From Moniliella sp. 'wahieum' (lineage: Eukaryota > Basidiomycota > Moniliellomycetes > Moniliellales > Moniliellaceae), in NCBI GenBank assembly GCA_003971905.1, contig RSEE01000016.1:620001-684000 (forward strand): DNA of 64,000 bases, in the 5' to 3' direction. Of the stretch, positions 1 through 64,000 are shown in pieces; position 1 is the stretch's first letter, and every line of letters begins with the position of its first letter. The notes below the pieces were generated by a model. It did not search any database. It was not told where the DNA came from and saw only the letters and a list, made by a program, of their open reading frames with translations. The position numbers and the translations under genes were made by a program.

Positions 1-1
1 G

Positions 2-418
2 AAGACCTCCAAGTCGCCCGTCGAGGGAGGCAAGAAGAAGGCGCGCACCGTGCGCAAGGAGACCTACTCCACCTACATCTACCGTGTCCTGAAGCAGGTT
101 CACCCCGACACGGGTATCTCCAACAAGGCAATGGCCATCCTCAACTCGTTCGTCTCGGACATCTTTGGTGCGTTGTCTCGTCCCGCTCTCCCTCTCCTCT
201 CTCCTCCCGTACCTCGCTGCGGCCGCTAACCCACCTCGTTCTCTTTGCTGCAGAGCGCATTGCCACCGAAGCGTCGAAGCTGGCGTCGTACAACAAAAAG
301 TCCACCATCTCCTCGCGCGAGATCCAGACCGCCGTGCGGCTCATCCTGCCTGGTGAGCTGAGCAAGCACGCCATCTCGGAGGGCCAAGTCGGTGACCAAG
401 TTCTCTAGCACCAAGTAA
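2..418 (+). CDS. Histone H2B (5'-truncated by window edge)
   Basis: Core nucleosome histone that pairs with H2A. The reading frame opens at base 2 inside the basic N-terminal tail ([20 protein letters not shown]) and continues through the histone fold ([20 protein letters not shown], then [20 protein letters not shown], then [15 protein letters not shown]). An intron at 168-253 (gtgcgt...ctgcag) splits the Glu codon after DIF. Near the end the expected [14 protein letters not shown] tail is broken: two bases are missing after GAGGGC at about 383, so as read the frame stops early at 406-408, whereas the restored frame ends at TAA 416-418. H2B is under extreme constraint, so the break is almost certainly a consensus error. 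The start codon lies left of the window. Family assignment is certain. Confidence 0.95.
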
Positions 419-1251
419 CCTGCTCCCGGTTCTGACGGGCTGGCTGCGGTGATTGTAGTGATACGTGTACCATTATTGATGCTTGGCATTGTGTCCATTT
501 GTCTCGTTTCTCCCTTGAGCGTGGTAGGCAGCGGGATCAGTAGAGCGACAACAACTTGCATGTTGAGGGTCGCGCCCACCTGGGGTCGGATAGACAGGCG
601 ATGTCCCACCAGTCGGACCCGAGAGACTTACCTAGTCGGCCCAATAAAGGGAATGGCCGGGTGGACAAGTGGTACTCTGCCTCTGGCCTGTCAACACGAG
701 CGACAGATGCAAAGACGCGAACACAAAGGGCTCTGATAGGGTTTTGGGCCCTGGCTGGAGAGGATAAGTGTGTGGTGTGATGCGCCTGAGGCTGCGCAGA
801 GGTAGGAGGGTAGGGAGGGATGGGCAGGCTGCTCCAAGGATTCTTGACCAAAGACCAACTCAGGGGCGTTCGGCAGAGGGGCTCCCCTTCAAGCAGCACG
901 CGGCGCGAGGCGAGTGTGCGTTGCTCTGGTTGGGCTGCGCCACACTGGCACGGCGCCTGTTGCGGGCGGTGGTCACGTGGTTGGACGGGTGATAGGTGGG
1001 TGAGCGCGCGGCTGAGCAGCGCTGTTGGGCGAGGCGCCACGATGGGCGACGGGCGGCGATCCCAAGCGCTCCCCCACCGCCATTCCTTTCACCTCCCACC
1101 GGCGCTTTCTGCCACTGCGCCCCGCCAGTGCCAGCGCCAGCGCCATCGCTCCCGCCGCCCCCTCCTTCTCGCCTGGTCGGGAGCCCTCGCACGCTTCTCC
1201 TCGCCTGCGCCTCCCTCTGTCCTCTTTGCGCCCCACCACCCCCTCTTCGCC
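419..1251. other. Intergenic region H2B to kinesin
   Basis: No gene is recognised. The stretch holds the H2B 3' flank and the kinesin 5' flank. Several overlapping open frames occur on both strands but show no conserved motif and reflect high GC. The last 150 bases before the kinesin ATG are pyrimidine-rich, which fits a leader or promoter. Confidence 0.5.
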
Positions 1252-4200
1252 ATGTCGGGCAACGTCAAAGTCGTTGCGCGCTTCCGCCCTCCCAACACGC
1301 TCGAGTTGCGCGAGGGCGGCGACATTGTCGTCGACTTTAGCGCAGTCAATCCCACTGATCCTGGCGAACACACGATCAAGCTCCTTGGCTCCACCAACTC
1401 GGACGCGCTCAATGGCTTCACCTTTGACCGCATCTTCCCCATGGGCACCCCCAGCGCGACGTTTTCGAGTTTGGGATTCGCGACACGGTAGACGGTATGC
1501 CACCCCTCTTCCTTTTCTCGTGGCGCTTGCATGTACCACCCTGCTGACTCTATTCGTCAGATGTGGTCAACGGCTACAATGGCACCATCTTTGCCTATGG
1601 CCAAACGGGCTCGGGTAAGACGTTTACCATGATGGGCTCGGACATTGACGATGAAAACACCAAGGGTATTATCCCGCGCATTACCGAGCAAATCTTTGAG
1701 TCGATCATGGTCTCGCCACCAAATCTGGAATACTTTGTCAAGGTGAGCTACATGGAAATCTACATGGAAAAGATCCGCGACCTGCTGCAACCACAGAACG
1801 ACAATCTTCAAATCCACGAGGACAAGGCCCGCGGTGTCTATGTCAAGGGATTGACCGACGTTTATGTTGGCTCAACGGGTGAAGTATACGAGATTATGCG
1901 GCAGGGAAGCTCGGCCCGGGTCGTGTCCTACACCAACATGAACGCCGAGTCCTCCCGCTCCCATTCGATTTTCGTCATCAGCATTCAGCAGCGCACACCG
2001 AGACGGGCAGCTCCAAGACCGGCAATTTGTATCTCGTCGACCTGGCTGGTAGCGAAAAGGTGGGCAAGACGGGCGCCAGTGGCCAGACGCTGGAAGAAGC
2101 CAAGAAGATCAACAAGAGTTTAAGTGCGCTCGGCATGGTGATCAATGCCTTGACCGACGGCAAATCGGGGCACATCCCTTACCGTGATTCCAAGCTGACC
2201 CGCATCCTGCAAGAGTCCCTGGGTGGTAACTCACGCACGACTCTGATTGTCAACGCTTCCCCCTGCTCCTTCAACCAAGAGGAGACCTTGTCGACGCTTC
2301 GGTTTGGTGTGCGTGCCAAGAACATCAAGAACAAGGCGCGCGTCAATGCAGAAATGTCGCCTGCCGAGTTGCGGCAGGCCCTCAAGAAGACCAAGGCCGA
2401 GGCGGACCGGTACAAGGCCTATATTGCGGCTCTCGAGGCCGAGATCAAGATCTGGCGTGCCGGGGGCAAGGTCGCCGAGGCCGACCGGGCCGATGCGACC
2501 AAGGTGGGTACCGCCGCGCCTGGTCACCAGGCCACGGGAAGCACCGTCTCCACGGGCACCAGCAAATTGTCTGCACCGAGCAGCAAAGACTCGCCGCGTC
2601 CCACCAGCCCGGCAGTGGAAGGGCTCAAAGAGCTTACTTCCCGCCCGATACGCCGACGGTCGTTGGTCTCGACAAGGACGAGCGCGACGAATTCTTGCGT
2701 CGGGAGAACGAGCTGGCGGACCAGGTGACGGAAAAGGAGGCGGCGCTCAAGCTTGCTCAAAACCATCTCGCCGAGGTCCAATCCGAGCTTGCCTTCCTCC
2801 GTGAACAGGAAGAGACGTTCAACAAGGAAAACAAGGCGTTGACGACAGAGATGAACGAGGTCAAGCTCGAACTGGAGCGGATCCGGTACGACAGCAAGGA
2901 CTCGACGATCATGATGGACATGCTCAAGGAGCAAAATGCCGAGTTGACCGTCGAAGTGGAGGAGCTAAAGAAGAACTTGGCTGCCGAAACGGCGCAAAAG
3001 ACGGCCAAGGATGCAGCCCAAGAAGAGCGCAAGGAACGCAAAAAGCAAGAAAAGATGGCCAAGATGTTGGCTGACTTTAGCTCGGGCATCCTTACCGAGC
3101 GCGAGGAGCAGATTCGCGCCACCCTGCTCAAGCTTGAAACGACCGCTGGCGCGCTGAGCAAGGAGGACATGGGCATGGTCCGGGAGCAGCTGCTCGAGTC
3201 GCAGACGCTGGTGCGGGAGCAGCAGGAACTGTTGACGCAAGCGCAAGAAGAGAACGATTTGCTGCTCCAACGGCGTGAGGAGACCGAGGTGCGCCTGATG
3301 GAGCTCGAGACGGAATACGAAGAGTTGATTCAGCGCCAAGTGCGTGAGGCGCAAGCTACACACCAAGGCGGCGATGTGGAGGCTTTGGTGGAAGATCTCA
3401 AATCCAAGCTCGAGGTGCAGTATGCCAACAAGCGCCAAGCGCAAGCCGATGCGCTTACCGACTTGCAACACCAAGTCGACGTTAAAGCCAAGGAGGTTGC
3501 CTCTTTGCGTGCGGCCAACGAAGAGCTGAAGAATAACAACGAGGAGCTGAAGCGTGCGTTTGCCATCACAGCGGCCGGTGTCGAGGGCGGCAAGAACCTC
3601 GCCGAGTCGGCCCGCGAAATGGAGCGGGTGCGCAAGACGATGGCCAACCAACTGGCCGAGTTTGACCTGATGAAGAAGAACTTGATGCGCGATCTGCAAA
3701 ACCGATGCGAAAAGGTCGTGGAACTGGAACTGTCACTGGATGAGTCCAAGGAACAATACAACAATGTTTTGCGTTCCAGCAATGCCCGCACCCAGCAAAA
3801 GAAGATGGCGTTCCTCGAGCGCCAACTGGAGCAGCTGGTCGATGCCCAACAACAGTTGGTTGCCCAAAATGCGGCGCTCAAGACCGAGGTGTCGGTGGCC
3901 GAACGCAAGTTGGTCGCACGGCAAGAACACATTCGTGCGCTTGAAGCGTCGCTCACCGAGTCGCAACATAAGCTGGCCGCGCAGAATCGGAGGTACGAGC
4001 AACAGATGGAGGCGGTGCGGACCAAGCTGGCGCATGCGCGCGAAGCACGCGCTTTGGCCCCGGCTAATGCCTACGGACGGATCGCCAAGCCCCTGCGCGG
4101 CGGTGGCGGCGCTCCTCTGCCGGTTCAACAACCTGGCGCGCCCGTCGCCGTACCGCGCGGCGCGGCAATCACCCCGGCCCAAGCGCAAAGCCACCAACGT

Positions 4201-4323
4201 ACCGCCTCCACCCTCGCCTCGCCTCCCTATGGCGAGCCAGGCTCCTTGCGCACTCGTCCCGACGCGGGCAACTCGATCAAGAGCCGCTCCAACTGGTTCT
4301 TCTCCACGTCCAAGCAGGTGTAA
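1252..4323 (+). CDS. Kinesin-1 heavy chain
   Basis: Plus-end-directed microtubule motor for organelle and vesicle transport. It starts [15 protein letters not shown] at ATG 1252. The motor domain shows the P-loop GQTGSGKT (about 1610), switch I NxxSSRSHS (about 1945) and switch [14 protein letters not shown] (about 2040), followed by [11 protein letters not shown] long coiled coil fills about 2690-4050, and the tail carries RIAKPLRGG (about 4080), the autoinhibitory IAK motif of conventional kinesin, so this is kinesin-1 and not another class. Intron 1495-1560 is canonical. Three frame breaks are visible: a missing C at about 1452 ([11 protein letters not shown] expected), a missing base at about 1992 (RHTETGS expected) and one between about 2640 and 2670 before [11 protein letters not shown]. 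About 1,000 residues when joined, close to the fungal family norm. Confidence 0.95.
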
Positions 4324-5073
4324 TCACCGCAACCGCTTGCTCGAACAGCCTGCCCCGTGTTGCTGAAGCTCTCAACTCGCACCAGCACTGTCTATCTTGT
4401 CGACCGTGTGGTGGGTTGGCATTGGACGTTGAACGGCTCGGCTCGCTCGCTCGCGTACGCGTCTGCGCCAGCCCAAGCTTGACGGCCAACGTTGGCTGCC
4501 GGGTTGATCCATGATCCATGATCGATGGATCGAGGTCAAGCAGACGGGAATGCAATGCTGTTTCGGCTCATACCCTGGGGTCCCGCTGCCCTGCCTTTTG
4601 TCCTTGCCCTGTCCTTGCCCCTGTCCTTGCCCTTGCCCTGCTACCTCTCTCGCCCACTGCTCTCCTGTGTTGGTTTTGGCCCCACACCATTCTCTTGTAC
4701 GAAGACTTGGATCGTATGCATCGTAGATATGCGGTGTGTATTGGGATGGTTGGCGGGGGCGGACCGTACACAGGTACACCGCAGCACAACCGCAGGTAGC
4801 ACAGACAGCAGCAGCAGACCAGGGAAAAGGTGCGCAAATGGTACCAGATATGCATGAGAAGAGGAAGAGAATGGAGGCAGGCTTCGTGGCTGGGCACGAA
4901 AAGAAAGAGGAAGAGAGGAAGAAAGAGAACGCATGCGGGCAAAAGCGGGGCATGGCATGGCATAAGTAGAACATGAGGGGAAAGAGCAAGGGAAGAGAAG
5001 AGACAGATGGGTGGCAACTGGCAACTAAACTACGCAAGACATCCCAGGTGCGACCGAGCTAAGACCGGTAGGG
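4324..5073. other. Intergenic region, kinesin 3' flank
   Basis: No gene is recognised. It carries an ATCGATCC/GATCCATG-rich dyad at about 4505-4530, shortly after the kinesin stop, and an imperfect CCTTGCCCTG pyrimidine repeat at about 4600-4645. This is the tail-to-tail space between kinesin (+) and the MSB1-like gene (-). Confidence 0.5.
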
Positions 5074-8000
5074 TCAGGATCGCTTTTTTCCCCTACGCAT
5101 CCGCGTGAGCAAGACGAGCGAGCTGCAACGCGTGCTTGGCCCTGGGGCAAGAGAGGAAGCGGGCAGAGGAAGAGGGGAGGGGCTACCCACTTTCGCGGGA
5201 CAGCTGCGTCGCCGCCGATTGGCGCCAGGCCAACAACATCGACGTCCCATCGACTCGTCGTCCACCTCGTGCAACGACGACAAGGGTTGGCCCAACACGT
5301 ACCGCTCGCACGTCAAGTCGTACGCGTCGGGGTTGAGCCATTCGCGACTCGCAGGCTCGGGCGGCGGGGCAGCCGTGGCCATTGCCATTGCCATCGCCAT
5401 CGAACGCAATGACACGCCCGTCTCACCAGCAGCGTCGGGACTCGCCGTCGTGCCGGTTCGGGGATCCCCCGACCAGGACCCAGCCTCAGCCGCAGGTGCC
5501 TCTTTGCGCAGCAGCACAGGCGCGGCAGCGCGTGGTGCAGCGGATGACTAGCAGCCAAGCTGGCGTCGGTCGACAAACGTATCGTGTCCAGTGCCGAGGG
5601 ACGCGACGAAGCGGCAGGCGGCGTGGGCAAAGGCCGCGCCGACCGCACGGGCACAGCCTTCTCGACGCCAGGCAGCGGGACCGGGACCGGCCCCACGGCG
5701 CCAAGGGGGGACGCAAGGGCGGTATCGGACACGGTACGCCCTCGGCGTGGTACAGGCCCAGGAATCGGTACAGGCACAGGCACAGGCACAGGCACAGGCC
5801 CCGAACTTGCCGAGGTCGGAAACGATGGCGCGATGGAGTCGCACGCGGGAGGAGTGGATGCGGCGCTGTGCGTCGTGGCGGCTGTAGCGTCGCTCCGTGA
5901 GAAGGGGCGACAGAGTGGGTGTGCGAATGCGAGTGCGAATGTGAGTGCGAGTGCGAGTGCGAGTGCGAATGCGAGGGGGGAGGGGAGGTGGTCGAAGCAT
6001 ACGAAGGCGCAACAACGCCCGTGTGCCGAGCAGCGCTTGCGTCCACACCCTGTGCCACCGCAGGCACCGTGTCGGGTACGGTCTCCTGGCGCAGAGGGAC
6101 GTGGGAGGCAGGTGCCGGAGCCGGTGGAGAGAAGCCGAGGCGGGATGATCGGATGGAGGCGGGCCCTTCTTAAAGCGCCAAAGGGAGGCCAGCTTGCCTT
6201 TCCGGCCGCCTTTCTTCTCTGTCGCAAGTACTGGTTCTGATGTCGATACCGATCGAGGCGGTGCGGATGTCGGGGGCGATCGAGGCGGTGCTGGTGTCGC
6301 CGGCGGTGCCTGGGCCGGCATCCGTCGAGGCTGAGCAACCGGGGCTGAAGAAGGAGGCAGACCTGCAAAGATGCTGTGAGCCGACGGCGATGCGGGTACA
6401 GCAGCCACCTTGGGCTCGCTGGACCACGTCCAGCGAGCCCATGGCCGTTGTTTGCGCAGCTTGCGCTCGTCGACGGACTGTTCCAGCGCCGCGCGGCAGG
6501 GCGGCGGGATCTTCTCAGCCACAACAAACCAATGGTCCGACCGGCTGTCATCGGTAACGGTCGCCGCCGGACCAGGCAGGTGGAGCAGGACCCAGTTGGC
6601 CGGCCGGTGCAGAATGTCTGTCCGCTCGCTCCACCCTCCGCCCAGCAGAGAATCGGCCCAGACCTGGGCAAACAGCGGATCAAACCCCTTTGGGTCGCTC
6701 GCATGCACGCTTTCCTCCTCGTCCAACGCGGGCAAACGGTGTTGCGCTGCCTCGTACGCTTGCGCCCACGCCGATTTCTCCGTCGGCCGCGGTTCCCACC
6801 CCCCCGTCGCGTCGGGAAGGGCCAAATGCAAGCTCGCCCGACCCGAGCGATAAAAGCCTTCTTGGGTAAAGTCGGTCCACAACATGGTCTCGGGCCGCGC
6901 CGACGCAGCGGCCGGATTGGGTCGAAGCGTGAACGCTGTTGGGTCGTCCGGACCAAATCCCTGCGAAGCAAATTGACCCCAGGCCACTTGGCCAAAGGTG
7001 GTGCCCTTGGGCACGGCCGCGGACCCAGAGGCAGATCCTGGACCTGGAGCGTGGCCTGGAACCAGCTTGTGCAACACGTCGGACCAGTGCGGCGCGCCGG
7101 CTGTCTGGGCCAGATGGCTCTCCCACACACTCCACGGCGGGTCACAGGCAGTGGAGAGGAGTTCGGGGCTGAACAAGCGCACGGCACGTTCCAGGACAAC
7201 GATGCGTTCTAGCGTAATGTGCCGTGGCAGCTGGTTGAGGTCAGAGCGGAGGCCATGCGGGTACTTGAGCACGTGCTCCTTGAGCCGCGGTGGCAGGCCC
7301 GTTACGCTGTGCGACAGGTGGCGCACGTAGGCTAGCAAGAGGTGCTCAGCAGCGTTGCTGGTACGGACATAGGCGAGGTAGGTCTGGTCAAACGAAGCAT
7401 CGGTCGGCAGACCAAAGAGCAGCGGACCAAACATGCGTCCGATCCGCGAGGGAGTCATACCGTTCGTGCTGGAATGCGCCGCCACCGAGGAGAGCAGCGA
7501 AAAGAGCGTCCGTAGCAGCTCGGCCTCGTTTGGGCCCAGACTCTGGACGAAGAGGGCAAAGGCAGAGGTGGGGTAGCCAGCACCTACGAAGGCACGCAAA
7601 TGAGTGTCAGAGAGATATGAGAGCAAAGGGGGCTGAGGGGGTTAGGGGGGGGGGGTACGACTCACGCCGCTCGTCCGCACGCCATTGGAGATACATGGTC
7701 ATCAACAGAAAGCCTCGCTCGCGCACGTACGGCGCAGGGGGCGAACGCGCTTTGGAGCGCTTGGCAGGCTCGGCTGAGGCGGAAGGCAGGGCGATGCGCT
7801 TGGACACCCGGCACAGTGCCCACTTGACCAGCGCACTGAGGTCATGTGGGGTAGCGATGCGTGCTTCGCGGACAAAGCGGGGCGGCAGCGGCTGCTGCGG
7901 GGGCGGGATGATGGGCACGACCTGGGCCGCCGGCCCCGACAGGCGGGCGGGCGGCAGCTGGAGGTATGCGGCCAGCAGCGCATCGCAGCCCTCGACGGTC

Positions 8001-8214
8001 TGGTCCATGGCCAGGGCAGAGAAGAGCAGGGGGAGTCGAGGCCGCGCTCGCGGAGCTGGGTGGCACACGCCTCGACCAGCGCCGCGGCCCGGACAGTGTC
8101 GAGCTCGACATGGAGGCCGCGACGAAAGTACCCGTCTGCAGGCGCGGCGAGCTGGGCGGTGCGAGCGAGGGTGTCGAGGGTGCCGGCCAGGCCGCGGCGG
8201 TCGCTGGGCGGCAT
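5074..8214 (-). CDS. MSB1/Mug8-domain (RhoGAP-like) polarity protein
   Basis: Probable adaptor in Rho/Cdc42 polarity signalling, by analogy with yeast Msb1 and fission yeast Mug8; biochemical function is not well defined for the family. The start [17 protein letters not shown] at 8214 leads into the family opening [14 protein letters not shown] then [19 protein letters not shown]. An intron at 7584-7665 splits WRADER from [16 protein letters not shown]. Further conserved-looking blocks are [15 protein letters not shown] and [16 protein letters not shown]. After about residue 430 the protein becomes Pro/Ser-rich and low-complexity (PVPVPVP, HSHSHS), with several frame breaks between about 6200 and 5300. 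A coherent C-terminal piece [20 protein letters not shown] lies at about 5230-5330. The exact stop is uncertain; 5074 is the limit of that last open frame. The intron has an 11-nt poly-C tract 10 nt after its 5' splice site. Confidence 0.62.
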
Positions 8215-11200
8215 GGCGTCGCGTGGGAGGAGACGGGGAGGGGAAGGAGGGAGATGGAGATGGGGATGGGCAAGCCAAGCCTAGGCAAGCCAGGGGGCGC
8301 AAAGCACGGGCAGGAAAGAGTAGGTTATAGGAGGCTCCCTTGAGCGATGATGATGCCATCCATGTCCTCGCTCCGCTTCAAGGAGAATGGAGCGCCGTGG
8401 GCTCCATCGGCTAAGGCAGGCAGCAGGCGAGCTAGAGACTCAGCCGCTCAGTACCAGTGCCCGTCGCAGTCGTAGTCTGACGCAGCAGTCACCCGTCCCT
8501 GGTCCCAGTCAGGCTCCGCCTCAGCCGCAGGGCACACCCCACACTGCTCATGTGCCCCACCCGCCGAGCACCCTAGATTCCCACAGCAGCACACTGCCCC
8601 CGTCCGCCCCCGCCTGCCCCTCGTCTCCGACACGCGACTGTGCTGCGGCGCCCAGCGGCACACACGCCCGCACGGGGGCAGCGGGCGCCACCGAGCCATC
8701 TGCATCACACATCATGCGTCGCAGCACTGTCCCCTCCGCACCCCACCAGTGTCCGCGTCGCTCAGCGGCACGCCAGCCGCCGCTGCGTTCGTTCGCCCTC
8801 TTATTAGACCGTGCACGCTCAAAACCTCGGCAGGCGATTCCCTTCAGGCTTCAAGCTTCAAGCAGCCCAAGTCCACTCATGTTCTACAGCACCCGTGTGC
8901 TGCAGCGACTTCATTCCAATCCACCCTCTTTGTCTTCTGGCCTGCCGCGCGGGCTGGCTTCCAGTAGCCTCAGGCCTCATCTCAGATCTCAGATCTCAGA
9001 TCCCATCGCAGCGGGCTGCCCATCCGACTCCATAACTGCCCGCGTCCGTGCGTCACGCGTCACGCGCCAGCGCTATACTGGTGGCACTGGCCAGTCACAG
9101 AGTTAGTAGTCCTATATCGTCAGTCACTAGTCACTAGTCACCTTGAAAGTCCGGGCCAATCGGAACCCAAAGCCCCCGCACCAGTTCGTCTCTGCCCTTC
9201 TCTACCCCCCCCAAAGGCCATACGCAGCGAAGATCATTTTGAGCCTGTTTCTCCAACCGGGGCCAGAAGAACAGCATTTGTGTCCCTGTAGTGTGTTCCG
9301 CACGTTTTATTGTTTTACCTCGAACAGTTGATAGGCCCTTTAGAATGTATAGAGTCTCGACCCACTGGCAGGACGACGGGGGGGTGCAGAGGGGAAGGTG
9401 CAGTGTGAGCGGTAGAAGAAACGCCACGCACAGTCGATATATACCACACGGCAAACCAACACAAACACAACACACCGCAGGCCAAAAAAACCGCCACAGG
9501 CCTGTGCATATACCTCAAAAGGGTGCCTCCCTTTCAGTACAAACGAACAACACACGTCTCCCGAACACACAAACATATATGGCAACAGTATTAGTAACAT
9601 TGTTTTGATGCGTCTTCTCTTCATCTTCTCTTGTGATGCATAAAACGCGTTCAACGTTTAACGCGGATGTACCAAAACACGGATGTACTAATGTGAAGAG
9701 GCAGTTTTCCTTCGTCCGTGGCCGAGATGATAAGCACACACGACCTTATGTGTATTAGAAACAGTCATATGCTATAGACCATCTACCCCTCTGTTGCGCA
9801 CCCTTCTCTAAGAAAGAGATCCCCCTTTTTAGAAGAGCGAAGATGGGTCCTGTGGAGTTCTGAAGATATGGGGCTCTCCCTCGGAGCTCTCCCTCGAGCG
9901 TGTTCCAATTGCATTGGTGGCGCCAGTTGTGGCGGTGTGGTCTAAAAGGGAACCACAATACTATTTCCCACAGAGAGGCACATCAATAATAAGCGGCCAG
10001 TCGCCATCTCGGGCCTGGCTGATGCTCAACGAAAACAGAAGCGAGAGAAAAGAGCGGAGCTCCTTAGCTTGTGAGGGGGGTTTAAAGAGATGGCCTTGAC
10101 CCCAAACGGACGGAGAGTCGCTCTGTAGTGGAATATTGCCCCCCGTGACCACAACTGCCATGGGTCATCAACTGACTCTTGCAAATCCCAAGGTCCCTAT
10201 GGTTCGTCTCCCCTTCTGGCTCAACAGGACATTTTTCAATCCGCGAGAAGAAATACGGGGAACCCCGAAACCCAATTAAGGGCCCTCAAACCGGGAGGCG
10301 AAAGGCTGTACACTCTCTGCTCCTTTGACCACATCTGAAGGGTATTCCGCGCTTAAGAAAGTGACCATGATATACAATACTGGATGCCATACAGCAAGGC
10401 TGTCTGTGAGCGTCAAGCAAAAGCATTTGAAGCCCCTACTCTTCAGCCTTCCAACTTATAGACGCAAAACCTGAATGGGAAACAGGTTATTCAAGCGGCT
10501 TGCGCAGTTGGTGCTGGAAGCCATATCCAGTTTCTCATTTCACTCAAGGGTAAGTCTTCATCGCAACCTTCGAAAAAGGCCAACGACCCTCCTATATGAC
10601 TTAATGGCCTCCTCGCCCGCTCGCCTCTCTCCCCTTTTTTTCCCCTTCGTGGAGTTGTCACGTCAACTATAAGCGGATACCGCTGTATCTGTGAGCCTGC
10701 GTCTACTCCTTCCATTGGGTTCATGTGTTCGCTTTCCCTTCTCCCCGTCTTTTGTCCACGACCGACACTGTTTCCCGTTGGTTCATCGTTCGCCCTCTTT
10801 CTAGTGCCCGCATAATCAGCTCCGTATAATAGCTCATCAAGTAGACCACTAGAGGAAATGTAATTGCGGGGCCAATTGGTCACGGTGCACAACAAGATTG
10901 TCATAGAGCACATAATCCCTAACCCTTCCCCTTTCGTTATCTTGTCTCGTTGTATCTTTCCCCACCATACCAACCATCGCCAGTACCGAGAAAAAAAGGG
11001 GGCGTGGAGGTAGCCGGTGACAGCCATGCAGCTGGAAGTCCTAACAGGAACGGGGAGTCCATATGATCTCTCATGCATACAGCATTGCCCCCCGCCCTAC
11101 TGCTATAAAGATGCACCCTTCTAATATCCGCGCCTCAATACGTCTCATTTGCAAGCGCTTTTCTCTTGCTTTTGGTGGGGGGAGCAGATATGTCAAAGAC

Positions 11201-12138
11201 AATACACTTTCCCCAGCAAGGAAAACAGGAAAATGAGGTATGGATGTCAGCCACAGCTTGGTTTGGATCTATTGGGCCCTCCTCTCCGATCTGTACCAGG
11301 AGAGCATCAGGAGACGCTCAGAGAGATTAGGGGAATGGGCACTTAATTTTCAGGCGCTTTTCTTCTGCTGTTGCAATGGCCAAACCAATGTGTGGGGGGT
11401 GTTACATGCTATGACAAAAGTCGCCTTTGCGTTGCAGGTGGCCGGACTTGCCGAAGAGAGGATGCCAGAAAAGGGGAAGACAAAAGTGGGCTGAGCGCTG
11501 ATCGAAACGACGGACGGACGTTGGGGTTCAAGTTGAACAGTGAACGTTGAACGTTGACGACGTTGACGGGGCAAGTGTGGTGGTCACAGGAAGGGGATGG
11601 GCAGTGCGGGATGCGTTCAACGTTCAACGTTAAACAGCTGAGGCGGCGGTGCCGTTGGTTGCGATCGGTCATGCCGAATGGAAGAGAGGGCGTGCGATGC
11701 ACAGCACAATGTGAAAGGGCGAGGCAGGAGGGGGCAGGGACAGCAGACACGCGGCACGCGGCACGGGGCCCCAGTGCGCTGGTCGCGGGTTGGTCAGGAG
11801 GCACGGAGCCACTGGGCTTCTCCCCCTCGGGAGGGCCGCACAGGCACAGTGTCGAGCCCGTGATGCCGCCCCTGCGGGCGGAGGATGGGGCAGGGCGCCT
11901 GTGTGTGGTCTGGGGCCGGTGCGGCGCGCGCTGCGGCTGTCTGGCCGGAGGCGGGGGGGATAATCCGCGCAAACGCAAGCCAGGCCGCCGCAGACGCCGA
12001 CTTCCATCGCCTGCTCGGCGTCCAGCCAGCCTCCTGTCGCCTGCTGTCTGTGCTGTTACTACCGCTTCTGCTGCTGCTGCTGCTGCCTTTGCCTCCGGCT
12101 GCCCAACTCTGCTGTTCTGTACGCCCACCACCACGCTC
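8215..12138. other. Gene-poor region of about 3.9 kb
   Basis: No gene is recognised. The left part (to about 9100) is GC-rich promoter-like DNA with direct CTCAGAT repeats (about 8988) and a GCTTCA-repeat element (8848-8869) that recurs elsewhere in the window. From about 9150 to 11400 the base composition falls toward AT-rich, open frames are short and no protein family, rRNA or tRNA signature is seen; it could be decayed transposon or simply noncoding DNA. Between 11542 and 11635 GTTGAAC/GTTCAAC motifs form an inverted pair. The last 500 bases are the GC-rich Rac leader. Confidence 0.5.
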
Positions 12139-12886
12139 ATGTCCGAGGTCCACCCGTCGCAGCAAACCATCAAGTGTGCGTCTCTGCCTCCCTCCCAGCG
12201 GCCGCCGTCTGCTACTCGGCACGCCGCCCTGTGCCCCCTCCCCCCCCCCCCCCGCCTGTGTCCTTCCCGTCCGCTGAACGCTCCGGCTAACCCCTGCTGC
12301 CTTCCTTCTCCGCTGCTGCGCAGGCGTCGTTGTGGGAGATGGTGCTGTGGGAAAGACGTGCTTGCTCATCTCTTATACCACCAACTCCTTCCCCAGCGAC
12401 TACATCCCCACCATCTTTGAGAACTACTCAGCTCAAGTCTTGGTCGATGGCAGACCCGTCCTCCTTGGCCTGTGGGACACGGCGGGCCAGGAAGACTACG
12501 ACCGGCTGCGCCCGCCTCAGTTACCCGCAGACCGACGTGTTCTTGATCTGCTTCAGTCTTGTGTCGCCGCCGTCGTTTGAGAATGTGAAGAGCAAGTGGT
12601 GGCCCGAGATCACGCACCACGCACCCCAAGTTCCCGCCCTGCTGGTTGGGACCAAACTGGACTTGCGCGACGACCGAGACACGCTGGCCAAACTGCGCGA
12701 GCGCCGGATGGGACCCATCTTGTATGCCCAGGGCTCTCAGTTGGCCCGAGAGATCGGGGCGGTCAAGTACATGGAGTGCTCGGCGCTGACCCAAAAGGCC
12801 TAAAGGGCGTGTTTGATGAGGCGTTGCGCGCGGTCATCACCCCGCCCGCGCAAGCAACGAAAGAAGACAATTGCCAGATCTTGTAA
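12139..12886 (+). CDS. RAC1: Rac-family small GTPase
   Basis: Membrane-anchored switch GTPase controlling actin, polarity and NADPH oxidase in fungi. Exon 1 encodes [12 protein letters not shown] plus the first base of Cys; intron 12176-12323; exon 2 continues [16 protein letters not shown] (P-loop), effector loop [12 protein letters not shown], switch [24 protein letters not shown] and ECSALTQ, ending in the CAAX box [14 protein letters not shown] and [10 protein letters not shown] point to Rac and not Cdc42 or Rho. Two frame breaks: an extra C at about 12513 (RLRP|LSYPQTD) and a missing G at about 12798 ([12 protein letters not shown]). As read, the residues before CQIL are QATKEDN, lacking the usual basic stretch, but RKQRKK is encoded in the neighbouring frame just upstream, suggesting another hidden indel pair. 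The intron contains a 14-nt C run (12240-12253). Confidence 0.93.
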
Positions 12887-13800
12887 CCGCTGTCCAGCAC
12901 CCCTTTGCCCCCTCCTTGTCCCCCTTCTCCGGCTGCGCGGCTGGTCGCTTTAAGCGCCCGAATGCTCGCCACGGCGGTCACAGCTATTTAACTCCTGCCG
13001 CCCACCGGGGAGGAGCAAGAGCAGGGAATGGTACCATCCCCGGGCTGGAAAGGGACTGGGAAGCCGGATGGCCATCGTCTGCCATCGACTGGAGAAGAAT
13101 GTGCCTCCACCCTCTTCTCTTAACCCCCCCCCCAACCTCTTCCTCTTCTGTCCCATCCCATTACCCGCGCATTTTCGCTCAGATCTGGTCCAGGAGCTTC
13201 TTACCTTATCCTTTCTCCCCTCCCTTCCCACCTTGGCTCCATCTCTGTCAACGTGATTGTCACGCTGCTTTTTTGTCCCTCGCCTCCCTCCTTGCCCCCG
13301 CTCCCGCTCCCGCTCCCCTCTGTCCCCTTCTGCTCCTGCCTCATAACTGGTGTATCTGTGTGGACGCACGAATTGCCATGACACGCCTCGGTATAATAGG
13401 TGTGGAGCCGCGCTCCTGCTTGCTGCACTCTCGCTCGGTGGAGGGGGCAGGGCTGATCAGCCGACGAACCACGTAGGCTGCCGCCCTCTTACCTCAGTGC
13501 GGGCCAGACAGATAGGCAGGGACGGGTGCTCGGGAGAAGAAGCCGCAGTGGCCACTCGGTTGCTGTGGGCCGACGCGCCAACGGCTGCGCCACGCATCGC
13601 CCAATCACCCAGCTGGCCGTCCTCCCCCCGCGCAGGGCACGGGGGCAGTGATCTTGGCGGCGGGCGGGCGTGCTGGCTCCCACTGCTGAGCCACCCGAAT
13701 CACCAATCACCAATCACCGCCCACACCTGCCCATCCATCCTCCTGCGCTCAGGCCATCGTCCCTCCCGCCTCCATCGCCCGTCCGCTGTCGCCGGCCACC
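12887..13800. other. Intergenic region Rac to NVJ2-like gene
   Basis: No gene is recognised. It includes pyrimidine-rich tracts (about 13090-13330) and CACCAATCACC direct repeats (about 13700-13720) directly upstream of the next ATG. Open frames on both strands lack conserved motifs. Confidence 0.5.
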
Positions 13801-16800
13801 ATGCAGGCGCTGCGCGACCTCGTCATCTTCGTCACCGGCGGCCTCACCTTCCTTCCCATCTGCCTCGCCGTCGCCTGGCTCGTCCATGTCCTCCTCTCCC
13901 CTCTCCCGCCCGACCCGGGGCCGAGTGGGCCGACGACCAAGACGCCCCGCCCGCGCCCGCCCCGCCCTGCCCGTGCGCGACGCCCAGCCAACGCGTGACC
14001 CCGACTGGTACCTCACCGCCCGCACCGTCCTTGCGGACCTGGCGCAGCACCGTCCGCCTCAGCGCGGCCAGCCCCACGTCGCTCGTGCGGGCTGGGTGCT
14101 GATCCGCCGCCAGTACATGGCGCCCGCCGTCAGCGAGTTGCGTCTCCAGCCCCATTCGTCTTCCCTCGCACCTTCCCCTCCGCCTACGCCTGACCATAGT
14201 CGTGTGAGCGTAGTGGGTGCCCCCTGGCACCGCGATGCGACGCTGGCTGTGCTGCGCGGGTCGATGCTCTATCTGTTTGCGCCTGCGCAGCAGGACGACT
14301 TGCCCGTCTCGGCGTACGTGACGCCCAAGCAAGCCCAAGCGCCGCTGGTGGACTCGCTGATACCCGTCGCCGCGTTGGACCTCCGGTTTGTGCTGATCGG
14401 CTTGCACACCGTGTACGGCGAGGCGCAAGATCCCAGCGAACATATTCGGGAGGGCGTTCTGTACAAACGCAAGAATGCTGTCCAGCTGCGCACGCACACG
14501 CAGGCGTTGGGAGTGTACACGGCCCCGCGCAAAGTGTCGGGTGCGGCTGCCGGCTCCTCGGCCTACTCGTTTGCTTCTCTCTTGGCGTCGTCGGGCGCCT
14601 CGTTGGATGGTATGGGTGCCGCACCAGGCGCGCCGTCCAAGGCGGTCAAAGCGTTTCTGTTTTGTCCCTCGGCGCCGGCGCTGGAAGATTGGTATACGGG
14701 GATTTACCTTGCGTCGCAGTTGCCCCTAGATGCACTCAGTGGCTTGCGTCTTCCCATCTCGCCGTCGGAGCTGGATGCGCAGATGGATGCTGAGGATCCA
14801 GCCTGCGCTGCGCTCAACGTCTTGGTCGCCCGACTGTACCGCTCCATTGCACCTACTGCCGCCGCCGAGGCAGGCTTGATTGACAAGATGATGCGCAAGA
14901 TCGCCCTGGCGCGCTTGCCTGCGATGCTGACGGACGTGCAGGTACAGTCGGTCAACTTGGGCTCCTCGCCCCCCCGGCTGAGCAACTTGCGGATTGTTCC
15001 GCCCGAGGAGCGCCGGGTAGCGGAAGCGCCGCTGTTCAAGGGGCTCAGCGCGTCGTCCGAAGCCGAAGATGCGGATGCCGCGTGCATTGAGATGGCGTTG
15101 GTGTTTGATGGCAATGTGCACATGAGCGCGTCGGCAAAGTTGGTCTTGTCCAATGGGTTTCGTTTAGCTCCTTTTCGCTCGGCAAACAGAAATCCGCGGC
15201 GAACGGCGCTTCGTTGAGTACTGAGGAGGAACGGAAGGCCAATGAAAAGAAGGAGCAGGCCAAGAAGGGCAAAGACAAAAAGGGAGGCTACAAAGTCAAC
15301 CTGATGATGGACATTGAGTTTACCCGGATTGCAGGGACGATGCGGTTGCTGGTCAAGCCGCCGTCGTCGGACCGGGTGTGGTTTGCGTTTGTCGAGCCGC
15401 CCGAATTGGGACTCAAAGTCACGCCGATTGTCAGCTCGCGCCAGGTCGGGTGGCAGCCAGCGCTGGACCTCATCGACTCGAAAATCCGTGAGGCCGTACG
15501 TTGTCCCCCCCCCCGCCCTCTGCCTTGTTGTTGTTGCTTGCGCTACGATGACTGACTGACCTTGCTTGCTGGCTCCTCGTGCGGACTCACTCGGACAGTT
15601 TGTCGATTCCATCGTCCTGCCCCAAATGTCGGACATTGCGTTTGCCAACACCCAGGGGCTGCTGCAGCGCGGCGGCTTGTTTGCCGATGCGGCGCGACCG
15701 GGCGCAGCCAAATCGATGTGGTCCGCAAGATGGCCAAGACGGCTGCTGCGCATGCGGCGCTCCGATCGGGCGCGGACCAGCACCACCACAGCAAAGCATG
15801 GTTGGCGCGAAACCGCTTTTCTTCTTCATCGGGGGGTACCGACGATGCCAAGACACCCGAAGGCAGTAGTGTCCCTGCCTCCATCGCTTCTTCGGCCGAG
15901 ACAGGTTCAGCCTCTACCTCGGTCACCGCGCGTGGAATTGGAGACGCAGTGCAGGAGGTTCGGTCGCGGCGCAAGACCAAGTTGGCCCAGGCCAAACAGG
16001 CGTGGACCGATGCAGCCAAAAACCACCCTTTCTCCGCCGTACGCCCAAGCCTGCCGCCAAGACCAACATGACGGCCGCTGTCGCGGCTGCCTCTGCGGCG
16101 GGCGTTGGCAGGGCGGGGGGACTGGGTCGAGCCTCAGAAGCGAGTGAGTCGGCACAGGTGCCAGCCAGGACCGATGGGGATGCCAAGGTGGCCAGTGCGC
16201 CTCAGGTTGCGACCAAGGATGAATCGTCTGCCTCCCTCGCCTCGGGTGTGCAAGGGAAAGGAGGAAGTGGAGGAGGAAGAGGGTGGGACGATGTGGAGCA
16301 TGACATCCCCGTTCGCGGAGCCGAATCGTCGTCAACTCACTTCGGTAGCCGGCCTAGTTCGGACGATTTAGATGCGGCTCTGGGCTCTGCCTCACGGGCG
16401 TCGACTCACTCGGATGCTCGTCCTAGCGTCGAGATCACCGAGGCGGCATCGCTGCCTGTGCGCTCGAGCATTCCCGAAAGCGCCAGCGCAGGGAGTGGGT
16501 TCGATGTGCCTTCTACTCCTGCTGCCTCTGCCAGCGAAGACACGCCCCCGCGGAGGCAGCTCCCACGTTTAAAGAACGGTGGGAACGGGCCAAGGTGGCC
16601 GCCGCCACCGATCGGCGCCACGCCGAGGTGGCCGCCTCCCATGCTCGCAACGCGGTCAAACAGCGCTGGTCGTTTCCAGGAAAAACGTGCCCAGCAAAAG
16701 GCGGAGCAGCAGTGGGAGCAGCAGCTCCTCGCCCAGGCCGAAGAAGAACGCTTGGCGCGCTTCCTCAATGCGGGCCAGGACGCTACCCCTCGCGCCCACG

Positions 16801-17810
16801 ATGCGCCTCCGTCGCTTCCGACTCGGCCTCGGCTGCCTCCACGCCGCCGCCTCCGCTTCCGCCACCGCCGCCGCTTCCTTCGCGCAGTGCGCCTTCGGGG
16901 CCCGTCGAGCACGCCCTGCCGCCACCACCCCTTCCCTCTCGTCCTGCTCCGCCGCCCTGCCAAGCCGGGGCGAAAACCAGTTGGCCCTCCACCTCCCGTA
17001 CCAACTCGGCCGCACCCAGTAGAGAGCACAGGCACCGAGGTATCGCCTACGGCGGAGGAAAGGGAGAGAAGAGACGGTGCCGCTGGGGGGCTCACCCTTC
17101 ACCCCAACCTTCCCCTCGCCCTCATCTCCATATTCCTCCGGCTCCTGCATTCCATGCCCCGCCGCATCGCCAGCCCCCTCTCCCCTCGGCACCTACGCCT
17201 CCCACCCACCCAGACCTGGCTCCAGCGACTGCCGAGCTGGCTTCGCCCCCCCTTGTTGGGGAACCCAGTGCAACCCTCTGCCCCCGCTGTGGCCGCCGGG
17301 CAGTGACCGCACCCACGGTTGCCCCGGAGCCCATTGCTGCGCCCGAGCCGTTCCAGCTCCCGAGCCGTTCCTGCTCCTGAGCCCGTTCCTGCTCCTGAGC
17401 CCGTTCCAGCTCCCGAGCCGTTCCAGCTCTGAGCCCATTACTGCTCCTGAACCCATTGCTGCTCCGAGCCCATTACTGCTCCGGACCCTATTGTGCTCCC
17501 GAACCCATTGCGGCGCCCATGCCCACCGCAGCTCCTAGGGTCATGCAGTTCGGAGCATGTGCCAGGGCTGGCGTCAGTCGCTGCAGCCCAGCCGGGCCCC
17601 AGTCCTGAACCTGTGGCGACCAACCCGCACACACTGTCCTCTGCCCCGGCCCCGGTTGAGGCCCCCGAACTGGCGGCAAGGCCGGACCTAGGAGAGACCA
17701 CCCAACACATCACCAAGCCTATTGAGATTGATGCCAATTCACCCGAGAGTGACACCAAGCCCTTTGAGAGTGATGCCTTTGGAGCCACGAAAGCTTCCGA
17801 TATCGCCTGA
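13801..17810 (+). CDS. NVJ2/TEX2-like protein: TM, PH-like and SMP lipid-transfer domains
   Basis: Likely ER-anchored lipid-transfer protein at membrane contact sites, by analogy with yeast Nvj2 and animal TEX2. N-terminal hydrophobic segment LVIFVTGGLTFLPICLAVAW (about residues 7-26). A PH-like region spans roughly GWVLIRRQY to the LEDWYTGIYLASQLP block (14090-14720). The SMP domain follows: LIDKMMRKIALARLPAMLTD, VQVQSVNLGSSPPRLSNLRI, KVNLMMDIEFTRIAGTMRLL, VEPPELGLKVTPI and a closing VDSIVLPQMSDIAF. Intron 15496-15598. The C-terminal third is disordered, Ser/Ala/Pro-rich, with a basic coiled piece (KERWERAKVAAATDRRHAEV) and a Pro-Glu repeat tract. Frame breaks occur at about 13920, 15160, 15710, 16040, 16560-17100 and 17390-17480; the last open frame ends KASDIA at 17810. 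Domain identity is clear; the exact C-terminal path is not. Confidence 0.8.
17331..17540 (+). repeat. Imperfect GAGCC(C/G)TTCC tandem tract inside NVJ2-like gene
   Basis: About ten imperfect 18-24 nt units of the form (C)CCGAGCC(C)GTTCC(A/T)GCTCC follow one another. In the coding frame they would read as alternating Pro/Glu/Ala (PEP(I/V)AAPEP type), a flexible linker. Unit lengths drift by 1-2 bases, so the reading frame shifts several times in the assembled sequence; repeat slippage or consensus error would both explain that. Confidence 0.7.
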
Positions 17811-18025
17811 CCGACGCGGCTTTTGGGAAGCATTCATCACCAAACCCAAGAGGAATGCCTCAATGCTTCACAAACATCTACCTTACCTGGTGATATATGA
17901 TATCCCTACTGCCTCCAAGTTATGTTAGTGCCCCCCCACGCCCCTGCACCGATTCCGAGGGCGGGCAGAGACGTTTGATTCGTACTGTGAGCTAGCTGTT
18001 ACCAGAATGAGGATACTCAGCTTGT

Positions 18026-19149
18026 TCATACGTGGTAGTCACATAGAGCAAGGCACGACTTATGCCTCGGCCTGAGCTGGGCCGCCTGCTTGGCCAGAGC
18101 CCTAGCAGCGATTTCCTTTTTGATCGCTTCCGTCGCCTGCTGCTGAGCTTCCTTTTCGGCCTGGACAGCCGCCCTGTACTCCTCTACTTGACGAGCGCGC
18201 GGGCTGGGTCAAAGCTGCCAGGAATGTCCAGCTGGAAGCCCGGGGCACCAGCGAAAGTAAGTGTGACGTTCTTGAACTTGTCAGCAAACTTGCGCAGCGC
18301 CGTAGCGCGCACGGCAGGGTTGTTATCAAACGCCGTCACCAACGCCTGGCCATTGACCACGGTGGTCGCGATTTTCGAAGCGCCCACCTGCTGCTCGATG
18401 GCGAGGAGAACGGCCAAAATGTTGGTCCGCATCTCGTCAAACGTGTAGTGAGCCGGCCCGGGGTGACCGGCACATTGCCCACTCGGTCCGTGCGCCAGTC
18501 CATCGCGCCCTGGGCCGCCTCGATGGCCGGTTTGAGCTGCTCCGGGTCTTCGAGCGCGGTGCCACGACGCAAGTTGGGCATGAGACCCTTGGGACCGAGG
18601 AAGCGAGCGAGCTGCTTTTGATGGCAGGCAAGGCGTGCGTGTCGGACAACACTTTGGTGTAGCCCGACACTTCGCCCGACAGCACCCGACGGAACAGGTC
18701 GGGGGTGACAATCGTGATGAGCCCCGGCGGCATGGCATCGCGCAGCTTGATCGCCTCCTTTCCGACGGGGAAATCGGTGTGGGCAAGAATCAGGAACTTC
18801 TCCGTGGTCTGGCGTGGGTCCTTGGGCAAGGTCATCTGGCCACGCAGCACATTGAGCTCGTGCGGGGAAGAAGACTTGGTACCGACATCCAACTTGTACG
18901 ACAGGGCGACGACACGCCATACGCCCACAATGCACGCCACGCCACCTCCAGCGGCACACGGTTGTCCGCCTTGGGCATGTTGGGCGTGCCCTGCTTGGCG
19001 AGCTTGCGCTGCTTGCGACTGATCCGGCTCTGGGCCCGCGATTTGGCCACCACGGCCGACGTGCTCAGCGCACGGACGGCGAGCGCGCCGGCAAGCGCAG
19101 GCATTGGACGGACAGCGGCAGCTACAGGTACGGGGCAGCGAACACGCAT
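18026..19149 (-). CDS. MRPL1: Mitochondrial large-subunit ribosomal protein uL1m
   Basis: Part of the L1 stalk of the mitochondrial ribosome. The start MRVRCPVPVAAAVRPMPA at 19149 and the following ALSTSAVVAKSR look like a mitochondrial targeting sequence, followed by a basic region SRISRKQRKLAKQGTPN. The L1 signature is ARFLGPKGLMPNLRRGTALE with GAMDWRTDRVGNVPV after it, then YTFDEMRTNILAVLLAIEQQ and FKNVTLTFAGAPGFQLDIPG. Frame breaks lie at about 18890, 18620 and 18455. A fourth (missing G at about 18187) turns ALVK-VEEYRAAVQ into a false stop; the open frame then runs through an Ala/Glu/Gln-rich helix (EKEAQQQATEAIKKEIAARA) to TGA 18026-18028. That helical tail is a fungal extension I infer, since codon usage stays coding-like. 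Confidence 0.85.
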
Positions 19150-19785
19150 CGCCACACGGGCACGACGAGCGGGCCATGCTGGCCAGCGAGGGGAGCGCCG
19201 GCATGGTCAGCGGGGATGGGCCGGGCGACAGGGACAGGTGGTGTGGCAGCCAACGGCGGGGGGCGCCGTCGAGCGCATGCGAAGAAATGGCCAAGGCGCT
19301 CACGTAAGCGAAGCTCTCCGGCGGCGCGCTGCTCACGCGTCCCACCACGCACGACGCGTGATGCCGGAAGGACGCTGGATGTGCAATGTTCAAACGCAAA
19401 CACCACGGGGGGACATTTCAAAAGTGCGAGCCTTGCTGTGCGCCTCGGAACGCATGCCTTAGGATCCACAGGAGGGAGGGAGGTAAGGTTCCCTGGAGTG
19501 TACTGTAGCCATCCCGCTTGAAGATGGTACGATTGCACTCTTCACTCCCAAAGGATTACTCGTCCTGCCCCCGATCGGCGGGGACTGCCACCCACTGTGC
19601 TGTTTCTTATAAAGAAGGGGGAAAATTGAGGGGTCAATTCCTGGCATGTTTTCAGGAAAGAGGGGTTGGGAAAGGATGATGCGATCCGAGAAACATTCAT
19701 ATACTGGCATCTGACATCCGAGCAAGCAGGGGAGATACACTGAAGTTACACAGTGTCAAAGATGATGGGAGGGCAAGAACACTGC
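19150..19785. other. Intergenic region MRPL1 to PLD
   Basis: No gene is recognised. It holds the uL1m 5' flank and the 3' flank of phospholipase D (both genes read leftward). No repeat or RNA signature was seen. Confidence 0.5.
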
Positions 19786-22700
19786 CTAGGTGTAAATCTT
19801 AAAAGTGAGCTTGTTGACCTCGGGACCCTCGGTCTCCTGGAACAAGTCCAGCTTCTCGAGGAAGTGGGTGGGGAAGCTGATGAGCGAGCCGCGGATGCCG
19901 GACAAGCGCTGCTTGATGTAGCTAGACGGCATTGTCGCATCCGCCACATGGCCCCGCTTCTGCGGCGGCTGGGGATAGAAGGTGTAGTACTAGTAGTAGA
20001 AACGCACAGGAAATTAAAGAGAAGAAAAAAGTTAGCACGTATGGGTTCACAAAAAGACAGATTCCAACTCACATCCTTCCAATCCAGCACTGAATCGTCC
20101 GGAACGGGGTGGAAAAGTTCGGCATAGATGGCGGTATTTTCCTGCACCTGGGCATTCCAAGTGGCGAACAACTCGTCCGATAGCGGATCAGCCACCCGTC
20201 GCTCCCATTCGTCCTCTTGTTCGTTCCCGTCTCACGCGAGGGGTCGGGGTTGGGGTGCGGAGCGGGCCGCATGGCATCCGTCGGATAGCTGGCGGCAGTG
20301 TCGGCATTGCATTCTTGCGGAGCAATCCAGCCGAGGTGCTGACGCCAGAGGAAGCGACGGAACGAGGCGGCAAACTTGGATGCCTCGTACGGCTCCCCAT
20401 CCATCGTCGATGCAAACATGTCAGAATCCTCAATCACCACCGCCACTTCCGAATCCCGATCGCCACACATGGACCGGTCGTTGATGTTTGCGGAACCGAT
20501 AATGACCCGACGGTCGTCAACGATCATCAGCTTGGAGTGGATGTAGGTCTCCTCGGTGACGTAGTTGTCCTTCTCGTCTTCCTCCCCGGCCCAGTACTCG
20601 TCGACGGTGCTGGGCTGGCCTTCGAGAATGTTGCTGGCGATCGAAGCGCGTGTTTCTGTCGGGAACGAGCGCGCTGAACTGGGACAGGACGCGGTCTGCG
20701 TCCGCAGCCGTGGGAGGGAGTGGGATCGGCTTGAGCTCCGGCGGCTTGTCTTCCTCATGGCTCTTTGCCTCGGCCTTGGCAGCAATGGCGCCCAACAACG
20801 ACCGCGGTTCTTCCGATCCCTCTTCAGCGGTGCGCTCGGGCTGCTGTGGGGACTGGTGTTCATCCTCTAGGCTCTTCTCGCGGGCCTTGGCAGCAATGGC
20901 TGCCAAGATCGACCGACGCTCTTCTGAACGTTTCGCCTTGACGTCCTCGCCGCCCCATCGGACAGCAGCTTGAACCTTTCCAACAAGGACGATTCGGGTG
21001 CAATGCGCTGCCCACGCCGACCGTTCATCTCATCCACCTCCTGCACCGAACGGATGGTGACCTCAGGATGGTCCTTGTACCACGACGCCGAGTCTTGCGG
21101 TAAATCGCCCAGACACTGTCTCGCATACGATGCCTCCATTTCCCACGTACGACACGCCACTTTCCTGCTCGGCACGTGCAATGCTGGGGCCATCGTAGAG
21201 AATTCGGTCCATAGCACGCAGGTTGTAGAAGGAGATATAGTCCTCGGGGTTGACACCGGCCTGCTGCAGCAGCCCAAAGATGGACGTGGGCCACGGCAGA
21301 TGCTACGGTACTGGTACGCCATGATCGCCAGCAGTCCGTCCGCCTTGTCCAAGTCGCCGGCAAAGCAAGGAATGCAAGGAATGCAGATCATCACGGACTT
21401 GGTTCCCTCCCTGGCAGCACGGAGGATGCGGTGAACCAATGCTTGGCCCAGCTGGTTTTCAATTTCTTTCCTCGGGCGAGGTGGCAGTGATGAAGAATTG
21501 GTTTTCAATGTAAATGCAATGCTCGGCTTCCTCGATCAATTTGCAGTAGGCCGTCTGGATGGAGCATTCCTTTAGAATGCCCGAGCTCCAATCCGCCGAC
21601 GAACGCACCATTTGGATCTTGCACGTTCCATTCGAAGGCCAAGGCGCATGGGGCGTCTGATACGGCACCCGGCTCGGCGAAAAGGGGTGCAAAAACTTTT
21701 CGCCCACCTCCTCCCACTGGGGTGAGCGGATGGGCTCGCACCTCGGGGTACGCCGCCTCTACATCCTCCACCCGCAACGCGCCGTGGGGCAAGGCGAGCT
21801 GGGTATACTTGCTGTCGTCCTTGTACTCCGGGGTGGTGGTGAGGACAAAGTTCCACCGCTCCACCACGTGCCGCGCCATATCCAGCGCGACCGGGCCAAC
21901 GATGGTGACGTGCACATCGTGCCACGGCATGCGCGGCACGGTCAAGCGGCTCTGGTTGTTGCTCAAATAGTCGGTCACGTTTTGGAAATCTTCAATGCGC
22001 GAATTGTTGTAGTCTTGGCCGGGGAAGAGCGTGCGTTGCATGTCGGACGGATGCACGTCGGCCAACGGGTGCGAGTGCGTGTCCCACCGTCCAAAACACA
22101 GATCCAACCCGCCACACAGACCGCATGGTTGTCCACCAACACTACTTTCTGTCCATGATACGCACAGCACGATGGGAAATGGTAAGTCTCATCCGTCGCA
22201 CACCACTTTTCCTCTTCCTCTTCCTCTTCTCTTTTTCTCCTTTCTCCGTTCTTCCCCACAGCAACCACGGAAGCCAAGGTACATACCTCGTGGTGCGACC
22301 AAAAGAGCGTAGTGGAAGCAATGTGGTCCGGGTGGCGCAGGGCCTGCATGTTGGGGTGGAGGCTGTTAAGATAGTCGACAGTGTGGCGGGAACTGTTGGA
22401 GGCCGTCTGGGTAACTTCCTCGTAGACAATGATGCGGATCTTGACGCCGGCCTCGGCCTTGCGCTGCAAAAGCCGGTCCAGACGGTACTCGGGATAGAGT
22501 GCCGGCGGGCGGCGCAGATATACTATACCAAAGAAATAAGGAGAAGAAGGGTCAGTTGCGTTCCATATCCTCGCAAAAGAAAAGGCGCATTAGGGGAGAG
22601 AGAGAGATGAACGAAAACTGCATACGCTCGGGGGAAAGCCACCAGTCAAAGATGACAATCACGTCCTGGGCATTCTCTAGGATTTCGGACACGGCCCAAA

Positions 22701-22940
22701 AGTAGTCGTGGCCGTCGGAGTACCATTTGGCCTGGTTGTGGTGGCGCTCGGGCGCAAAGGACTGGAAGCGATGGGAAAGTTTGATGGCCTGGAGGCGTGC
22801 GTCGGCAGCCTGCTCCTTGCTGCTGTCGTGGCGGCTGTCGGGATTGAGCAGTGCGGTCGCTCCGCTGGTCAGGCGCTCGACGTTGGCGGCGATGGGCTGG
22901 GGTCGAGCTGGTGGGCGATGGTGTTGAACAGCTGGGACAT
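19786..22940 (-). CDS. Phospholipase D (two HKD motifs)
   Basis: Hydrolyses phosphatidylcholine to phosphatidic acid and choline at membranes. It starts MSQLFNTIAHQL at 22940 and continues NVERLTSGATALLNP, HDYFWAVSEILENAQDV and IFDWWLSPELYLRRP. HKD motif 1 is HHEKVVLVDNHAVCVGGLD (about 22160-22290 and onward), HKD motif 2 is IHSKLMIVDDRRVIIGSANI (about 20490-20540); both keep H-x-K-x4-D. The C terminus is TFYPQPPQKRGHVADATMPS, ending KLTFKIYT. Introns by splice-site fit: 22523-22625, 22149-22286 and one near 19990-20070. No PX or PH domain precedes the catalytic part, unlike yeast Spo14, so it belongs to the shorter fungal PLD type. Frame breaks occur at about 22900 (missing C), 22060, 21610, 21480, 21290, 20990, 20870 and 20210. 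Confidence 0.9.
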
Positions 22941-24367
22941 GGTGGCGGAGGGGGAGAGAGTAGGGTGGTGTGTAGAGAGGGGGGGGGGGGCAGAGAGGGT
23001 GTGGGGCAGCACAAAGGGGGGTTATGAGCAGGCGAGGCGGAATGAGCGTGCGCTTGCCAGGGGCTCTCTGTGCGAGTACACTTTGGGGTTGTATATAGTG
23101 GTCGTATATGCGGCGGCTGCTTCCCTGGCCTGTGCCGGCGAGGCGCTGCAGGGTGCACCGTGCATGTCGCCTGCAAGGGGCGGCCGCGGGCAGAGACACA
23201 CTGGCGTGCTGCCTCCGCAGGCGGCGCTGGCCGCCTGCTGCCCCGGCACTGCGCCCCTCTTGGCTGGTTGGCTGCCACGGAGCGAAAGCTACTGAGGGAG
23301 TGGGCTGTATATACGCAGCCGATACGCGACAGGGCTACATGCGGCTGCAGGGGAAGCCCCCTTGGTGGCCAGAGCCTGTCCCGCTCGTCTGTCCCTCTGG
23401 TTACGTCCCCTTGGTCTGCACTGCGTTGTTTTGAGCCTCAGGCCTCAGGAGATTCATCTCACCCCATGTCGTCTGTCCATGTTCCCCACACCCTGCTGGT
23501 GGATCCGATCATTCTTAACTGTTGCCAAACGTGTCCAATACCGAGTGGGCATCTCCGCACTCCGCACTACAGCTGACGTGCTCTTGCCGCCAAAAAACCC
23601 AAAGACCGACGCTTGCCATGCGATTAGGTCGAGATGACACTGATGAAACAAATATATCCGAGGGTCCCCAGTAACTCTCTGGCGCAAACGCAAAACAATT
23701 AATTGGTCCAATAAGACCGAAGGAGTTTTCGATTGGTACACCTTTCAATGGACTTTGAGTACGTGTTTTTGTTTTGACGTAGTGTTGGCTGTGGGATTAC
23801 GACGAGGAGAGGGGACGATGGCCCCTGTCGTAGTACATTTTGGCCACTGTGATTCAAAAGTTGAAGCAACAGAAGGCCATGACCACCTTTTCTCCTTATG
23901 TCGGCCGTGTCATTCCGTCATATTAGCTAGTAGCACGATCGAGTTCGGCCCATCAATACCTGTAGCAGTGGCGTCCCACTTGTCCTATCCTTGTGCCTCT
24001 GCGTTCCCGGTGACCAGTGAGGCGGTGAGGTCACGTGTAGCTCAGCGTGTGCGCGTGTGGATGAGGATTGAAATGAAATGACCGCCCCGGGCAGAACCCT
24101 AGCGTTGCGCTCCAATTGTCACATGTGGGATGCGGGGGGCGCCGCCCCCAACTGACGCCGTGCGGGCGCTGCGCCCATTAATAATGGAGCCGCGCAGGGT
24201 AGGATGGCCAGGCCGCCACCACGCTACGCTGCCGCCTGCCTTCTCCCTCTGCCGGCCTGCTCCCGCTTCTGCCACCACCGCATCTGCCGCTTGGGCCATG
24301 GTCTTGCGCTTGTCCCTTCTGTTGCCCTCCGGCACGGCGCGCTCGCCCAGTCGTGTTGCTTCCGCGC
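22941..24367. other. Divergent intergenic region PLD / complex I subunit
   Basis: No gene is recognised. It serves as the 5' flank of PLD (-) and of the complex I gene (+). A 12-nt G run (22979-22990) is poly-C on the PLD sense strand, about 40 nt before its ATG. GCCTCAGGCCTCAGG at about 23432 resembles a motif at about 8970. The part from about 23450 to 24100 is AT-richer and without coding signal. Confidence 0.5.
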
Positions 24368-25309
24368 ATGGCCTACGCCCCGGCGCGTCTCCCGCTTCCC
24401 TTGGCCTCCCTCCACACCTCCTCCTCCACTCCCGCCCAGGTGCACGAGCCGCCAGCGACCGAGGGCCGCGACATCCACGACAACCACGTATGGGATGCGA
24501 TCCAGCGGCAGGAAGCCGAGAACCCGCATGATCCAGCCGACAACCCGATTTGGAAGCAGGACAAGGAACTCGTCGATGCGACGGTGGTGCTGCAAGAGAG
24601 TGGGACGAGCATGTGACCAGTGTTCACCGCCAAACTCGTTTCTTTGCCGGCGAGGATCTTAGCGGCCAACCCAAAGCTGTCCGTGGGGGCATCCCAGGCT
24701 TTGTCTACCCTTCGCAAGACCCGGAGAACCCCGAGCCTCTCGGCCCGACTGGGCCAACAAGCCCTCGATGTCAGAGCGCTTGTTAAGCACGCGTTCCTCA
24801 CGGAAATTGCGCGGGGTATGCTGGTTGTCTTGGCCAACTTTTTCCGTCCGCCGTACACCATCATGTACCCGTACGAAAAGGGTCCGTTGAGCCCTCGCTT
24901 CCGCGGTGAACACGCCCTGCGGCGCTACCCTACCGGCGAAGAGCGATGCATTGCCTGCAAGCTCTGCGAGGCCATCTGCCCAGCCCAGGCCATTACATTG
25001 AATCGGAGGCGTGCCGATGGGGCAAGGCGTACTACCAAGTACGACATTGACATGACCAAGTGCATCTACTGTGGCTTTTGCCAGGAGGCGTGCCCGGTGG
25101 ACGCGATTGTCGAGAGCAAAAACGCCGAGTTCTCGACCGAAACGCGCGAGGAGCTCATGTACAACAAGGAGAAAACTCTTGGCTAATGGCGACCGTGGGA
25201 GTCCGAATATGCTACCAACCTCAAGCAGGTACGCCCTTCCCTCACATGCGGATTGAGACTGGAACTAATCACTTCTCTACTGCTCTTACAGGACCACCTG
25301 TATCGTTGA
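24368..25309 (+). CDS. NADH:ubiquinone oxidoreductase 23 kDa (TYKY/NDUFS8) subunit
   Basis: Carries the two 4Fe-4S clusters N6a and N6b that pass electrons toward ubiquinone in complex I of the mitochondrial inner membrane. Diagnostic blocks: [48 protein letters not shown], then the cluster motifs [12 protein letters not shown] and [19 protein letters not shown]. The 3' end needs two nearby corrections (an extra A at about 25177, a missing T at about 25192) to read [20 protein letters not shown]; intron 25229-25291 is followed by a six-codon last exon DHLYR-stop. The N terminus is uncertain: [20 protein letters not shown] at 24368 looks like a targeting peptide and is followed by [20 protein letters not shown], but an in-frame TGA occurs at 24614-24616, which may be an intron boundary (GTGACC...TTAG) or an error. 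Confidence 0.88.
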
Positions 25310-25892
25310 TAGGCATCGCTTCCTTTGTGCAATGATTACATTCTGCGCTCTCCGGTACTGGCGTTGATATATGGCAGGATGGGGCATAACATGTTCCGGC
25401 ACTTGGGGGGCAGCCGGCGCAAGGAGAGAGGAGCGAGCTTGAGAAAAATGAAGGGTGGAGACCTTGACGGGTGAATGAGGTTGAAGGTTGAATGGACGTG
25501 AAGTGGTGGCGATGGTGCTTGGGACCATACCCCCCGAGCTTCGTCTGCTTTACTCATCGTCACTGGCGCTAACGTCAACGCCGCTTGCGCGTGACTATTG
25601 ACTGCGTACAAAGTGGCTAGCGGCCAAGCTGTCTTCAAGCTTCACGCGTCACGCTTCAAACTTGGAGCTTCCAGCTTCAAGTTGAAGCTGCTTGGCTGTT
25701 AAATGATACGCTAGGGTTACGAATATACTGCCCTCGTGCTGGATGGGGTTCATCCATTTCAAAAATCAGGGTTGCGCATCTACCTTCTGCGCGCGCCCAA
25801 ACAGCTCCTGCCGAACAATCACAACGGGAAACCACAACACGGCCACAGCCACACCACCATCTCCTCCGTGCTCGTCTTCGTCTCTGGCGGCC
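25310..25892. other. Intergenic region upstream of RanGAP
   Basis: No gene is recognised. At about 25631-25690 there is a cluster of CTTCAAGC and CGTCACGC direct and inverted repeats, related to elements at 8848, 32907 and 60247. The final 80 bases before the ATG are CA/TC-rich (ACACCACCATCTCCTCC), suiting a leader. Confidence 0.5.
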
Positions 25893-28330
25893 ATGTCATC
25901 CACTGTGTTTTCTCTTGCGGGCCAAAACCTTAAGCTCGACTCGGCGGAGGACATTCGTCCATACGCCGATCAACTGGCTGCGCTCCCTTCTGTCACCGAA
26001 ATCCACCTCGGCGGCAACACCCTCGGCGTGGCTGCTGCTGAGGCCCTGGCGACCGTGATTGGCACAAAAAGACGCTCAAGGTATGCTATCCCTCTTTTTT
26101 TCCTTGGCGGGAAAGATGGAGCGAGCTGCTGACTTCTTTCCCTTCGCTCTTTGGCTAGGTTGCCGACTTTGCCGACATTTTTACTGGGCGCCTCATTTCA
26201 GAAATCCCAGATGCGCTTCGGGCGCTGTGTAGTGCTTTCGCCCACCTCATCCCTCCGGTGGTGCGTTGGAAGAGGTCGACCTGTCGGACAATGCGTTTGG
26301 TGGGCGCAGCGTTGAGCCTCTCGTTCCACTCCTCGAGCTTTCGCCTTACATCAAGGTGCTAAAACTGGGCAACAATGGGCTTGGCCCTGAGGGCGGTGCG
26401 GTCGTGGCTGATGCGTTGACGCGAGGTGCGGAGGAGGCGAGGTTGAAGGGGTCTCCATCTCAGTTGCGAGTGATCGTCTGCGGGCGGAACCGACTCGAGG
26501 ATGGCAGTTCGTCCCAACTGGGCCAAAGCACTGGCGAGCCATGGCGCACTGGAGGAGGTGCGGCTGTACCAGAATGGGATTCGGATGAAGGGCATCGAAA
26601 CGATTGTCTTGGATGGCTTGGCGAAGAACCTCAACCTGCGTATCATTGATCTCCAGGACAACACCGCCACTCTTCGGGGCGCCCGGGCTGTGGCCAAGGC
26701 GCTTCCCAACTGGCCGCACCTCACTGAACTTCAACTGAGTGAGACGCTACTTCGCCCGCGCGGGGGACGAATGGTGATCGAATCTCTGTCCAAGGGGTAC
26801 AAGGCGATGACCAAGATTGGCCTGGCATTTTGTGACTTGGGTCCGGACAGCATTGCCGGTCTGTCAGACGTGGTGCGGGTCATGCCGGCGCTGGAACATG
26901 TGGACGTGAACGGCAACTTTGCTGAGGAGGATGGGGCTGAGCTGGAAGCACTCCGTGATGCGCTGGAGGCCATTGGGCGAGCGGATGCGTTGGCCGAGAC
27001 GGACGAGATGGACCCAGAAGGTCTGGAGGAACTCTCCGAAGATGAGGACATTAGCGATCGCGAAAGTGAAGACGAAGCCGAGGCCCAAGAGCCTCCTCCT
27101 GCCCCCGTTGATGAGGACGACGAGCTGGCAAAGCAGCTTGGTGCTGTTGGTTTGAACGATGTCAAGCCGTCTGCTGTCTTCAGCTTGGCTGGGCAGGGGC
27201 TCAGGCTCGATTCTGCTGCTGACATGGAGCCGCATCTCAAGTTGTTACGTTCCCAGCAAGGCGTGGAGGAGATCATCCTGTCGGGAAACACGATTGGGGT
27301 AGGTGCCGCTGAGGCACTGGCAGAAGTTATCAAAACCTTGCCGACGCTCAAGAAAGTCAACTTGGCCGACATTTTCACTGGCCGTCTGATTTCTGAGATT
27401 CCTGATGCTCTCCGGGCTCTGTGCTTGGCCCTCACGAGCATTGTCCCACCCCATGGGAGCTTGGAGGAAGTGGACTTGTCGGACAACGCGTTTGGCGGTA
27501 GATCGGTGGAGCCATTGGTGCCTCTTTTGGAAGTGGCGCATTCGCTGCGTGTGCTCAAGCTGGGCAACAATGGCCTCGGTCCCGAGGGAGGCGCTGTCGT
27601 GGCCAATGCACTGGCCCGTGGGGCCCAGCAGGCTCGCAAAGATGGACAAACGTCCAAGTTGAAGGTCCTCATTTGCGGCAGGAACCGTTTGGAGAATGGT
27701 AGTGCTGCAGCCTGGGCTACTGCTCTGTCAGCTCATGGTGAGCTGGAAGAGGTACGGCTGTACCAGAACGGAATCCGTATGGAGGGGATCGAGACCATTG
27801 TCTCCGCCGGTCTGGCTGTCAACAAGACCCTCAAGGTGGTGGATCTGCAGGACAACACGGCGACGCTGCGGGGAGCCAAGGCGGTGGCCAAGGCCTTGCA
27901 ACAGTGGCCTGAGCTGGAGGAGGAACTGCAATTGAGTGAGACGCTCTTGCGTCCCAAGGGTGCGGCTTTGGTTGTTGAGGCCCTCCGCACTGGCGGACAC
28001 AAGAACTTGCGTCGGCTTGGCCTTGCGTTCTGTGACGTGCCTGCTTCGACATTGGCCACTCTTTCGCCTTTGATCAAGGAGCACAAATGGGCCCTCGAGC
28101 ACATTGATGTGAATGGGAACTTTGCCGAGGAAGAGGGCCCGGAGATCGAGTCTTTGCGAGAAGCTCTTGCATCTATTGGGGGGGAACATGCTTTGGCAGA
28201 CACGGACGAAATGGACCCTGAGGGAGAAGACGACCTGTCGAGCGACGAAGATGTCTCCGACCACGAGGATGACACAGAACCGGCACCTGCTCCTGAGGTG
28301 AGCAAGGCGGTAACTTCGGCGTCCAAGTAA
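25893..28330 (+). CDS. RanGAP (Rna1 type) with two complete tandem catalytic LRR units
   Basis: RanGAP stimulates GTP hydrolysis on cytoplasmic Ran and so drives nuclear transport. Unit 1 starts MSSTVFSLAGQNLKLD; unit 2 starts SAVFSLAGQGLRLD at about 27170. Each unit has the full set: GNT(L/I)GV-AAEALA, DIFTGRLISEIPDALRAL, LSDNAFGGRSVEPLVPLLE, LGNNGLGPEGGAVVA, CGRNRLE(D/N)GS, QNGIRM(K/E)GIETIV, DLQDNTATLRGA, GLAFCD, VNGNFAEE and an acidic tail. Both keep the Arg of TGR and the Asn pair of GNNGLGP that correspond to functionally important positions in fission yeast Rna1. Intron 26081-26158 occurs only in unit 1. The frame is open without a stop from 26501 to 28330; breaks in unit 1 lie at about 26072 and 26512. 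About 790 residues, twice the usual length. Synonymous sites differ between units, so it is not an assembly duplicate. Confidence 0.9.
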
Positions 28331-28578
28331 TCGTGACGGTCTTTTGCCTGTTACCTATTAATCACCTACCTATCCTCCGTTACCCACATCATCACCCTGA
28401 CGCCACTGGACTGTCGTGTTTTTCCTGTTGCTCATGCCTACCTGGACCCTTTAGGGTCTGCCAGCATGATGCAGATTGCTCGTTGAAGAATTGGCACTGA
28501 AGAATAGCCGGACGGTTGTAGTAGATTGAATGATGGCAGCCGAAAGAGAAGACAAATGCAATGTCCACGTAGTGTCAC
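28331..28578. other. Short convergent intergenic space
   Basis: Tail-to-tail spacer of about 250 bases between RanGAP (+) and the deformylase (-). Nothing else is seen in it. Confidence 0.4.
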
Positions 28579-29550
28579 TCAGGCAAACACGACCGTCTTT
28601 GCGCCGTTGGGCAGGACGCGGTGCTCAGCCATCCAGCGTACGGCGCGGCTGAGCACGCGGGCTTCAATGTCCGCACCAATCTGTACCAGATCGGAGGGAG
28701 AATCCGAGTGAGCCACACGTTCCACGTCCTGCTCGATAATTGGCCCCTCATCCAGATCGGCAGTGACGAGATGGGCAGTAGCACCAATGATCTTGACCCC
28801 ACGGTCGTATGCCTGATGGTAAGGCTTGGCGCCCTTGAAGGAGGGAAGGAAGGAGTGATGAATGTTGATAATCTGACCCGAGAGGGCCGTACAAAGCTTA
28901 TCGCTCAAAATTTGCATGTAGCGTGCCAGCACGACGAGCTCAACGTCATATTTCTTGACCAGCGCCATAAGTTCTCTTCTTGCCACTCCTTCGTTTTCCC
29001 CGAAGCGACATCAATCGGGAGGTGGTAAAAGGGAATTCCATGCCGCTCCGCCAGCGACTGGTACGTCGCATGGTTCGAGACAATCAGTGGGATATCAATA
29101 GGCAGCGTGCCCGAACTGTGGCGGAAAAGAAGGTCATTAAGGCAGTGACCAATCTTGCTGACCATGATGAGTGTACGGGGGCGAGCATCAGCGCGGTGAA
29201 GGTGGAAGTTGACGTCGTAGGGACTGGCCAAGAAACGGGCAAAGTCGCCTCGGAGCTCGGCCATGCGGGCTTCGCGCATCGTCTCAGCCTCTGCCGGGTC
29301 AGAGGGAGTAGCACCGCGAGGAAGCAGCCCCGTGGCATGAACGCGCATGAAGAACCGATTTGTCGTGGGATCGCCAAACTGATCCGAGTTGATAATTAAA
29401 GCCACGCTGGGCCAAAAAGCCTGTGACAGCATAAACTATGCCGCTCTGGTCTGGGCAAGCGAGCGTCAAGATAATGTTGTTCACCTCAGGGTTCTGCTTG
29501 CGCTTTGGGTTGGCGGTCGTCTTGGACGGCTTGGGCAGGGGCGAGGGAAG
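28579..29550 (-). CDS. Formyltetrahydrofolate deformylase (PurU type)
   Basis: Hydrolyses 10-formyltetrahydrofolate to tetrahydrofolate and formate (EC 3.5.1.10), balancing one-carbon units. An N-terminal ACT-like domain begins [20 protein letters not shown] with GFLAQRGFN. The formyltransferase fold follows: [45 protein letters not shown], then [35 protein letters not shown] (catalytic Asn/His), [15 protein letters not shown] and [17 protein letters not shown] (catalytic Asp), ending KTVVFA. Frame breaks at about 29395 and about 28965. The first ATG is not obvious: the open frame upstream reads [18 protein letters not shown], and a polypyrimidine stretch before it (about 29545-29580) looks like a splice acceptor, so one or more 5' exons probably lie farther right. 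Known from bacteria and from a scattering of fungi. Confidence 0.88.
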
Positions 29551-30636
29551 GAAGGAAGGGGGAAGAAAGAGAAGACTTCAGGTCCTCCGCGTCCTTCTTT
29601 TGTCGCTGCGCTTGCTCCAGATGGCTTTCTGGGTGTTCGAGATCGGCCAAAGAGCGGATGGAGCGGGCCAGAATGGAAATTGAGCAAGCTGAGGTGCAGC
29701 GATTGCCCTGGAGGGTAGAGCGCGCACCGCAGAAGAAGGAATGCGGCAGGAAGCCGCCAGCACACGGGAAGAAAGCAGGTCATCATCATTGCTCCAGAGA
29801 GGAGTGAACGAAGAATGGCCAGGAAGTTGGTGGTGGTGAAGGTTATGATGGCGATAGTACCCAGAGTCACTTGCACGGAGATAGGCCACCATTTCTCCGC
29901 CGAAGAAAAAAACTCACCGACCTGCCGTCCCGTGTTGCGCACATATCGTCGGCAGATACTGCCGACGTTTTAAAAAAGGAAAAGCTGGCGCTCCAGCACA
30001 TCCACCAACATGCTGCATGAATCGCCTCCACGACTCCCATCTACCCATTCATCGGTTCTGGTACCTGCGAACGCCTTTCTCACCAAAGTGTAGATCGGTT
30101 ACATTGGTGCAAATCTGCTACTCGTAGATCATAAAGCGCCGCGAGAATAGTAGGTGAGAGATGGGCTGCTGCAAGACAGCCAACAGGGGAAATCTTGTGA
30201 AGCTTGAAGGGCCTGAAGAAGACATTGGGGGGGTGCAGTCTGGGATCAAGGTAGCGAGCACTTGCGTCTTGCGCTTCCCACTGGTACTGATCGATGATCG
30301 ATGATCGAGATGAGATACCCAGCCAGGCCAGCCCGTCGGCCCTGATCCAGACCGAGTACGAAAGTGTGCAACTGAGTAGTACACTGACATCTGACACTGA
30401 CGCGTGACGGACGTTGGCGGCGCGGCAATTAATTGGTCCGCTGTTCCAGCACTAATAATCCACGTCGGCGGCCAGGGCGGTTGTGCTGGGTTCGGGCGCA
30501 ATAATAAGCCACTACACTTGGCCTGTGCCAGGGGGGCACACGCAACCCTACGTTGCTTGTTCCAGCAACGCACATCTTCTGGGCCCTCCCGTCCAACGCA
30601 CACCATACCCTCCCCATCCACGTATCCATCAACGCC
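29551..30636. other. Deformylase 5' region and RPS0 promoter region
   Basis: No complete gene is recognised. On the minus strand, open stretches at about 29600-29940 (for example ARSIRSLADLEHPESHLEQA and the hydrophobic VTLGTIAIITFTTTNFLAIL) could belong to 5' exons of the deformylase or to a small unrelated gene; GTGAGT at about 29920 would be a good donor. The part from about 30100 to 30636 is the RPS0 5' flank, with an ATCGATGATCGATGATCGA dyad at about 30290. Confidence 0.4.
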
Positions 30637-31472
30637 ATGTCCGCCGACAAGCTGCCCCAGGTGCTCAACATCACTGAGGAGGAGGTCAAGCTCTTCCTGG
30701 CTGCCCAGACCCACATTGGCACCACCAATGTGACCAAGGACATGGAGTCCTACATCTACAAGCGCCGTGCTGACGGCGTGCAGCTGATCAACCTCAACAA
30801 GACGTGGAGCAAGATCGTCCTCGCTGCCCGCATCCTTGCTGCTGTCGAGAACCCTGCCGACATTTGCGTCATCTCCGGTCGCCAGTACGGCCAGCGTGCT
30901 GTGCTCAAGTTCGCCTCGAACACGGGCGCTACTGCGATTGCCGGCCGCTTCACCCCCGGTACCTTCACCAACTACATTGTCCGCTCCTACAAGGAGCCCC
31001 GCGTCATTGTTGTCACCGACCCCCGCGTTGACCACCAAGCCATCCGCGAGGCGTCCTACGTCAACATCCCCGTCATTGCCTTTGCCGACGCTGACGCTCC
31101 CCTCAAGTTTGTCGACGTGGCTATTCCCGGCAACAACAAGGGCAAGCACTCGGTCGGCCTTCTCTGGTGGCTCCTCTGCCGTGAGGTCCTCCGCCTCAAG
31201 GGCACTGTCTCGCGCACTGAGCCGTGGAGTGTCATGACCGACATGTTCTTCTACCGTGACCCCCAGGAGATCGAGGCTGAGCAGCAGGCTGCTGCCGACG
31301 CCAAGGCCGCTGCCGAGCGTGAGGCCGAGGCTGGCGAGCTTGGCGAAGTCTCCCTGCCACGAGCGCCCCCGAGGCTGCCGCGCTCGACTGGAGCGAGCAG
31401 GCCACCGGCGCTCAGGACTGGGCCGCTGACGCTGCCCCCGCTGTCCAGCAGCCCATCACCTCTTGGGAGTAA
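30637..31472 (+). CDS. RPS0: 40S ribosomal protein S0 (uS2, RPSA)
   Basis: Small-subunit ribosomal protein needed for 20S pre-rRNA processing and 40S assembly. It starts [20 protein letters not shown] at 30637 and shows [93 protein letters not shown] and [21 protein letters not shown] frame break at about 31350 in the acidic tail hides the true C terminus, which in the next frame reads [20 protein letters not shown] and ends PITSWE at TAA 31470-31472. No intron. Codon choice is strongly biased to C-ending codons, as expected for a highly expressed gene. About 278 residues, normal for fungi. Confidence 0.97.
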
Positions 31473-33424
31473 GTGTCTCCCCGGGAGACTGGGAAGAACC
31501 AACTCGATAGGCCTGTCCGTCCTTTTCCGGTGTGACGGTCTGTTGAGTGTCTTAAGCCATGGCGACGGTGACGTCTCAACGGCCAATCATCTTCCCTGCA
31601 CGCCCTTGCTTCAACTCTCTGCCGTGAGATGGTGCAGGATCATGTCCGTTTGGAACCCCCAAAATATGCATGCCTCATGCCCATGTTCGCTAGTAGCCCA
31701 GTCTGTAGGAAACGTCCCCGGGCTCTCAATTGTCCTGAAACGTGGTCTTGCACACTCATTGCTAGTACCGTTCGCGCCAGTACACTGACCTGCGGAACCC
31801 AACGCTTGCCTCGTACTTGCCTCTGTCACCAGCTATCAGCCAGTTCTTACAAGATGTGCCATGTGCCTTGCGTGCCCATGCCCGTGCCTTCCGTGTGACC
31901 CGAAGCTCAATGCCAGCTTGACGCGTGCTACAGCTCTGCCCAAGAGGCCTATCCCATATGGATTTTTTTCTGCCCGCCAGACCATATTCTTTAACCTCTG
32001 TCAATGATATATGGATGCAGAGTAGAGATCCAATCGCTTACGTGTATCCCGTGCAACGTCTAGTATACCAATCCATACCTCTTCTGGCCCATACTACGGA
32101 AAAGAAGCAACATAGTAGACGCAAAAGTACTAAAGGTGCCCGTTGGATTCGGGGACGCACAGTGTATGTCTGTAGCATCTTCCAGCCGACGGAGGAGGCG
32201 CTTTTCCTTGCAAATTGCAAAGCAGTACAGAGCGACCGTGTATAGCGGGTGGAGCGCGCGCGGGGCCACAGGGTATGTGCCACGTTTCCGATGGCGGGGT
32301 TGGGCATGGGGGCGGTGCTTATTTACAGGGGCCGAGCTGCTCCAGGCTGCTCCACACTCTGACAAGTTGGAGCTCCTGGGTGGGCAAAAGGCACCAAAGC
32401 GCTTGTCGCTCTCGCTCCTGAAACATCATTATGCACCTCTGTTGCCTCCCTCTCGCCTTGGCATCATGCATCACACCTCACGACGATCTCAGTGCCGAGT
32501 ACCCGCAGGTCTCTCGCCCCCACGTATCATGCATGGCTGTGGTGCCTAATTCATACTATTGTATAACGCGCTAAACGAGTCGAAGAGCCCTTCATCGTGG
32601 CCTTATTTGTACTCACTGCAATGAGTACTGAAACTGACCTGAACACACCCCGGCAGATCATTAGGATTCTCGCGAGCAGCGTCAACAAAATAGCCCAACA
32701 GCACCACCAATAGGGGGAGGGGGGAAGTGTTCCTTGTTTCAACGAAGCAGAAGGGGGGCGAGCATACGAGTCTTACTTCGAAAGAGATACCCTGTTCTTT
32801 ACTAACGCCGCCTGAGATTGAGAAAAGATAAGAGGCGCGATCAATGTGAAGAGCGATCGATGACAGGCCGTTCCGGTACCGATTGTACAGGACCTGCGGG
32901 CGTCAGACTTGAAGCTTGAAGCTTGAGCGCCTTGAGCCTCAAGAGTTCCTACGTTGTTCCTACAATCCTGGTAATCTCGTGGCGTTGCAACATGTGGTGT
33001 TCGCGTACCCTACGTTCCTATGTTGTGAGGAGGGCTAGGGGAAGAGACATGCTATTCACAGGCGTCTCATCACTTGTACCTCTTGCGCCTATAGAGACCC
33101 ACGTTCTATTGCCACCCCCCCACCTCCACCTCCCCTCCCACACTCTTTACCTTACACGTTCTTTTCTTTTCTTTTCTTCCCTTCCCTTCCCTTCCCCCGC
33201 CCCTTCCCTCCCGCTCCCACCACCAACGTGCAACACAGATCCATCGAGTCTCATCCCACTAAGAGCTGGCCTCAAGAGTGAGTGACACTACCCCTCTCGC
33301 CCCCTTTTACCCTCTCCAACCCATATCTCAGATCAACCTTTTCACCTCCTGTCGCCCGTTCGCCTACATTGTGTGGCCCACATCACCCTCCTTTTGCCGA
33401 CGTTTGGCGTTACGACTCTCGAAC
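31473..33424. other. Noncoding region of about 1.95 kb
   Basis: No gene is recognised. It is AT-richer than the gene bodies and has only short open frames. At 32907-32926 lies an ACTTGAAGCTTGAAGC element, the reverse-complement form of the GCTTCAAGC element found at 8848 and 60247. The last 300 bases before the glucanase ATG are long C/T tracts (TTCTTTTCTTTTCTTCCC...), typical of a fungal promoter or leader. Confidence 0.5.
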
Positions 33425-34820
33425 ATGCTAGCCAATCACTTGTCTTGGATTTCCACCCTCATTCTCGCCCTCGCCCTTGTGTATGCCCCCTGCGCTGCAG
33501 CGCACCAAGACTCCCTCCACCATCGTCCCAGCCACTTGCGTAGGGCCAAAGCGGTGTACCCCAACGTGACTGTACCCCACCATAATCGTTTGTCGGGCTA
33601 CGTTCGCCCAGGCGCGGTTGTTCCCCAAGGTCATGGATCTCTCACCAGAGCAAAGGCGCTCGGCCGACCGAGCCGCCATGAGACAGAGCAGGATCCCTCT
33701 TCACTTCTCTCGCACCAACAGAAGCGGGGGGGAAAGAAATACCGAGGCGTGAATTTGGGAGGGTGGTTTGTGCTTGAGGCATGGATGACCCCGTCCATCT
33801 TTAGCCAGTTTAGTGATTCGCGCGTGGTGGATGAGTGGACGTTGGGGCAGTACGTCCCGCACAATAAGGCGGTTCCTATTCTCCAATCACACTGGGATAG
33901 CTGGCTGCAAGAGACGGATTTCGAGCAGATGAGTCAAGCGGGGCTTAACCTGGTTCGCATCCCTTGGGTACTGGATGTGGGACAAGGACAGTGCCAATGA
34001 GCCGTATGTCATCGCGAATCAGACGGCTTATCTCAAGCGCGGAATCCATTGGGCGAAGAAGTACGGCTTGGAGGTCATGATTGATCTGCATGGCGTGCCT
34101 GGATCGCAGAATGGCTTTGACACCTCGGGCACACCAAAGAGACGTTCAACTTCCACGATTCGCCTGTCAATGCGCAACGTGCTGTGCGTGTCCTCAAACA
34201 TATTGCCCGCGAGTTCTCCCAACCAGAGTTCAAAGATACGGTAACGATGATTGAGGTTATTAACGAACCGTTGTGCGACCGTTCGGATGAATTGCTAGAC
34301 TATGTGGTTCAATACTACCACGACGCGTACACGGCTATTCGGCAAGTTGCTGGGAACGACATGAAGTCGTTTTGGCAGACGGATTTCTCCCGCTGTCACA
34401 GTGGAATCAGATTTTGGCCAACACGAGTTGGTCCAACGTCTTGATCGACACTCATGCCTATCTTCAGTACTACAATGCCAACTTGGGCCGCGAATCTAGC
34501 ATTCCTTACACCCAAGGTGCTGCGACGAGCGAGTTGTGCTCGTATCAAACCCTCCTCAACAAGAGCAAGTACCCTGTCCTGGTCGGCGAGTTCTCGATGA
34601 GTATGCCGTCTTGCCCCACCTGCTGGTCTACCCCTCTGGCAACATACCCCTTCCTCCAGTCCACCTTCCAGACACAGGCTTCTGTGTTTGAGTCGGCGGC
34701 CGCGGGATGGTCGATGTGGGCATACCGTATTGAGGGTGATGCTCCTGGGTCGTACGAAAGCGGGTTGACCACAGGGTGGATCACCAAGAATTGGGCCAAT
34801 ACAACTTGGCCAAGTGCTGA
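33425..34820 (+). CDS. Exo-beta-1,3-glucanase, glycoside hydrolase family 5
   Basis: Secreted enzyme that trims cell-wall beta-1,3-glucan. Signal peptide MLANHLSWISTLILALALVY at 33425, then a propeptide-like basic stretch ending HQQKRGGKKYRGVNLGGWFV, which contains a possible KR processing site. GH5 landmarks: RGVNLGGW, NLVRIP, GYWMWDKDSANEPY, DLHGVPGSQNGFD, the acid/base Glu in IEVINEP (about 34245) and the nucleophile Glu in VLVGEFSMSMPS (about 34590), followed by WSMWAYRIEG. Frame breaks: missing base at about 33965, one at about 34130 and one at about 34365. The C terminus as read runs on to 35031, but a one-base correction at about 34801 gives YNLAKC-stop at 34818-34820, the usual ending of fungal relatives; this end is an inference. 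Confidence 0.93.
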
Positions 34821-35363
34821 TGACCGAGGTTGTGTGCATACCGAAGATATGTGCTTTCTCTCTTTTTGTTCTTTTCTCGGTTCCCGTAAGCAGTACCTGG
34901 TGTACTACTTCAGTCTATTCCTTTGGACGTGCTGGTCGCGTGTTCTTTTTCATCGCCTCACCCTACCCTCTACTAGTGCCTGGTGCACTGTGTTCTTACC
35001 TTGGGGCGTGCTGGTTGCGTCTTCCTTTTAATCGTCTGTCTCTGCTGGCCATGGATCGTCGCTACTAATTTTACCTCTGTTTGAACGTGGAGTTCTTGCT
35101 CCTTATCACATTATGGATCGCTATAGCTTGTCCCCCCGTGAACGTGGTTTATTAAACGTTGAGATTCTATGAGTGGACGCACGACATGCACTAATGTCTC
35201 TACTCTCTTGTACTTGCCTTTATCCGAAGAGAAATCTCTCGACGGAAGTAAAGTGAGCCTCGAAATAGGGCGAGAAGAATGACAACGAGTGTTTTGTTTT
35301 GCATAAGGACGCTTAGACTTCGGCCACGTACTGAACAGATCCGAGCTGAGATCCCCAAGCTAG
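34821..35363. other. Convergent intergenic region
   Basis: Tail-to-tail spacer between the glucanase (+) and RPC8 (-). It is AT-richer, with repeated GTTCTTTT/CGTGCTGG segments at about 34930-35020 and nothing that resembles a gene. Confidence 0.4.
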
Positions 35364-36119
35364 CTAAGCCTCCACCTCCACCTCCTCCATTTTCCCACCA
35401 TAATGGGCTTCCGAGACCAAGGAAGAGATACCGCCCTATTTAGAAAAAAGTCAGTGAATGTTGGGCAAATGGGTAGGAGAGGCCTGGGAGAGGGGAAAGC
35501 GCAACGTACAGTAATGATATAGGGTGCTTGTCGTGTTGGCACATCTCCCTCTTCAGCTCTTGGTGCGCCTGGTTCATCCTCTGGGAACTCTTCCGCCTCC
35601 ACGCGGAAGCGTAAGATTTCTCCGCGGCCAAGATAGGCGCGCTCTTCCTTGGGTACGTCCAGTGCGGCCATTTCGTTGTTGCCTTCGAGGCAGCGTCCAG
35701 GTCTTGGTCGGCCGCCTCGTCGACGGCGGCTGTGGAGCCCAGAACCAAGCGTTTTCGGAATGGTCGTATGCTCGTGGTGTGGGTATGAAAGCAGCCGGGA
35801 TGAGAATGTCGTCAAAGAAACCGAGGCTGACTTGATGCCGTGCGGGTCGACGTGGGAGATGCGGCCGACCAGAACTTCTCCGATGGCGGGGCGAACACAA
35901 CGAGGCGGAATTGGGTATGATAGTAGAATTTGCCCGCCCCGCGCACCTTCCTACGCCAGATGAGAGCACGTCGTGCACGCACACGCACAGCCCCACGCCA
36001 GCAATCACCCGGTTGGCATACTGTTCATTGATCGAGGCGACAATCGCTTCGTAGGGGGTGAGACGCTGGGCGGATGCGGGCGCTGCGATCACGTCCTCAA
36101 CCGTTGAGAGAACGAACAT
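35364..36119 (-). CDS. RNA polymerase III subunit RPC8 (Rpc25/POLR3H)
   Basis: Stalk subunit of RNA polymerase III, the counterpart of Rpb7, used in initiation on tRNA and 5S genes. Start MFVLSTVEDVIAAPASAQRL at 36119; then TPYEAIVASINEQYANRVIA, GVGLCVCVHDVL, YYHTQFRLVVF, IGEVLVGRISHVDPHGIK and the family hallmark VSLGFFDDILIPAAFIPTP followed by ENAWFW. The C-terminal OB part is RAYLGRGEILRFRVEAEEFP and RQAPYIIT, an intron (GTACGTTGCG...AAATAG, about 35442-35511), then GGISSLVSEAHYGGKMEEVE to the stop at 35364-35366. At least three frame breaks (about 35955, 35880, 35740). Its neighbour but two, RPC5, is another RNA polymerase III subunit. Confidence 0.9.
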
Positions 36120-36814
36120 GTCCGGTGCACTGCCCGGTCCGCACCGCGTCGTGGCGGTCGACGCGATTCGAGAGGAGGGGGTGAGGAAAGGAGGAAAGGG
36201 AGGCGGGGGTGGGCGTGGCCGGGAGGCTCTTCGCTCGGCCGCCGTCGAACTTGTTGACTTCAACGTAGAGACCTCAGTCTGAGGTCTGAGGCCAAAACGT
36301 TGTCGCAACGGGAGTAAAAAAAGCAGCGGACAGCGGACAGTGGGGGATTACCTAATACACAGTGGCAACGTTGTATTAATGGCAACGTTGTATTAATGGT
36401 TGAGAGATGAGAGCATGTCGTGCTTTGGGACGGCTAGCTTTTCCACGTTGTGGGTGTCAGAAACATCACTGGCTTTGCTCCTTCAGACCCCGGGTCCGGG
36501 ACGAAGGAGTAAGAACATCACAGGCTCGGTCTACCTTTCCATATGCGCCTACATCAACAATCGTTCCGTGGAAATAGCCCGCCATTCGCCACCAAGTCCC
36601 AGAAGCGCCGCAAAAGGAAGGTGAGGCTCTGAACACGTATGCAGTTTCCAGAGACCACGTGAGGTACAGCGACCCCATGACACTACATCCATCACCACGC
36701 CACTTGCCCTGATGGACCACCATTCGCATCGGCGATGGCGGTCAAACCAAGCCGGCAAAACTGATCAGAGTTGCACAGCGTGGTGCCGCAACATGCGGCA
36801 GCATCCCGATACCC
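36120..36814. other. Intergenic region RPC8 to SEC61 beta
   Basis: No gene is recognised. It contains a shared upstream motif AAAAAAAGCAGCGG (36316-36329), also found before RPC5, and a perfect 17-nt tandem duplication TGGCAACGTTGTATTAA at 36363-36396. A CTCAGTCTGAGGTCTGAGG dyad is at about 36271. Both flanking genes read leftward. Confidence 0.5.
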
Positions 36815-37315
36815 TTAGGCCTTGGTGAAGTAAGACGCGGCACGGCCCATCAGGTGCAGCAGCACAACCGAGAAAACGAAGGCGACCGACAGACCAAGGA
36901 CAACGACAGGGTCGCTGATAGAATCCAGTTAGCCCGCCCATTCTGCACATAAGAGGGAAAGGATGATGAGAACGCACATAACAAGACCAATGTTGTCGTC
37001 AGTGTAGAGCCTGAGCATGGTGTTGGAGCTGCCGCCGGCGCCGGCAGCACGCGTGCTGTTCGGGCGGTTGGCTGCCTGCTGAGCTGCCCTCCGGCTAAAT
37101 CAGACCAGAGCAGGACAAACCGCTATAATGTCAGTATATGGAGTCGTAATGACCAAAGGCAGAGACGTACCGCACGGCAGAGGACTTGCTGGCCGCGAGG
37201 GCAGCGAGGTTGGGTTGCGCACCGGTAGCCTTGGCGTCAGCCTTAGGGCGGGGAAGGAGGAGACACATGTCAGTTCAACGCGACACCGTGCAGCAGCGGG
37301 AAGAAGACGCACCAT
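36815..37315 (-). CDS. SEC61 beta subunit (Sbh1), ER translocon
   Basis: Tail-anchored subunit of the ER protein-conducting channel. Joined product: M, then ADAKATGAQPNLAALAASKS, SAVRRRAAQQAANRPNSTRA, AGAGGSSNTMLRLYTDDNIG, LVIDPVVVLGLSVAFVFSVV, LLHLMGRAASYFTKA. The MLRLYTDD block and the single C-terminal membrane segment are diagnostic. Introns by splice fit: 37242-37312 (leaving exon 1 with only the ATG as coding sequence), 37095-37170 and 36915-36977, all GT-AG and 63-76 nt. Unlike most genes here, no frame break is needed. It is head-to-head with TOM7. Confidence 0.93.
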
Positions 37316-37613
37316 CGTGTTGGAGTGGAGGGGGCAAGGGGGAGGGAGAAAGACAGGGAGCGGGCGGTGGGACGGACGACGGCGCCCAGCACGCCCACCA
37401 CGCGGAGACGATGAGGTGGAGCCTGGCGTCACGTGTGCGGCGGAAGGGCATTGGAGACGCCCGGGCGGTGATGCCCCCGCGCCGCCCACGCGGTCTTTCC
37501 TACCAGGCATGGGCGGAACCAAGTTTCGGAAGTATGTTTCGGCTGTGCCTTGCCACATACGGGAATCTACTTCCCCCTCGCGTTCCCCCGCCCCACCACC
37601 CCTTGTTTCCGCC
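37316..37613. promoter_or_regulatory. Bidirectional promoter SEC61B / TOM7
   Basis: Only 298 bases separate the ATG of SEC61 beta (-) from the ATG of TOM7 (+), so both promoters must share this segment or overlap. It is GC-rich with several purine tracts (GGGGGCAAGGGGGAGGG) and no clear TATA box. Both products are small tail-anchored or single-span translocase subunits. Confidence 0.55.
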
Positions 37614-37897
37614 ATGGCTTTCCTGTCTGAGGACCAGAAGGTATGAGTACTGCGTAGCCGGTGCGCACGACCCCACTCCCCCGCTGACTATCCCGCCAGG
37701 ACTACTCTCGCGTTTCATCGAGACCGGCAAGAGCATCCTCCACTATGGCTGGATCCCCTTTGTCCTCTACGTGGGCTACACCCGCTCCGTCCCCAGCCTA
37801 GCCTGATGAAGTAGTGCTCTCCGCTGCTTCCCCCCTCCGTGCGAGCTTGCTAACTGCTTTCATCCTCTGCTACAGACTCATCAGCCCACTGGCCTGA
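37614..37897 (+). CDS. TOM7: TOM7, mitochondrial import receptor complex subunit
   Basis: Small single-span subunit that modulates assembly of the TOM complex of the outer mitochondrial membrane. Exon 1 MAFLSEDQK (37614-37640); intron from GTATGAGTA to CCCGCCAG (about 37641-37699); exon 2 LLSRFIETGKSILHYGWIPF, VLYVGYTRSVP; intron GTAGTGCTC...CTACAG (about 37815-37875); last exon completes PSLMKLISPLA, with the stop at 37895-37897. The PSL(M/I)KLISPLA ending is the fungal TOM7 signature. One base appears to be missing at the exon 2 start and one at about 37796, which produces a false stop after SLA. About 55-60 residues, normal length. Confidence 0.88.
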
Positions 37898-38068
37898 CAC
37901 CATCCGTCTCACACGACGGCCATCTAGAGTCCATCTCCCTTGTATTCTAGTCCCGACTTCCCACTGCTCTACTCATTCTCTTGTTCTCACTCTGTGCAAG
38001 GGGTTTTCCAATCGACAAGGTCCTTGTCGCGTTGATGGATTAGCGACGGGGACAACACAGGTGATCGA
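37898..38068. other. Short convergent spacer TOM7 / RPC5
   Basis: Tail-to-tail spacer of 171 bases with nothing recognised. Confidence 0.4.
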
Positions 38069-39189
38069 TCAGAAGTAGTCGGAGGGCAACGCAGTACATG
38101 CCAGACTGCTCTTGTCCTTGGCGTACAAGCGGGCCTCTCGTGCCTCTTGTGATGCCAGCGACTGGAGGCAACGCGGGAATACACCTGTCAGTCTGAGAGA
38201 GCCATAGGAAAACAAAAAAACAAAGGAAGAAGCTTGACGCACCTGTTCTGTGTTCCATTTCAGGTCCATCCACGGTTCTTGCTCGGCCTCCAGGAGAGGG
38301 GCAAGAATTTGTTCGCGCGAGGGGCACCAGGGCGGTGAAACTGGCCCCTCGACTATCGGCTGCTTGCTCACGAAGAGAGACTGTGATACTTCGCCCCTTG
38401 GCAGCGTTGGAAGTGGAAGAAGGCTCATCCGTCCCTCGCTGGGCCGCATCGTTCAAGTCGAGGTAATGCAAGGACGGACGAAGCTGGTGGACACTGTCCA
38501 AACTTGACAAGTGCAGAGCGCCTAAAGAGTTAAGTTAGTCATTGAATTGAATCCGTCTCGGAAACAGGAGGGAGTTGATAACGAACCTTCGTGCATGACG
38601 CCCACAAAGTAGCGTGTTGCATTAGGCACCAAGGTCGACTGCAGTCGGATCTTGTCGAGTTTTTTACCGCGAGGGCGGGTGGAGGCCGCGACGCCTCCGA
38701 GGAAAACAGATTCGTCGTCGGAATCTAGCTCTTTCTTGACCCGCGCCTTCTTTGGTGCTGCGGCAGCAACAACGTTCGCCCCCATCTCCTGGCCCGCTTC
38801 GGAATTGTACACTTTGGGTCTCGTGTCGAGGGGCACATCGACTTCCACCCAGTTGGCGCGCGGGCGCCAACGCGCCGCCAAGGATAAGTTTCGTTCGGCG
38901 GCCGAAGGGGGCATGGGAACGCTATCCCCGGCTGGATAGTTAGGATACTGGAACAGCGAGAGCGACTGCTTCGACCCATACGCCGAGGCACGAGAGAGGT
39001 AGACTGGAATCGAAGTCACCCCTTCCTCGTCCTCCTCTTCCTCCTCCGACTCGCTCACCACCTCCACCCCAACCAGTGGGTCCATGGCGGATGGGGCAGG
39101 GAGGGCGTCCATTTCGACATCGGACGAGTCGGCTCGGCGGTCTCGGCGGCGGGCGCGTTGCGGAAGAGAGGTGGGGCGTCGCTGGACAT
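38069..39189 (-). CDS. RNA polymerase III subunit RPC5 (Rpc37/POLR3E, Sin-like)
   Basis: Forms the Rpc37-Rpc53 subcomplex used in RNA polymerase III initiation, termination and re-initiation. The probable start MSSDAPPLFRNAPAAETA is at 39189, with one frame break before ADSSDVEMDALPAPSAMDPL. Family blocks: acidic SESEEEEEDEE, IPVYLSRA, SLFQYPNYPAGD, VEVDVPLDTRPKVYNSEAGQ, TLVPNATRYFVGVMHEG, then across intron 38522-38586 ALHLSSLDSVHQLRPSLHYL. Another break falls near 38330-38400. LLEAEQEPWMDLKWNTEQ precedes a second intron (38162-38242), and the gene ends SLACTALPSDYF at 38069. The upstream region carries the A-run/GCAGCGG motif shared with RPC8. Confidence 0.82.
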
Positions 39190-39548
39190 GTCCAAGAGTG
39201 AGGGCGGGGGATGGTCGCGTCGAAAAAAAAAGCAGCGGCAAACCCAGCTGGACGCTGGACAGCACTGCTACATTTCAAATGGCTGCTACCCAGCAAAAAG
39301 GCATCAGTAACGCAAGAGCCCTGAGATTGGCCGTACTATTTACATATAACGCACGCCCAACCACCGCAACCACACCCGCTGGCCCCCAGCGCTCCATGTA
39401 TGGCCTGAAACACAAAGCACCACCACCTACCCATCCTCCGTTCCAGCAACAACTACCATTAGATAGACACATGAACAAAGAGCAAGACAACGCCAACGGC
39501 ATCTTTTTGATTGGGGCAAGAGAGCGGAAGGGGGGGGGTTGGAGCGCA
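39190..39548. other. Intergenic region RPC5 to VPS8
   Basis: RPC5 5' flank and VPS8 3' flank, both genes reading leftward. It holds AAAAAAAGCAGCGG at 39225-39238, about 40 bases before the RPC5 ATG. No gene is seen. Confidence 0.5.
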
Positions 39549-42500
39549 TCATGCCGGCGGCGCAACCAGCGAGTTGGATCGTAACAGCACGGGTGGGTCG
39601 CGCGGAACGAGCGAGGCGGGCGCACAGGCCAAATGCCATGCCTGTCCATTGCGCGCGAGCAGCACCGGAGCCGAAACGGGCAAGCGCACCATCTCAGTCC
39701 CGCGGCAGGCGCCGTCGGCCGTTGCGGACGCTGGTCGGCCCGGCCAGGCGCTCCCCAGCCCGTCCAGGTCGGCCGCGGACGGTGAGGTGGTGGTGCGGCG
39801 AATCGGTCCGGGGGGGCAAGGTGAAGTAATCGGTGATGGCCGCCGAGGCGTGAGGGTGAGGGTGGGACAAGAGAGGACCACCATTGCCGGCGCGACGACG
39901 ATCGTCCGATCCGTCGTCGGGTTTGAGCCCGTGCCGATGGTTGTCTCGCAAGGGGCCTTGCCCTTGTCGATCGCTGGGCTCGGCAGTCCGTCGAGGTAAG
40001 GTGCCGAGTTGCGCTTGGGCAGGCTCAACACGCTCCCCCGTGCCGTCACCACCGACGGCCGCCGTGGTTCCTGTGGGCTGGCGAGCGGGGGGAAACTGGT
40101 GGAGACAGGCGGGACGCCCGTGTGGGCACGCCCAGTAGGGAAAGAGACCTCTGGGGAGTTGACGACCCGTTCCTGGAAGGCCAGGCGTCAAGGACGGGGT
40201 CCAAGTCCCATTCCATTCCATTCCCATTCCCGCTCCCGCTCCCGTTCCCATCCCCATCCCCATTCGCATTCACATTGCCACTTCCATTTCCGGTCCCGTT
40301 GAGACTGGGCGAGAGAGGCGGGATGCCTAAGACGGGTGCGTCCAAGCTGGAAGGCGAGGAATAAAAGACGGGGAGACCACAACGGGCACACGAAGCTTTG
40401 TTCGGTTCCTGCTGGGGACGCCATCCGCTCCGACGCGCCCGGACCAGGCGTCAAACGCATCCGCCTCGTCCCTTTGCACCGCCCTCCGCGCCATATCCAA
40501 CTCGTCTGCCCGCGCACGGTACGCAGAGGCGATGGCTTGAACGATAGGCCGAATGTCGGCCGCGTACCGTACGCGGGAGGCTGGATAAGCCACCGCAAAG
40601 GCGCTACCTCTTTGCTTTCGGTCTCTTGGGGCGACGTATCCATACCGTCGCCCCAAAGAGCATGGATCAGAGCAGGGAAAGAGACCTGTTGCCCTACGGG
40701 AGCAGCCAAGATGGACGCCACCGTCTGCTCGGTCAGCTCGGCGGCGGCGGCAGCGGCCGGGTGTTCTTGCGTCCCATGCTGCGCTGGGCCAGGGCGACCA
40801 TATGGTTCAAACTGACCAGCGCGGCAACCAGCCGCGTCCATCGGTCTGATGAAGGAGGTTGCCCAGACACCGTTGACGCTTCGGCCGTCGTGATGATCCC
40901 CACGGCTCCAGCAAACGAAGAGCGTAACGCTTCGATCGAATCGCGTAGCGTCACTTCTCGTTCGCTCATTTGCAGCGCCACGGCCGCCGCCACACTCTGT
41001 CCCACCTCTGCGACAATCTTGTCGAGCATATCAATGCCCCATCGGGCCCATGCACCGCATTCGACGCCCATACCAACGCGTTGTAGACGTGGTCCTCCTC
41101 CGCCACAGTCACCACATGGTCCAAGTCAAACGTGCCCGGCGCAGAGGCCTGAAGAACATTCAACAAAGCCCCCGGCACCAGTCCGCTAACCAAGCTGATG
41201 TACAAATTGCCCGCGTCGGGGGAAGACGGTGGGGGGTCAAGGTGGCGCCTAAAGCTACCACGCCTGCCGAAGCGTGGGAAGCCGCTTTGGCTGCCTCGGC
41301 CGCTTCGGCCGCAGCAAGTCCTGATCATCTTGGACTCGCCCCGTAGGTGGCTCGGGTGCAGCCCACGGAAAGTAGCATGCCAGATAGGCCAGTTGGGTAG
41401 TCTCGGGGGCACTGCTAAGAAGCGAATCGAGAACGGCACTTTGCTGCGCAGACGCCACGTCGTCCATCAAGATGGCCGTTGTGCCACATCCAGCACCACC
41501 AACGTTCCAGCTGCGAGGCCAGCTGCTGCTCCAGCAAGGTACGCCGTGGGTCGTCACGAGGACACTGTGCAAAGATGGTTCGAATGTCGGTAAAGAACGA
41601 GGTGGGATCAACCTCCTCGGTGCCCGTCGTGCCCACCGTTGCGGTCGTGCCGACGCGCGAAGTAAATCCTTGCTCGGCCTGGGCGTTTTGCAGCACAAGG
41701 CCCAAGAGTTTGTCCCACACTTTGGCACGGCGGTAACAGCGAGCGAGCAGGCGGGTAAATCCGGCCGCTTCAAACAGAGGGATGAGGGACTCGATGCCGC
41801 CTGCAACCGAATTGGCCAGTAAACTCTCGGCGGCCAGTTCGCGGTCGGCTAGGGTGTCTTCCTCGCCATGCGAAGAAAGACGCTGGAGAATGGCCTTGAC
41901 CGCTTCGGGGGAAAGGGTGATGAACTGGGGGTATTTGGGCGTGTTACGGGCGATAAAAATGTCGATCAGCAACCCGGTTGTAGTGCTGGCGGCGTCCGGG
42001 CCGTTGGACCCAGCCGGGCGGGACACCCGCCTCGCAGAAATGGTGAGCAAGACATCGGTGATCTGTTGTCGCGTAATGACCGCCGTATCGGTCTCGTCCA
42101 AGTACGAGTCCTCCATGGCCAGATCAATCACGTCCAGCAACGCTTCCGCATCGAGGGAAAGAAGGATGTGGAGCAGAGGATAGCCAACGGGTGTAGTTGG
42201 GTGCTCGGATGGGCGGTCCGAAGACGAGGAGGAGTGGGGGGGCAGAGTGGGTGCAGACTGAGCCCAGTGAGCATCAGTCGGAGCAAACAAGGTGTGGTAG
42301 ATCTGAGCGCGTGCCTCACTCGCCAACGGTTCGCCGAGCGGCCGTTGACTGGGGTACTGGCGCCCGACCAGGCTGACCGAGAGGTAGGAAAAGATCTTGT
42401 ACGCATTGGCCCGGCGCTCCTCTTCCGCCGCCTCATTCGCCTCGAGATGGAGGAGACGCCGGACAAGGTCGCCCAGCTCGACCAGCGGGGCAGCAAAGTC

Positions 42501-45500
42501 GTGCAGGCCCTGATTGAGGACGTAGACCAACGCATACAGTCCATGGGTTTGGCATACGCCCAAGACCTGATCCAGGTCCAAACAGGTGACCTGCACGTGC
42601 CACACCAGCCGCGCCGCCTCGTCGTACTCCCCCCGGGCGGTATGGAAGGTAAGCAACCGTTGAACCACTTCGGGCGGCAAGGTGGCCATGCGACTCGCCA
42701 GGATAAACCGCTCCATTTGCGCCACAAACAAGTCTTCGATCCCGGCGTTGGTGTAGCGTTCGTACAGGTCCGACCAGAGGAACTGCGTGTCGCCCAGGTC
42801 GAGGCAAGCCTCAGCGCACGTACGTGCCAACAACTCGAAAAATTCCGTCCGGTCCACCCCGCGGCCATCGAGACTGACATGGGTCGAGTCACGGAAACGT
42901 TCTTCGCTGAACGCGTAGGCTGCAGATGCCTGCATCAGCTCGAGCAGGCGCCCACCGACGCGCTCATGCCGTTCCTCCGTGGTGCGGGGGAGCCCGTAAC
43001 TAAAGAACGGATGGGCGCCTAGGTAGTACGCCGTGGCCAAGCGGATCGCAGAGATAAAGTTGCCCTGGGACACCAGCGCCAGCAAGTGGTCCGCCCATGA
43101 CAGCAGCGTGCCTACAGCGACTTGGCTAGCCGTCTTTGGTTTGGGGGGGGGGAAGGTCAGCGATAAGGACTGGGCACAAACAAGGGGGGGGGGGGGGGGG
43201 GGGGGGGGTGAAACGTACCAAAACAAACACCCTGTGTCCCGCAATTGCCAAGCTCATCCCGATCGACGAAGCGGGTCGATGGAGGGTAAGGGTGGGTCCC
43301 GCAGTACCGGGACGGGGGCAGCCAAGGATGGGCGAGTACTTCAGAGAGCGGGTGCGGGCGAGGGGCAGTGTGGCGCAACGCATGCACTTGCGTATCAAAC
43401 AAGGAAAATGTAGAAGCGCCCACGATGAGCAAGAGCTCGGGGTCGAGCCAACGGAGTGCCAGCGGGGCTTCGGGAAGAGACACGAGGTCGTGCTCAATCA
43501 GTTCCACATGTTCACCTTGAGCGCTGCCGGAGGAATCCCCCACGGGCCGTCGTGCGGCAGCAACCGACAGTTCGAGTAGAGTTAGCTCAGTGCCCAGCGT
43601 ACACGCAAGTGTCGGCCGCTTGCCTTCGGCCGCCGGGCGCCATGCCACGGCCGCAGCCAAGACAGCTGGACTGGTGGGAGACGACCCGGAAGGCGGTACG
43701 TGGGGGGCTTTGTGTCGCCACCACGTTCGGGCGACTGGCTTGATCGCACAGAGCACCACTTTGTCCGGGGCAGCGATGGCAATGAAGAGGTGGCCATCGC
43801 TCAGTGAGAAGCAGTGCCGAGCGGGAGAGCGGCCATGTCGAGGATGGTGGAATGAGATTCGGAAGAAGACGAGGCAGGGTAGCGACCAAAGATGCGGAGT
43901 GTGTCGTTAGAACTGACCCCCAGAATCTTTCCCAGCGAATGGTAGAATGCCAGTCCAGTGTGGTCCGCCGAGACGATGGCAGTGTGCCGCGCTCCCAGGA
44001 AGGACAGACGCACAATCCGCGAGCCCGCCAGATGGCCTTCCCTTCGACCGCTGCGAACTGCACTGAGCAGAACGGGGGCAACGTGCCGCGCAGGATCGAG
44101 GTTTGGCCAGGTCCCAGAGAACAATGTGTCCATTGGAATGGCCCACTCCTACAAAGGTGCCATCGTGAGAAAGGAGAGCGCTGTCACTTCTCCTGGGGCG
44201 TCGGCCGCTTGTTTGCCCGCCAAGAGAAGGTGGGCATGAAGATGCTGCGCATACGTAAAGACAAATGTCTCGCCCGACGTGAGACCCACCGCGATGAGCC
44301 CATGCGAGGTCAATGGCCGTCGGCGTTGCCCGAGCTCGTGCGGTGGGTCGAGACCTTGGTGGGCAGTGTCGAGACGAGCTTCGTATTCTTGCTCTGCCAT
44401 CACCTCCGTCTCACGTGCGCTGCGCCGCGGGGAGGGGGAGGGAAGACGGCCCGGTTGACTTGACGCATGGTGGACCAGTGAAATAGGTCTTGTTGTCGAG
44501 CGCGAGCAGATGTGCACCGGCACCTTGGGTCAGGGGCACGCCCTTGCCATCAAATGCACGACTGTCAAACTCTTGGGAAACTGTCCTTGGCTCTTGTCGG
44601 CATCCAAGGGCAAGGAGGTGTGCACAGCGTTAGCCGTAGCAAACGAAAGGATACTGGTTACGCTCCCCCTTCGGCTCAAGGGCGCCTCTGGAGCACCCCA
44701 CGGGTAAAACCGGTTGGAAGGAAGAGCAGAGGTGCCAAGGGTAGAAACGCTCCCGCTGCGAGGGCGGGAGGAAGAAACGTTCTCCTCGGTCCGAACACTG
44801 GTGCTACTGGGTGCACGAGAACGGGTGCGGGAGCCAGAACGAGAACGGGAACGGGAACGGGAGCGGGAGCGGGAACGAGTACGATCTGCTGAGACCGATG
44901 GGGCCGAGAGAGAAGCGGCACTGCTATTGGCACGGGTGCTCGTATCCGACACGAGCGGAGCCGCTCGCAAACGCATTAAGGCCGGAAATTCTTTGGGTCG
45001 TTGCCGATCGGCGCGAATCTTGTCGGAGCGGACGTGGGAATGGGCAAACTTTGGTCCAGCCCGGTCACCCACCCTGGGGCTGGGGCCGGAGCTGGGGCTG
45101 GGGCCGGATCTGGGTCCGGGACCGATGTGGATGAGGGCGATGGAGATGGTGTGCGGATACTGCGTCCCGAATTGGCTTGTGGAGACAGAGGCATAGCCTG
45201 CTCCCCAGAGGGTTTGGGGGGAGGGTTGGATTTGGGACATGTGGTGGTGAAGGAGGGCGGGGGGACGTCTGCTCCAATGTCGCGGAGAAGCGACCTTACC
45301 CCTGAGGAGGCCGAGAGATGGGGAGGCAGAAGAGGGGCCGCGGCAGCCTCTGCTACAGGCGGGGACCGCGGAGGCGCCGGAAGGTCGGGCGTAAGTTGGA
45401 CAGGAGACAGGCTCTTGGGCGGCAACTGCGGCGACGGCGATGTAGCATGCGAAGTGACGGATACTGGGGCAGCACTGGGGCCGGGCTGGACGGCAGATCT

Positions 45501-46035
45501 TGATCTTGCGAAGGATGAGAACCATCCGACTCTTGCGGCTCCTGCGATAGATCGACAGATGCGACAGATGCGAGTCCTCCGATACGGCCTCCGTGTCGGC
45601 ATCGGATCCAAGGACGTCCTTGAGCTCAGCGAGATAGGCATCGTCCCCATCGTCTTCGTCGGACAGGGGAGCGGCGTGTCCATTGGGCAGGCGAGGAGGA
45701 GGACAGATCGGACATCGGCCGATTGCAGGTCGATCGACCCTTGGTCCAGGTCATCCGACCCGTCCGACTCGCCTGACACATCTGACCCAGCGCGTGCACA
45801 GCGCTGGTGCTGGTGCTGGAGTTGGTTCGGGTGCTGGTGCTGGTGCTGGAAGGGCGGCCCAGGCGGAGGTGCATCGGTGGGCTGGAGGAGCGGGCAAGAG
45901 CGGGAGAAGAAGCAGCGATGGGAGGGCTGCCAACGCCATTGGCAGGCCGGGAGGCGCGCGGGGTCCTCTGCGTCGGCCGAAGCGTCGAAAGGATGTCGGC
46001 CAGGTCGCGCTCGTAGCGCCGTCTTCGTCGGCCAT
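39549..46035 (-). CDS. VPS8: VPS8, CORVET tethering complex subunit
   Basis: Rab5-effector subunit of the endosomal CORVET tether. Start at 46035 (MADEDG, then after one break RYERDLADILSTLRPTQRTP). A long disordered Ser/Pro/Arg region follows (SRSRSRS at about 44830-44880). The beta-propeller is seen as HGLIAVGLTSGETFVFTY, EVTALSF, VGVGHSNGHIVLWDLAKP and IVSADHTGLAFYHSLGKILG. After an intron (about 43130-43218) comes the helical solenoid: NFISAIRLATAYYLGAHPFF, RFILASRMATLPPEVVQRLL, WHVQVTCLDLDQVLGVCQTH, NQGLHDFAAPLVELGDLVRR, NAYKIFSYLSVSLVGRQYPS and LLHILLSLDAEALLDVIDLA. C-terminal pieces (YAADIRPIVQAIASAYRARA, then Ser/Asn/Gly-rich) run to LVAPPA-stop at 39549. I see no RING motif. About ten frame breaks. 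About 2,100 residues, longer than typical owing to disordered ends. Confidence 0.82.
43184..43208 (+). repeat. 25-nt G homopolymer (poly-C on VPS8 sense strand)
   Basis: An uninterrupted run of 25 G. On the VPS8 strand it is C25 beginning 10 nt after the intron donor (GTACGTTTCA then C25). The true length is uncertain because such runs are hard to sequence. Confidence 0.9.
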
Positions 46036-46368
46036 GGCCAGTGCGGAAGAGGCAGCGGGACGCGGGGAACGAGGGGGCGGGGGCGTGAGGCGAGCAGCGA
46101 GCGTGTTGGCGTGGCGTCGGCGGAGGCGGAGGCGTAGCGCGCGCTCCCCGCTCCACCGCCAGCACCCGATAATCGCAGCTGCCGCCTCTCGCCTCCCTGC
46201 CGCCCCGCTCGCACCGGGCGGAATGCCCCGGCGGAATCACCCCTGCTGTGGGTAGTTGCGCTGGCCAGCTATACCAGGTAGGTGATGCCCTCTCCCGCCT
46301 CCTTGCCAGCACCGCCGCCACCCACACCACCACCAACCACCACCACCACCACCACCACCGCCACCACC
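46036..46368. promoter_or_regulatory. Bidirectional promoter VPS8 / TAF7
   Basis: 333 bases between the ATG of VPS8 (-) and that of TAF7 (+). The TAF7 side ends in a (CAC)n microsatellite (about 46310-46368) running directly into a good start context ACCACCATGG. No other gene is seen. Confidence 0.5.
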
Positions 46369-48457
46369 ATGGACGACGGGCGGCACCAGTGCGCACCTCT
46401 CTGTGCCCGCCGCAGCTGCTTCCGCTGCCCCTGCATCGACCGCACCAGCGAGTCCGCGTCGCCCAGTATGGGCGGAGCGGCGCTGCCGCGTTCGACCTCT
46501 CGGGCCGGGTCGGCGGCGCCGTCGTCGGTTGCCGCGGGCGCACCTATTGGGCTCTCTCTGCCCACCCGAACCACCAGTGCTGGTGGAGGAGGTGCCAAGA
46601 AGAAGAAAGGGAAGGCGGCTCAAGGTGCCTTCCGCAAAAACCAAGCTGGCCTAGCGACCTTGGCCGGTCCCAAAACGCGGCGTACATGCAAGGCTACTCT
46701 CGCGAATTGGACAGCAGTGATGATGAGACTGGTCCCGGGGTAGCGTTTGAGGAGCAAATTATTCTTCGCTTGCCGCCCGGCCCCGAGACGCGCGCTTGCG
46801 CGAGTTGGTCCGGACCCGGCGCGCTGGGCGATCCAGGTGCGCCACCGGTTGGTTCAAGTTTAAAGATTCGCGTCGGGCCGTGGTACGCGTACAGACAACT
46901 GTTTGCGGCCAAGCTTGGTCGATTTGCCCACGATTAGCGAGACGCACAAACGATGGACAATAAAACTTTGTCAAGTCGGCCGCATTTCTCAGATGCTGCT
47001 TGCCACCCATCGCATCCATGACGAGGCGAAGCCATGGCCTATACCAACTCTAATGGGTCCCACTGTGGACGAGACGAGGCACGCATTGTGGAAGCACTGC
47101 AGGCTGAAGTAGATGCCAAAGCGCGTGAGGCTGGCTTTGCCCGCCCGTGCCAGGCGCCGGGGCGAGTGGTGGCTCGAGCGGTACGCAGGCGCATGGCCAG
47201 GGAGCAGCGGCCCATGCCGGCTTTGATAGCGCGACTTTCTCTATCCACATGGGCTGACACCGCCCATGGCATGGGCACGACAGCGACGTTTCCGCCCACG
47301 TCTGTCGCGCAACAAAAACGGCGTTCTGAACGAGGTGGATCGTCTGTTGGCCGACGACGACGAGCGGATGAGGTGAAACCGAGTTGATGGACGCAGCCGA
47401 GGCCGAGGCAGAAATTGCGGCGGCGGCAGCGCAGCAGCGGCACCGCAGGGGCGGATGGGGACGCGGAAGATGCTTCGGCTTTGGGGCAGAAGGGGAGGAA
47501 GTGGATCGGATTTGGCCGCGGCGCTGGATGCTGTGCTGGATGGGGACGACGATGACAACTCGGACGCCATGAGCGCTACAGCGTCGGTTCACTGCTTCCC
47601 TCTTGTCTGGACGCTTGGGCGGGCGCGGGCGGCAGCGTTGGTGAAGTGAGCGATGAAGAGGAGGAGGAGGATGACGATGATGAGTGGACTATGATCTGTT
47701 GATGGTGCCTCGGGCGCCGACGACGAAGATGGGGATGATGGCGACGATGATGGCAAGAGGAGCTGCACGAGTTCCGCGCTCGTCAGCGTCAATTGGCCAA
47801 GAGATTCGTGAAATTGAAGCGTTGGTCAAACGGAGGGGGGACGAGTTGGAGCGGCACAAGAACCCGTTGCTCAAGCAACGAGCTCAGACCACATTGGACA
47901 AGACGCGTGCCGAGTTGGAGGCCAAACGGGCGCAACTGGCGGCCGTATCGGAGAACGAGGACGCGTGCGCGCGGATGCGGCCGAGCAGGAGGAAGAGGCA
48001 GCGCTTGCGGCCATGCCGCACAAGCCGACCGGACCGACTCGGAGCAGCCCGAAGCGCCGCGGGCCAGGAAGGAGGTCCACTGCGTCGGAAACCCGGGCGG
48101 TTGCTCATCCTACGGCGCCTACCGGCGGCAAGCCCTCGCCTCCCGCCCATTCCCATTCCCATTCCCATTCCCCCCACGTCAGCCTGCACCCTCGCCCCCA
48201 TGCTCCCCCCACATGCCTGCCCCCGAGACGGCGTATCTGCCCGAGCCACTGGCTGCACCGCCACCATTATCGGTGGCGCCCAGCGCTGCTGCTGCTGCTG
48301 CTGCTGGGGCACCGGCCGCAGCGCCTGCAGCTGGCGGCTTGACTGGGGCTGGAGGATGGATGGGCTGGATGCAGATGCGGATGCGGATGCGGAGGGCGAG
48401 GCGGATGTGGATGCCGAGGGAAGCGAGGATGATCTGTTTGGCGGGGGCGATGAGTGA
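46369..48457 (+). CDS. TAF7: TFIID subunit TAF7
   Basis: Subunit of the general transcription factor TFIID that binds TAF1. The start at 46369 (MDDGRHQ) is chosen for its strong context; MGGAALPRSTSRAG at 46468 is an alternative. Family blocks: FEEQIILRLPPGPE, FKDSRRAVVRVQ, QLFAAKLVDLPTISETHK, TMDNKTL, VGRISQMLLATHRIHDEA, and the C-terminal motif DFLYPHGLTPPMAWARQRRF with RPRLSRNKNGVLNEVDRLLA. These match the TAFII55 N-terminal domain in order. After it come acidic low-complexity segments and a coiled coil (ELHEFRARQRQLAQEIREIE, ALVKRRGDELERHKNPLLKQ), then a His/Ser/Pro region and a final Asp/Ala repeat ending SEDDLFGGGDE. Frame breaks at about 46680, 46795, 46870, 46950-47040, 47385, 47480-47800, 47970 and 48340. 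The order and content are clear; the exact protein is not. Confidence 0.83.
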
Positions 48458-49255
48458 TGGGGATCGATGAGGTGGCCGAAGCAAATGGATATTGGATGGA
48501 TGAGATGACACCAACCTACGTAGTTTCAGGGCCAGCCGATCTCGAGATCGGCGATGGATGATGGAGATGGATGATCGGCGGCCCCCGGACACCGGACGCT
48601 GAGAGCTGATCCCCAATCGATCATCTCCGACAGGGCATGGCGGCGGAGGCAGAGAGGAGATGCAGATGCTGGATGATGCATGATGGATGATGCATGATGT
48701 GCGCGCCGCCTCGGAGATGGGTTCGATGTGGCACCCGGGGGCGCTGCCCAGCACAGCCTACCAGAGCATGGCAGCGCATGAGCGGCGCAGGCACAGCGGC
48801 AGGGTGCGGTGCTCGGCATGTTACCCGCTCGGGAGGGCGTGGAGGATGCAGTGATGCTGCAGGCGTCTGGTGCCTGGCCGCTGCTCACCGGTGAGCGATG
48901 CCGGGTGGCGGCAGGCGGGGCAGGCGCTGCGGCACAGTGTGCCACCGCTGGCGCCAGGCGCGGGGCCAGTGGGGCGCGAGGGTGGGGCTGCCCCGGGGCT
49001 GCGCAGTGCGAGTCACTGGCACTAGTCACGCCGATCGAACTGGGGCCCGGGCCGAGGAGCAGCAAGGGGCAGCAAGGCAGCAAGGGCAGCGGGCAGCAAC
49101 GCAGCACGCGGCAGCGCACAGCAGCACGGGGGCGCCCGGCGCGGCTGCTCGTGCGCTTGCCATCCAAGGCGCTGCGCTCACTGGGCGGGGCGGCGGGCTG
49201 GCTTGGCCTGCTGCGTCCACTCCGCCAGGCCTCGGCTGTCGGCCAAGTACATGCC
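48458..49255. other. Intergenic region TAF7 to F-box gene
   Basis: No gene is recognised. GATGGATGATGCATGATG repeats and CTCGAGATCGG dyads (48540-48700) lie just after TAF7. The rest is very GC-rich promoter-like DNA with GGGGCAGCAAGGGCAGC repeats at about 49055-49090. Long open frames on the minus strand are composition artefacts. Confidence 0.5.
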
Positions 49256-52200
49256 ATGCCCCCGCCGCGCCCCCCGTCCCCACCGCCTACCACCGCCCCC
49301 TCGGCACCCGCCCGCCGCCGCCCCCGTCGCTGCCCGCCGCCCTGCCCGCCTCGCTGCCCGCCTCGCTGTCCGCCTCGCTGCCCACCTCGCTCCCCATGTC
49401 CCTCGCCTCGCAGCCGCAGCGCCAGCCGCAGCGGCAGCCGTACCCACAGTATCCCTCTGCCCATCCCTTCTCCTCCTCGGCGGCCGCCTACGCCGCCCTC
49501 CCGCCTGCTACGCGGCCCTCCCCTGTCCCACCCGCCGCCGCCGTCGCCGCCTCTGCCCCACCTCCCTTTGCCCCGCCCCCACGCTCCTCCTCCCTCGGCA
49601 CTCGCCAACCGGCGCCCTCCGCCTGGCCCCAGCCCTGCCCGACGCTCCTCCAGCTCCGCACAGGGCCCTCCCCCTCGGCATCCGCTGCTGCCGTAGCTGC
49701 CATCGGGTCCAACCAATTCTCCTCCCACCCCCACGCCCACCAGTCCTCCACCTCCGTCTCCTCCACCACCACCTCCACCACCAAGGATTCCCGCCGCTCT
49801 TCCATCCGTCGCTTCAGTAACCTCTTCAGTCTCAGAAGGAAGTCCCGCCACGACTCATCCGACACCCAGAGTGTCCCCCCCACCACTCCACTTCTGCTTC
49901 TGTCTCTGCCTTTGCAGCCGCCCCCTCTTCAGCTCCTCCGCTCTCGGGGCGTATCCAGCCAGCGCCCAACGGCGCCACCCCGGGGCCACACGCTCCGTCA
50001 GCCAAGACTGCCACTGCCCCACCCAGTTCTTTTATTCACCCCTTGAACAAGGCCGCCTATGCCAACGGGTCGGATCAAATGGGTTCCATCATCTACAGTC
50101 CGGGAGCAGGAGCTGCGACAGCGGGACCGGGATCAGCTTTGGCCCGGGGTGCCTCCGTGCAGCGTCAATCGAGCATCAAATTTGCGCAGCTACGGGCGGA
50201 CGCAACGCTGCGTCTGCGCCTGCCCAGGGCCCTGCCGTAGCTGCTGCTGTTGCCTCGCCCGCCGTAGGCGCGCCCAGCACCGAATCCCTGTCTACCAACC
50301 AGACCAACCAGAGCACCTCCTCCGCTCTGGCCAGTAGCACTACCTCGGGCGAAGTCGGGGAGCACGTGCCCGCCCTCACAGGGCCCAACTGCTTCAATTT
50401 GCCCAAAAGCATGGGTTTGATCCTGGCGATCCCAACCTGCCTGTCTACGCGCGTCTGCAGGCGGCAGCCGATGCTGCCATTATCGACGAAAAGGCAGGGG
50501 GTGGCGGTGTAGGGGAGCTTGGCCCCGTCCCGCAGATCCAGCGCGCCCCACGCCGCCCCCTCCCCACGCCCGCCATCGCCGGACCACAGTCGTTGCTCCG
50601 GCTTTGCCCGTCTGGTTGCCACGGTGCCCATCATGACCCATACTGTTTCGTTATGCACGGAGCAACACGGGTATCGTTGCAGGGGAGGAAGGGGAGGACT
50701 CAATGTTCTTCTCGGCCTCCCAGGACATGACACCCACTCCTGCGTACGCTCGAGGAAGCATGCAAATTCTTGGGCGTGCATTCCGTGGGAAGCGCCCGCG
50801 GGAAACACGGACCTATGCCCGTGGCCTGGCGGCCGTTCTGTCTACTTCCAAGCCAGATGTGTTGGCAACTCTGGTGCACTATTTGGATGTAGACGACCTG
50901 GTGGCCCTGGGCGCGACATGTCGTTCCATCCGTGGCACCCTGCAATCTACGCTTGGTCAAGAGCTCATCCTTCATCGGTTCCTGGGGCTGTAGGGTACGA
51001 GACATGGCCCTCGCAGCTGCGGGCGCTCAACGAGGCGATGCACTCGGGTGATGGTTACACTGCTCTGCTCTCCCCTGTGCCGGTAGCTGGGGCCGAAGGC
51101 GCGGATCCTGTCCCGCTCACCACGACGGATGTTTGGCATTACGCCCTGTCGCACGACTTGAAAGGCGAGTATGCTGCGCTAGGCCAGTTGGTTACGCGTA
51201 TGGGCGAGAGGTGGATCCGCGGTGGATCCGCTTGGCCCAGCAGACTACCCAGGCGTACAACCGTGTTCTCGCACGCCTGCGCGCTCAACCGCATTGGGAC
51301 CCGACAGGTGCTGCCGAGGCGGATCCGCGTCGGACGGGTGAGCTGACGCCTTGATCCATTTGATTCACTCGGGTCCAGCGGGCAAACGCCGACCTCTGTT
51401 GCCTCGGTCGGGTACAAGGACTCCAACGTGGCCCAGGGAAGAAGTGGGACGGTTTCCCCTTGAGGATGGGCTCGAATGCGGGGCCAAATGAGCGCTCCGT
51501 TCGTGCGTGGGAACAAATGGGACTCAAGCGGCGGTATGCCGAGGCGCGTGCGCTCGCGACAGCTAGCAAGACGGTAGCCAGTTCAGTGCGAAGCCCATGC
51601 GGGGTTGGATCGCGCGCCTACCTGGCGCGTCTGGGTGCCTTCTACCAACCCAGCTGGCTGGCTTGAAGATGCCGAGCTAGCGCATGTGGAAGACGAGTTA
51701 TCGCAAGCGGCGCTTCGCGGGCACGCCAGTGCTGACCACTTGTTGGGGGAGGGCGACGTGGTGTGGGACGTGGCGCTAGGGGCAGAGCGCAACGAGGGCA
51801 AGTTTATCTATGACGGCACGTTTGTTCGGTACGCATTGCCTCCTGTTGTCTCTTTTGGTTCTGTTTTGTATTGCCTAGGTGGGAAAGCTGATTCAAGTTT
51901 GACTGCGTTTTGGTGATAGGGACTTGTCGTTTACCTTTGACCCGTGGGGCCATTTGCCTTCGTGGGTAGATGCCATGTCGTTTCCGCTGAGTTGGTACCA
52001 AGGTGTGCTTCGTGCTTCGACGCCGCAACGTCCCATCATCTTCCTCGATGTACTTCCCTTTCGGGATGAACTGATGGAATCGCTCGTGTTGGCCCAGCAA
52101 GTGGTGCAGGGGGACAAGTACGCGATGCACAAATGGATGGCGACCGCGACGGCGACCTTGGGACCGAAAACCTCCTACCGCTCTCCGGCCGGGATGGACG

Positions 52201-52560
52201 GGCCAACGGTGGTGCGTCTCGTGCAGCAAGTGGCGCAGATCCATCCGTCCTGGTACGGCCGGGTTGGAATTGCAGTTGGACGGGACGGCCGAAGCGTTGC
52301 ACGATTTGATTGTTCGGTGTGCTGGCCCATGGGTGGGCGGGGAGGAAACCAAACGGTTGTTGCAAGCTGTTCTCAATCCCCACTCGACCGTTGCCGATCG
52401 TGCGTTGCCCCCGCTTCGCATGCCGCCCGTGCCCAAGGGCAAGCAAGCAAGCGCCTACGCTTACGCGTTCCCCTTCCACATCCTCCGCTCCCGTTCCAAA
52501 CCGGGCCATGTCGTGCTCCAGCCCGTCACCGTCGCCGACCCGCCGCGCACTGCCCGCTAG
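49256..52560 (+). CDS. F-box protein with long disordered N terminus
   Basis: Probably an SCF ubiquitin-ligase substrate adaptor. It begins MPPPRPPSPPPTTAPSAPA at 49256, followed by about 400 residues rich in Pro, Ser and Ala that include a basic phosphosite-like block KDSRRSSIRRFSNLFSLRRK and HPLNKAAYANGSDQMGSIIY. The F-box reads STSKPDVLATLVHYLDVDDL then VALGATCRSIRGTLQSTLGQ (about 50850-50960). The C-terminal domain has WPSQLRALNEAMHSGDGYTA, SHDLKGEYAALGQLVTRMG, WRVWVPSTNPAGWLEDAELA, LLGEGDVVWDVALG, an intron 51839-51919, DLSFTFDPWGHLPSWVDAMS, and ends YAFPFHILRSRSKPGHVVLQ with stop at 52560. This C-terminal layout resembles a fungal F-box family of unknown target; I do not know a gene name. 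Breaks at about 49320, 49880, 50250, 50420, 50990, 51215, 51360-51610, 51660 and 52240. Confidence 0.65.
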
Positions 52561-53832
52561 CCCTCGGCGGATTGATTGGTCCGGTCATCCAGCCCCAACC
52601 TCCTCCTCCATCTTCCTCCATTCCCGATCCTCTGTCCTCCATCCTCCATCCTCTATCCTCTACCCTCCATCCTCTACCCTCCATTCCCGACCCTTCACCG
52701 TGCCCCCAATGCCGCTGGAAATTAAACTTGGCCCCTCCTCACACCGCCCTTCTGTACTCGCTCCACTTGGCGACCCGTACCACTTGCCTTCCCTTACTTT
52801 ACGTTACCTTCTCTTACCGTACGTTACCGTAGCGTGGTTGTGGGACCCACCCCAGGACCCACCCCAGGACCCACCCCAGGACCCACCCCAGGACCCACCC
52901 CAGGACCCACCCCAGGACCCAGCCAGGACATGCCCACGGCCCACGACCCGCCTCGCACTTGCACGTGTGCACGCTCAGGCTTGGACTGCGTCGATGCACT
53001 TGTCCTGGTCCTGTGTGCCTACCGTACCCTGCCCCTGCCCCGTGCCCCGGCGTTGGGCATCCGGGGTTGTTGGTAATGTTATTCGTTGATGGTAGATGGT
53101 AGATGGTTGGTGTTTAGTTTGGTCGGTTGGTTGGTGGGTGGGGGGGGGCGCTAGCTTGGGGTACGGCGCCGTGTCGTCACGTGTCGCGTGTCATTAATTT
53201 TTTCGCGTCATTAATCATTCGTCATTTGCGACGTCACGTTTCCGCCTGGACTTGGGGACACTGCAGCCAGTATACCCGTACGCCTCTTCCCGCTTTCCTC
53301 TTTGGGTTTGGCCGTGCGGCTCGGCCTCGTACGCCTCGTCTTGAAGCGGCGGTGGGTGCCTACGGTGCATCGATGGAAATGGCTTACCTACAGCAAATGG
53401 CACCGTTACCTAATCCTCAGGGCGCCTACTGCGGTGCTGTGTTGGCTTGAACGCTGGAACGTTGAACGCTATGGACTGGGGGGATGTGGCGGACGAGCGC
53501 CGACGGATGCGAGGGGCGGGCGAGGGTGTGCGAGTAGGGTTGGGCGTCGATCATCGATCGCAGGGGCTGTGCTGCGCAGGCAGCATGCGTGCGTGGCTGC
53601 AGGGGAGAGGCGGTGGGTGATGCTGCGGCGGTGGGTGACGAGCGTTGGATGCGTCAGCGGCGCAGTGGGCGCTGCGGCTGAGCTCAGCCTAAGCAGCTCA
53701 GCGCAGCTCAGCTGGTCCCACCCGCGCCTCACCACCCGCGCCGCTGGGCCATCCGTCCCGCCCGTCCCGAACCCACCCGCCCACACCACACCCACGCCGC
53801 AGCGCCTCCCCTCCCCCCGACCACCACCCGCC
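52561..53832. other. Intergenic region with satellite tracts
   Basis: No gene is recognised. CCTCTACCCTCCATCC-type pyrimidine repeats run at about 52600-52690, a 12-nt minisatellite at 52843-52922, and GTCATTAAT repeats at about 53190-53225. GAACGTTGAAC at 53458-53468 is a copy of a motif seen at 11542. The end is the C-rich leader of the next gene. Confidence 0.5.
52843..52922 (+). repeat. 12-nt minisatellite, unit GGACCCACCCCA
   Basis: About 6.6 nearly perfect head-to-tail copies. It lies outside any gene; the repeated PGPT/WVLG frames it creates are not considered coding. Confidence 0.92.
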
Positions 53833-56800
53833 ATGGCTGCGGTCCACCCCGACAGCGACGCCATCCTGGCCACCAACCGCCGCCTGCGCTCCCACTCCTC
53901 CGCCTCCCGCCCCGCCCCGCCCTCGCCTCCGCCCCCGCCCCCCCCCACCCACCGTCCCGCGCAGCCCTGTATGCATCCAACCCACGCGCCAGCACCAGCC
54001 TCCCGCGCTTCCCCCCCGTCCCCTGTCGCCGCCCCCGCCCCCGCCCCGCTCCCAGCCTCAGCCACTCGAGCGACAGCCTCGGCGCCAAGTTCAATCCATC
54101 CTCCGCCGCCGGCCCACCCGCACCACCTCCCATCCCACCCGCACCACCTCCATCCCTCCCGCCCACTCTCGCGCACGCCCCCGCCGGCTCCCCTTCCCGT
54201 TCCAGCGCCTCCTGCCGCTCCCACTGCGTCCCGTGCCGCATTAACCCCCGCCGGAGCACCCGGACCCAGTCCAGCCGCTCCAGCCGACCGTGGAAGCGGT
54301 ACTGCGGCGCTCACCTCGCTTCCCCTCCCGTCCTTCCTCCGCCTGCTTCGCCAGCACCCTTGCTACCCAACAGCGCCTCGCCCGTCATGACCTTTCCTGA
54401 GTTTGAGCCATTGAATTTGGGCATGCCGGCTCACCTGCTGCACACACCGGACGCACCTGCCTCGGAGCGAGAGCAAGATGTCTTCGCTTCTCCTCTTGCT
54501 GCGAGTCCCTTGACCGAGGTGCCACCATCGGAACACGCCGCTCTTGCGCCGCCGGATCACCTCGCCGAGCCACGCGCTACGTCCCCTTCGCCCCCTGCTC
54601 TGTCACACGCCCAGCAGCTGGCGCACGAGCAAGCGCACGAGCTGGCGCAAGAGCAAAGCAAGAGCCAAACAAGAGCAGACGCATGAGCAAAAAGCAAGAG
54701 CAAGAGCAAAAGCAAGAACAAGAACAAGAGCAAGAGCAAGAGCAAGAGCAAGAGCAAGAGCAAGAAAAGGAGCAAAAGCAGGATCAAAAGCAAGAGCAAA
54801 GGCAAGAGCAAAAGCAGGAGCATGCACAGGAGCACGCGCAGGAGCACGCTAATGGCCCCGAGGCAGCGAACGTTGCCCCGACCGAGACCGTGCCCGAACC
54901 GCATGCATCCGAGGCAGGCAGGTCATGGCTACCTACCTCTGAAGTTGGAGCTCTGGGCGACACCGCGCCGGAATCCGACCGGAGCCCTTTGCCGCCCCAG
55001 CCAGAATTTGCGCTTAATGGAACTTCTACCCCAGACTTGGTTTCCTCCGAGCCAGAGCCGACGCCCATTCCGGACGCGCATTCGTCTGGACCAGGGGGGT
55101 CGCAATTGAACTACGGCCCTTAACCGACACCTTGGTCATGTTTGGGCCAACTGCAACAACAGTGCGTTACTCGCTCGGTGGTCACATTGTCCTTCGGCTT
55201 CCACATGCCCCCCCCGAGACCGAGGAGGTGACACCACAGCTTCCTACTCCAACCCATCATCCCCCCGACTACAGCTCCCCTCCTCACTCCCCTCCTCTTG
55301 CTCCGTCCCAAACAGCCGAGCCGGCCAAACCTCCAGGCAAGTATCTCCACATCCAGTCGATTCGTGTCTCCTTCTCGGGGTACTCGTGCTACTATGACTT
55401 GGTCGGCCGCTTTGGTGGTCTGAAACTGGCAGACAATAACGAGGAGTTGCTTCCGTCGCCTCTGGCGGTAGCGTTGCCCAACGCCGAGGCCAACGAAGCT
55501 GCTGAGGGCAATCCGGCCTCGGCATACGAAATTGAGTTCGATCTGTCGGTACCCGGGGCTTGCCCCAGAGCTACCGCACGGCGTTTGGAGCAACGTTCTA
55601 CACCCTCGACGCTGTCGTCCAGTACGCATTTTCCAATCGCTCCGACTCGGTCCCTCCGCCTCCCAAGTTTGTCCAGACGACCTCGGCTCGTCTATCCAAC
55701 TTGCCGATCAGCTCCCTGCTTCCCGTTCATCTTTGGTCTCAGGAACCGGCTCTGCGACAGGCGATTCGCTCCTGCTCCCCAGTCATCGCTCAGGATCTCC
55801 CCACGTGAGCCAGACCCAGGCCACGCATACGCAGGCATCTTCTATTGCGACGCCCATCATCCCCCGTCTCCCGCACGAATCCTCTTCTCACGACCTACGT
55901 GCCTCCTTGCCACCTACGGCGATGTCGAGCGGGCCAAATGGCACTTCCTCTTGGGCTGCTAGTGGCTCCCGGTCCCATCTCGGATTGGGGGTGGAGGAAC
56001 CAAAAGAAGGCGCATCGCCTAGCAAGGGAAAAAAGCCCGCCAGCTGGCTCTCGCGTCTCGGACGACGCAAATCAGTTTTCCCGTCCCCTGGCCTCGGCTC
56101 GCCCGACCCATCGTCCTCAGGAGCGATGGCTGCTGCATCGCAATCGCACCACCGCTTGCCCTTTACCCACCAACGGGAAGGGAGCGACCCGCTTCCCGAC
56201 GTTTCCATTCCCTCCGCGCCTGGCCGTATGGGCAACGTGGGGCCGGCCCATGGCTCCGTTTCCGATCTTCTTTCGGGCAGGGAGAGTGTTTGGGCGGTAC
56301 AGCCGGGTCGGCTACTTCGCATTCGGTCCGGACCCGCCCGTCAGCTCACGCATCTTCCTCCCGTCTCCGCCCCGTTGATGATGATGTACCTCTCAGCCAC
56401 GTGGTCGCATCCGGTAGTCGCCGGGGTCGATCGCTTCTGGCTCCCCTGGACATCCCTGTGGCCACCGAGACTTCCCGTCCCCCCCGCTCCCTCATTCGCC
56501 TCCCGCAGGCAGTGGCGTTTTGACGAATGGAACGGTGGACTTCCCATCTGCAGGCCTGGTCCCGCTTGCGCTGGGTACAGTGGTGCGATCCCATGCTTGC
56601 ACCCAGTTATCCTTGTTCGTCGCTCGCGGGAAATTTTGCCTGTCCCTGTGGCCCGCTTGGCTCATGCAGACATTGGCGCGATCCCAATGGACCCGCGCGC
56701 AGGCGCCCGGACAGGAGGTGGCCGAGGGGGAGACAGAAGAGCCCGTGGTCCGGACCGAATCGCCCCTCCCTCCTTTGCCTCCTGAGGAAGAGGAAGCGAG

Positions 56801-59800
56801 AGAAGAACGGCAGGAAGCTAGCCGGGACGCGCCCCATACCCCGCTTAGGGAAGAAGGGGCGGATCCTACGACCGCGCCCGTAGTGTCGCCCGCCACGCCC
56901 ATCACGCCGGGCACAGGGTTCCTCACGCCTTCTCACCTCCTTCCCCTGCCGAGCTCGCCGCAGGAGGCTGGGTTTGTGACGCCCACCACGTCTCCCCTGA
57001 CGGCTACCAACGAGATCCCTACTCCTGCTGTTCCCGAACCCGTTCCTGACGACTCGGACGATGATGTCCCTCTCGCGCAACTGCCCACCCAAGCCCGTCC
57101 CACGCTCCGACGCAGAACATCGTCCCCCGAAACACAACCACCTGCCTCGTCCGTGTCTGCTGGGAGCTTAGGTGCGCTGCTGAACCAACCTGTGCCGAGC
57201 ACGGATAAGCAACGTGAGTCTTTCTCGGCCGGGGGCGAGGCGGCGGGCACGTCGTCCCGGCCCGCTGGACCAGTTACGGAGGCGAACCGCAATGGTGGCT
57301 CGCACTCAGCTCGTTCGGCCGGGGCAGCAGGACTGGGCCCCTCTTCTTCTTCTCCCGATGGAGTGCCCATGCGGCACTTTTTGCACCGTCCCGTGCTCAA
57401 GCCACCGCAGGAAGTGTTGGACCCGACGGCCATCGACCCGACCACGGGGCTTGCGCCATCCCACGGGCCTCCAGCATCGTTGCCATTCATGCTTACCGTA
57501 TCCGTTCCAACCCACGTCAATACCTACAAGCCAGCCCGGCCGGGCGAGGCCCAGGACGCTGCCCGTGCCAACCTGTTGCAGTTCATTGTTCAGGTGGACG
57601 TCAATCGGCAGCAACGCGCTTCGGATGTGTGGCGCATGGCCCGCGCCCGAGGAGGGCTGCGGCTACGAAGGATGGACATTACCTGTGCTCAATCCGAGCG
57701 GCATACGTGTGTATCTTTACCCCCCCCCCCCCCCCCCCTCCTACTGTCTTTGTTTGTTTGCTTTGTGTTTTTTTTGGCTAGTGGTTCCAAGTACTGACCA
57801 AGCTGGGTTTGTGCAGCAACCTGCCCTCGCGCACGTTTTGCTTCAACTTCCCACTCCCGCCGCAATCGGACATGACCGTGGCGGACATGCCGATGGACGA
57901 GTTGGCTCGCGCCCAGGCCGAAGCTGAGCTTCACCATTCTCGAGCAAGTGGACCAACGCTGTACGACCAGCTGCTCCACAAGGGCTTTTCGAGCGAAGTG
58001 GTGACGCGTGGGGCCGAACAGAGTTCCGGGACCAACCAACGCCGGCTGCAAGAAAACGCCAACATTACCCGTTCCTTTGTCGTCGGTCCTCCTACCACGA
58101 CGCGCTCGGACGATCGTCGTCGTCGGACCGAACCTGCGCCTACCGCGACCGGATCGAAACACCCGCCACCTGTGCCCGCCAAAGACCGCTCCGCCAGCAT
58201 GCCCTTACCAGCCGCGATGTCAACGGGCCTGGTGCGTCGTCCAGTTCGGCCACAGCAGGTGCCGCCGCGGCCTTGGGCGCGCCACGGTCCGCATTGCTTA
58301 CTTCGCCACCACCGGTACTGCCTTTGCTGGAGTACCGGTTGCGCCTGCTGGCACCGGTGCCGAGCCTGCCGAACGACCGCACCGTCGCAGCACACTGTTT
58401 GGGACCAACTTTGGTCGTCGTCGCTCCCCCGCGCACTCCGCGCGGGGCGAGTCGACGCCCTTGGCCGTACCGCTCCGCTCCGGTGGCGATGCTTCTTCCA
58501 CCGCCGCGGGCGGATGGAGCGGGGGCGCGTCACCCAGTCGTTCGCGACCCAAGAGCATGTGGAACCGGTTGAACCCACTGCATGCTTCTTCTTTGCTTCT
58601 ACCGAGGAGGAAGCTGGTGGATCGGGGAGTGGGACGGGGTCCGGCGCGCCGAGCTGGTCGGACGCGCGTACGGGATCTGGGTCGGGATCTGGGTCGGGAT
58701 CCGGGTCGGGGCTTGGGTCTGGCGCCGCCTCCGGCTCGGGCGGGGTGGGATCCAAGTCGCCTGCCAAGCCGAGTGGGCGCTCTCGTGCGCGCGAGCCGCC
58801 TCGGGCGATTTACCTGTTTGGTGGGGAAGATGGACATGGGGTGGACGTTGCGCGGGGCCGAATGCGGATGGGGATCAGTTTGCCATGATTGCGTCGCGCG
58901 AGTCGGTGCACGAGGCAGACAACTTGGCCATGGCCCGACGAATCAACCCGCAAGCCACCGAGCCGGACATTGTCGCGCCCTTGCTGATGGCCGACTTTGA
59001 AGGCCCGTTGCCGCGTGCGACACAAGTTGTCGGTCAAACTCGTATTTGGCTTCCGCCACCACCAAGGCCGGCCTGGCCTCGGCCGAATGGAGCAATCCCT
59101 CGTCGCTTCCGTGCCCATCAGGTTTACCGACCCCTTACCCACCGCACTGCGCAAACACTTTGAGCCGCCGTTGCTTCCCCACCACCTCTCTTCCCCCGCA
59201 CCCAGCGGGGGCGGGCACGACGCGCCCGAGTCCGACACTAATGCTAATGCCTCCGCGGGCCGATGGCGACGCAGGCGCTGGTGCCGCCGCTGATGCTGAT
59301 GCTGACGCCGACGCTGGCATGCCCTGGGTACCCATCTTGCCCGCGTACACCCAGCTGTTCCGAGAAGACGGTTCGCGCCTTGCTGACGAAGGGGAAGATT
59401 TACCGCGCTACCCCGGCCCGCCTGGTGCCGCGCCGACGGTCTCGGTGCCGCCTCGTGCGGTTGCATGCGGGCCAGGCGGGGCGGGTGGCGCGGTAGCGGT
59501 GGCGCGTGCGTTGCCTCTGCGTGCGCAGGAGGACGATGCGGAGGACCAAGGCGGCCTGGCAGTCGCGTTTCACGATGCGCTGGACGAGGACGAAGGTCAC
59601 TTGCTCGACGAGCGGGTGGACGTGGAACAAGATTTGATGGACGAAGCCGACAATGTCGAACGCGCACGCGATCGCGAAGATCATGAACTTGGTTTGCCCG
59701 ATTTGGCGAAGAGGTGGCTCAGGTCCCACCGTCTTCCGCCGGCTGGTAACGCCCTCGCTCTTGGCACGGTCCGCTGCCTCGGCCTGGTCTGTGCCTTGCC

Positions 59801-59930
59801 TGGCCTGGCCTGGCGAGTGGCCGGTGACGTAGGATTCGAGGTGGCTCTGGTCCGCCTGCATCCCCTCCCTCCCTCCCCTCCACTCTCTACATGTTCTTTC
59901 GTTTCTGTTTCAAAAACACCGTCCCTTTGA
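53833..59930 (+). CDS. Arrestin-like (ART family) trafficking adaptor
   Basis: Likely alpha-arrestin that links plasma-membrane cargo to Nedd4-type ubiquitin ligases. Start MAAVHPDSDAILATNRRLRS at 53833, then a Pro/Ala/His-rich region and a Glu-Gln repeat (54684-54850). The arrestin-N part reads TTVRYSLGGHIVLRLPHAP, IQSIRVSFSGYSCYYDLVGR, YEIEFDLSVPG and SYRTAFGATFYTLDAVVQYA. A long disordered insert follows; LPFMLTVSVPTHVNTYKPAR and VLTKLGLCSNLPSRTFCF come after and flank an intron (about 57707-57781). Near the end, HKLSVKLVFGFRHHQ, SLVASVPIRFTDPLPTAL and the PY-like LPAYTQLFREDG then EDLPRYPGPP match arrestin C domains and ligase-binding motifs. About a dozen frame breaks; the stop at 59930 is the limit of the last open frame and may be too far right. 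The whole could conceivably be two genes, but no promoter-like gap is seen. Confidence 0.62.
54684..54850 (+). repeat. GAGCAA hexanucleotide repeat coding for Glu-Gln
   Basis: About 25 imperfect GAGCAA/AAGCAA units. In the arrestin-like gene's frame it reads (EQ)n with some KQ, giving a charged polar tract; other frames read as poly-(Arg-Ala) or (Lys-Ser). The frame on entry (54684) differs from that just before, so a slip occurs in or next to the tract. Confidence 0.85.
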
Positions 59931-61100
59931 TTTTATCCCTGTACATGTTCTGCTCCGGTCTTGCTTGGGTGGCTGTGGGCTGCCCATTTCCCTTCCCCTT
60001 CCCCTTTCCATGGTCGGAGAGAGCCGGGAGCGAGGGGGGCAGTGGGGACGCAGCTTGTCCAGCACGTGCCGCCGTCTTCCGCGTATAGTTCGTGTTCGTT
60101 GCCGTTGCCATTGCCGTTTGCCGTTGCCGTACCGTTGCCGTTGCCGTTACCGATGGGCTTGAAGCTCATGCGTCTGTCGAGGCGGGACCCGTTGTGTCTG
60201 TGTGGAGCGGGGGGAGGGGGCTATGTACCTAAAGGAAGAGCAGGAGGCTTCACGCTTCAAGCAGCCCAGACTGCCATATCATGATGGGGTTTGCTCCTAT
60301 GACGTATGAAGAACGCCGACAGACAGAAACAAACGCGGTCCCTGATGGGCAAAGATATTCAAGCTGTAGCGAGCGCTAGCTCAAAATGGCAGGACGGGCA
60401 CTCAGTACTCAAGGTAGTTATGAGTGTGCTTATAGTCTCTCTCGGGTACAATGAGTGTTGGGACCCGCGGTCCCGTACTTAGGCCAAAGCGCCTTATCGA
60501 TTATCATCCTTGGTCCCTTATTTGACCCGAAGCCTCCCCATGTATACTCAGGCTTGTGTAAACGTTGAACCCCGGTCTCCTCTAGGTTAGGCATAACGCT
60601 TAGACCTTAACCACCACCATCGCGATTGCATGGCTCTTGATCACCAGAGGCTCATCACCCAACTCCTTGGGTTCCTCCGGTCTTACAATGAGGCCTAGGA
60701 GGCCCCAAGGCGTGGCAACGCAAGGCACATTTGCAACCAACTGTCAGTAACCGGGTACCTGTGCCTGCTCGGACTGCCATCGTGATCACTGATTATCGAT
60801 TACCCATTCTGCCAACCGCGAAACGGGGAAGAGAAAGACTGAGCCGAGCCGAAGTACTACGACAGTGGCTATGCGTGCGCGTTGGCTCCGCTGAGGACGG
60901 TCCCTTGCGCCCTATTGGGCGCTTTGGGCCTAGGAACTCCAATGCTTCATTGTCTCTGTTTTCCTGGGTCCAAAGACAGGCCAGGGGGTAGAACCTGGCT
61001 GCTTCCTATTGTGCTTTGATGGTGGAGTAGACAGCCCGAGGGTAGCGCTTTTCCGACGAGGTCCCCACACTATTACCTTGCTGTTCCTAAGGTATGGAAG
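59931..61100. other. Noncoding region upstream of tRNA-Gly
   Basis: No protein gene is recognised. CCGTTGCCATTGCCG repeats run at about 60100-60150. GCTTCACGCTTCAAGCAGCC (60247-60266) nearly duplicates 8848-8869. From 60300 on the DNA is AT-richer, with a perfect hairpin GGGACC-CGC-GGTCCC at about 60459-60473. It could contain a decayed retroelement, but I see no target-site duplication or coding remnant. Confidence 0.45.
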
Positions 61101-61195
61101 GCTTCAATGGGTTAGTGGTATACTACATCGTTGCCAGGCACGGCGCTAGTCCGTCTAAGACATCGATGTGACAGGGGTTCGATTCCCTTTGAAGC
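61101..61195 (+). tRNA. tRNA-Gly (anticodon GCC) with intron
   Basis: The 5' acceptor strand GCTTCAA (61101-61107) pairs perfectly with TTGAAGC (61188-61194), followed by A as discriminator. D arm TGGGTTAGTGGTATAC. The anticodon stem CATCG (61126-61130) pairs with CGATG (about 61164-61168); the loop TTGCCA places anticodon GCC at 61133-61135. An intron of about 26 nt (about 61137-61162) sits one base 3' of the anticodon, the usual position. T arm AGGGGTTCGATTCCCTT. A T5 run (61197-61201) fits polymerase III termination. The acceptor and T stems overlap by one base in my alignment, so a one-base error is possible. The acceptor sequence is unlike the common GCG... start of fungal tRNA-Gly. Confidence 0.82.
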
Positions 61196-61685
61196 ATTTT
61201 TATTTCGTCCTTTCCTTGGTCGAGCTAGCCATCTACACTGCAACCATATCATTGACAGTGCTTATGGCTGAAACAAAGAAAAAACGCTGCGCCTAGCCTG
61301 ACTCTTTTCATCCGGCGTGTGTTGCTTGGTAGCGCCAGCCCGTTTAATGAACAGGGGAATCGCCAGGAGATCGGGACCGTATGGTGCCCGCCATCCCTTC
61401 CGATCCTTCCGATGCCATTCCGAAAGTACCCCGCAAAATGCATAATTCTCCCGTAAGAAGCCACGGGTGGCTGTAGCGACTAGGAACGTGTGCGGATGGC
61501 CCGATGGCGAAAGCAAGGGGTGCCTTACAACTTACGGATATGAAGCACTGAGGGTGGTTAGGGTTACCGGTCCCGCCCCCGACTATGCCGACGACGGAGA
61601 AGCCTTCGGTTTCCAGCCCAGCCCAGGCCCTCGCCCTCACCCCCACTCCCCCGCTTTGTGCGTCGCACCTTGGCCGATTGAGACG
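61196..61685. other. Intergenic region tRNA to QPRT gene
   Basis: No gene is recognised; polymerase III terminator at the left edge, QPRT promoter region at the right. Confidence 0.45.
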
Positions 61686-62777
<1,092 letters not shown>

Positions 62778-63336
62778 ACCTTTTTCGAGCTTGGCCTTCT
62801 TTGGATCCTGGGCAAAACGGACTTGACTTGCGTAGTAGAAATTCAAATGAGGGAGGGTGGAAGCAAGGATCCGCTGGAAAGAAAAAGAACTCATGCCGAG
62901 ACCACAGAAACCTAAGCCCTAATTAGGCCTTAAGCCCAGTGGAATGGCGACCTGGGCCCTCGGTATTGCGTTGCATATGAGGTCAATCCTGCTGGTTTCC
63001 AAAGCCATAACGGCCACATTTATTCCCCAATCTCCTATTGAGCTCTCCCTATGGTACGTCGTCTCCGGCGATGGCAGCAGTAGTACCAAGGGTGGGGCAA
63101 AAGATATTAGTATCGAATGCCCTCCCGAGAAAGGGAGGCAGGGAGGCGAGAGCAGACTAAATGGGCAGGTACGATCAGAGGAGAGGAGATATGGAATATG
63201 CAGAGAGAATGCATGGCGGGCCTGAGAGTAGGTTGGAAGGAAGGGAGGGAAAAGATCCCAAGAGCAATGATTGCATCCTTCCCTCCAAACGGAGAACATG
63301 GGGCAATCAAAGTGGGGTTTATTCCGATCCCAGTGT
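62778..63336. other. Convergent intergenic region
   Basis: Tail-to-tail spacer between the QPRT gene (+) and the elongase (-); no gene or repeat of note. Confidence 0.45.
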
Positions 63337-64000
63337 TTACTGCTTGAGAGTCACGCCGTTGGCCTTGGCAGCCACAGGCTTGGGAGCGGTCTTCTTGTAT
63401 GTCTTGCGGTAAAAGGCGATGAAGAGAACGAGGTAAGAAGACAGGATCCCGCACCGGCCCACGCCGCCTGGGGGGCACCGCTGCAGAAACCAAGGTTGGG
63501 CAGGATGGAGTCAAAGTACTTGTTGGCGTAAAAGGTGTAGGTGCAACCGTAGACAAAGAATAGGTCTATAAAGAATTGGGCGATTTGCGACACGGTTACC
63601 GCCTTCTTCCAGGGGCAAGGGATGCGGAGGGTAGAGAGGGCATAGTAGGTGTACATCAGAACGTGCACAGTCAGGTTCAGAGCAATCACAATCCACGACA
63701 CACTCGTCTTGCCCATCAGCTGGCTCCAGCACAGCGCGGCGGTTGCGGCGTGGTGGTAGACATGGAGGAACTGGAGCGGTTTCTTCTTGAGCACGAGGAA
63801 CACCGTGTCGGCCAGCTCCCAGTACTTGAAGTAGTAGTTGACGATGTAGTACGTCTCCAAGTGGGCGGTCCAGGCCTTGGGGGAGCAGACGGCGTAAAAC
63901 AGGCCACCGCGGCGGTAGATGGGCAGAACCTCCTCGAGGATAAGAGCCAGCAAAAGGCCGCTACCGAAGGTGAGGAGGATGTTGTGAATGAGGAAGATGG
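63337..64000 (-). CDS. Very-long-chain fatty acid elongase, ELO family (5' end beyond window)
   Basis: ER condensing enzyme adding two-carbon units to long acyl-CoA for sphingolipids. The visible part begins IFLIHNILLTFGSGLLLALI, then LEEVLPIYRRGGLFYAVCSP, LETYYIVNYYFKYWELADTV, FLVLKKKPLQFLHVYHHAAT (histidine box HVYHH), WSQLMGKTSVSWIVIALNLT, VHVLMYTYYALS and FFIDLFFVYGCTYTFYANKY. A break at about 63448 separates AAWAGAG from GILSSYLVLFIAFYRKTYKK; the C terminus is PVAAKANGVTLKQ with TAA at 63337-63339, ending in lysine-rich ER-retrieval-like sequence. The closest yeast relatives by motif are Fen1/Sur4. The start lies to the right of the window. Confidence 0.94.

What the first reader, a model, noticed from the sequence alone, without database searches (positions are those of the whole stretch)
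25893..28330. RanGAP made of two complete catalytic units in one reading frame
Two full Rna1-type LRR domains, each with its own acidic tail, are joined by about five residues. RanGAP is normally a single domain of about 390 residues; I know of no described two-headed form. Unit 1 runs to the residues that normally end the protein (DDELAKQLGAVGL). The units differ at many synonymous codons while keeping key residues (TGR, GNNGLGP), so the duplication is old and both halves appear to be under selection. A tandem GAP could change Ran affinity, local GTP-hydrolysis capacity or nuclear exclusion.
Basis: partly seen in the sequence, partly recalled or inferred. Interest (0 to 1): 0.85.

Follow-up and report, generated by a model that had tools for sequence, protein, structure and literature searches.

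The report
Two-headed fungal Ran GTPase-activating protein (RanGAP)
This fungal gene encodes a RanGAP, the enzyme that switches off the nuclear-transport GTPase Ran, built as two complete catalytic units in one protein instead of the usual one; similar two-headed versions turn up in unrelated lineages such as nematodes and chytrids, so the design has probably evolved several times.

Summary
The tandem is real. Window 25893-28330 holds two Rna1-type units, 65% identical. The linker is open here, in a second genomic copy (C4) and in three relatives' contigs (P0001, P0002, P0004). It is not literally one reading frame: unit 1 has a 78-nt intron and three frame breaks, absent from C4, which breaks elsewhere; I read them as assembly errors. 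Synonymous sites between units are saturated, both units keep Ran-contact residues, and rates fit purifying selection. All 20 RanGAP matches in this genome lie at four loci: two copies of this gene (A), two of a paralogue (B) with three units, the last degenerate. No stand-alone single-unit RanGAP was found. 'No described two-headed form' is half right: eight searches found no paper, but databases hold tandems in nematodes (including Pristionchus ran-2), Chytriomyces and an ichthyosporean-like pair, which the tree places apart. A motif that ends most fungal RanGAPs sits between the units here and in 7 of 18 other tandems, never at their ends. Best reading: a bivalent, fully catalytic RanGAP doing the cell's RanGAP work. 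Avidity or nuclear exclusion by size is inference.

The parts
25893..26080 (+). RanGAP gene A, exon 1: start codon and N-terminal part of unit 1; frame broken near its end in this assembly
   Evidence: the broken place is continuous in the C4 copy
26081..26158 (+). GT-AG intron (78 nt) just before VADFADIFTGR; unit 2 lacks it
   Evidence: sequence; frame layout. Single-unit P0063 reads through an insert at the same place, and P0065 and P0105 begin there
26159..26977 (+). Unit 1 LRR body (TGR, NNGLGP, GRNRLE, QNGIR, LQDNTAT); two frame breaks, near 26.26 and 26.51 kb
26978..27172 (+). Inter-unit linker, 65 residues: acidic tail of unit 1 plus the end motif DDELAKQLGAVGL (NES-like spacing by pattern)
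   Evidence: open in the C4 copy and in P0001, P0002, P0004
27173..28180 (+). Unit 2 LRR body, intact
28181..28330 (+). C-terminal acidic tail of unit 2 and stop; lacks the LAxxL end motif

Best explanation
A bivalent RanGAP. One gene makes a protein of roughly 790 residues with two complete Rna1-type catalytic bodies separated by a flexible acidic linker. The tandem arose by in-frame duplication in an ancestor of this Ustilaginomycotina-like lineage, with unit 1 keeping the old C-terminal end motif, now internal. Each head is expected to hold Ran's switch II so that Ran's own glutamine hydrolyses GTP. With paralogue B it appears to carry the cell's RanGAP function, as no stand-alone single-unit gene was found. 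Shown here: the tandem, the conserved open linker, substitution patterns that fit constraint on both units, retained contact residues, no single-unit match. Inferred: both heads active, a single polypeptide in the cell, and benefits of bivalency (higher capacity per molecule, binding of export complexes through several Ran molecules, or size-based exclusion from the nucleus).
Against: Unit 1 is broken three times in this assembly, and C4 is broken in both units. No transcript or protein was seen for this species. The AU test does not strictly reject separate duplications in genes A and B (p = 0.061), and in a second, quick tree with fewer rows from this clade the position-2 units do not form one group. 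Gene B's degenerate third unit also gives low dN/dS (0.22), so the ratio alone does not show an active head. Nothing tests GAP activity. The genome search scores only the best candidates (19 of 19 scored).
Confidence: 0.74

Rival explanations
1. Only one head is catalytic; the other is a scaffold or regulator that binds Ran, Crm1 or histones without stimulating hydrolysis.
For: Gene B's third unit (C122 copy) has gone this way: R74, R168, N169 and R170 replaced, 47 of 82 otherwise invariant positions kept, branch length 2.04. Unit 1 of the bee protein P0212 also lost R74, R168 and R170.
Against: In the window gene units 1 and 2 keep 78 of 82 and 77 of 82 of those positions, with R74, N131 and D225 in both.
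Confidence: 0.15
2. Unit 1 is a decaying pseudogene; the functional product is unit 2 alone, for example from an internal start.
For: Three frame breaks in unit 1 and none in unit 2 in the window.
Against: The three break sites are continuous in the C4 copy, which instead is broken elsewhere, including in unit 2. Length differences between the copies also fall in the neighbouring complex I subunit and deformylase genes, though none in the part of the ribosomal protein SA gene compared. The formyltetrahydrofolate deformylase gene next door is itself split between two frames in the window (profile positions 30-159 in one ORF; 154-285 in the other). Relatives are open across the junction, and differences between copies are mostly synonymous.
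Confidence: 0.05
3. Two separate proteins are made from the locus (two genes misjoined, or two transcripts), so no double protein exists.
For: No RNA evidence was available; a start codon inside unit 1's frame could in principle give shorter products.
Against: No stop in the linker of either gene A copy, and no room between units for a promoter and UTRs; the same arrangement in independent contigs P0001, P0002, P0004 and in gene B relative P0003.
Confidence: 0.06

Closest known systems
Single-unit fungal RanGAP (Rna1p; PDB 1yrg, 1k5d)
   Same: Same LRR fold, contact residues, acidic tail, end motif
   Different: One unit, in most fungal entries listed about 390-430 residues; here two units, with the end motif internal
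Nematode RanGAP / ran-2 tandem proteins (P0227 Ascaris suum, P0228 Pristionchus pacificus, P0211, P0213, P0217, P0219)
   Same: Two RanGAP units in one protein; the end motif by strict pattern in the linker of P0219 and P0228, only a looser likeness in P0211, P0213, P0217 and P0227
   Different: Separate place in the tree; a further C-terminal region of 187-334 residues
Chytriomyces double RanGAP (P0006, P0121; 743 and 744 aa)
   Same: Two units, end motif in the linker and none in the tail
   Different: Units 78-80% identical; separate branch of the tree
P0005 (unnamed NCBI contig) and Tilletia walkeri P0007
   Same: Tandem RanGAP in the same part of the fungal tree; P0005 also starts after the intron position in unit 1 and has none in unit 2
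   Different: P0005 lacks the end motif in the linker and has a 217-residue tail; the two Tilletia units are nearly identical, so recent, converted or an assembly effect

Membership tests
[quoted passage not shown]
   LRR bodies of about 331 (joined pieces) and 336 residues; linker 25 of 65 and tail 18 of 49 residues D/E
RanGAP (Rna1 family) | Sequence homology to rna1p | tested here: met
   Unit 2 against 1k5d_C E = 4.6e-69; unit 1 pieces are 65% identical to unit 2
RanGAP (Rna1 family) | Ran-contact residues R74, N131, D225 (R74 and N131 recalled; D225 in PMC6329532) | tested here: met
   Present in units 1 and 2
RanGAP (Rna1 family) | rna1p fold of each unit | tested here: inconclusive
RanGAP (Rna1 family) | Stimulates Ran GTP hydrolysis; cytoplasmic | not testable with these tools
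   Needs biochemistry and microscopy
Tandem (two-unit) RanGAP | Two long RanGAP units in one open frame | tested here: inconclusive
   Linker and unit 2 in one frame; unit 1 interrupted by an intron and frame breaks here, while relatives P0001 and P0002 are open but incomplete at their N-terminus
Nematode ran-2-type tandem RanGAP | Shared ancestry of the tandem itself | tested here: not met
   Nematode units group with animals, window units with fungi (quick tree, no bootstrap)

The most novel reading that the evidence does not exclude
Tandem fusion of RanGAP is a recurrent solution in eukaryotes (Ustilaginomycotina-like fungi, Chytriomyces, an ichthyosporean-like lineage, nematodes) in which a bivalent GAP replaces the single-unit enzyme, acts by avidity on Ran-rich export complexes or is excluded from nuclei by size, and frees extra units to become pseudo-GAP regulators such as gene B's third unit.
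Probability: 0.25. Interest if true: 0.72.

Novelty: new variant of a known kind. Interest (0 to 1): 0.5.

Why it matters
RanGAP sets the Ran gradient that gives nuclear transport its direction, and is treated as a one-headed enzyme. A genome whose only detected RanGAPs are tandem gives a natural test of whether GAP valency, size or dosage matters, and the other tandems suggest that the design arises repeatedly. The internal position of a motif that otherwise ends the protein makes a clear prediction about where a tail signal can work.

Tried and rejected
Pfam LRR_6 search of the own genome gave nothing, and nothing in its 14 controls, so it is uninformative. NCBIfam had no model for unit 2. 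A DNA search of the own genome with 16 kb of window did not list the C4 copy, although the two align at 97% over 7 kb, so that search was not used to judge copy number. The idea that all tandems share one origin was set aside: nematode and ichthyosporean-like units group with animals, Chytriomyces and Tilletia units apart from the window clade. Concerted evolution within proteins could hide older duplications (Ascaris units group with each other, strongylid units by position), so the number of origins is uncertain. A shared origin with P0005 is not rejected (AU p = 0.384), and separate duplications in genes A and B only marginally disfavoured (p = 0.061); single-unit P0009 falls among the P0005 units in both trees, so the order there is unresolved. 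Of the 24 of 322 proteins with two or more unit-profile hits, seven fall short of two hits of 200 positions: P0054 and P0063 only have one unit interrupted by an intron-like insert, P0031 is a partial repeat, and P0004, P0007, P0226 and P0275 have a truncated or split unit. Among the 17 kept, P0001, P0002, P0005 and P0230 are incomplete at the N-terminus and the bee P0212 (units 84% identical) may be a merged gene model. The listings favour doubles, so 17 of 322 is not a frequency. The single-unit rows in the trees were my own choice from the listings (37). A first attempt to take unit 1 from raw tblastn rows mixed in out-of-frame letters and was replaced by in-frame pieces. A codon count between the copies was inflated at piece ends and was replaced. 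The C132 copy of gene B was read but not used in trees or residue counts. The species was not identified; a paper search on a guess at the genus led nowhere. A RanBP1-domain search gave 13 matches on nine contigs and was not followed further.

Full report
WHAT IS THERE. The window is part of contig C16 of a 69.5 Mb, 223-contig genome. At 25893-28330 two RanGAP units lie head to tail. From 26501 to 28330 they share one open frame: the last part of unit 1, a 65-residue linker with 25 D/E, and all of unit 2. Unit 2 matches S. pombe rna1p (1k5d) at E = 4.6e-69. In-frame pieces of unit 1 match unit 2 at 65% identity over 335 columns with 414 bits, against at most 23 bits in 50 shuffles. Unit 1 has a 78-nt GT-AG intron at about 26081-26158 and three frame breaks, so the finding's 'one reading frame' is not literally true.

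WHY THE BREAKS ARE PROBABLY ERRORS. A second copy on contig C4 matches the window along the whole fetched 7 kb at 97%, as expected of a second haplotype or recent duplicate. Its frame is continuous at all three places where the window is broken, and broken at others, including in unit 2. In a 7 kb alignment the copies differ by 127 substitutions and 65 gap events, 43 of them of one base. Gap events also fall inside the neighbouring complex I subunit and deformylase genes (four each), but none in the 362 bases of the ribosomal protein SA gene compared (identities). The deformylase gene is itself split between two ORFs in the window, one matching profile positions 30-159, the other 154-285. Twelve length differences not divisible by three fall in the RanGAP gene, one of them in the intron. 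Codon differences between the copies, counted away from gaps, are mainly synonymous: 19 and 8 in 355 codons of unit 1 with its tail; 4 and 1 in 373 of unit 2.

IS IT A DOUBLE PROTEIN. Three homologues from public contigs, P0001, P0002 and P0004, run open through the same junction with linkers of 67-82 residues. P0001 starts after the intron, P0002 and P0004 later still, so none is complete at the N-terminus. P0003, with two complete units in 952 residues, is a relative of the paralogue. No transcript was available for this species.

COPY NUMBER. A six-frame search with unit 2 gave 20 matches at E <= 0.001, all at four loci: C16, C4, C122 and C132. C122 and C132 match each other at 97% over 8.5 kb and carry paralogue B with three units. 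In both B copies the junction between the second and third units holds a candidate intron (59 and 58 nt, GTATGT...CAG) whose removal would put the third unit in frame (prediction only). In the C122 copy the third unit has lost R74, R168, N169 and R170, keeps 47 of 82 otherwise invariant positions and has a branch length of 2.04; its dN/dS against the other units is still low (0.22 where computable). No stand-alone single-unit RanGAP was found; the search scores only best candidates.

AGE AND SELECTION. Between units 1 and 2, pS is 0.78 (saturated) and pN 0.26. Unit 1 against unit A of gene B gives dN/dS 0.16, unit 2 against unit B 0.156, with dS about 2, so these are rough. In a careful tree of 60 rows (units and 37 chosen single-unit proteins; the degenerate unit C and the short P0004 unit 1 left out) all 13 window-clade units form one group (100/100), position-1 units of genes A and B cluster (97/91) and position-2 units cluster (89/81). 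A broader quick tree again groups the position-1 units but not the position-2 units. So the tandem most likely predates the A/B split, but an AU test does not strictly reject separate duplications (p = 0.061), nor does it reject a shared origin with P0005 (p = 0.384). P0005 shares the layout of no intron in unit 2 and a start just after the intron position in unit 1.

THE MOVED END MOTIF. A [DE]..LAxx[LMV]..[LIV] motif was found in the tails of 156 of 197 single-unit RanGAPs, 151 of them within 19 residues of the C-terminus. In the window gene it is in the linker (DDELAKQLGAVGL, also an NES-like spacing by pattern alone) and absent from the end of unit 2. Of 18 other tandem proteins examined, the strict pattern is in the linker of seven (P0001, P0002, P0006, P0121, P0219, P0228, P0229) and in the tail after unit 2 of none; P0003, P0004 and P0005 lack it in the linker too. 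Unit 1 therefore looks like the complete ancestral protein, with unit 2 added behind it. Published work reports NESs in the LRR part of RanGAPs and CRM1-dependent export (PMC4624696, passages seen); whether this motif exports anything is untested.

OTHER TANDEMS. Of 322 homologues listed by three searches (120 best each of 1971, 2458 and 1073 matches, overlapping), 17 have two units of at least 200 profile positions. They include nematode proteins (Ancylostoma, Trichostrongylus, Haemonchus, Nippostrongylus, Heligmosomoides, Ascaris suum, Pristionchus ran-2), EukProt sequence P0209 (code Ihof, which I take to be Ichthyophonus hoferi) with its tree neighbour P0123 (EukProt, name of transcript-assembly style, taxon not given), Chytriomyces hyalinus and C. 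confervae, and a bee protein that may be a merged model. In the broad quick tree these fall apart from the window clade (P0230 Heligmosomoides was not in it). Eight paper searches found no description of an in-frame tandem RanGAP (listings, plus passages of PMC12246119, PMC10645588, PMC6329532, PMC6762213 and PMC4624696). One search listed only three papers, two on the Drosophila Segregation Distorter and one on Aedes meiotic drive. Subscription papers are not held, so absence from print is not shown.

VERDICT. A real, conserved, probably fully catalytic two-headed RanGAP: a new variant of a known enzyme with parallels already in databases. Its functional advantage is unknown.

Noticed in passing
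P0009, P0017, P0022, P0024, P0026, P0037, P0046, P0047, P0063, P0105, P0126: Eleven of 322 listed RanGAPs, the named ones Ustilaginomycotina (placement recalled), carry a long low-complexity tail with a [VIL]DL[SN]x(x)ELY motif and a final, mostly basic amphipathic stretch such as KKKRGFRAAFGAIRELLK; possibly a lineage-specific membrane or pore anchor comparable to the plant WPP or animal SUMO domains (comparison recalled). Not seen by eye in the three forward frames of window 28200-28700.
   Followed up: partly
C122 and C132 (L010, L011); C43 and C51: Homologous blocks: deformylase-like DNA lies beside RanGAP gene B, while DNA matching the window's complex I subunit and ribosomal protein SA genes lies together on C43 and C51. 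Suggests an old large-scale duplication or hybrid origin with gene loss.
   Followed up: partly
window about 25184-29432: Divergence between the C16 and C4 copies drops from about 2.3-3 to 0.4 substitutions per 100 bases near the start of unit 2, like a recombination or conversion boundary.
   Followed up: no
P0126, P0007 Tilletia walkeri: P0126 joins a weak VWA-like match (E 8.6e-4, under the Pfam cut-off; the source calls it VWFA domain-containing) to a RanGAP unit; P0007 shows one full and one cut-off RanGAP unit, nearly identical, plus what looks like the end of a third, on a short contig.
   Followed up: no
P0212 Habropoda laboriosa: Bee double RanGAP whose first unit has lost R74, R168 and R170 while the second keeps them: a second case of a degenerate tandem unit, if not a gene-model merge.
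   Followed up: no
P0134 Entomortierella beljakovae: 915-residue gene model joining a RanGAP unit to domains listed as PF02817, PF00364 and PF00198; probably a merged model.
   Followed up: no
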